In this document: positions 1-33,482 of the stretch, piece by piece
Position numbering within the stretch: position 1 is the stretch's first letter
How the letters are laid out: each line of letters opens with the position of its first letter
NCBI GenBank assembly: GCA_947504605.1
Contig: CANNJE010000018.1
Coordinates: 1-33,482, forward strand
Origin: Chitinophagaceae bacterium
Lineage (GTDB): Bacteria > Bacteroidota > Bacteroidia > Chitinophagales > Chitinophagaceae
Length of the DNA: 33,482 bases
Reading direction: 5' to 3'
Program-made: the position numbers and the translations under genes
The notes under the pieces: model-generated
Databases searched by the model: none
Told to the model about the DNA's origin: nothing
What the model saw: the letters and a program-made list of their open reading frames with translations, nothing else

Positions 1-457
1 AGTCCATTATCAATATGGTCTTTGCAAATCAAATGCTTTAGTTCTTGACTGTAAAAAGTCCTTCGAACGACGTCTTGTTGTGTATACATTTACATTGTAT
101 TTGTGTAAACCTATTTTAGGACAAGACAACACCTACAACGGCGAAAGGTGTTTCGTGGAGACACGAACCACGGCGGTTGGAGACACGAACCACGGCGGTA
201 GTGATAACAGCTGCAACGGCGAAACGGCGAACACCTGTAACGGCGAAAAATATATTATTTTTAAGGTTTATTCCATTTTTTGCCGGATTTTTGAATTGTG
301 GTGGGCAGTTCTAGTGAAGATATTCGTGTCAGAAAAAAAATGAAATAGCATAAAAATTAAAAGGAACTCAATGAACTGTATCAAACTTAAAAAGGAAGGT
401 ATCCTGTGAGTCTGATTTTATATAACAATCAATATTTAAAATAAAAAGACAAATAAA
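1..457. other. intergenic region with GC-rich repeats
   Basis: No convincing gene is visible. An 87-codon frame (80-343) needs a GTG start, crosses the tandem repeat and has no family resemblance. The stretch holds a 22-bp tandem repeat at 156-199. It also holds several copies of a short ACGGCGAA word, near 137, 214, 223 and 239, in otherwise AT-rich DNA. Short inverted repeats (ACACCT/AGGTGT near 129-151; TTCGTG/CACGAA at 152-167) could form small hairpins. From 250 to 457 the DNA is AT-rich leader before the reductase gene, and I see no clear promoter match there. Confidence 0.6.
156..199. repeat. 22-bp perfect tandem repeat, two copies
   Basis: Positions 156-177 and 178-199 are identical 22-mers (TGGAGACACGAACCACGGCG followed by GT) abutting without a spacer. 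The unit contains CACGAACCACGGCGG, much richer in GC than the flanks. With the upstream TTTCG, the first unit can fold TTCGTG-GAGA-CACGAA. Two copies without spacers rule out CRISPR. The function is unknown; it may be a dispersed intergenic repeat family of this genome. Confidence 0.85.
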
Positions 458-1273
458 ATGTCAGATTCGTTCTCACTAAAAAATAAATCTTTTATTGTGA
501 CCGGGGGTACCGGTGTTTTAGGTAAAAGTTTTGTAGAGGCAATTGCTTCCGCAGGGGGTAATATTGGGATTTTAGGAAGAAATAAAATGCTGGCAGAGGA
601 AAGAGCGCATGCTGTGATAGCAGCGGGAGGAAATGCCATTGCATTGGTTGCAGATATTACAAGGGAGGAAGAGTTGATTCAGGCGAATGAAGAAATGCTT
701 TCCTGTTTTGGACGAATAGATGGATTGGTAAACGGCGCCGGTGGAAATATTCCTGAAGCAGTTGTGCAACCGGATTCGGATATTTTTTCGATAGACTTAA
801 ATGCAATGGATAAAGTAATGAAGTTGAATTTATGGGGAACTTTATTAACCACACAAATTTTTGGTAGATCCATTGCAAAAAATAAAAAGGGGAGTATCGT
901 AAATATTTCTTCTGTAAGTTCCTCTAGGACATTGACAAGGGTATTGGGTTATAGTTTGGCAAAGGCTTCTGTAGATTGTTATACCCGTTGGATGGCAGTT
1001 GAATTGGCCAACCGTTTTGGAGATGCACTCCGCATGAATGCCATCATGCCAGGTTTTTTTTTAACAGAGCAAAACAGAACTTTATTAACCAACACTAACG
1101 GAAGTTATACCGAACGGGGAGAACTGATTGTACAGCATACTCCTTTTAAAAGATTGGGGCATGCAGATGAACTTAAAGGAGCTTTGGTATGGTTACTGAG
1201 CGATGCTTCACAATTTGTAAATGGCACTATTATTACCGTTGATGGTGGTTTTAATGCCTTTAGCGGGGTATAA
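458..1273 (+). CDS. uxuB: SDR-family D-fructuronate reductase (D-mannonate oxidoreductase)
   Basis: This 271-aa classical short-chain dehydrogenase is predicted to interconvert D-fructuronate and D-mannonate with NAD(P)H in the cytoplasm. Seen directly: the cofactor-binding glycine motif TGGTGVLG (15-22), NGAGG (92-96), the helix-4 Asn at 124, Ser 151/152, and the YxxxK pair Tyr165/Lys169. The C-terminal VDGGF ending is typical of the family. The SDR fold is certain. The substrate is inferred from the mannonate dehydratase gene 58 bp downstream on the same strand; SDR-type reductases replace the classical UxuB in such pairs, and the symbol is used in that functional sense. The ATG at 458 follows an A-rich leader with no strong Shine-Dalgarno, which is common in Bacteroidota. 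It could be another sugar-acid SDR. Confidence 0.85.
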   Translation: MSDSFSLKNKSFIVTGGTGVLGKSFVEAIASAGGNIGILGRNKMLAEERAHAVIAAGGNAIALVADITREEELIQANEEMLSCFGRIDGLVNGAGGNIPEAVVQPDSDIFSIDLNAMDKVMKLNLWGTLLTTQIFGRSIAKNKKGSIVNISSVSSSRTLTRVLGYSLAKASVDCYTRWMAVELANRFGDALRMNAIMPGFFLTEQNRTLLTNTNGSYTERGELIVQHTPFKRLGHADELKGALVWLLSDASQFVNGTIITVDGGFNAFSGV

Positions 1274-1331
1274 AAATTATCAATAAAAGCATCAGGAAAT
1301 TGCATAATTGGATTTCAGATAAAAAAAATAA

Positions 1332-2510
1332 ATGAACAATAATAATCAAATGATTCAAACCATGCGTTGGTATGGTCCCAATGACCCTGTTAGTCTCTCC
1401 GACATCCGGCAGGCGGGTTGCACCGGGGTGGTTACAGCATTGCATCATATTAAGAATGGGGAGGTTTGGACTTTAGAGGAAATAAATATAAGAAAGTCTG
1501 AAGTAGAAGCGGCGGGATTAAACTGGGAAGTTGTAGAAAGTGTGCCTGTTCATGAAGCTATTAAAACACAAGCTCCGGGTTTTGAGCTTTATATTGACAA
1601 ATATAAATCAACTATAAAAAATTTAGGCGATTGTGGTATTAAAACAGTTACTTATAATTTTATGCCGGTGATGGATTGGACAAGAACTGATTTGGCTTAT
1701 CCTATGCCTGATGGTTCCCTGGCTTTGCTGTTTGAGCGTTCAGCCTTTATAGCATTTGACCTGTATATGCTCAAGCGTAAAAATGCAGAAAAGGATTATA
1801 CCGCAGTAGAAATTGCAAGGGCAAAGGAAAGGTTCGAAACCATGAATGAGGAGGAAAAACTATTGATCCAAAGAAACATCATCAAGGGGCTTCCGGGTAG
1901 TGAGGAAAGTTTTACGATGAATCAATTTCAGGAAGCATTGGATACTTATGAGGGGATTGATGCAGCCATGTTGAGAAGCCACCTTATTTATTTTCTGAAA
2001 CAAATCATTCCGGTGGCAGCTGCTTGTGGAGTAAAAATGGTCATTCATCCTGACGATCCACCATATGCTATATTGGGCTTACCCAGAGTTGTAAGTACTG
2101 CCGCAGATATAGATGCATTGATTGAAGCAGTACCTTCTTTGAATAACGGACTTTGTTTTTGCACCGGTTCATTTGGTGTGCGACCTGATAATGACCTTCC
2201 CGCAATGGTAAGACAGTTTGCAGACCGCATCCATTTCTTTCATTTGAGAAGTACCAAAAGAAATGAGCAAGGAGATTTTTATGAAGACAACCACCTGGAA
2301 GGAGATGTAGACATGTATGCCGTGATGAAAGAAATGGTGCTTTTGATGAAAAGCAGGAATACCTCTATCCCTATGCGTCCGGATCATGGCCATCAGATGC
2401 TTGATGATCTTCACAAGAATAGCAACCCTGGATATTCAGCCATTGGCAGATTGCGTGGTTTGGCTGAATTAAGAGGGCTGGAATTGGGGGTGCTCAGAAG
2501 CCAGGTCTAA
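1332..2510 (+). CDS. uxuA: mannonate dehydratase
   Basis: This 392-aa protein is full length for UxuA (about 390-400 aa). It dehydrates D-mannonate to 2-keto-3-deoxy-D-gluconate in hexuronate catabolism. The N-terminus [19 protein letters not shown] is characteristic. Metal-site and active-site segments visible include HPDDPP (239-244), CTGS (277-280), HLR (304-306) and RPDHGHQ (349-355), consistent with a xylose-isomerase-like TIM barrel binding Mn2+. It lies 58 bp after the SDR gene and is probably co-transcribed. No uronate isomerase, KDG kinase or aldolase gene follows in the window, so those steps must be encoded elsewhere. Confidence 0.95.
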
Positions 2511-2985
2511 TCAGAAGAATTTATCAATAATATATATTTATACAATCAATGGCAGCTAAGGGCTGAGTTTCAAAAGTCAATACTATATTATTATCTCCTG
2601 ATTTTATGTTGCAAAATTCAGCAGCTCAAAATCTGTATTTTAATTGTGCCTATCTATTTTATATTTTGTGGTGAATTATTTTCTTTACCGCTTCCTTGAA
2701 ATACTGTCAGTTGTGAAGGAATTCGATTTAAAATGGAATAATCTTTCTTAGGAACCGTCTATCGTTTCTGGTAATTTGTTTTCCCGAAAAAAAAGGAACT
2801 GCTGTATCATGCAGAATAAGGCAGCACAAAGAATGAATTAATTTGATTCCATCTTTTTTCCTTTACCTTCTGTTACCCGTATCTTTAATAGGAGAATTTT
2901 AAAGACTATTTTTACATAAAGCTTTTAATAAAGCATTTTGTAAAAACGGTTAAGGACCATTTTGTTTGCCCTAAAATATATTTAC
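2511..2985. other. intergenic region, no gene seen
   Basis: AT-rich DNA between uxuA and rmuC. I see no ORF with coding character, no RNA gene and no strong stem-loop. A TATCTTTA at about 2880 is one base from the Bacteroidota -7 consensus but lacks a convincing -33 partner. The rmuC reading frame extends upstream to a TTG at 2962, but these extra eight codons precede a much better start. Confidence 0.5.
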
Positions 2986-4389
2986 ATGAACCAACTTCTT
3001 TTTGCCAGTGCTGCCGGTGTCATTCTTTCGGGTTTAATTTGCTGGCTTTATTTTCGGAATCAATTGCAACAAAAATATTTGCCGCTAGAGGAAAAGCTTC
3101 AGCAGCAACAATTGGCATTTAATCAACTGCTGGCAGAGCGGAATACCCTGCAGACAGATAAGGATACCCTGCTTCAGAGAGCTGCTACTGCTGAAAGTCG
3201 CAACAGCTTTCTGGATGAGCAAAACCGGTTGTATGGTTTGCTGCAACAGGATTACCAGTTGTCGCAAAACCAGTTAAGTACTGCAAGGGCAACGGTGAAA
3301 AATACCGAAGAAAAACTGGAACAGCAAAAGGAAGAATTAAATAATATCGGTCAGAAATTTCAGGCAGAGTTTCGCAACCTTGCCCAAACCCTGCTGGACG
3401 AAAAGGCAAAGAAATTTACAGAAGTAAATGAGCAAAACATGAGTGCCATTCTTACGCCATTAAAAACGCAGTTGGTAGATTTTAAACAAAAAGTAGAAGA
3501 TACTTATGACAAGGAATCGAAAGAACGATTTTCATTGGGCAAGGAAGTGGAGCGGCTGATTAGTATGACACAGCAGGTGAGCCTTGAAGCCAATAACCTT
3601 ACTTCTGCATTAAAAGGCAATAACAAAATGCAGGGCAACTGGGGTGAAATGATCTTAGAAAGTATTTTGGAAAATACAGGCCTGACTAAAAACAGGGAGT
3701 ATTTTTTGCAGGAGTTTATTCGGGACAATGTAGGTAATGTAATTAAAGATGAAAATGGCAAGGGGCTTCAACCCGATGTGATTATTGTATATCCCGATCA
3801 GCGAAAAGTGATCATTGACAGTAAAGTTTCTTTAATAGCTTGGGATGAATCGGTGGCACAGGCTGATATAACTGAACAAAAGCGCCTGTTGTTGGAACAT
3901 ATCAAAAGCATTCGCCAGCATATTGACGGCCTCAGCAAAAAGAACTATCCACGGTATGCATCGGCACTGGATTATGTATTGCTTTTTATACCCATTGAGC
4001 CGGCATTTTTAGAAGCCCTTAAAACAGATGTACAGCTTTGGAAATATGCGTATGATAAAAATATTTTACTGGTAAGCCCTACGAATCTTTTTGCCGTTTT
4101 AAAAATTGTTGCCGATCTCTGGAAAGTGGAGCAGCAAAACCGCAATGCCATTGAGATTGCCAACAAGGCCGGAAGTTTGTATGATAAGTTTGCAGGGTTC
4201 ATCGATAATTTTGAACTGATCGGAAAGCGTTTAACCGAAGCCGGTACGATCTACGACAATGCTCATAAACAACTCACATCCGGTCGGGGTAATATAACCG
4301 GCAAGGTAGAAGAGTTAAAGAAGATGGGGGCCAATGCACAAAAACAATTGCCGGATAAATTATTACAGGAATTGGGGGAGGAGGAATAG
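2986..4389 (+). CDS. rmuC: DNA recombination protein RmuC
   Basis: This 467-aa protein of the RmuC family (PF02646) is membrane anchored with a cytoplasmic nuclease-like fold. It is thought to limit rearrangements at inverted repeats. Seen: an N-terminal membrane helix (about residues 4-22), a long Gln/Glu/Leu-rich coiled coil (about 25-200), then the conserved domain. That domain includes the GNWGEMILESILE segment and the hallmark VIIDSKVSL. I chose the ATG at 2986 rather than the in-frame TTG at 2962, because the hydrophobic anchor then starts at the N-terminus as in homologues. It has no close neighbour on either side and looks monocistronic. Confidence 0.93.
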   Translation: MNQLLFASAAGVILSGLICWLYFRNQLQQKYLPLEEKLQQQQLAFNQLLAERNTLQTDKDTLLQRAATAESRNSFLDEQNRLYGLLQQDYQLSQNQLSTARATVKNTEEKLEQQKEELNNIGQKFQAEFRNLAQTLLDEKAKKFTEVNEQNMSAILTPLKTQLVDFKQKVEDTYDKESKERFSLGKEVERLISMTQQVSLEANNLTSALKGNNKMQGNWGEMILESILENTGLTKNREYFLQEFIRDNVGNVIKDENGKGLQPDVIIVYPDQRKVIIDSKVSLIAWDESVAQADITEQKRLLLEHIKSIRQHIDGLSKKNYPRYASALDYVLLFIPIEPAFLEALKTDVQLWKYAYDKNILLVSPTNLFAVLKIVADLWKVEQQNRNAIEIANKAGSLYDKFAGFIDNFELIGKRLTEAGTIYDNAHKQLTSGRGNITGKVEELKKMGANAQKQLPDKLLQELGEEE

Positions 4390-4580
4390 GTTGACCTATA
4401 TTTCAATGCTGCTATTTGGCTAAGTTTCCCCAAGAGGAATGTGCATCGACGTAGGGAGGGGTTTGTAATTATTTTCCGACAGGGAGAAAGCTGTTTAAAG
4501 GAAAGGATAAAATATACCCATGTGAGTAGCAACAATAAAATCCCTATTATCTTAAAATTTCCCTTTTTATAAAATTCTAT

Positions 4581-4588
4581 TAATTTTG
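4581..4588 (+). promoter_or_regulatory. candidate -7 promoter element (TAATTTTG)
   Basis: TAATTTTG fits the Bacteroidota sigma-A -7 consensus TAnnTTTG exactly and lies 20 bp before the metallophosphatase start, giving a short leader. No good TTTG/TTG -33 match sits 17-23 bp upstream, so this is only a candidate. Confidence 0.35.
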
Positions 4589-4608
4589 CTTTTATTAAAC
4601 CCTATTGA

Positions 4609-5517
4609 ATGTACGATATCATTGGCGACATACATGGCTATTGCTCAAAGCTCCAACAGCTGCTTTTAAAACTTGGTTATTCAAAAACAGGGGCTGTTTG
4701 GAAACACCCGGAGCGTAAAGTAATTTTTGTAGGAGATTATATTGACCGTGGGCCTGAGATTAAGGAAACGCTGGATCTTGTGAAGGGTATGGTGGATTCA
4801 GGGGCCGCTATAGCTCTGATGGGCAATCATGAATACAATGCGGTGGCTTATGCAACAGCAGCCGCAGATGGGGCTTATTTGCGCCCACACAATGCTATGC
4901 ATGCCAATCAGCACAAGGCTACCCTAGATCAGTTTGCTGATTATCCTGCTGAATGGCAAGCTTACCTGGATTGGTTTTATACCCTTCCATTGTTTTTAGA
5001 TTTGAAAGATCTACGAGTGGTACATGCTTGCTGGGATGAAGCTCATATAGACTGGCTGCGGAGTAGAAATTATTTTACCTTAAATAAAAGCCTGCTTTTT
5101 GAAGCGTTTGATAAAGACTCGGAAGCATATATGGTTATTGAGGATACTTTAAAAGGCAAGGAGTATAATATACCGGAAGAATATGTTTGGCATGACAAAG
5201 ATGGGCATGCCAGATTTGCGAACCGTATTAAATGGTGGGTGCCGCCAACAAGTTCTAATTTTGATTCGTTTTTATTCAGTTGCCCTCCTGCAATGAAGGA
5301 GGATAAAGTGCCTGCCGATTTAAAAGTAAATATTTATCCTGCTGATGGAGCACCTGTATTCTTTGGCCATTACTGGCTGGAAGATCCATTTCCGGTGATT
5401 CAGGCGGCCAATGTGATTTGCCTTGATTATAGTGTGGCAAAAAATGGGGCACTGGTTGCATACCGTTGGAACGGGGAAGACCAAATAGACAACAAACATT
5501 TTGTTTATGTAAACTAA
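4609..5517 (+). CDS. calcineurin-like metallophosphatase (PPP-type, ApaH/PrpE-like)
   Basis: This 302-aa soluble phosphoesterase carries the full binuclear-metal signature of the PPP branch: GDIHG (6-10), GDYIDRGP (42-49), GNHE (72-75), a metal-ligand His in the VVHACWD segment, and FGHYW near the C-terminus. It has no signal peptide, so it is cytoplasmic. Relatives hydrolyse phosphoproteins or diadenosine polyphosphates. The substrate here cannot be read from the sequence, and context gives no help, since the neighbours are rmuC and a small membrane protein. The ATG at 4609 places GDIHG at the expected distance from the N-terminus. Confidence 0.88.
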   Translation: MYDIIGDIHGYCSKLQQLLLKLGYSKTGAVWKHPERKVIFVGDYIDRGPEIKETLDLVKGMVDSGAAIALMGNHEYNAVAYATAAADGAYLRPHNAMHANQHKATLDQFADYPAEWQAYLDWFYTLPLFLDLKDLRVVHACWDEAHIDWLRSRNYFTLNKSLLFEAFDKDSEAYMVIEDTLKGKEYNIPEEYVWHDKDGHARFANRIKWWVPPTSSNFDSFLFSCPPAMKEDKVPADLKVNIYPADGAPVFFGHYWLEDPFPVIQAANVICLDYSVAKNGALVAYRWNGEDQIDNKHFVYVN

Positions 5518-5630
5518 GGAGTGCTTGTTTTTTATTTTACGAAAGCGACAACATTCTAACAAACAAATTGTTCTAAACTTAATATTGCAGTGTCTGGAAA
5601 TGAATTAGCTTAACGGTAAAATTAAATACC

Positions 5631-5801
5631 ATGAAATTGTTAATCTCAGTCATCGGTAGTATCGTAATATTGTTGCTTTTGATTTTCGTTATCTGGAAAA
5701 ATCAAAAGGACAAACAGCAATACGAACAACAACTCAACGATGATTTTTACAAGTCCAAAGAGCAGGAAGGGGATGCAGAACCGGAAGACAGGTTACAATA
5801 A
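5631..5801 (+). CDS. small single-pass membrane protein (56 aa)
   Basis: This ATG-to-TAA frame of 56 codons encodes an N-terminal hydrophobic helix (about residues 3-22, ending ILLLLIFVIW) followed by a charged tail rich in Lys, Gln, Asp and Glu. The topology and the positive residues after the helix suggest an inner-membrane protein with a cytoplasmic tail. Its stop overlaps the 3' end of the convergent GH1 gene by 9 bp. It starts 113 bp after the metallophosphatase and may share its transcript. No family is recognised. Coding status rests on the clean membrane-helix/charged-tail composition. Confidence 0.6.
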   Translation: MKLLISVIGSIVILLLLIFVIWKNQKDKQQYEQQLNDDFYKSKEQEGDAEPEDRLQ

Positions 5802-7178
5802 AATATTTTTCTCTTCCGACTCATTGGTTGCCTGGGGCCTATCCTTTATAAAATCGCTGTACCATTTACCGGAGGCTTTGATGGTTCGTTTTTGTGTTTC
5901 AAAATCAACATATACCAATCCAAATCTTGGGTGAAAACCTTCGGCCCATTCGAAATTATCCAGAAAAGTCCAAACGAAATAGCCGGTTACATTTACGCCT
6001 TCATTTTGAGCCAATAATACTTGTGTGATATAGTTCTTCAGGTATTCGGTTCTTTTTACATCCTCTATGTTATCGTTGATTAACTCGTCTTTAAAAGCAG
6101 CACCGTTTTCGGTAATAATGATTTCTTTTATGCCCGGATAATTATTCAGTCTTTTGAGTGCATGATAAATGGAGGGAGGATAAACTTCCCAGTTCATTAA
6201 AGTACAATCTACGTTTCGTTTATTGGCTTTGATAATTTTTGCTTTTACAAAGGGCATAAAGAGGGCATGGGCCACCAATTCTCTGGTATAATTTTGCAGT
6301 CCGATAAAATCCATTTCAAAAGCCAGTTTGCTTTCATCGCCGGGCAGCATAAATTTTTCTATACGTTTTAATATTTTAAGGTCATTGACCGGGTATCCCA
6401 TTCCCAATAGGGGTTCAATAAACATCCGGTTGAGCAGGGCATCTACTTTTGCCGTAGCAGCTATATCTTTATCTTTTAGAGTGGCAGGTTCCAGGTGCGA
6501 ATAGGAAAAAGTGGTACCTACTTTACTGTCCTTGTATAATTGTTTGATGATGCGTCCACCTTCAGCCTGGCAAAGGGCGGCATGATGAACAGCAGCGAGA
6601 AAATTGTTTAATCCCTTTCTGCCGGGTGCATGTACGCCTAAAAAATAGCCTGCTCCGGTGAATACGCCTGGTTCGTTTAAGACCATCCAATGTTTTACCC
6701 TGTCGCCAAAATGCGATACAGAGCATTTTACAAATTCACTAAACCATCCAATAATTTCCCGGTTGGTCCATCCTCCTTTTTGTTCCAGAGCCTGTGGAAG
6801 ATCCCAGTGATATAAGGTTACCCAGGGGGTAATATTTAATTCCAAACAGCGGTTTATAACGCGGTTGTAGTAATTAATTCCTTCCATGTTTACAACTCCG
6901 GTACCCAGGGGCATAATCCTGCTCCAGGAAATGGAGAAACGGTAATGGCGGATATTCATTTCATTTAATAACTGAATATCATCTGCATAATTGTTGTAAA
7001 AATCACAGGCAATATTGCCATGGTGATTGTCGGCAATTTTTTTGCTTTTTTGTGTAAAGGTATCCCAGATAGAAGGGCCTTTTCCATGTAAGTCGTGTCC
7101 GCCTTCAATTTGGTAAGCTGCTGTAGAAACGCCCCATTTAAAGTCTTCTCCAAAATCTTCCTTGTTAAATTCCATCAT
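5793..7178 (-). CDS. glycoside hydrolase family 1 (beta-glucosidase-like)
   Basis: This 461-aa GH1 (beta/alpha)8 barrel has no signal peptide and is therefore cytoplasmic. It should cleave beta-linked glucosides, galactosides or similar from small substrates. Seen: the N-terminal signature FKWGVSTAAYQIEGG, LYHWDLPQAL, the acid/base Glu169 in LNEPG and the nucleophile Glu357 in ITENG, plus the WAEGF aglycone-site segment near the C-terminus. The frame extends upstream to a TTG at 7211, inside the preceding gene. The ATG-ATG at 7178 is preferred because it directly follows that gene's stop with one base between. It is the third gene of the minus-strand operon with a glycosyltransferase and an LpxH-like enzyme, so its substrate may be a glycolipid-derived or envelope sugar (inference). 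Confidence 0.92.
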   Translation of the reverse strand: MMEFNKEDFGEDFKWGVSTAAYQIEGGHDLHGKGPSIWDTFTQKSKKIADNHHGNIACDFYNNYADDIQLLNEMNIRHYRFSISWSRIMPLGTGVVNMEGINYYNRVINRCLELNITPWVTLYHWDLPQALEQKGGWTNREIIGWFSEFVKCSVSHFGDRVKHWMVLNEPGVFTGAGYFLGVHAPGRKGLNNFLAAVHHAALCQAEGGRIIKQLYKDSKVGTTFSYSHLEPATLKDKDIAATAKVDALLNRMFIEPLLGMGYPVNDLKILKRIEKFMLPGDESKLAFEMDFIGLQNYTRELVAHALFMPFVKAKIIKANKRNVDCTLMNWEVYPPSIYHALKRLNNYPGIKEIIITENGAAFKDELINDNIEDVKRTEYLKNYITQVLLAQNEGVNVTGYFVWTFLDNFEWAEGFHPRFGLVYVDFETQKRTIKASGKWYSDFIKDRPQATNESEEKNILL

Positions 7179-7179
7179 A

Positions 7180-8268
7180 TTAAATTCGGGTTTCTTCCAA
7201 AATTTTACCAAGACTGGCTTCTTTTAATTTTTTAGGAGATGAGATGGCGTCGCCTATTTCTGGATTTTTTGGAGCGTCTGATTTACGGTGTTTATCAATA
7301 ATTGAATCTATGATTGCTTCCGTAACATCCGGGTAATTGATAGAGATCAATACTTGTGAATTTGTCCAAGCTTTTATTTTTTCGAGATGTTTTGATTTAA
7401 GGCTTTTTAAAGTGGGTACCCCCATTTGTTCTAAAGCGGCTGCATTACATTGTTGTTCGTACTGTCCCTTCATGGGAATGACCATCAGTTTCTTTTTTAG
7501 AAACAGGGCTTCTGCAGGGGTTTCAAAACCTGCACCACAAAGCACACCTGTGCAGTTGATAAAACTTTCCACAAAGGCTTCATTGTTAACCGGGCGTATG
7601 TGTATGTTTTTTTCTTTGTATTCTTTTTTTGTGTGTTTGCTAAATACCTGCCATTGGATATTTTTTATTTCACTCAATACTTTTATGATGCGTTTATCGG
7701 AATAGGCGGGTAAATAAACAGTAAAATGATCCTGATTATTTGGAATGGCATTTCGTACCTGGCTTCTGATAACGGGAGTGAATATATTTTTATCATATGC
7801 AGAAAAGTGGAAACCATAGGCCTGGGTTACCGGCGCATAATTGTGCAGGATGGCTTTGCCCAGTGGATCTTTCTTTTTAGGTTTTGGGCTTTTGGCATTG
7901 ATCACAGCAGCCTGATGGCTCATTCCTATACAGGGTTTGTGTTTTAATTTACAAGCCCATGCGCTTACCGGTTCAAAATCATTGATAACAAGGTCGTATG
8001 CTTCAATCGGTAAACTTTTTATTTCAGCGTATAGTTTTTTTAAATTGCTTTTGCGGTAGGTGGCCAGCAGATCGATGCCACCTTTTTTTCCAAAGATAAA
8101 ACTCAAGCCTTTGAACTTATATTTAACCGGGTAGGGTAATTCGAGGTCGGCCTGAATGCCACTTACAAGGATATCAAGTTCTCCTTTTTTTTGCAGGATG
8201 GGTATGATGTCCAGCGCCCTGCTTAGATGTCCGTTACCTGTTCCCTGTATAGCATATAATATTTTCAT
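7180..8268 (-). CDS. glycosyltransferase, GT1/GT28-like (PF13528 type)
   Basis: This 362-aa protein begins with KILYAIQGTGNGHLSRA, the glycine/His loop of GT-B enzymes that read UDP-sugars. It also carries GAGFETPAEALFLKKK (about residues 245-260), matching the C-terminal donor-site signature of MurG/UGT-like enzymes. It lacks a signal peptide and probably acts at the cytoplasmic face of the membrane. Its ATG overlaps the upstream gene's TGA by one base (TGATG), so the two are translationally coupled, and the GH1 gene starts one base after its stop. Family knowledge gives a glycosyltransferase; the acceptor is unknown, perhaps a lipid. Confidence 0.85.
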   Translation of the reverse strand: MKILYAIQGTGNGHLSRALDIIPILQKKGELDILVSGIQADLELPYPVKYKFKGLSFIFGKKGGIDLLATYRKSNLKKLYAEIKSLPIEAYDLVINDFEPVSAWACKLKHKPCIGMSHQAAVINAKSPKPKKKDPLGKAILHNYAPVTQAYGFHFSAYDKNIFTPVIRSQVRNAIPNNQDHFTVYLPAYSDKRIIKVLSEIKNIQWQVFSKHTKKEYKEKNIHIRPVNNEAFVESFINCTGVLCGAGFETPAEALFLKKKLMVIPMKGQYEQQCNAAALEQMGVPTLKSLKSKHLEKIKAWTNSQVLISINYPDVTEAIIDSIIDKHRKSDAPKNPEIGDAISSPKKLKEASLGKILEETRI

Positions 8269-9125
8269 CAGTTGCGCATTGAGTTAAATTCGTCGAGCAT
8301 ATTTTCAAATAATTTATTGTTATCGGGTTCCTCTTCTGCAGTATCCGCTGTTTTCGTTGCCGCAAATTCTTTTTCATCAAATTTATGGATACACCATGTT
8401 CCGTTTGTGTATTCAAGTGCCGTTAAATTTTCGATCCAGTCGCCACTGTTAAGGTAAAGGATTTTGCCTTCATCTGTTACAATTTCTCTCATTTCGGGTT
8501 GATGAATATGGCCGCAAACAACATAATCATACTGATTGCTGATGGCAATATCGGCAGCCGTTTTCTCGAAATTGTCGATGAATTTTACAGCAGACTTTAC
8601 ACTGTTTTTTATTTTTTTTGACAAGGATAGTTTGCCTTGGTTGAATACTTTTTCGGAAACAAAATTGGCAATCCGGTTAATGAGTATCAGGCTATCGTAT
8701 CCTACTGCACCCAGTTTTGCGAGCCACTTGCTGTGCTGCATGGTAATATCAAACACATCGCCATGGAAGAACCAGGCTTTTTTGCCATCCTCCATTTCGA
8801 GAACAACTTTGTTGACTATTTGAAAGGAACCCATTTTAAACCCTACAAATTTTCGGAGCATTTCATCGTGGTTGCCGGTGATATACCAGATTTTGGTACC
8901 CTTGCTCATCCAGCCCATAATATGTTTTACCACTTTCATATGGCTCTTGGGCCAGTAGCGTTTGCTAAACTGCCAGATGTCGATGATATCGCCGTTTAAT
9001 ATAACCGTCTTAGGTTTTATGGTTTTAAGGTAGTGCAGTAGTTCTTTGGCGTGGCATCCGTAAGTGCCCAAATGAATGTCAGATAATACGAGGATATCTA
9101 TTTTGCGTCTTTTTAATTCCTTCAT
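8268..9125 (-). CDS. LpxH-like UDP-2,3-diacylglucosamine diphosphatase family metallophosphoesterase
   Basis: This 285-aa calcineurin-like phosphoesterase has the metal-binding motifs SDIHLG (Asp16, His18), NGDIID (44-49), GNHD (84-87), FFHGD (119-123) and GHIH (205-208), laid out as in LpxH and its Bacteroidota relatives. LpxH cleaves UDP-2,3-diacylglucosamine to lipid X and UMP in lipid A synthesis. Several paralogues of this family exist in Bacteroidota, so the exact substrate is inferred. It is the first gene of the three-gene minus-strand operon and is coupled to the glycosyltransferase, which supports an envelope-glycolipid role. The acidic C-terminal tail (about 250-285) is variable. 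Confidence 0.82.
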   Translation of the reverse strand: MKELKRRKIDILVLSDIHLGTYGCHAKELLHYLKTIKPKTVILNGDIIDIWQFSKRYWPKSHMKVVKHIMGWMSKGTKIWYITGNHDEMLRKFVGFKMGSFQIVNKVVLEMEDGKKAWFFHGDVFDITMQHSKWLAKLGAVGYDSLILINRIANFVSEKVFNQGKLSLSKKIKNSVKSAVKFIDNFEKTAADIAISNQYDYVVCGHIHQPEMREIVTDEGKILYLNSGDWIENLTALEYTNGTWCIHKFDEKEFAATKTADTAEEEPDNNKLFENMLDEFNSMRN

Positions 9126-9289
9126 CCTTCAGATTTCAGGTACTTAAAAGGGGAAGCTAAAAATGAAATGCGAAAAAGAAAAACACGAATTGAAAGTTCA
9201 ATGAGGAAATAATTAAAACGTTTCATTTTACATTATTTATAATGGGTTAATAAATATTGGAAACTTCTACAAACGAAGTACGGAATGCA

Positions 9290-9307
9290 ATAACAATAAA
9301 TTGTTAT
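9290..9307. promoter_or_regulatory. operator-like palindrome ATAACAAT-AA-ATTGTTAT
   Basis: A perfect 8-bp inverted repeat with a two-base centre, located 29 bp upstream of the -33 element of the candidate promoter. The short spacer suits a dimeric DNA-binding protein better than an RNA hairpin. No regulator gene adjoins it, so the binding protein is unknown. Confidence 0.4.
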
Positions 9308-9335
9308 CAGAACTTTAAGTAAATGTTAAGCCATA

Positions 9336-9364
9336 TTGGAATCGAATGTATTTTTTTAGCTTTG
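9336..9364 (+). promoter_or_regulatory. candidate Bacteroidota promoter for the phosphoesterase/phosphonate genes
   Basis: TTG at 9336-9338, an 18-bp spacer, then TAGCTTTG at 9357-9364. Both boxes fit the Bacteroidota sigma-A pattern (TTG, 17-23 bp, TAnnTTTG). It implies a leader of about 175 nt before the ATG at 9549. The leader shows no recognised riboswitch. Confidence 0.55.
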
Positions 9365-9548
9365 GTTCATCAATAAAAAGGTTGTTGTAAATATTTTGAA
9401 TAATATTAAAAAATCGCTCACTCACTATGCCTTTCTGATCATACAGTTTTTCCTGATTTTATAGCTGCGCAAAATCAATTTCCGTGTATGCTTTAAAATA
9501 TTTACTATTTTCAGGCTGTTTTAGCAGCTTCTTCCCAAAAAAGGAAAT

Positions 9549-12317
9549 ATGAAAAAAAAATTATTTGCCCTAGCTTTTTACGCCTTACCTATTATTTGTT
9601 TTGCCCAACAAAAATCTGTAACAGTTTTGCAGGTTCCTGGCAGGAATGAATTTGCAAAAATAAATGAGCATGGTATTTCTGTATTGCCCAGCGGCCGTTT
9701 TCTTACACCTGCTGGTAATTTAGTCCGCATTACGAATGATCCTTTTGGATTAGCTATTTCTCCCGACGGGAAAAAAGCAGTGACCTTACACAATGGTGTA
9801 TTTACCATTATAGAACTTGGTTCTCTTACACCTGTACGTGTGCCAGCATATAATCAAACCATCAACTCACCATTAACTCATAGTCCGGTAGGAGGGAATG
9901 AACCTTCACAGGCTTTATCACATAAAATTATAACTTCCGCCTTGCCCAAGGGTTCTTTTTTGGGGGTTGTTTTTGCAGCAGATTCTAAAACAGTGTATTT
10001 AAGCGGAGGAGACAATGGAGCCGTTATTGTTTATGACATTGAAAATTTTAAACGCTTGGATTCTATTTCCTTAAACGGAAAAGTAAACGGCGAAGATTTT
10101 GATGACAGTTTTACGGCTGATTTATTATTAAATAAAGAGGAGTTGTTTATTCTTGACAGAGGTAATTTTAGACTGGTGCGTTATGATCTGATTCGTAAAA
10201 AAATAACCGCTTCTATTCCATCGGGGCGCCAGCCTTTTGGACTTGCATTAAGTGCAGACAAACAAACGGCTTTTGTTGCCAATGTGGGCACTTATGCCTA
10301 TCCTTTAATAGAAGGGATGGATTCTTCCAATTATAATACGATGATGATTAACCATCATCCTTATGGAGATAATACAAAAGAATCGATTGAGGGAACTGTT
10401 ATTGATGAAAAGAAAATTCCCGGTTTGGGCAGTCCTAATTCGCCGGAAGCCATGAGTGTGTTTAGTATCAATTTAAAAACCAATAAGGTTATTGATAAAT
10501 TTAAAACAGGGTATCAAATTGGCGAGATGGTAGAAGATGCTGAAGTAGTAGGAGGCGCCAGTCCTAATTCGATTGCAGTGGGCAGTAAATATATTTATGT
10601 GACCAATGCTACCAATGATAATATTGCAGTAATCGATTATAAAAATCATAAAATTTTATTCCATATTCCTATTAAGGTTGATGCCCGTATTGATCAATAC
10701 AGGGGATTGTTGCCTTTTGGAATTACCTTAAGTAAAGATGAAAAAACATTGTATGTGGCATTGCTTGGTTTTAATGCCATAGCAGTAATAGATGTAAAAA
10801 CAAAAACCACGAAAGGATTAATTCCTTCAGGTTGGGGGCCGGCGAGGGTAAAACTATCTGCTGATGAAAAAGAAATGTATGTAATCAGTTGCAGAGGGCT
10901 TGGTGCCGGACCAAATGGGGGTGCTAATTTTGTTGCTCCTCCACAGGGTACTTATATTGGAGATATTCAATTGGGCAGTTTTCAAAAAATAGCGATGCCC
11001 AATGCAAAGGAATTAGCAGCTTATACCAAACAGGTTATTGGCAATACCTTTGAGTCATTGACCATTAAAGAAGATGTGACCAATCCGTTACCTGCATTGC
11101 CCGGTTTAAGAGAAAGTCCGATAAAATATGTAGTGTATATTACCAAAGAAAACAGGACATATGATGAGGTTTTTGGTCAGTTAAAAAATGCGAAGGGTGA
11201 CAGTACACTGGCAAGGTTTGGTGTTAATTGTGAATATACATTGCCTGATTCTTTAAGGGCCGTTAACAAGGATTTAAAAGTTTCGCCCAATCATCAAAAG
11301 CTGGCAAAGCAATTTTCGTTCAGTGATAATTTTTATTGTGACAGTGATGCTTCAATACATGGGCATCATTGGATGATGGGGGTGATACCAAACGAGTGGG
11401 TAGAAACAAATAGCAGCGTGGATAAGACGGCTAAATATTTTTCGAAGGCTCCGGGCAGAAGATTCCCTGGTTCGACGGGAAGTATGGATCCGGAGGATTA
11501 TGCTGAAACCGGCGGTTTGTGGGAAGCTTTGGAAAGGAAAAAGATTAATTTTTACAATTTTGGCGAAGCCAATGAAACAGCCCATGTTCGGGAAGAGTGG
11601 AATGATACGGCAACAGGTGCTGCTCATGCAGTAATGGTTCCTATGCAAAAAGCATTGTTCACCCGTACGAGTCACAATTACGCAGGGTATAATACCAATA
11701 TTCCCGATCAGTTTCGGATGAATCAGTTTGAAGATGAGTTTACCAAAAAATGGATAAAAGGGAAACAAAAAATGCCTTCCCTTATAACGTTACAATTACC
11801 CAATGATCATACAAGCGGGCCAAGGCCGGAGGATGGTTATTTTAGTCGCAGTTCTTATGTAGCAGATAATGACCTGGCATTGGGAAGAATCCTGCATTTT
11901 CTTTCCCGTACAAAATATTGGAAGAATATGCTGGTGGTCATTACGGAAGATGATCCGCAAGGAGGTGTAGATCATATTGATGCACATCGCAGTATTTTAA
12001 TGATGGCGGGGCCTTATGTAAAGCGTGGTTATGTAAGCCATACCCATGCTAATTTTGGAGCGATTTTAAAGTCGATTTACAATATTTTAAATGTTCCGTA
12101 TGTGAATCAGTATGATGTGACTGCCTCTTTATTGCAGGATTTTTTTACGAATAAACCTGATTATACGCCTTATACACTGGAGCAGCATGACTCAAGGGTA
12201 TTTGATGCAGAAAAAGCCATGAAAAAATACAATCTAACAATGGATTGGCGCAAAATTTTGAAGGGGCCTGAAATGGATAATGTAGATGATATGAAAAAAG
12301 AATTTATTCAGAAGTAA
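9549..12317 (+). CDS. secreted YncE-like beta-propeller / PF04185 phosphoesterase fusion
   Basis: This 922-aa protein is exported: residues 1-19 form a signal peptide ending in CFA before QQ. The N-terminal half (about 40-480) is a YncE-type propeller with recurrent blades (ALSADKQTAFVANVG, LSKDEKTLYVALLG). The C-terminal half (about 525-880) is a phosphoesterase of the phospholipase C/acid phosphatase family. Metal or phosphate-site segments visible are TKENRTYDEVFG (about 533-544), SDASIHGHHW (about 599-608), PNDHTSG (about 750-756) and TEDDPQGGVDHIDAHRS (about 799-815). The family cleaves phosphodiesters or monoesters of lipids and small molecules. It lies 99 bp upstream of the phosphonatase-like gene, so it may free phosphonate- or phosphate-bearing head groups in the periplasm (inference). 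The substrate is unproven. Confidence 0.87.
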   Translation: MKKKLFALAFYALPIICFAQQKSVTVLQVPGRNEFAKINEHGISVLPSGRFLTPAGNLVRITNDPFGLAISPDGKKAVTLHNGVFTIIELGSLTPVRVPAYNQTINSPLTHSPVGGNEPSQALSHKIITSALPKGSFLGVVFAADSKTVYLSGGDNGAVIVYDIENFKRLDSISLNGKVNGEDFDDSFTADLLLNKEELFILDRGNFRLVRYDLIRKKITASIPSGRQPFGLALSADKQTAFVANVGTYAYPLIEGMDSSNYNTMMINHHPYGDNTKESIEGTVIDEKKIPGLGSPNSPEAMSVFSINLKTNKVIDKFKTGYQIGEMVEDAEVVGGASPNSIAVGSKYIYVTNATNDNIAVIDYKNHKILFHIPIKVDARIDQYRGLLPFGITLSKDEKTLYVALLGFNAIAVIDVKTKTTKGLIPSGWGPARVKLSADEKEMYVISCRGLGAGPNGGANFVAPPQGTYIGDIQLGSFQKIAMPNAKELAAYTKQVIGNTFESLTIKEDVTNPLPALPGLRESPIKYVVYITKENRTYDEVFGQLKNAKGDSTLARFGVNCEYTLPDSLRAVNKDLKVSPNHQKLAKQFSFSDNFYCDSDASIHGHHWMMGVIPNEWVETNSSVDKTAKYFSKAPGRRFPGSTGSMDPEDYAETGGLWEALERKKINFYNFGEANETAHVREEWNDTATGAAHAVMVPMQKALFTRTSHNYAGYNTNIPDQFRMNQFEDEFTKKWIKGKQKMPSLITLQLPNDHTSGPRPEDGYFSRSSYVADNDLALGRILHFLSRTKYWKNMLVVITEDDPQGGVDHIDAHRSILMMAGPYVKRGYVSHTHANFGAILKSIYNILNVPYVNQYDVTASLLQDFFTNKPDYTPYTLEQHDSRVFDAEKAMKKYNLTMDWRKILKGPEMDNVDDMKKEFIQK

Positions 12318-12416
12318 AGGGTTCATAAGGATAAAAAGTTTAGCAGTTTAAGTGTTGGAAAATTAGCTGGTATAGTTAAAGCAGGGAATCATAATTGTAT
12401 TGAAAAAAAAATAAGT

Positions 12417-13106
12417 ATGAAAATTGAATTGGTTGTTTTTGATATTGCGGGTACCACGGTAGTAGATAATAATAATGTGAATGATGCATTTAGGGGAGCT
12501 TTTGAAAAAGCAGGTTATCCTGTTGCATTAAAGGAAGTTAATTATGTAATGGGTTACCGAAAAATAGAAGCAATTAAAATTTTGCTCGAAAAATTTTATC
12601 CGGAAGCATTGAATAATGAAATATTAATTCATGAGATACATGATCAGTTTAACGACGATATGTATCATTTTTATTTAACTACAACTACCCTAAAGCCGAT
12701 GCCAGGTGCAGAAGCGATTTTTAATTTATTGCATTTGAATCAAATAAAAATAGGGTTGGATACTGGGTTTCCTAAACTTATAACCAATACGATTATCGAA
12801 AGATTGGGATGGGTTAAAAATGGTTTGGTTGATATGGTAATCTCCAGCGATGAAGTGAATAATGGAAGACCTTCTGCAGAAATGATTCATGCTATTATGA
12901 CTCAACTAGCTGTAGTTAATACACAACAGGTGGCAAAAGTGGGAGATACTGAAGTAGATATACTGGAGGGTAGAAATGCCGATTGTGGGTTGGTGGTTTC
13001 AGTAACCACCGGTTCTTATAAAAGGGAGGAACTACAGCCCTATACACCTGATCATATCATTGATTCTTTGAGTGAATTGAGTGCAATATTAAATTTAAAA
13101 CATTGA
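12417..13106 (+). CDS. phosphonatase-like HAD hydrolase (PhnX-like, TIGR03351 type)
   Basis: This 229-aa cytoplasmic HAD enzyme is predicted to cleave the C-P bond of phosphonoacetaldehyde, or its 1-hydroxy analogue, to an aldehyde and phosphate. Motif I is FDIAGTT with nucleophile Asp9 and the Ala11 that marks phosphonatases instead of Asp. The cap domain carries MGYRK with Lys49, aligning with the Schiff-base lysine of PhnX. The motif III region has Arg in GRPSAEM where most HADs use Lys, and motif IV is VGDTEVDILEG. These features separate it from phosphoglycolate-type HADs. Its TGA overlaps the next gene's TTG start. No PhnW transaminase is nearby; the FAD oxidase and PLP enzyme downstream would supply the aldehyde. 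Confidence 0.85.
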   Translation: MKIELVVFDIAGTTVVDNNNVNDAFRGAFEKAGYPVALKEVNYVMGYRKIEAIKILLEKFYPEALNNEILIHEIHDQFNDDMYHFYLTTTTLKPMPGAEAIFNLLHLNQIKIGLDTGFPKLITNTIIERLGWVKNGLVDMVISSDEVNNGRPSAEMIHAIMTQLAVVNTQQVAKVGDTEVDILEGRNADCGLVVSVTTGSYKREELQPYTPDHIIDSLSELSAILNLKH

Positions 13107-14392
13107 GCAAGGGTTCGCAGCAATCTTTAAACATCCGCTTTTGGGCTTCACCGCTTTATGCTGCTGTAATCTGTTTTTTGACTTATGCCATGGTTTATGG
13201 TTTTCGTAAACCTTTTACAGTGGCTACTTATGAAGAAACAGCGCCCTTGTGGGGCGTTGCTTATAAAAGTTGCCTTGTTATCAGCCAGGTGTTGGGGTAT
13301 ATGTTGAGCAAGTTTTATGGCGTAAAGTTTATTGCAGAGCTTAAAAGGTTTGGACGGGGAAAAATAATTCTTTTGCTGGTAATTGTTTCCTGGCTGGCAC
13401 TATTGATTTTTGCAATTGTTCCGGCACCTTATAATATCCCAGTATTAATGCTCAATGGATTTCCGTTAGGATTGATTTGGGGGATTGTTTTTTCTTTTGT
13501 AGAGGGAAGAAAGGCCACTGATTTTATTGGTGCTGCGCTTGCTGTAAGTTTTATTTTTTCTTCCGGATTTATAAAAACAGTAACAGGGCTTCTTCAACTT
13601 CAATTTTCTATTCCAGATATTTGGCTTCCCTTTTTTGCCGGCTTTTGTTTTTTGATTCCATTGTTATTATTTATCTGGTTACTTGAAAAAATTCCACCAC
13701 CATCCGCATCTGATAATCTGTTACGAACAGAAAGAAAACCTATGTTGAAGGCAGAAAGGAAATTGTATTTAAAAACTTTCTTTCCGGGTATTGTTACATT
13801 GTTAATTATCTATGTTTTTCTGACGGTGTTTAGGGATATCAGGGATAATTTTGCTGCTGATATGTGGTTGGAAATGGGGTTTGCCAATCAGCCGGAGAAA
13901 TTTGTTCAAACAGAAATTCCCATCACTATTGTTGTGTTGTTGTTGATTTCTGCCATGATTTTTATCCGTAATAATTTAAAGGCGCTGATGGTGTCCCATC
14001 TAATCATTGGGGTTGGTTTTATCATTGCGGGAGTTTCCACATTTTTATTTTTGCAGGGCATTCTTCCGCCATTTTACTGGATGACGTTGGTAGGGTTGGG
14101 GTTGTATATGGGATATATCCCTTTTAATTGTGTTCTTTTTGAAAGGATGATCGCAACTTTTAAATATGCAGGTAATGTTGGGTTTTTAATGTATCTGGCT
14201 GATTCGTATGGTTATCTTGCCAGTGTTGCTGTAATGCTGAGTAAAAGTGTGTTTCATATACAGTTGAGCTGGACAACTTTTTATTCTTATGGAGTTATTT
14301 TTTTGTCTGTTGCAGGATTGATAGGGACGCTGGTTTCGGCTTTTTATTTTAATTCGATGTACAATAATAAATTTCATACAAATGGAAAATAA
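13103..14392 (+). CDS. DUF5690 family MFS-type transporter, possible organophosphate/phosphonate antiporter
   Basis: This 429-aa polytopic protein has about 12 hydrophobic helices. The start is TTG at 13103, overlapping the HAD stop as TTGA; the next Met (residue 30) lies inside the first helix, so the TTG is needed. It is recognisable as the Bacteroidota DUF5690 family. By eye it resembles the organophosphate:phosphate antiporters. YGFRKPF (Arg35) corresponds to the TM1 VRKNF of GlpT (Arg45), and VFLTVFR (Arg244) to the TM7 VFVYLLR (Arg269); these are GlpT's two phosphate-binding arginines. The loop after TM2 is also alike. Import of an aminophosphonate in exchange for Pi would suit the operon (inference). 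The next gene overlaps it by 11 bp. Confidence 0.8.
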   Translation: MSKGSQQSLNIRFWASPLYAAVICFLTYAMVYGFRKPFTVATYEETAPLWGVAYKSCLVISQVLGYMLSKFYGVKFIAELKRFGRGKIILLLVIVSWLALLIFAIVPAPYNIPVLMLNGFPLGLIWGIVFSFVEGRKATDFIGAALAVSFIFSSGFIKTVTGLLQLQFSIPDIWLPFFAGFCFLIPLLLFIWLLEKIPPPSASDNLLRTERKPMLKAERKLYLKTFFPGIVTLLIIYVFLTVFRDIRDNFAADMWLEMGFANQPEKFVQTEIPITIVVLLLISAMIFIRNNLKALMVSHLIIGVGFIIAGVSTFLFLQGILPPFYWMTLVGLGLYMGYIPFNCVLFERMIATFKYAGNVGFLMYLADSYGYLASVAVMLSKSVFHIQLSWTTFYSYGVIFLSVAGLIGTLVSAFYFNSMYNNKFHTNGK

Positions 14393-15512
14393 AGCGGCAA
14401 TAGTAATAGGTGCAGGTATTGTGGGATTGGCTACAGCAAGAGCATTGGCTTTAAAAGGTTATGCTGTAAAAGTTTTCGAGCGGAGCAAACCTGCAGTAGG
14501 TGCGTCTGTCCGTAATTTTGGAATGGTATGGCCTATTGGGCAGCCCGAAGGAAAATTGTATGATCGTGCAAAACGCAGCAGGCAAATATGGAAAGAAACC
14601 TGTGAGGCTGCCGGTATCTGGCATGAGGCTGCGGGTAGTTTGCATCTTGCTTATCATAGCGACGAAATGAAAGTGCTAACTGAATTAAGTGAGCAGTTTG
14701 CCAGTCAGGGGCGTGCTGTTTCTTTGCTTGGGCCGGCGGAGATTATTGAAAAGTATGATGCTGTAAATACCGAAAACTTACTAGGAGGATTGTATAGTTC
14801 GGAAGAAATGATTGTAGATCCAAGAGAAGCTATTGCTAAAATACCGGGCTATTTTAGTTCGCAATTTGGTATTGAATTTTTTTGGGGGAAATGTGTAAGT
14901 TATATATCCGACCAAACGGTTTATATTGGTAATGAGGAAGAGCATACGGCTGATATCATATTTGTTTGTAGTGGTGCTGATTTTGAAACCTTGTATCCTG
15001 AAATATTCTCTTCTATACCTATAACAAAATGCAAACTTCAAATGATGCGTCTTGTTTCGCAACCTGATGGTTGGCGAATGGGAACTTCTTTGTGCGGGGG
15101 ACTTTCATTAATTCATTATAATAGTTTTAAAACCGCACCAAGTTTGCATGAATTAAAAGAGCGCTACCAAAAGGAGAAAAACGATTATCTTGATTGGGGT
15201 ATTCATGTGATGGTTTCGCAAAATGGCAAAGGAGAGTTAACTGTTGGAGATTCACATGAATATGGGTTAACTTTTGACCCGTTTGATAAACAATTTATCA
15301 ATGAAATGATTCTAGATTATTTAAAAGATTTTACCCGGTTTAAAGATTATAGCTTATTGGAAAGCTGGAATGGCATTTATCCAAAACTTACCAACGGAGA
15401 TACGGAGGTATTGGTATCGCCTGAAGCCGGTGTGTATATTTTAAATGGATTGGGGGGAGCTGGTATGACGTTGAGTTTTGGATTAGCGGAAGAAGTGGTT
15501 GCTTCTATTTAA
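14382..15512 (+). CDS. TIGR03364 FAD-dependent oxidoreductase (PbfC-like aminophosphonate oxidase)
   Basis: This 376-aa DAO-fold flavoenzyme has the dinucleotide loop VIGAGIVG (8-15), Glu33 for the adenosine ribose, and RNFGMVWP (44-51), a segment typical of the TIGR03364 clade. A C-terminal Gly-rich FAD segment (GLGGAGMTLSFGLA) is also present. The clade is syntenic with phosphonatase-like HADs. Characterised members oxidise N-methylated or plain 2-aminoethylphosphonate to phosphonoacetaldehyde, releasing an amine and H2O2. Here it overlaps the transporter by 11 bp and precedes the PLP enzyme by 12 bp, so all are one transcript. It has no signal peptide and is cytoplasmic. Exact amine preference cannot be read from the sequence. 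Confidence 0.87.
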   Translation: MENKAAIVIGAGIVGLATARALALKGYAVKVFERSKPAVGASVRNFGMVWPIGQPEGKLYDRAKRSRQIWKETCEAAGIWHEAAGSLHLAYHSDEMKVLTELSEQFASQGRAVSLLGPAEIIEKYDAVNTENLLGGLYSSEEMIVDPREAIAKIPGYFSSQFGIEFFWGKCVSYISDQTVYIGNEEEHTADIIFVCSGADFETLYPEIFSSIPITKCKLQMMRLVSQPDGWRMGTSLCGGLSLIHYNSFKTAPSLHELKERYQKEKNDYLDWGIHVMVSQNGKGELTVGDSHEYGLTFDPFDKQFINEMILDYLKDFTRFKDYSLLESWNGIYPKLTNGDTEVLVSPEAGVYILNGLGGAGMTLSFGLAEEVVASI

Positions 15513-15524
15513 CACTTAATATTG

Positions 15525-16874
15525 ATGAATAAAATGGACGAAGCGCATTTACTTACAGAAGGAGATGTAAATTTTTCTGCATCAAGAAAAATGTGGTACA
15601 GTGTATTGGATAAAACGACCTTGGATTTATTGGAAGAGGACGCTCATTATTTTCTACACCAGTCTTTGTCGACTCCCTGTTTGGATGTTTTAGAATCCTG
15701 TGAAGGAATTTATATCAAAGATGTTAGTGGAAAAAGCTATATGGATTTTCACGGGAACAATGTTCATCAGGTTGGATATCGTAATCCCTATGTGATTGAT
15801 AAAATAAAGCAGCAGATGGATATCCTTCCATTTTCTCCGAGGCGATATACAAATGGCATTGCAATTGAATTTTCGAAAAAACTTACTTCCTTATTTCCGG
15901 AATCATTAAACAGGGTATTGTTTGCTCCAGGCGGTACAAGTTCTGTTGGAATAGCCTTAAAGCTGGCAAGGGTAATCACGGGGAAGAATAAAGTGGTGTC
16001 ATTAACTGATTCCTTTCATGGAGCTTCATTAGACGCCATTGCTGTAGGTGGTGAAGCGCAGTTTAAAAAGTATATGGGTCCTTTATTCCCTGAAACAATT
16101 AATATTCCACAGCCAGTTCAGTATCGTACTGATAGCATTGACCCTGATGAAAATTTATATGCAGATGCGCTGGAAGAAATTATTAAGAAGGATCCTCAAA
16201 TAGGTGCATTTATAGCGGAAACCATTCGGAATACCGATGTACAGATTCCAAGCAGGGCATATTGGAAAAGGGTTCGTGAAATTTGTACAGCTTACAATGT
16301 GATACTAATACTGGATGAAATACCTATTGCATTTGGCAGAACAGGTAAAATGTTTGCATTTGAACATTACGATATCGAGCCTGATATTGTTTGTTTGGGA
16401 AAGGGGTTGGGAGCGGGTATAATTCCTTTTGCAGCGATTGTTACAAAGGATCAGTATAATATTGCCGCCGAAGTTTCGCTGGGTCATTATACACATGAAA
16501 AAAGTCCATTGGGTTGTGCTGCGGGTTTGGCCATGATAACCTATATAGAGGAAAATGACTTGTTGAAAAAAGTAAAGGAAGATGAATTGTTTATGCGTTC
16601 GGCACTTTTAAGATTAAAGCAACAATTCCCCATCATTGGGGATGTAAGGGGTATTGGTTTGTTGTGGGGTATTGAGTTGGTGAAGGATTCAGCAACAAAG
16701 GAGAAGGCCATAACAGAAGCAGAAAAAATCATGTATGAATGCCTTCAAAACGGGTTGAGTTTTAAAGTTTCCCAGGGAAATGTTTTACAATTATGTCCGC
16801 CGCTGATTATTACAAGAGCGGAATTAGAAAACGCTGTTTTAATACTGGAAAAGGCTTTTACTTCTATTAGCTGA
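15525..16874 (+). CDS. class III PLP enzyme, probable (R)-1-hydroxy-2-aminoethylphosphonate ammonia-lyase (PbfA-like)
   Basis: This 449-aa fold-type I PLP protein belongs to the class III aminotransferase superfamily. Seen: GGTSSVGIALKLAR (cofactor phosphate site), SFHGASLDA, LDEIPIAFGRTG with the PLP-binding Asp, and the Schiff-base Lys293 in CLGKGLGAG. The usual transaminase DEVQTG is DEIPIA, which fits the lyase branch (PbfA, ethanolamine-phosphate phospho-lyase) better than omega-transaminases. Context with the phosphonatase-like HAD and TIGR03364 oxidase argues for PbfA, which turns 1-hydroxy-2-aminoethylphosphonate into phosphonoacetaldehyde and ammonia. A phosphoethanolamine lyase or an ordinary transaminase remains possible. 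The ATG at 15525 is preferred to the TTG just before it; 15534 is also possible. Confidence 0.8.
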   Translation: MNKMDEAHLLTEGDVNFSASRKMWYSVLDKTTLDLLEEDAHYFLHQSLSTPCLDVLESCEGIYIKDVSGKSYMDFHGNNVHQVGYRNPYVIDKIKQQMDILPFSPRRYTNGIAIEFSKKLTSLFPESLNRVLFAPGGTSSVGIALKLARVITGKNKVVSLTDSFHGASLDAIAVGGEAQFKKYMGPLFPETINIPQPVQYRTDSIDPDENLYADALEEIIKKDPQIGAFIAETIRNTDVQIPSRAYWKRVREICTAYNVILILDEIPIAFGRTGKMFAFEHYDIEPDIVCLGKGLGAGIIPFAAIVTKDQYNIAAEVSLGHYTHEKSPLGCAAGLAMITYIEENDLLKKVKEDELFMRSALLRLKQQFPIIGDVRGIGLLWGIELVKDSATKEKAITEAEKIMYECLQNGLSFKVSQGNVLQLCPPLIITRAELENAVLILEKAFTSIS

Positions 16875-17040
16875 TTTAGTGTAAAATTAAAAAAGGTAGT
16901 TTCATGGAATATTATAAATACATTTCTAAGTAGATTTAAGTTGTAAGTATTGGTGATAAAATAAAAACATGCCGGCGGGCGATTTAACTAATTGAATATT
17001 TTAGAAAGGAAAATGTCTGATCGAAATAACCAAACTTAAA

Positions 17041-19077
17041 ATGAATAAAAAAATAAAGGCACTTCTTGTTTGTTTATTTCCTTTGGTAAGCGTGGCGCAG
17101 GAAACAACTACTATTCTCAAAGATTCTAGTGGTTTGAATCTTAATGAAGTTGTATTGACCGCACAAAGACAACCGCAGAAAAAAATATGGGTTCCTTTTT
17201 CTGTAAATACTTTAGGCAGAAAGGATATCGACGAATTTCAATTTCGTTCCACTCCGGAAGCGATGATGGCGATGAATGGACTGTTTGTTCAAAAAACAAA
17301 TCATGGGGGCGGTTCTCCATTTTTGAGAGGCGTTACAGGGAATCAGGTATTGCTTTTAACGGATGGCATTCGGTTAAATAATTCCATTTTTCGATATGGC
17401 CCTAACCAGTACCTGAACACTATTGATGTTTATACGATTAAAAGCATTGAGGTAGCAAAGGGCACCGGTTCTGTGCAGTATGGAACAGATGCCATCGGTG
17501 GTGTAATCAACCTTATTACCAATCAGCCTGTTTTTTCAAAAGATAAACGGGTATTCAATGGAAGGTTAATTTCCAAATACATGTCGGGGGATATGGAAAA
17601 AACAGTGAGGGGTGAAGGGCGTTATAGTGGAAAAAAAGTGGCTTTTTTAGGAGGTATCAGTAAACGAAATTTTGGCGATATCATTGGGGGCGATACAACA
17701 GGTAAACAATCTCCTTCGGGATATGAGGAATGGGCTTTTGATCTAAAAGCTTCTTTCCTGCTTTCAGAAAATGTGCAGCTTACTTTCGCTCACCAGTTTG
17801 TGCAGCAAAAACATGTACCGGTTTACCATAAAGTACAATTAGAAAATTTTAGTTTAAACGAAATGGATCCCCAGCAGCGATTATTGAGTTATGCCAGGTT
17901 AAACCTGCAGGGAAAATCTAAATGGTTTAAAGAAACAGCCATTACTCTTTCTTTTCAACAGGGTATAGAAGGTCGTAACAGTTTAAAAAACGGCAGTACC
18001 GTTTTAAGAAAGGAACGAGATAAAATACAAACAACGGGGTTTACAACAGAATTTTTATCTGTTGTAAATAAAAAATGGACCGCTAATTCCGGTATTGAAA
18101 TTTATACCGATCGTGTGGGTAGTATAAGAACGGATATAGACTTGCCTACCAATACAAAATTGGCAAAGCGGGGACTTTATCCAAACAATTCGGAATATGG
18201 TAATTATTCACTGTATTCATTGCATCATTGGCAGTTGGGGAAATGGGTTGTTGATGGAGGTTTGCGGTTTAATACATTTAATATTAAGATTACAGACAGT
18301 AGTTTGGGGCGTATTAATATTACGCCTTCCGCACTGGTAACCAACGGGGCTTTGTTGTATACAATTGCAAAAAATAAATCCTTGTATCTTTCTTTTAGCA
18401 GTGGCTACAGAGCTCCGAATATTGATGATATGGGAACACTGGGTATTGTTGATTTTCGGTATGAATTACCAACCTACCATCTGAAGCCCGAAAAATCACA
18501 ACATACCGAACTCGGTTATAAATTCCAATCCAGGAAAATAAGCGGAACATTTTCTGCTTATTATATGCATTTGTCTAATCTTATTACAAGGGTGAAATTG
18601 GCCGGTGAAATAATAAATGGTTACCCGGTTTACCGGAAAGAAAATACAGAAGCTGCCTATATAAAAGGGTTTGAAATAGAAAACAATATTGTGTTTACAA
18701 AAAATATCTATTTAAGCAGTGGATTTTCTTATACCTATGGACGGAGCTTAAGCAAGCAGGAACCATTAAGGCGCATCCCACCTTTTAACGGAAGGGTTAC
18801 CGGAACCTGGAGGCATCATCAATGGTTTGCTTCTTCAGAACTGATGTTTGCTTCCAAACAAACTAGGCTTGCTCAGGGAGACAAAGAGGATAACCGGATT
18901 GGAATAAATGGAACAGCAGGCTGGGAGGTTTTTAATTTTTACGGCGGCTATCAGCTCCCGGCGTTCCAATTTAATATGGGACTACAAAACATTTTTAATA
19001 AAGATTACCGAACTCATGGAAGCGGTATAAATGGGGTGGGCAGAAGTGTATGGGTTGCCGTAAAAGTTTTATTGTAA
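17041..19077 (+). CDS. TonB-dependent outer-membrane receptor
   Basis: This 678-aa receptor has a signal peptide (residues 1-19, ending SVAQ). A TonB-box-like N-terminal stretch (NEVVLTAQRQ, about 35-44) comes next. The plug (about 50-160) includes GGGSPFLRGVTGNQVLLLTD, RYGPNQYLNTIDVY and YGTDAIGGVINLIT. A 22-strand barrel follows, with the C-terminal NIFNKDYRTHGSG and a final hydrophobic strand. It lacks the carboxypeptidase-like N-domain and a SusD partner, so it is of the BtuB/heme/siderophore kind rather than a Sus glycan importer. The ligand is unknown. It lies 166 bp after the phosphonate genes, and its neighbour across the strand is the ethanolamine module, whose EutBC needs adenosylcobalamin. 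No cobalamin riboswitch precedes it, so a corrinoid role is only speculation. Confidence 0.9.
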   Translation: MNKKIKALLVCLFPLVSVAQETTTILKDSSGLNLNEVVLTAQRQPQKKIWVPFSVNTLGRKDIDEFQFRSTPEAMMAMNGLFVQKTNHGGGSPFLRGVTGNQVLLLTDGIRLNNSIFRYGPNQYLNTIDVYTIKSIEVAKGTGSVQYGTDAIGGVINLITNQPVFSKDKRVFNGRLISKYMSGDMEKTVRGEGRYSGKKVAFLGGISKRNFGDIIGGDTTGKQSPSGYEEWAFDLKASFLLSENVQLTFAHQFVQQKHVPVYHKVQLENFSLNEMDPQQRLLSYARLNLQGKSKWFKETAITLSFQQGIEGRNSLKNGSTVLRKERDKIQTTGFTTEFLSVVNKKWTANSGIEIYTDRVGSIRTDIDLPTNTKLAKRGLYPNNSEYGNYSLYSLHHWQLGKWVVDGGLRFNTFNIKITDSSLGRINITPSALVTNGALLYTIAKNKSLYLSFSSGYRAPNIDDMGTLGIVDFRYELPTYHLKPEKSQHTELGYKFQSRKISGTFSAYYMHLSNLITRVKLAGEIINGYPVYRKENTEAAYIKGFEIENNIVFTKNIYLSSGFSYTYGRSLSKQEPLRRIPPFNGRVTGTWRHHQWFASSELMFASKQTRLAQGDKEDNRIGINGTAGWEVFNFYGGYQLPAFQFNMGLQNIFNKDYRTHGSGINGVGRSVWVAVKVLL

Positions 19078-19084
19078 TAAAATT

Positions 19085-19789
19085 TTAATCCTGTAATTCC
19101 ATCATCAATGAATGCGTAGAAGGTATTCTTTCCTCAGGAGTTAAAGTGTATTTCCATTTCTTAAAAGCCGATTTAATGCTCAATGGATGTCTGAGCAGAT
19201 AAACAGCGCATAAACCCGAAACAGCGCCAATTACTGCGCCAATCAAAACATCAGATATACTATTTTGTGAAAGGTAGAGGCGGCTATAGGCCATGAGGAT
19301 TGCTGCTGCTAAAATGGGCAACTGCCATTTTTTATTTTTCAATAATAAAGCGACAACGGTTACTAATGCAAAAGCGGTAGCTGTATGTCCCGAAGGGAAA
19401 CCTACGAAACGATCATAGCTAGTATTGTTAGTAAAAAATAGATATTGACCGGCTTCGAAATACAAAGTAGTTGTTTGATTATATATGTTTTTTATAAGCT
19501 GCACCGTTATGGTGGATATCAGGAATGCATAAAGCATTGTTTTACCCAATGGATATTTCTTCAGGTAAAAAATGATAAAGGCGATACCGCAAACAGCAAA
19601 TAATCCATCACTCATAAAAGTGTAGTTGATAAAAAATACATTCAACAAAATTGGATGGCTGGTATTTTGGAATATCATAAAACCAGTACTTTCTTTTGTC
19701 AATAGAAAAACGATACTTAAAAACAGCGTTGAAGCCAGCGTGAAAAAGTAGGTTTTGTTTTGGCTGACTAAAGTGGCTTTCTGTTGCAT
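19085..19789 (-). CDS. PAP2-fold membrane protein lacking the catalytic histidine
   Basis: This 234-aa protein with about six membrane helices resembles type 2 phosphatidic acid phosphatases. The central motif is intact (FPSGHTATAF, His135). In the third motif the nucleophilic His is replaced by Asn176: SRLYLSQNSISDV against the family's SRxYLxxHxxSD. The first motif KX6RP also looks lost: Lys100 is followed at +7/+8 by Thr-Thr. The DNA codon is a clear AAT. With the nucleophile gone, the protein is probably not an active phosphatase, though the frame is intact. It ends 7 bp from the convergent TonB receptor gene and starts 132 bp after eutC, so it may be read from the same transcript. Confidence 0.85.
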   Translation of the reverse strand: MQQKATLVSQNKTYFFTLASTLFLSIVFLLTKESTGFMIFQNTSHPILLNVFFINYTFMSDGLFAVCGIAFIIFYLKKYPLGKTMLYAFLISTITVQLIKNIYNQTTTLYFEAGQYLFFTNNTSYDRFVGFPSGHTATAFALVTVVALLLKNKKWQLPILAAAILMAYSRLYLSQNSISDVLIGAVIGAVSGLCAVYLLRHPLSIKSAFKKWKYTLTPEERIPSTHSLMMELQD

Positions 19790-19921
19790 ATTCCTTATTT
19801 TGAAAAAGCAAATTCACACTGTAGTTTTACTTTAATGTTAAAACAGTATTAAGGGAATGTTATCAATTAGAGGATGCTGGTCATTTTTAGTAGGGGAATA
19901 AGGAACCAGGCTTAACAGCTA

Positions 19922-20716
19922 TTAAAGCAAACCGGTTGGTTTTGTTTGGGTAAAAGGGAGGGAAGGAGCTGATTCATCTTTTAATTGAATGCCGCTTAGC
20001 TTCAGTCTCAGCGATTCCTTTATCAATAAAAATATTTTTTGAGCAGCCAGTTCAAAACTTAATCCTCCGGGTCTGATATTAGAGATGCAGTTGCGCAGTA
20101 CATCTGTATTGCCTGGTTTGGGGTTGAAAGTTAGGTAAGCTCCCAAACTATCGGGGGAAGAAAGTCCGGGCCGCTCACCCAATAAAATAAGGGAGAGGGA
20201 AGCAGGACTAAGCTGGCCTGTTTGATCACTGATGGCAACCCGACCCTGCTCAATAATACAAACTGGTGCTATTGAAAAACCTGCATTTTTTAACAAAGGC
20301 ATTAATAAAAAAAGCAGTTGCATCGCATGGTTATTGACTGCTGTGGCAGATAAGCCATCTGTGATTGAAATACAAATATCATAAGGGTTGTCAGCTTTTT
20401 CCTGTTCCATTATTTTAATGGAGTCTTCATTCAGCCTTCTGCCATAATCGGGTCTTTGCAGGTATTGTTGTCTATTGGCAGCTGCGGAAAACAAAAGCAA
20501 TAATGGGTGTTGCAATTTTTGAATTCCTTCTATCAACAGCTCTTTATCGAGTAAATTATACACCGCATCTCTTGCATTGGCATGCGCCAGTTTAAATGCT
20601 AAACTTTCGGCCAGTGGTATTGAAACACCTGTTCTGCCCAAAGCGATGCGGGCATCTGTCACAGAACGGAGCGCTTGCCATGGATCTGACTGAACGATCA
20701 ATTGTTTGCCTTTCAC
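19922..20716 (-). CDS. eutC: ethanolamine ammonia-lyase small subunit
   Basis: This 264-aa EutC is the small subunit of adenosylcobalamin-dependent ethanolamine ammonia-lyase, which makes acetaldehyde and ammonia. Diagnostic segments: DARIALGRTGVSIPL (22-36), RPDYGRRL, ITDGLSATAVNNHA and LLGERPGLSSPDSLGAYL. The N-terminus is short compared with enterobacterial EutC, which carries an extra targeting and solubility segment for the microcompartment. That agrees with the absence of shell genes here. Its ATG overlaps the eutB stop by 4 bp (ATGA), so the subunits are translationally coupled. Confidence 0.95.
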   Translation of the reverse strand: MKGKQLIVQSDPWQALRSVTDARIALGRTGVSIPLAESLAFKLAHANARDAVYNLLDKELLIEGIQKLQHPLLLLFSAAANRQQYLQRPDYGRRLNEDSIKIMEQEKADNPYDICISITDGLSATAVNNHAMQLLFLLMPLLKNAGFSIAPVCIIEQGRVAISDQTGQLSPASLSLILLGERPGLSSPDSLGAYLTFNPKPGNTDVLRNCISNIRPGGLSFELAAQKIFLLIKESLRLKLSGIQLKDESAPSLPFTQTKPTGLL

Positions 20717-22089
20717 GAGCGATGGTATTTAAGTAAAGGATGTGAATTTTGCACCGGTAGCAAGTTGCCTGAAGAATCTATAATTTGCTGGCCAATTAAC
20801 CATGCTTCAAATTCGGGAGCTGGTTTTAAGTCAAGTATTTTTCGGAGGTATACAATATCATGGAAGGAAGTGGACTGATAATTCAGCATGATATCATCCG
20901 CACCAGGTACGCCCATAATAAAATTGCAGCCTGCTATTCCCATTAGCAATAATAAATTATCCATATCGTCCTGGTCTGTTTCAGCATGGTTGGTGTAACA
21001 AATATCCATTCCCATTGGCAGTCCAAGTAATTTGGCGCAAAAATGATCTTCTAATGCGGCTCTTGTAATTTGTTTGCCATCAAATAAATACTCGGGGCCG
21101 ATAAAACCAACCACCGAATTTACGAGCAGTGGGTTAAAGTGCCGGGCAATACCGTAAGCCCTTGCTTCGCAGGTTTGCTGATCTACTCCTCCATGCGCAT
21201 TGGCTGAGAGGGAAGATCCCTGTCCGGTTTCGAAATACATAAAATTATTTCCCACCGTACCCCGTTTTAGAGACAAGCCTGCTTCATACGCTTCCTGCAA
21301 AAGCGCAAGGCTGACCCCAAAACTTTTATTGGTTAATTCTGTGCCTCCAATGGATTGAAAAATTAAATCTACCGGGGCATTCTGGTTTATTAAAGATAAA
21401 CTGGTGGTTAGATGGCAGAGTACACATGATTGGGTTGGAATATCAAAACCGCTGATAACCTGATCGAGCATTTGCAGGATGGCATTGGTTGTGGCCGGAT
21501 TGTCTGTAGCAGGATTGATGCCAATAACAGCATCACCGCTTGCATAAAGAAGTCCATCGATTAAACTAGCAGCAATTCCTTTCAGATCATCTGTAGGATG
21601 GTTGGGTTGTAGCCTTGAAGAAAACCTTCCTTTTAAACCAAGGGTATTTCTAAAACGAGTTATGACTTCCACTTTTTTTGCCACCAATATTAAATCCTGG
21701 TTGCGCATGAGTTTGCTCACGGCTGCAGCCATTTCCGGAGTGATTCCTTTAAACAATAAATGTAAGGTCGCATTATCTGCGGCATCGCTTAGCAACCAGT
21801 CTCTAAACATACCTACGGTAAAAGAACTGATGGGGGCAAAAGCAACCTTATCATGCGTGTCGATAATTAACCTGGTTACTTCATCCGTTTCGTAGGGAAT
21901 GACTGTTTCTGATAAGAAATTTTTTAAAGGAATGTCTGCAAGGCAGAATTGTGCCGCCACTCTTTCTTCATAACTGGAAGCATTTAATCCAGCCATTGCA
22001 TCACCCGATCTAAAGGGACTGGCTTTGGCCAGCAAAGTCTTTAGATCGATGAAAGTATACCGATGATTTTTTATTGAATAATGATACAT
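20713..22089 (-). CDS. eutB: ethanolamine ammonia-lyase large subunit
   Basis: This 458-aa EutB is full length (about 453 aa in E. coli). It is a TIM-barrel catalytic subunit that binds ethanolamine and, with EutC, adenosylcobalamin. Recognisable segments are FRSGDAMAGLNASSYEERVAA near the N-terminus, DGLLYASGDAVIGINPATDN in the middle, and FETGQGSSLSANAHGGVDQQ followed by the RHFNPLLVNSVVGFIGPEYL stretch. No signal peptide, so it is cytoplasmic. It sits 9 bp downstream of the permease gene and overlaps eutC by 4 bp: one operon. No eutA reactivase, eutE aldehyde dehydrogenase or shell protein gene is present. Confidence 0.96.
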   Translation of the reverse strand: MYHYSIKNHRYTFIDLKTLLAKASPFRSGDAMAGLNASSYEERVAAQFCLADIPLKNFLSETVIPYETDEVTRLIIDTHDKVAFAPISSFTVGMFRDWLLSDAADNATLHLLFKGITPEMAAAVSKLMRNQDLILVAKKVEVITRFRNTLGLKGRFSSRLQPNHPTDDLKGIAASLIDGLLYASGDAVIGINPATDNPATTNAILQMLDQVISGFDIPTQSCVLCHLTTSLSLINQNAPVDLIFQSIGGTELTNKSFGVSLALLQEAYEAGLSLKRGTVGNNFMYFETGQGSSLSANAHGGVDQQTCEARAYGIARHFNPLLVNSVVGFIGPEYLFDGKQITRAALEDHFCAKLLGLPMGMDICYTNHAETDQDDMDNLLLLMGIAGCNFIMGVPGADDIMLNYQSTSFHDIVYLRKILDLKPAPEFEAWLIGQQIIDSSGNLLPVQNSHPLLKYHRS

Positions 22090-22098
22090 CTTATTCGT

Positions 22099-23439
22099 TT
22101 AAGCGTTGCTGTTATCAGGTGCTTTGCCTTTATTTTTTATGAAGCTAAATAAAGCAAAACAAGCTAGCATAATTGCAATATAAATAATGGCTAAGGTTGA
22201 ATTAAAATAGCACATCGCAATAAAAGAAAAGGAAGCGATGAGCAGTGCGGTGATTGGGAGCAGGGGGTAAAGCGGAACCTTAAACGGTCTTTCTAATGCA
22301 GGTTCTTTTTTTCTAAGTTGTAAAACTGCTACCATCGAAATGATATAGAGGGTTAATGCGCCAAATACAGAAATGGTAATGATGGCTGCAGTTTTGCCGG
22401 TTAGCAGTGCAATAATGCCAATGGCCATATTAACAAGCAAAGCATTGGCGGGTGTACGAAACTTAGGCTGTATTTTACCCAGTGCTGCAGGAGCAAAACC
22501 TACTTTGCCAAATTCATAGGAAGCTCTTCCTGCAGCCAGTACGATGCCATGAAAGGACGCAATCAGTCCGAATAATCCGATGGTGATTAACAGGTGATAG
22601 AAGTAATTGTTGCTTCCAATTAATTTGGCCAAAGCCAGTGGTAGCGGAGAATCTGATACCGATCCGTCTGCCGCATATACGATGGTTTCCCATCCTCCCA
22701 CGCCAATAGAACTTGTAAAAGTTAATATACACAGGATGACCAGTGTAAGGATAGCGGTTCCAAAACCAATAAGAATCGTTCGTTGTGGTTTGATGGCTTC
22801 TTCGGCTACGTTGGCTACCCCTTCAATGCCCAGAAAAAACCAAATGGCAAAGGGGATACAGGCAAAGATTCCCGGTATTCCATGGGGGAGTGCATTGTGT
22901 TGTAAATTTTTAAATTCGAAATGGGGTAACATAAAGCCTGCAAAAAGCAGGAGTTCGCCCACAGCCAATATGGTGATGACCAGTTCAAATATTGCGGCAG
23001 CTTTTACGCCACGGATATTTAGAAAAGTAAAAATAAAATAACTAAAAATAGCGATCACCAGAATGGGGATCTGAGGAAAAAAAATATTAAAATAAGCACC
23101 AATGGCAAAAGCAATGGCCGGGGGTGCAAATATAAATTCAATATTTTGAGCCATACCTGCAATAAAACCCCAGTTAGAACCAAGTGCACGGGTTGCATAA
23201 TCAAAACCACCTCCCGCTTTAGGAATGGCTGTAGCCAGTTCTGTATAACTAAAAGTGAAGGAAATGTACATCACAATAATAAAAAGCGTGGCAATGGCTA
23301 ACCCCAGGGTGCCTCCTTGTTCCAGTCCGAGGTTCCAGCCAAAGTACATTCCTGATATAACATATCCTACGCCAAGTCCCCAAAGCATGAGGGGGGTAAG
23401 CGATCTTTTTAAAACTGGCTTTTCAGTGATTGGTTCCAT
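22099..23439 (-). CDS. eat: ethanolamine permease (APC superfamily)
   Basis: This 446-aa transporter with about 12 membrane helices is of the ethanolamine transporter family of APC permeases. Seen: MLWGLGVGYVISGMYFGWNL near the N-terminus, ELATAIPKAGGGFDYATRAL (helix 2/3 region), WFFLGIEGVANVAEEA and SFHGIVLAAGRASYEFG. These are characteristic of ethanolamine permeases rather than general amino-acid carriers. It is the first gene of the permease-eutB-eutC operon, which fixes its likely substrate. The ATG at 23439 gives a short cytoplasmic N-terminus before helix 1. I could not find a convincing promoter in the 303-bp upstream region. Confidence 0.92.
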   Translation of the reverse strand: MEPITEKPVLKRSLTPLMLWGLGVGYVISGMYFGWNLGLEQGGTLGLAIATLFIIVMYISFTFSYTELATAIPKAGGGFDYATRALGSNWGFIAGMAQNIEFIFAPPAIAFAIGAYFNIFFPQIPILVIAIFSYFIFTFLNIRGVKAAAIFELVITILAVGELLLFAGFMLPHFEFKNLQHNALPHGIPGIFACIPFAIWFFLGIEGVANVAEEAIKPQRTILIGFGTAILTLVILCILTFTSSIGVGGWETIVYAADGSVSDSPLPLALAKLIGSNNYFYHLLITIGLFGLIASFHGIVLAAGRASYEFGKVGFAPAALGKIQPKFRTPANALLVNMAIGIIALLTGKTAAIITISVFGALTLYIISMVAVLQLRKKEPALERPFKVPLYPLLPITALLIASFSFIAMCYFNSTLAIIYIAIMLACFALFSFIKNKGKAPDNSNA

Positions 23440-23742
23440 CGATTGGTATATTAGATATAAAATTTAAAAGTGAATATACGGATAGTTTACTATTTAGATT
23501 GGTTACGGGATCGACTTCTGGATAATCGAAAATAAAAAGGTTTTAACAGAAGCAGATGATAACTGTTTTTATACATTACTTGTCTTCCGTTCATTTTAAA
23601 AAATACTCTATAGTAGGTATTTTTTGAGTTGAACAATAGCGCAACTTTACATCCAATATATTTAGTTGCCTGATCTGAAATTATTGTTTTAACATCTTAT
23701 CAGCTTTACCCAAATAAAAGAAACCTTTTAAACAAAAACAGC
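23440..23742. other. divergent intergenic region between ethanolamine operon and MORN gene
   Basis: This 303-bp non-coding region contains a 9-bp perfect inverted repeat (23598-23625). A TATATTTA near 23657 is one base off the plus-strand -7 consensus. No cobalamin-riboswitch B12-box (GCCACTG-like) or CAAAnnTA for the minus strand was found. Confidence 0.5.
23598..23625. repeat. inverted repeat AAAAAATAC-N10-GTATTTTTT
   Basis: A perfect 9-bp stem with a 10-base loop (TCTATAGTAG). It has A-tracts and T-tracts on its outer sides, so it could act as a bidirectional, weak terminator-like hairpin or as a protein site. It lies between divergent genes, where a terminator is not expected, which makes a regulatory site possible. 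Confidence 0.45.
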
Positions 23743-24726
23743 ATGAAAAAAATCATCGCAATCTGCCTATTGGTATCAGTAAGTATTATTGCAACTGCAC
23801 AAGTAAAAAAAGAATATTATCCAAGCGGACAATTAGAATCTATTGGAAAATATAATGGGGATATTAAAATTGGTGAATGGAAATATTATTATGAAAGTGG
23901 CTCATTACTTGAATCCGGAAAATACAATAATAAAGGTTATAGGATCAATAAATGGAATACTTATCATGAAAATGGGAAATTAGCTTCTTCAGGGAAATAT
24001 GATAAAAATGGTGAAGAAACAGGTAAATGGTCTAACTACCACGAAAACGGGAAATTAGAATCTTGTGGTCTAAAAAACTTTAACGGTTTTGAAATTGGTA
24101 TATGGAAATTTTATGATAAAAATGGCAAATTTTGGTTTAATAGAGATTATTCGACTGACGAAACAACTAAGCCAGCGCCAGCAAAAAATCATATTAACAG
24201 AGCAGACAGGTTTTTTATGTCTTATGCTTACGATTCCATTTGTAAAACCGGAATTTCATTTGGCCGCATTAACAACACGAGTGTTGGTATGTATCTTACT
24301 GCACGATTTAATTCAGATGGTTTTAAAACAGGAGGTGCAAATGGGGTCGTAGATAACAAGGGAGTGGTTACAGGTGGGCAGTTTTCGAAATGGGGTAATG
24401 ACTGGCGTTTTAAAAATGAAATTAAAACCGGCAACATAGAAATAATGGCAGGCCTTACCAAAAAAATCACTTATCCGCTTTGGATTTATGCAGGTGCAGG
24501 CGCCTCCTTTAATACCGTGTTTTGGAAAATGGACATTTATGATAATTTGGGAGATTATTTTGATACCGATTGGGTTAAAAATGATGAAGCCAGTAAAGTA
24601 AAACCGGTATTTGAAGGAGGTTTGATTGTGGATTTAGGCGGGTTTAATATCAGAGGAGGGGTAAAGACGCAAAATTTTAAAGAAATGATTGTTACGATGG
24701 GGCTAGGGTTCTCTTTTAAATGGTAA
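23743..24726 (+). CDS. secreted MORN-repeat protein with outer-membrane-barrel-like C-terminus
   Basis: This 327-aa protein has a signal peptide (residues 1-19, IIATAQ end). Residues about 20-130 are five MORN_2-type repeats of the YxxGxLxxxGxY...GxWxxYxxxG kind (YPSGQLESIGKYNGD, YHENGKLESCG). After a Pro/Ala linker (about 143-150), the remainder is rich in alternating hydrophobic and Gly residues and ends in GLGFSFKW. This resembles a small beta-barrel with a C-terminal aromatic residue. MORN_2 proteins are often labelled YwqK-family antitoxins, but an exported protein with a barrel cannot be a cytoplasmic antitoxin. Function unknown. The next gene starts 29 bp after its stop. Confidence 0.75.
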   Translation: MKKIIAICLLVSVSIIATAQVKKEYYPSGQLESIGKYNGDIKIGEWKYYYESGSLLESGKYNNKGYRINKWNTYHENGKLASSGKYDKNGEETGKWSNYHENGKLESCGLKNFNGFEIGIWKFYDKNGKFWFNRDYSTDETTKPAPAKNHINRADRFFMSYAYDSICKTGISFGRINNTSVGMYLTARFNSDGFKTGGANGVVDNKGVVTGGQFSKWGNDWRFKNEIKTGNIEIMAGLTKKITYPLWIYAGAGASFNTVFWKMDIYDNLGDYFDTDWVKNDEASKVKPVFEGGLIVDLGGFNIRGGVKTQNFKEMIVTMGLGFSFKW

Positions 24727-24755
24727 TTATCATTTTAACTTTTAAACAAAACCGC

Positions 24756-26129
24756 ATGAAACAAAAATTAATGCTGCTATTATTTACGGCAATTATAACG
24801 CAAGCTTTTTTTAGTAAAGCCAATGCACAATACGATAAGATTTATACAGAGTACGAGGGTATGCGTAAAGTTACTAAAAACAACAAGGCTGGTTTTATTA
24901 ACTCAGCCGGAACGCTTGTTATTCCAATAGAATATGATGGAGCCAACAATTTTATTGAAGGAGTATGTGCTGTTCAAATGAACGGTAAAATTGGGTTTAT
25001 TGATAAAACTAATAAGCTAGTAATCCCATTTATTTTTGAAGGTGTAAGTGCTGGCTTCCGACAGGGGAATTGTATTGTACATGGCGGTAAAAAAAGCTGG
25101 ATGATAGATAAAACTGGTCGGCAATCAACAGCTCGTAAGTACGATAAGATCACATTTGATGGTCGGTTTGGTATGGTATGGGTAGATAAAAAATTTGGGT
25201 ATCTAAATTTATTTGGGAAGGAAGTAATACCTCCGAAATATGATTATTTACAAAATATTAGAGAAGGTTTAGCTGGAGCAAAAATAAATGGGAAGTTTGG
25301 TTTTATTGATACCTTAAATCAAACAAAACTTCCTTTTATCTATGACGATGTAAATCCTTTTTCATCAGGAACATCAATAGTTAGTCGTGATAAAAAATTT
25401 GGATTGATTGATAAAAAAGGCAACGCTATTATTCCTTTTCAATATGAATATTTATCAAGCGACTCCGCTACAGGATGGCTACTGGCACAAAAGAAAGACA
25501 AAATGGGAGCCATTGATAAAAAAGGAAATCAAATGATTCCTTTTAATTTTGGCTGGATAGATGGATTTGACAAGGTAAGTATTGGGTACTCTCGATTCTC
25601 AATGTTTGATAAATATGATGAAGATGTAAAAAAAGTGGGTGTTATCAATAAAAAAGGAAATATCGTAATTCCAGCAAACTATGATTTAATAAAGAATGCC
25701 AGCAAAGATGGCTATTGTGTTGTGGTAAGAAAAGAAGTAGATGAAAAATATGGTATGATTGAATTTTCAACGGGGAAATTAATTATAGATACTAAATATG
25801 ATGGTATATTATACCCAAGCGAGGGTATATGTATAGCAAAGAAATTATTTTATGATAATAGTATGGGTTATTATGATGATAGATGGGGTTATGTGAATTT
25901 AAATGGAAAAGAAATTACAGAAATAAAATATTGGTCCGGTACTAAAAAATTCTCCAACGGTATGGCTGCAGTAAAAATGGATTATAAATGGGGTTTTATT
26001 GACAAGACCGGTAAAGAAGTAATAAAGCTACAATATGATTATGCGTCGGATTTTGAAGACGGAAAAGCAATGGTAGAATTGGATGGGGAGGAATTTTATA
26101 TTGATAAAAAAGGTAAAAAAGTGAAATAG
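24756..26129 (+). CDS. secreted WG-repeat protein
   Basis: This 457-aa exported protein has a signal peptide at residues 1-25, ending ANAQ. It consists almost entirely of about eleven WG-type repeats of roughly 35-45 residues (KIGFIDKTNKLVIPFIFEGV, KWGFIDKTGKEVIKLQYDYA and alike). The ATG at 24756 is chosen over an in-frame start at 24720 that overlaps the previous gene, because only the later one begins with a signal peptide. WG repeats form beta-rich solenoid-like surfaces of unknown role, common in Bacteroidota. It is 29 bp from the MORN gene, so the two are likely co-transcribed. The repeats are diverged at DNA level, so the array is old. Confidence 0.85.
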   Translation: MKQKLMLLLFTAIITQAFFSKANAQYDKIYTEYEGMRKVTKNNKAGFINSAGTLVIPIEYDGANNFIEGVCAVQMNGKIGFIDKTNKLVIPFIFEGVSAGFRQGNCIVHGGKKSWMIDKTGRQSTARKYDKITFDGRFGMVWVDKKFGYLNLFGKEVIPPKYDYLQNIREGLAGAKINGKFGFIDTLNQTKLPFIYDDVNPFSSGTSIVSRDKKFGLIDKKGNAIIPFQYEYLSSDSATGWLLAQKKDKMGAIDKKGNQMIPFNFGWIDGFDKVSIGYSRFSMFDKYDEDVKKVGVINKKGNIVIPANYDLIKNASKDGYCVVVRKEVDEKYGMIEFSTGKLIIDTKYDGILYPSEGICIAKKLFYDNSMGYYDDRWGYVNLNGKEITEIKYWSGTKKFSNGMAAVKMDYKWGFIDKTGKEVIKLQYDYASDFEDGKAMVELDGEEFYIDKKGKKVK

Positions 26130-26197
26130 CTATTAGAATGTCTAGTGCTATTTTCCTGTTTGATTTCAATGTTTTGTTATTTAAAAATTCTATTTAA

Positions 26198-27694
26198 ATG
26201 AGTATTAAATATTTTATTTTTTTTGCCTGCTACTTTATTATTATTCCTGCAAGTGCGCAGCAATACCCCGAAATGATGGATGTCCCTGGCGGCAGTTTTA
26301 ACATGGGGGGCACAGTACAAAAAGATGAAACGCCCATCCATAAAGTAACGCTGACCAGTTTTAGGTTGGCCAAAACCGAAACTACCGTAGCGCAGTGGCG
26401 TGTTTTTTGTAACGCCACAGGACGTTCAATGCCCAAAGCGCCCGACTGGGGCTGGATAGACAATTATCCTATAGTGAATGTGAGCTGGAATGATGCGATA
26501 GCCTATTGTAATTGGCTGAGCAAAAAAACGGGCAAACGCTACCGCCTGCCCACGGAGGCGGAATGGGAATATGCCGCCCGTGGTGGTAATAAAAGCAAAG
26601 GGTATACTTATGCCGGCAGTGATTTTTTAGATGGCATAAGCTGGTATAAAGACAATGCCGCTTCTCGAGCATATGCCTGTGGTTTAAAACGTTCCAATGA
26701 GTTGGGCTTGTACGATATGAGCGGTAATGTAGCGGAATGGTGCAATGACTGGTATGACGCAACTTATTATGCAGATTGCCCAAATGACAATCCGAAAGGT
26801 CCTTATGATGGTTCCTATCGTATCGTGCGTGGCGGAAGCTGGAACAATTCGCCGACATTTTCCAAAGTTGAAACCCGTACAGGAGAAGAAGATCTTTCGA
26901 AAGGGCATTCGAACTGTGGTTTTCGGGTGGTACTTTCCATTGATAAGGCAGATACCGATTCAAAATGGGAGGGTTCTGAATATGTTTTTGATTTTGGTGA
27001 TCTTAGTAATTACCTCGAAATGATTGATGTCCCTGGTGGTAGTTTTAACATGGGAGGCGCAAAAGGAACCGATGAAAAGCCCATCCATCAAGTAACGCTG
27101 AACAGTTTTTTTATGGCCCAAAAAGAAACTACGGTGAAGCAGTGGAAATTATATTGTACTGAAACAGGCAAAAAAATGCCCAAAGTACCCAACTGGGGCT
27201 GGATAGACAATTATCCTATTGTGAATGTGAGCTGGAATGAGGCGGTGGCCTATTGTAATTGGCTGAGCAAAGAAGAGGGCCAATCCTACCGCCTACCCAC
27301 GGAGGCAGAATGGGAATATGCCGCCCGTGGTGGCAATAAAAGCGAAGGGTATATTTATGCCGGCAGTGATAATTTAGACGAAGTTGGCTGGAATAAAGAC
27401 AACGCTGCTTTTAAAGCGCATGACATTTTCGAAATATATAAAAAATCCAATGAGCTTGGTTTGAACAATATGAGCGGCAATGTATGGGAATGGTGTAATG
27501 ACCGCTATGTTGCAACTTATTATGCCAAAAGCCCATCTACCAATCCTCAAGGACCTTCAGTTGGCTCTTATCGTGTTGTGCGTGGTGGTAGTTTTGATAC
27601 TCCGGCGTTGAATTGCCGAGTAGTATCCCGTTATTACAATGTCCCTACTCTTGTTAGTTCCTCTTATGGTTTTCGGGTGGTTTTTTCGCTTTAA
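26198..27694 (+). CDS. secreted protein with two tandem SUMF1 (FGE-sulfatase-like) domains
   Basis: This 498-aa exported protein has a signal peptide at about 1-20. It carries two copies of a SUMF1/FGE-type C-lectin-fold domain: about 24-249 and 273-498. Each copy has MxDVPGGSFNMGG, ETTVxQW, IDNYPIVNVSWN, YRLPTEAEWEYAARGG, SGNVxEWCNDxY, SYRxVRGGS and a GFRVV end. The copies are offset by exactly 249 codons and strongly alike in DNA. The aerobic FGE Cys pair near the C-terminus is not conserved, so formylglycine synthesis is unlikely; such domains in Bacteroidota often serve binding or structural roles. It follows the WG gene by 68 bp. Confidence 0.88.
   Translation: MSIKYFIFFACYFIIIPASAQQYPEMMDVPGGSFNMGGTVQKDETPIHKVTLTSFRLAKTETTVAQWRVFCNATGRSMPKAPDWGWIDNYPIVNVSWNDAIAYCNWLSKKTGKRYRLPTEAEWEYAARGGNKSKGYTYAGSDFLDGISWYKDNAASRAYACGLKRSNELGLYDMSGNVAEWCNDWYDATYYADCPNDNPKGPYDGSYRIVRGGSWNNSPTFSKVETRTGEEDLSKGHSNCGFRVVLSIDKADTDSKWEGSEYVFDFGDLSNYLEMIDVPGGSFNMGGAKGTDEKPIHQVTLNSFFMAQKETTVKQWKLYCTETGKKMPKVPNWGWIDNYPIVNVSWNEAVAYCNWLSKEEGQSYRLPTEAEWEYAARGGNKSEGYIYAGSDNLDEVGWNKDNAAFKAHDIFEIYKKSNELGLNNMSGNVWEWCNDRYVATYYAKSPSTNPQGPSVGSYRVVRGGSFDTPALNCRVVSRYYNVPTLVSSSYGFRVVFSL
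26270..27691 (+). repeat. internal 747-bp-period tandem duplication (two units)
   Basis: Unit 1 starts at 26270 and unit 2 at 27017. Landmarks such as GTGAATGTGAGCTGGAATGA (26474 and 27221) and CCCACGGAGGC (26549/27296; the second copy differs from unit 1 soon after) recur with a constant 747-bp offset. Between them are stretches diverged at synonymous and nonsynonymous sites, so the duplication is not brand new, or it is kept alike in patches by conversion. Confidence 0.85.
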
Positions 27695-27901
27695 GGGAAT
27701 AGATTATGCGCTCTGTTTTTATCAATGTCTTATCCTGTTTTAAATCTATGTTGTTCGTTTTGAAATTCGGTTTTTCTGAAATCCGGTTACAAAGCGGCTG
27801 AAGCCGAACACACGTGCGAGTGGTATATTTAGCTAATTGTGTAAATAGCAACAATGACGCATCTTTTTAGTAGAAGTGGAATTATTGTAAAACAATTATT
27901 T

Positions 27902-28378
27902 ATGAAAAATACTTTGCAGCTTTGTTTTGTATTCAGTTTTTTCGCATTAAATAGCAATGCCCAGGCACCGCCAAAAGCAGCGCTCGAATTTGTAAAACTT
28001 TTAAATACAATAGCCTACCTCACAGTGGTTCCTTCTCCATGGGAGTATGAAGGTAAATTTTCCATTGACTCTGCTTATGCAATCAGCAAGACAGGTTTGT
28101 TGTCCACAACATTTCGTTATACTACGGATACTTCTGTTTTAAGAATCAGAATGACGGTGGCTGTTGCGGATATTCGGGATATTTTTTATGATTACTACAT
28201 AGGATTGGTATGTTATTCCGATGCGGTAACTATTTACGAGTCTAAAACAAACAACAGTGAATTAATAGAATCAGGTAAAAATTATTTATTCCATATAGGT
28301 ATTTCGGATTATGAAGGCGAAAAGCAGCAGGAACAATTGCAAAAAATCCTTGTTCAATTGAAGCAGTATTACAAGTGA
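27902..28378 (+). CDS. hypothetical secreted protein (158 aa)
   Basis: An exported protein of unknown family. The signal peptide spans residues 1-20 (FFALNSNAQ end); the ATG at 27902 is chosen over the upstream in-frame start at 27854, because it puts the signal sequence at the N-terminus. The mature part is mixed alpha/beta with no Cys pairs or catalytic motif that I recognise. It ends in a Gln/Glu/Lys-rich helix (EGEKQQEQLQKILVQLKQYY). It lies 207 bp after the SUMF1 gene and 78 bp before a lipoprotein gene. Confidence 0.7.
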   Translation: MKNTLQLCFVFSFFALNSNAQAPPKAALEFVKLLNTIAYLTVVPSPWEYEGKFSIDSAYAISKTGLLSTTFRYTTDTSVLRIRMTVAVADIRDIFYDYYIGLVCYSDAVTIYESKTNNSELIESGKNYLFHIGISDYEGEKQQEQLQKILVQLKQYYK

Positions 28379-28456
28379 TCTGCAAACGCCCAGTGATTTA
28401 ATTAAAACCTTTTTTTAATCAACCCAGTATTAAGCGAAAAGTTTAACTTATTAACC

Positions 28457-28777
28457 ATGAGAAAAAGTATAAAGTACCTTCTTTTTTTTACCTTACTTGC
28501 AGCAGGCTGCAACAGTAAAAATGAGTTGCAACAATCAGGGCTGCATTATCAGCAGTACCAGGATTACAAAAGCCTGGAGAATGTAGTAAAATTATTGCCT
28601 GCGGATGCAGACACATTGGCTGTGAAAAATATATTGGGTATGCCCAATGATATGGGTTTTGAATACCGGTATACCGTAGATTCTACAGGAGAGAACGGTT
28701 GTACGATTGGTGCTGTATTTCAAATCAACGCCAAAGGAAAAATTACCCAAAAATGGATCGATGAAATTTGCGAATAG
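28457..28777 (+). CDS. small predicted lipoprotein (106 aa)
   Basis: The N-terminus MRKSIKYLLFFTLLAAGC has a lipobox LAAGC, so Cys18 would be lipidated and the protein anchored to an envelope membrane. The mature region (DTLAVKNILGMPNDMGFEYRYTVDSTG) is a short alpha/beta stretch reminiscent of BamE/SmpA-type small lipoproteins, with two further Cys near the end (about 81 and 105). The BamE likeness is only a loose resemblance. The next gene starts 15 bp after its stop, so they are co-transcribed. Confidence 0.72.
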   Translation: MRKSIKYLLFFTLLAAGCNSKNELQQSGLHYQQYQDYKSLENVVKLLPADADTLAVKNILGMPNDMGFEYRYTVDSTGENGCTIGAVFQINAKGKITQKWIDEICE

Positions 28778-28792
28778 TATTAAATTTGTTCA

Positions 28793-29236
28793 ATGAACCC
28801 AACCAACCGCTTTCAGGATGAAAATCTGCAGCTTACTCATTTTTATGGAGAAGTGTGGGTCGTTTGTAAGTCTTGTGAAAAGAAAGCCATTGCTACAACA
28901 AATTTAGAAAACCATACAGCCCGTTTGTTTTGTGTGAATTGTGGATACAACAAAGAAGTTTCTACCAAGATTGGAAAAGATGGGTTTGTAACAACGGCTG
29001 CCCATCTCTTTTTCGATTCAGATTTATGGCTCAGCGCACCGTATAAAAACGATCTCTTTTGGGCTTATAATGCGGCACATCTAACTTATCTGGAACGTTA
29101 TATCAGTGCCAATTTAAGAGAGCACAAAGAAAGAAGTCATTTTACGCTGTTGGAAAAATTGCCTAAGTTTTACCATGAAGCAAAAAACAGAGAGGGGCTG
29201 TTAAAAATAATAGAAAAATTGAACAAAAAACATTGA
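28793..29236 (+). CDS. zinc-ribbon-containing hypothetical protein (147 aa)
   Basis: A cytoplasmic protein without a signal peptide. It has a four-Cys ribbon: Cys25-x2-Cys28 and Cys47-x2-Cys50, which should bind one zinc. The remaining ~95 residues are aromatic and charged (LSAPYKNDLFWAYNAAHLTY, LLEKLPKFYHEAKNREG) and likely helical. No known family is recognised beyond TFIIB-like ribbons; function unknown. It follows the lipoprotein gene by 15 bp. Confidence 0.75.
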   Translation: MNPTNRFQDENLQLTHFYGEVWVVCKSCEKKAIATTNLENHTARLFCVNCGYNKEVSTKIGKDGFVTTAAHLFFDSDLWLSAPYKNDLFWAYNAAHLTYLERYISANLREHKERSHFTLLEKLPKFYHEAKNREGLLKIIEKLNKKH

Positions 29237-29303
29237 TTTAATGTTGTTAAATTTCTAAATACAGTTGATAATCTTTGAATTTTAAAACCCGACAAAAAAA
29301 TCT

Positions 29304-29567
29304 ATGTTATTTGATGATGCGTTTAAATTGTATATCCTTCACCAGAAGGTAATTGGCTGTGGATTTCAGCTGACCACAAAAGTAAAATTGCCCAACGGAT
29401 TTTATGCCTTCCCCGGCGGCTACTTTACCGAATATGCCAATGGCTATAAATTAATAATAAGTGGTTCTTCCATTGGCACCACAGCCATACAGGAAGCGAT
29501 GATTTTAGATCCGAACGGTATTCCTGTTTCAAGAGATACCGAAGATCTTAGAGAATCAGAATTCTAG
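29304..29567 (+). CDS. hypothetical small protein (87 aa)
   Basis: An 87-residue protein without a signal peptide or membrane segment. Its composition (Gly, aromatic and hydrophobic alternation around GFYAFPGGYFTEYANGYKL) suggests a small beta-rich fold with an acidic tail. No family recognised. Codon use is like the neighbours, and the frame is the only sensible one in this interval, so it is probably real. It lies 67 bp after the zinc-ribbon gene and converges with the propeller-HTH regulator. Confidence 0.6.
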   Translation: MLFDDAFKLYILHQKVIGCGFQLTTKVKLPNGFYAFPGGYFTEYANGYKLIISGSSIGTTAIQEAMILDPNGIPVSRDTEDLRESEF

Positions 29568-29669
29568 AGAGGAGTATCAATAGTATGTCAATAAAAACAA
29601 CGCTATGTTGTTGGTATTGCTTTCTGATATCAAACGATTCTTTGTGTAAGGGATCAATTGGTAAAACAA

Positions 29670-31283
29670 TTATTTCTTCAATCTGATCCGGTAAATATAG
29701 GATTCGCTGAATCCTGTTGCATCAGAAATTTCTTTGGTGCTTTTTCCTTCATTGCGCAGTTTAATCACCAGTTCTGTGCGAAGATCTGTTATTATAATTC
29801 CGGGTTTTCGGGGTTTCAGCAGGTTGTACAATTGGATGGTATTTGTCTGAAATTGGTCATTGATAGATTTAATACTGACCGTATTTATATTGTCTTTTAT
29901 ATACTGCTCAATCTCCTCAGGACTTATTTTTTTGATGGGTTCATAGATGATTTCCGTTTTGTTTTTAATCAGCTGTTTTCTGTATCTAAAAAGTAAAACG
30001 ATTAAAATAACAATGATAATCATCAATACAGTGATGGAAACAATCCATTTTAATTCGACAGTATCCAATCGGGATATGGCTCTGTTATTCTCTATCAGCG
30101 TTTGAATTTTTTCTGCATCAATTTTATACAAACCATTTATACTGCCGGCGTATAACATATTGTTCTTGAGGTATAGGGCTCTTTTGTTAAACTCTACACC
30201 CCTGATGACAATTTGTTTTTCTCTTGTTTCAAGATTGTAATGGTAAAGCCCAAAATTGGTTGCAATGATAAGCTCTTTATCATTTAAAGCCAGCAATGTG
30301 TGAGCATCGGTGAAGTCGGCCACTTTAGAGAATTTTCCCCCGGCTATTTCTGCATATAATTCATTTGGGGTGAGTAGGTAGGTTATTTTATTCAGGTTGA
30401 TGGTGCTTATAATAGGTGCTCTAAGAGAAACAATGGTTTTTAATTTTTTACTGTTTATATCATACACCATATAATCATTCCCACTGCAAAAAAGCAAGGA
30501 GTTTTCGTATTGGTAGTTAAATAAAACCGGATCAGCAGCTGTTTTACGATAGATAAATTCCGGATGGTTGCTGTTTTTATCGGTTTTATATATCCCATTG
30601 TTGCAGAAATAGTAAATAGTCTGGTTTTTTGAATCGTAACTGATGTCAAAAATTTCTCCCAATGTTTCTTTGATTGCAGATTGCGTTGAATCCTTAATAG
30701 CCTTGTCTGGGAAGACCAGATACAATTGATCAGCAAAAAAGATATAGCCTGTATCCCCAATTTCACGGATATAACCTTCCGTATAAGGCGGGTATTTCAG
30801 TTTGTTGCCATTATAATAGATGCCGGAGTAGGTTGCCACATAATGATCATTGATGGATCTTATGCTATGATTGATATAGGAGATAGCGTAGGGGACAATG
30901 TCAAAAATATAGAGCCTTCCCCCGGTAACGATATAAAGGTTTCGATCTGTATTGGCATAAAATTGTTCTCTGGGTTCTTCAGGGTAGGGTAACAAATGAT
31001 TGTATTTTCTGTTTTCATACTTTTTTATACCGCCATCCCTAACTTCCAACACTCCCTTGTTGTTTATTTCGACATAACCCTTTTTATTTTGGATATACTT
31101 TCCTGATTCTTTATCCCATTTTTGAACCCCTTCTGAACTTCCGGAATAGATTGTACCATTTTTGTCCTGCAATACATTATAGTAAAATGGATGAGAGCTC
31201 ACCATACTCAAAATGCTGTCTCCCTGCGAAAAACAGGTATTATATTGTATAAATAATATACTTATGATAAATATTATCCGCAT
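29670..31283 (-). CDS. membrane-bound propeller sensor with C-terminal HTH regulator domain
   Basis: This 537-aa protein appears to be a one-component regulator. A signal peptide (about 1-19, TCFSQ end) leads a periplasmic region of beta-propeller-like repeats (about 25-405; units like VLQDKNGTIYSGSSEGVQKW and ATNFGLYHYN). One membrane helix follows (about 414-436), then a cytoplasmic tail. That tail ends in a helix-turn-helix (about 505-535: EGKSTKEISDATGFSESYIY), similar to LuxR/sigma-region-4-like HTHs. No kinase or receiver domain is present. It resembles Bacteroidota sensors without the Y_Y_Y domain being obvious. It is divergent from the beta-helix gene (279 bp apart), its most likely target (inference). 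Confidence 0.8.
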   Translation of the reverse strand: MRIIFIISILFIQYNTCFSQGDSILSMVSSHPFYYNVLQDKNGTIYSGSSEGVQKWDKESGKYIQNKKGYVEINNKGVLEVRDGGIKKYENRKYNHLLPYPEEPREQFYANTDRNLYIVTGGRLYIFDIVPYAISYINHSIRSINDHYVATYSGIYYNGNKLKYPPYTEGYIREIGDTGYIFFADQLYLVFPDKAIKDSTQSAIKETLGEIFDISYDSKNQTIYYFCNNGIYKTDKNSNHPEFIYRKTAADPVLFNYQYENSLLFCSGNDYMVYDINSKKLKTIVSLRAPIISTINLNKITYLLTPNELYAEIAGGKFSKVADFTDAHTLLALNDKELIIATNFGLYHYNLETREKQIVIRGVEFNKRALYLKNNMLYAGSINGLYKIDAEKIQTLIENNRAISRLDTVELKWIVSITVLMIIIVILIVLLFRYRKQLIKNKTEIIYEPIKKISPEEIEQYIKDNINTVSIKSINDQFQTNTIQLYNLLKPRKPGIIITDLRTELVIKLRNEGKSTKEISDATGFSESYIYRIRLKK

Positions 31284-31316
31284 TCTTACAAATATTATGG
31301 ACTCTTAAAATTTATA

Positions 31317-31324
31317 CAAACATA
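31317..31324 (-). promoter_or_regulatory. candidate -7 promoter element (TATGTTTG) of the propeller-HTH gene
   Basis: On the minus strand TATGTTTG matches TAnnTTTG and lies 33 bp before the ATG at 31283. The expected TTG about 19 bp further upstream is absent, so the call is weak. Confidence 0.35.
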
Positions 31325-31562
31325 AATAAATATTGAAAGAGTAAAAAAGATGGGGTAAATAATCTCCTCTTTAATTTCGCATTTATCGATTAATGTATAA
31401 CGAAAGCGAATGTTTTCCTATTTCTGTTAGATCAGCATATTTGAAATCTAAACGTAGGATTTTGAAATATAAACAATTTATGGCATACATTAATTATTTA
31501 ATAATAAAAGGGATTTCAATTTTCTATTGTTTCCTTAAACCAACCAACCAAAAGTTCTTAGA

Positions 31563-33482
31563 ATGAAAAATTTATTACAAAAAGCAAGTTTTCTTTTTTT
31601 ACTTGTGTTAACCTGCTTTAAATCAGTAGATGCACAAACCATCAAAACGGTGGGCGCAACGGGAGCTGATTACAGTACCTTAAAAGTTGCTTTTGATGCT
31701 GTTAATGCAGGTACAATTACCGGAAACATCGAATTAAAAGTAATTGATAATACCACAGAAGCTGCTTCAGCAGTTTTGAATGCCTCTGGTTCAGGATCGG
31801 CTTCTTATACGGCGATCAGTATCTATCCAACCGTTACAGGCAAAACCATTAGTGGAAATCTGGCGGCTGCCATGATTCAATTAGTTGGTGCAGATAATGT
31901 AACGATTGACGGGCGATTAAACCGTACCGGTTCCACCGTCAACCTTACTGTTAATAATACCAATACGGGTGGATCATCCATTGGTCTTACTGAAGGAGCT
32001 ACCTCTAATACGATTCAATACAATACGTTGAAATCGGCTGGTACGACCATCTCAACCGCTACAATTTATTTCGGAACCTCCACCATAAGCGGAGGAAACA
32101 GCAATAATACCATTGCTTATAATGCATTTACGAGTTCCAGCACCCGTTGTATGACTGCTATAGGCAGTGTGGGATCTGCTGCACCCAATGACAATGTGAG
32201 CAATACCATCAACTATAATCTTTTTTATGATATGATGAGTTTTCCGGATTATGCGGTAGCTGCCATTGGATATGCTGCCATCAGGGTTGGAAATAATAAC
32301 AGCACCTGGGCTGTTACCAACAACCGCTTTTATGAAACTACAGAAGTACCAGTTGCAATGAATTTTTCGGGTTCTTTGCGGGCTTCTTTTATAAATATCA
32401 ATGTTGGTACTACGGGTGGCTTGTTTACGGTTTCCAATAATTTCTTTGGTGGTAATGCAGCTGATGGAACAGGTATATTAAGAAAAGGTGCCGGAGGATT
32501 TTCGTCCAATTACGTAGATTTTGATGCCATCTATATCAAAAACGCCACTGACATAAACTTCGCCAGCTCGGTGCAGGGCAATACTATTACGAACATCAAT
32601 ATGCTCAATTGTTTTGGAGGTAGTTTAAATTTTATGAATATAGCCGGTGGTGCTGTGAATGTGGGAAACATCAACGGCAATTTGATTGGATCAGCCACCC
32701 AAAAAGCTGCATTGCAGATCACTCATGGAAGTTGTATGGTTGATGCATCGGCAAGTGCAGGAATCTTGAGAGGTTTTTTTATAACTGCGGATATTGGAAC
32801 CATCAATATCAGTAATAATACCATCGCCGGATTATTGGGTGCTAAGAGCACTCAGAATGCCAAGGCTTCCATTTCAGGTGTTGAAATTTACAATCTTGAT
32901 GCTGTAACCGGACCAACTTTAACCATTCAGAACAATACCATTGGAGCCGATATGGACAGCAGTCTGGTCGTTCGTGCTGCCGGTTCTTGTTATATCCGTG
33001 GGATTTATGCAGGAAGCAAGTGCATTGCTCATATCAGAAACAATACCATTCAAAAGATATATGCTTCAGATATTGGAAGTGGTCCGATAGCAGGAATCGT
33101 GGCAAGTGCCGGAACCTTGTGGATACGTAATAATGTGGTTAAAAACATCGAATCTTATTCTAATTCTGGTGCAGATTTAGTTTTATACGGAATCAAGCTG
33201 AGTGCCAATGGGGGCATTTCAGGGAATACGATTTTTAATATAAGCTGTAAATCAACGGCCGGTGGGGTGACAGGTATTTATAGTTTTGCGCAAAATTTAA
33301 CCGACACCGGTGGTGTAAAAAATAATTTCATTTATAATTTGAATGTAAACCCTACCAGTGCAAACGCTGGTAACGGTGTTGTTGGTATTTATTCAGCAAA
33401 TATCGTAAACAATATGGTGGTCCTTAATCAGGATAATCAAACCCGCAATATTGGTATCAATTCTTCTGGCATGACTGTAAAT
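31563..33482 (+). CDS. secreted parallel beta-helix repeat protein, 3'-truncated by the window edge
   Basis: The frame stays open from the ATG at 31563 to the last base (640 codons), so the gene continues beyond the window. A signal peptide spans about residues 1-25 (KSVDAQ end). The mature part is Asn-, Thr-, Ser- and Gly-rich. It has many NNTI/GNTI turns (ISNNTIAGL, IQNNTIGAD, IRNNTIQKI, ISGNTIFNI), the signature of right-handed parallel beta-helices (PbH1). Bacteroidota proteins of this type are usually large, cell-surface or secreted, and end in a type 9 secretion tag, which lies outside the window if present. It is divergent from the propeller-HTH regulator. An adhesin or polysaccharide-binding role is only possible. 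Confidence 0.85.
   Translation, partial: MKNLLQKASFLFLLVLTCFKSVDAQTIKTVGATGADYSTLKVAFDAVNAGTITGNIELKVIDNTTEAASAVLNASGSGSASYTAISIYPTVTGKTISGNLAAAMIQLVGADNVTIDGRLNRTGSTVNLTVNNTNTGGSSIGLTEGATSNTIQYNTLKSAGTTISTATIYFGTSTISGGNSNNTIAYNAFTSSSTRCMTAIGSVGSAAPNDNVSNTINYNLFYDMMSFPDYAVAAIGYAAIRVGNNNSTWAVTNNRFYETTEVPVAMNFSGSLRASFININVGTTGGLFTVSNNFFGGNAADGTGILRKGAGGFSSNYVDFDAIYIKNATDINFASSVQGNTITNINMLNCFGGSLNFMNIAGGAVNVGNINGNLIGSATQKAALQITHGSCMVDASASAGILRGFFITADIGTINISNNTIAGLLGAKSTQNAKASISGVEIYNLDAVTGPTLTIQNNTIGADMDSSLVVRAAGSCYIRGIYAGSKCIAHIRNNTIQKIYASDIGSGPIAGIVASAGTLWIRNNVVKNIESYSNSGADLVLYGIKLSANGGISGNTIFNISCKSTAGGVTGIYSFAQNLTDTGGVKNNFIYNLNVNPTSANAGNGVVGIYSANIVNNMVVLNQDNQTRNIGINSSGMTVN

Follow-up and report, generated by a model that had tools for sequence, protein, structure and literature searches.

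We propose that a minus-strand gene at positions 19085-19789 of the 33,482-nucleotide stretch of DNA analysed here (the window) encodes a PAP2-fold pseudophosphatase of 234 amino acids. The explanation that we narrowly favour is that its product is a silent PAP2 membrane protein belonging to a genus-level family of pseudoenzymes, and that it still binds the head group of a lipid phosphate. The two functional parts of this proposal are not equally strong. By analogy with a characterized phosphatase, the protein is very probably silent in catalysis, and a role as a binder or sensor of lipid phosphates is plausible, if a little short of probable.

The open reading frame begins with ATG and contains no internal stops, and its product matches the Pfam PAP2 model at 70.8 bits (cut-off 27.2), which places it in the PAP2 superfamily. 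The catalytic motif C2 (PSGH) is intact within FPSGHT at residues 131-136 (19382-19399, minus strand), with Ser133 and His135 both present. The catalytic form of motif C1 (KxxxxxxRP) is absent; the corresponding region, residues 100-108 (19466-19492, minus strand), reads K100-NIYNQTTT, which keeps Lys100, has lost the Arg-Pro, and is one residue shorter than the canonical motif. Motif C3 (SRxxxxxHxxxD) also departs from its catalytic form, residues 169-180 (19250-19285, minus strand) reading SRLYLSQNSISD. Here, in S169-R170-LYLSQ-N176-SIS-D180, the Ser, Arg170, and Asp180 are kept, and the nucleophilic His is replaced by Asn176, which lies six residues past Arg170 and is encoded by AAT (19262-19264, minus strand). 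An earlier note on this DNA had described Asn in place of the nucleophile, a motif-1 Lys without its following Arg-Pro, and an otherwise intact frame and fold, and our reading bears out all three. The genome itself holds one further match (G000:C4), a canonical protein that shares just 35% identity with the window protein across the second half. In the region of TM1-TM2, a stretch containing H45, N50, N55, and D61 (H....NxFFxNxTFxGD) is conserved in the canonical and in most degenerate proteins described below; no function for it is known to us.

The nearest solved relative of the window protein by both profile and fold is LpxE from Aquifex aeolicus (PDB 6ebu), a PAP2-superfamily enzyme that actively dephosphorylates lipid A. 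It ranks first when the family profile is compared with solved structures (E 1e-24). It is likewise the best Foldseek match to the predicted model of the window protein (built from a 14-sequence alignment, mean pLDDT 68), with a probability of 1.00 and an E-value of only 2.3e-3, no match falling below 1e-3. VIA-align gave the model a Z of 12.6 over 118 residues with LpxE and of 10.7 with a B. subtilis PAP2 phosphatase, the first clearly unrelated row standing at 6.3, although values below about 13 can reflect the common arrangement in helical bundles. The predicted structure of the window protein has the PAP2 helical core. The crystallised LpxE retains the motif-3 His, whereas the window protein lacks both this residue and the motif-1 Arg. 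Its top NCBIfam match is the SepP undecaprenyl-diphosphatase (NF047884), whose curated cut-off of 250 bits is far above the 35.5 bits obtained, and the match does not support membership of that family.

The window protein is one of a family. Within 93 genomes of the same genus (taken as Ferruginibacter), searched with the window protein and a profile of degenerate members and then read as sequences, there are 12 intact homologues without the C1 Arg, encoded by ORFs of 213-249 amino acids; matches below about 70 bits in the profile search belong to other PAP2 families, of which a part was read. Position 176 is Asn in the window protein (G000) and G063, Asp in G020, G017, G051, and G062, Glu in G044, Gln in G010, and His in G080, G036, G081, and G074. 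His176 is thus gone from eight of the 12, with no replacement other than Asp (four), Asn (two), Glu (one), and Gln (one). The earlier note had asked whether the His-to-Asn change is fixed in a clade of orthologues; Asn proves to be confined to two of the 12 proteins, and the trait common to all of them is loss of the C1 Arg. The same counts make it clear that the change is not peculiar to one strain.

The remaining motif positions differ widely in how often they are kept among the 12 degenerate proteins. The C3 His and C3 Asp each survive in four, the C2 Pro in five, the C2 Gly in six, and the C1 Lys (Lys100) and C2 His (His135) in 10 each. The C2 Ser (Ser133) and C3 Arg (Arg170) are present in all 12, and N50, N55, F58, Q97, E112, and L173 are likewise invariant. 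In the 14 full-length canonical orthologues from the genus, the C1 Lys and Arg, the C2 Pro-Ser-Gly-His, and the C3 Ser, Arg, His, and Asp are all present, and two partial ones (G072 and G091) retain the His. Because the C1 Arg and C3 His also occur together in all 51 further homologues (18 from the genus and 33 from outside it), as in 14/14 canonical orthologues, the altered motifs of the window protein reflect more than chance.

All 33 distinct homologues read from outside the genus, representing 56 loci, are canonical (Arg, PSGH, and His kept), and degenerate copies are possible among the weaker, unread matches there. The main tree and the 51 rows just mentioned leave out the fragments L103, L108, L109, and L110 and the distant PAP2 families L046, L049, L050, L111, and L112; when fragments and distant families are included, 59 of 60 other rows have the C1 Arg and one has a gap. 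An 81-amino-acid fragment (L030) was kept out of the trees and the motif alignment, and L094 was dropped as a duplicate of L107. The L094 record (CALPIT020000045.1) is titled Streptomyces griseus, a title that looks wrong, as its PAP2 protein is identical to that of L107, from the genus-mate G074, and the two contigs are equally long (13468).

In a tree built with the three motif stretches removed and with nine of the 33 outside-genus rows, the 12 degenerate proteins and 14 canonical orthologues form a group of 26 (support 96/94). Nested inside it, 11 of the 12 degenerate proteins make up a single clade (95/94), to which the canonical G054 is sister (89/80). The twelfth, G080 (L034), lies on a long branch elsewhere in the group of 26 on the best tree, and an AU test does not reject a single clade of all 12 (p 0.101); given the long branches, inner placements are uncertain. 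The first lineage to diverge within the clade on the best tree is that of the window protein (fork 82/84); its end branch measures 0.9, and only G081, G074, and G017 have shorter ones there. The same tree calls for four losses of His if loss is irreversible, and for fewer if regain is allowed.

Canonical genes lie in a recurring but variable neighbourhood, comprising genes for a TonB-dependent-receptor-like protein, a protein without a Pfam match, PAP2, a GtrA-type protein (PF04138), and PMT_2. After these comes a GH1 / Glyco_trans_1_3 / calcineurin-like trio, and several of the neighbourhoods also have genes for a histidine kinase and a response regulator. The PMT_2 glycosyltransferase is presumably ArnT-like or of family GT83, and we take the GtrA-type membrane protein to be a flippase. 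PMT_2 adjoins 13 of the 16 canonical genes (14 full-length and two partial; nine cases by context and four by contig positions) and none of the 12 degenerate ones (Fisher's test, 1.5e-5), a count that is not independent, as the rows share ancestry. Genome-wide, only one of the 12 genomes with a degenerate PAP2 has a PMT_2 gene (G044), 36% identical and on another contig. A GtrA-type gene adjoins 11/16 canonical versus 0/12 degenerate genes, G044 having a copy elsewhere.

The sister of the degenerate clade, G054 (assembly 88% complete), is canonical and has neither the PMT_2 nor the GtrA-type gene, so the partners were probably lost before the residues. Losing the partner need not mean losing catalysis, since G078 and G072 are without PMT_2 and retain the His. 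A possible early stage of partner loss is seen at L042 4755-6189 (G003): the PAP2 gene there is canonical and intact, but the PMT_2 gene next to it is split in two, and the match contains two TGA stops.

Eight of the 12 degenerate genes (G036, G081, G074, G017, G010, G044, G051, and G062) are still housed in the ancestral locus. In five of these (G036, G017, G044, G051, and G062) the direct neighbour is a convergently oriented histidine kinase gene, which does not adjoin PAP2 directly in any of the 10 canonical contexts drawn (L036-L045). This adjacency of genes fits a sensor role, but may reflect no more than deletion of intervening genes. For G020, G063, and G080, no ancestral-locus neighbours occur on the stretches read, two of these contigs being short. 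The window, too, has the trio found next to canonical PAP2 genes in relatives (GH1 glycosidase, Glyco_trans_1_3 glycosyltransferase, and calcineurin-like phosphoesterase). This trio (minus strand, 5793-9125) is separated from the PAP2 gene by about 10 kb that include the phosphonate genes. Its glycosyltransferase is MJ1255-like, below the NCBIfam cut-off of that model.

Proteins that have shed both partners and catalytic residues could be in slow decay, the phosphatase having become unneeded once its glycosyltransferase partner was lost, and drifting since with a frame kept open by chance or by weak constraint. We regard this as unlikely, although several observations agree with it: the partner genes are gone, the residues lost differ between lineages, and a second, distant degenerate pair (G017/G051) has a dN/dS of 0.33. 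In addition, the median path from the common ancestor is 3.15 for degenerate (n=12) versus 0.91 for canonical proteins (n=14), and this faster evolution also fits partial decay. Against this, all 12 frames have stayed intact over long branches, Q97, E112, S133, R170, and L173 have not changed in any of the 12 proteins, and the second codon position is less divergent than the third in 13/13 pairs compared. Moreover, the close degenerate pair G081/G074, which retains the His and is apart from the window lineage (itself without a close relative in the set), has a dN of 0.116, a dS of 0.940, and a dN/dS of 0.124 (NG86), or 0.18 by LWL85. Four canonical pairs have values of 0.07-0.15, G065/G069 being saturated and G007/G060 representing a paralogous subfamily.

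Judged from its codons, this one close pair of degenerate genes shows purifying selection. Taken together, dN/dS, codon positions, and path lengths indicate that constraint on the degenerate proteins is relaxed but not absent. The proposal of the earlier note, a repurposed pseudophosphatase as opposed to a decaying gene, is therefore strengthened by an intact and diversified clade and by one pair under purifying selection, although the His-to-Asn change is not itself the fixed trait.

An altered enzyme, in which Asp, Glu, Asn, or Gln at position 176 supports another chemistry (an acyl-phosphate on Asp, or a transferase reaction) and another substrate, seems to us somewhat more doubtful than slow decay. 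Its appeal lies in the uniformity of the replacements, all eight being D, N, E, or Q. For the four losses on the best tree, a one-step mutation model (Glu being two steps from His) puts the probability that every outcome falls among these residues at about 0.7-6%, according to the transition bias. The retention of His135 in most of the degenerate proteins also agrees with this idea. However, Asn and Gln (three of the eight, the window protein included) cannot form an acyl-phosphate, and the C1 Arg is lost throughout. Furthermore, position 176 precedes a predicted helix (178-200 in the model). Asp and Asn are common helix caps, and a helix-cap preference would explain the bias as well as chemistry would.

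The surroundings of the gene might be taken to suggest yet another role. Phosphonate-use genes occupy 12417-16874 on the plus strand and encode a PhnX-like HAD hydrolase (under the NCBIfam cut-off), a DUF5690 membrane protein, a TIGR03364 oxidoreductase, and PbfA, a 1-hydroxy-2-aminoethylphosphonate ammonia-lyase that scores above its NCBIfam cut-off. They are followed by a TonB receptor and then, on the other strand, by eutBC and an ethanolamine permease; by its predicted gene content, this whole region is a joint aminophosphonate and ethanolamine island. Elsewhere in the window, an ORF at 26198-27694 (plus strand) has two tandem formylglycine-generating-enzyme-like domains (FGE-sulfatase, PF03781).

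The PAP2 gene lies on the strand of eutC and 132 bp downstream of it, a distance already given in the earlier note, and co-transcription with the ethanolamine permease and eutBC could point to a role in ethanolamine use. We consider such a role very improbable. The gap (19790-19921, minus strand) contains one weak Bacteroidota-type promoter-like match, a kind that occurs 0.45 times per 132 bp on the minus strand of the window. Across the genus, eutB is present in nine of the 93 genomes and, among the 12 with a degenerate PAP2, in the window genome only. In seven of the other eight eutB genomes, eutB and the best PAP2 match are on different contigs, and the last of them, G067, yields no PAP2 match at threshold. 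The order eutB-eutC-PAP2 is seen in the window genome alone, and function should not be read from it; a shared function with the eut genes is rejected on these comparative grounds. Finally, it is scarcely credible that the gene encodes a normal phosphatase and that mistakes in assembly or sequencing produced the odd residues. We reject this, for although the genome assembly is fragmented (224 contigs) and CAT to AAT is one base, two separate motifs are altered and changes of this kind occur at these sites in 11 other genomes.

For the favoured explanation, a silent protein that still binds a lipid phosphate, Escherichia coli PgpB provides a yardstick. PMC7413402 reports no detectable activity for H207A, 2% on C55-PP and 0.4% on PGP for R104A, 3% and 0.4% for P105A, 0.14% and 0.03% for S161A, and 25% and 0.3% for R201A. 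The window protein should be inactive on this evidence, because the equivalents of H207 and R104 are both missing. The same source records that phosphate buffer raises the Tm of H207A by 17.1 degrees C, which its authors credit to R104, S161, and R201. The counterparts of Ser133 and Arg170 thus hold phosphate in PgpB, and both are kept throughout the degenerate set. Phosphate binding by the window protein may be weaker, because it has equivalents of only two of these three residues, that of R104 being absent. Nor is the binding site fully conserved in the family, since Lys100 and His135 are each lost in two of the 12. PgpB H207A (PDB 8bm3, titled as a farnesyl pyrophosphate complex) resembles the window protein in lacking the nucleophilic His while keeping the fold; it differs in being a laboratory mutant that has the C1 Arg, whereas the window protein is a natural loss in which that Arg is gone as well. 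The four degenerate proteins that keep the His might, to go by their motifs, have slight activity.

The closest functional parallel appears to be the vertebrate LPR/PRG group of PAP2-family pseudoenzymes. According to PMC5798408, N or S always takes the place of the motif-3 His in these proteins, and the loss of other catalytic residues varies among them. With N176 and no C1 Arg, the window protein agrees with this description; among the other 11 degenerate proteins, which have D, N, E, Q, or H, only G063 has a residue of the N-or-S kind. The likeness drawn here is one of working; the clade of the window protein is nested among canonical bacterial orthologues from a single genus. Among the 50 VIA-align matches listed, none is named as an LPR/PRG entry. 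In the titles and abstracts of the open-access papers searched, subscription papers lying outside this coverage, we found no description of a bacterial family of PAP2 or lipid phosphate phosphatase proteins that are pseudoenzymes or lack activity.

We postulate the following course of events. The tree and synteny support an ancestor that would have been a canonical LpxE/PgpB-like lipid phosphatase encoded beside PMT_2 and often a GtrA-type protein. The partner genes would then have been lost on the line leading to the clade, a step with moderate support, as the canonical sister is also without them. The sequence changes that followed are the loss of the phosphate-binding C1 Arg and, several times, of the nucleophilic His, and the published PgpB mutants suggest that together these would abolish turnover. 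With Ser133, Arg170, and mostly Lys100 and His135 retained, the protein may still bind, on the periplasmic side, the head group of a lipid phosphate. The outcome would be a binder, sensor, or chaperone of lipid phosphates, much like the role that LPR/PRG proteins are thought to have.

Thus, it is tempting to speculate, and we do so tentatively, that the degenerate Ferruginibacter PAP2 proteins are a bacterial counterpart of LPR/PRG: having lost their partners, then the C1 Arg, and repeatedly the His (with D, N, E, and Q seen in its place), they would act as selected receptors or chaperones that do not cut their ligand, in several species perhaps informing the adjacent histidine kinase and response regulator. 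One practical consequence is a warning for annotation, as the window protein clears the Pfam PAP2 cut-off and yet, from its motifs, is probably no phosphatase. PAP2 pseudoenzymes have already been described in vertebrates (PMC5798408), and what is put forward here is a bacterial family at the level of a genus. Within this genus it is partly possible to read in which order partners and residues were lost. Active and dead-looking orthologues coexist there, often at one locus, so that the emergence of a pseudoenzyme can be tested one step at a time.
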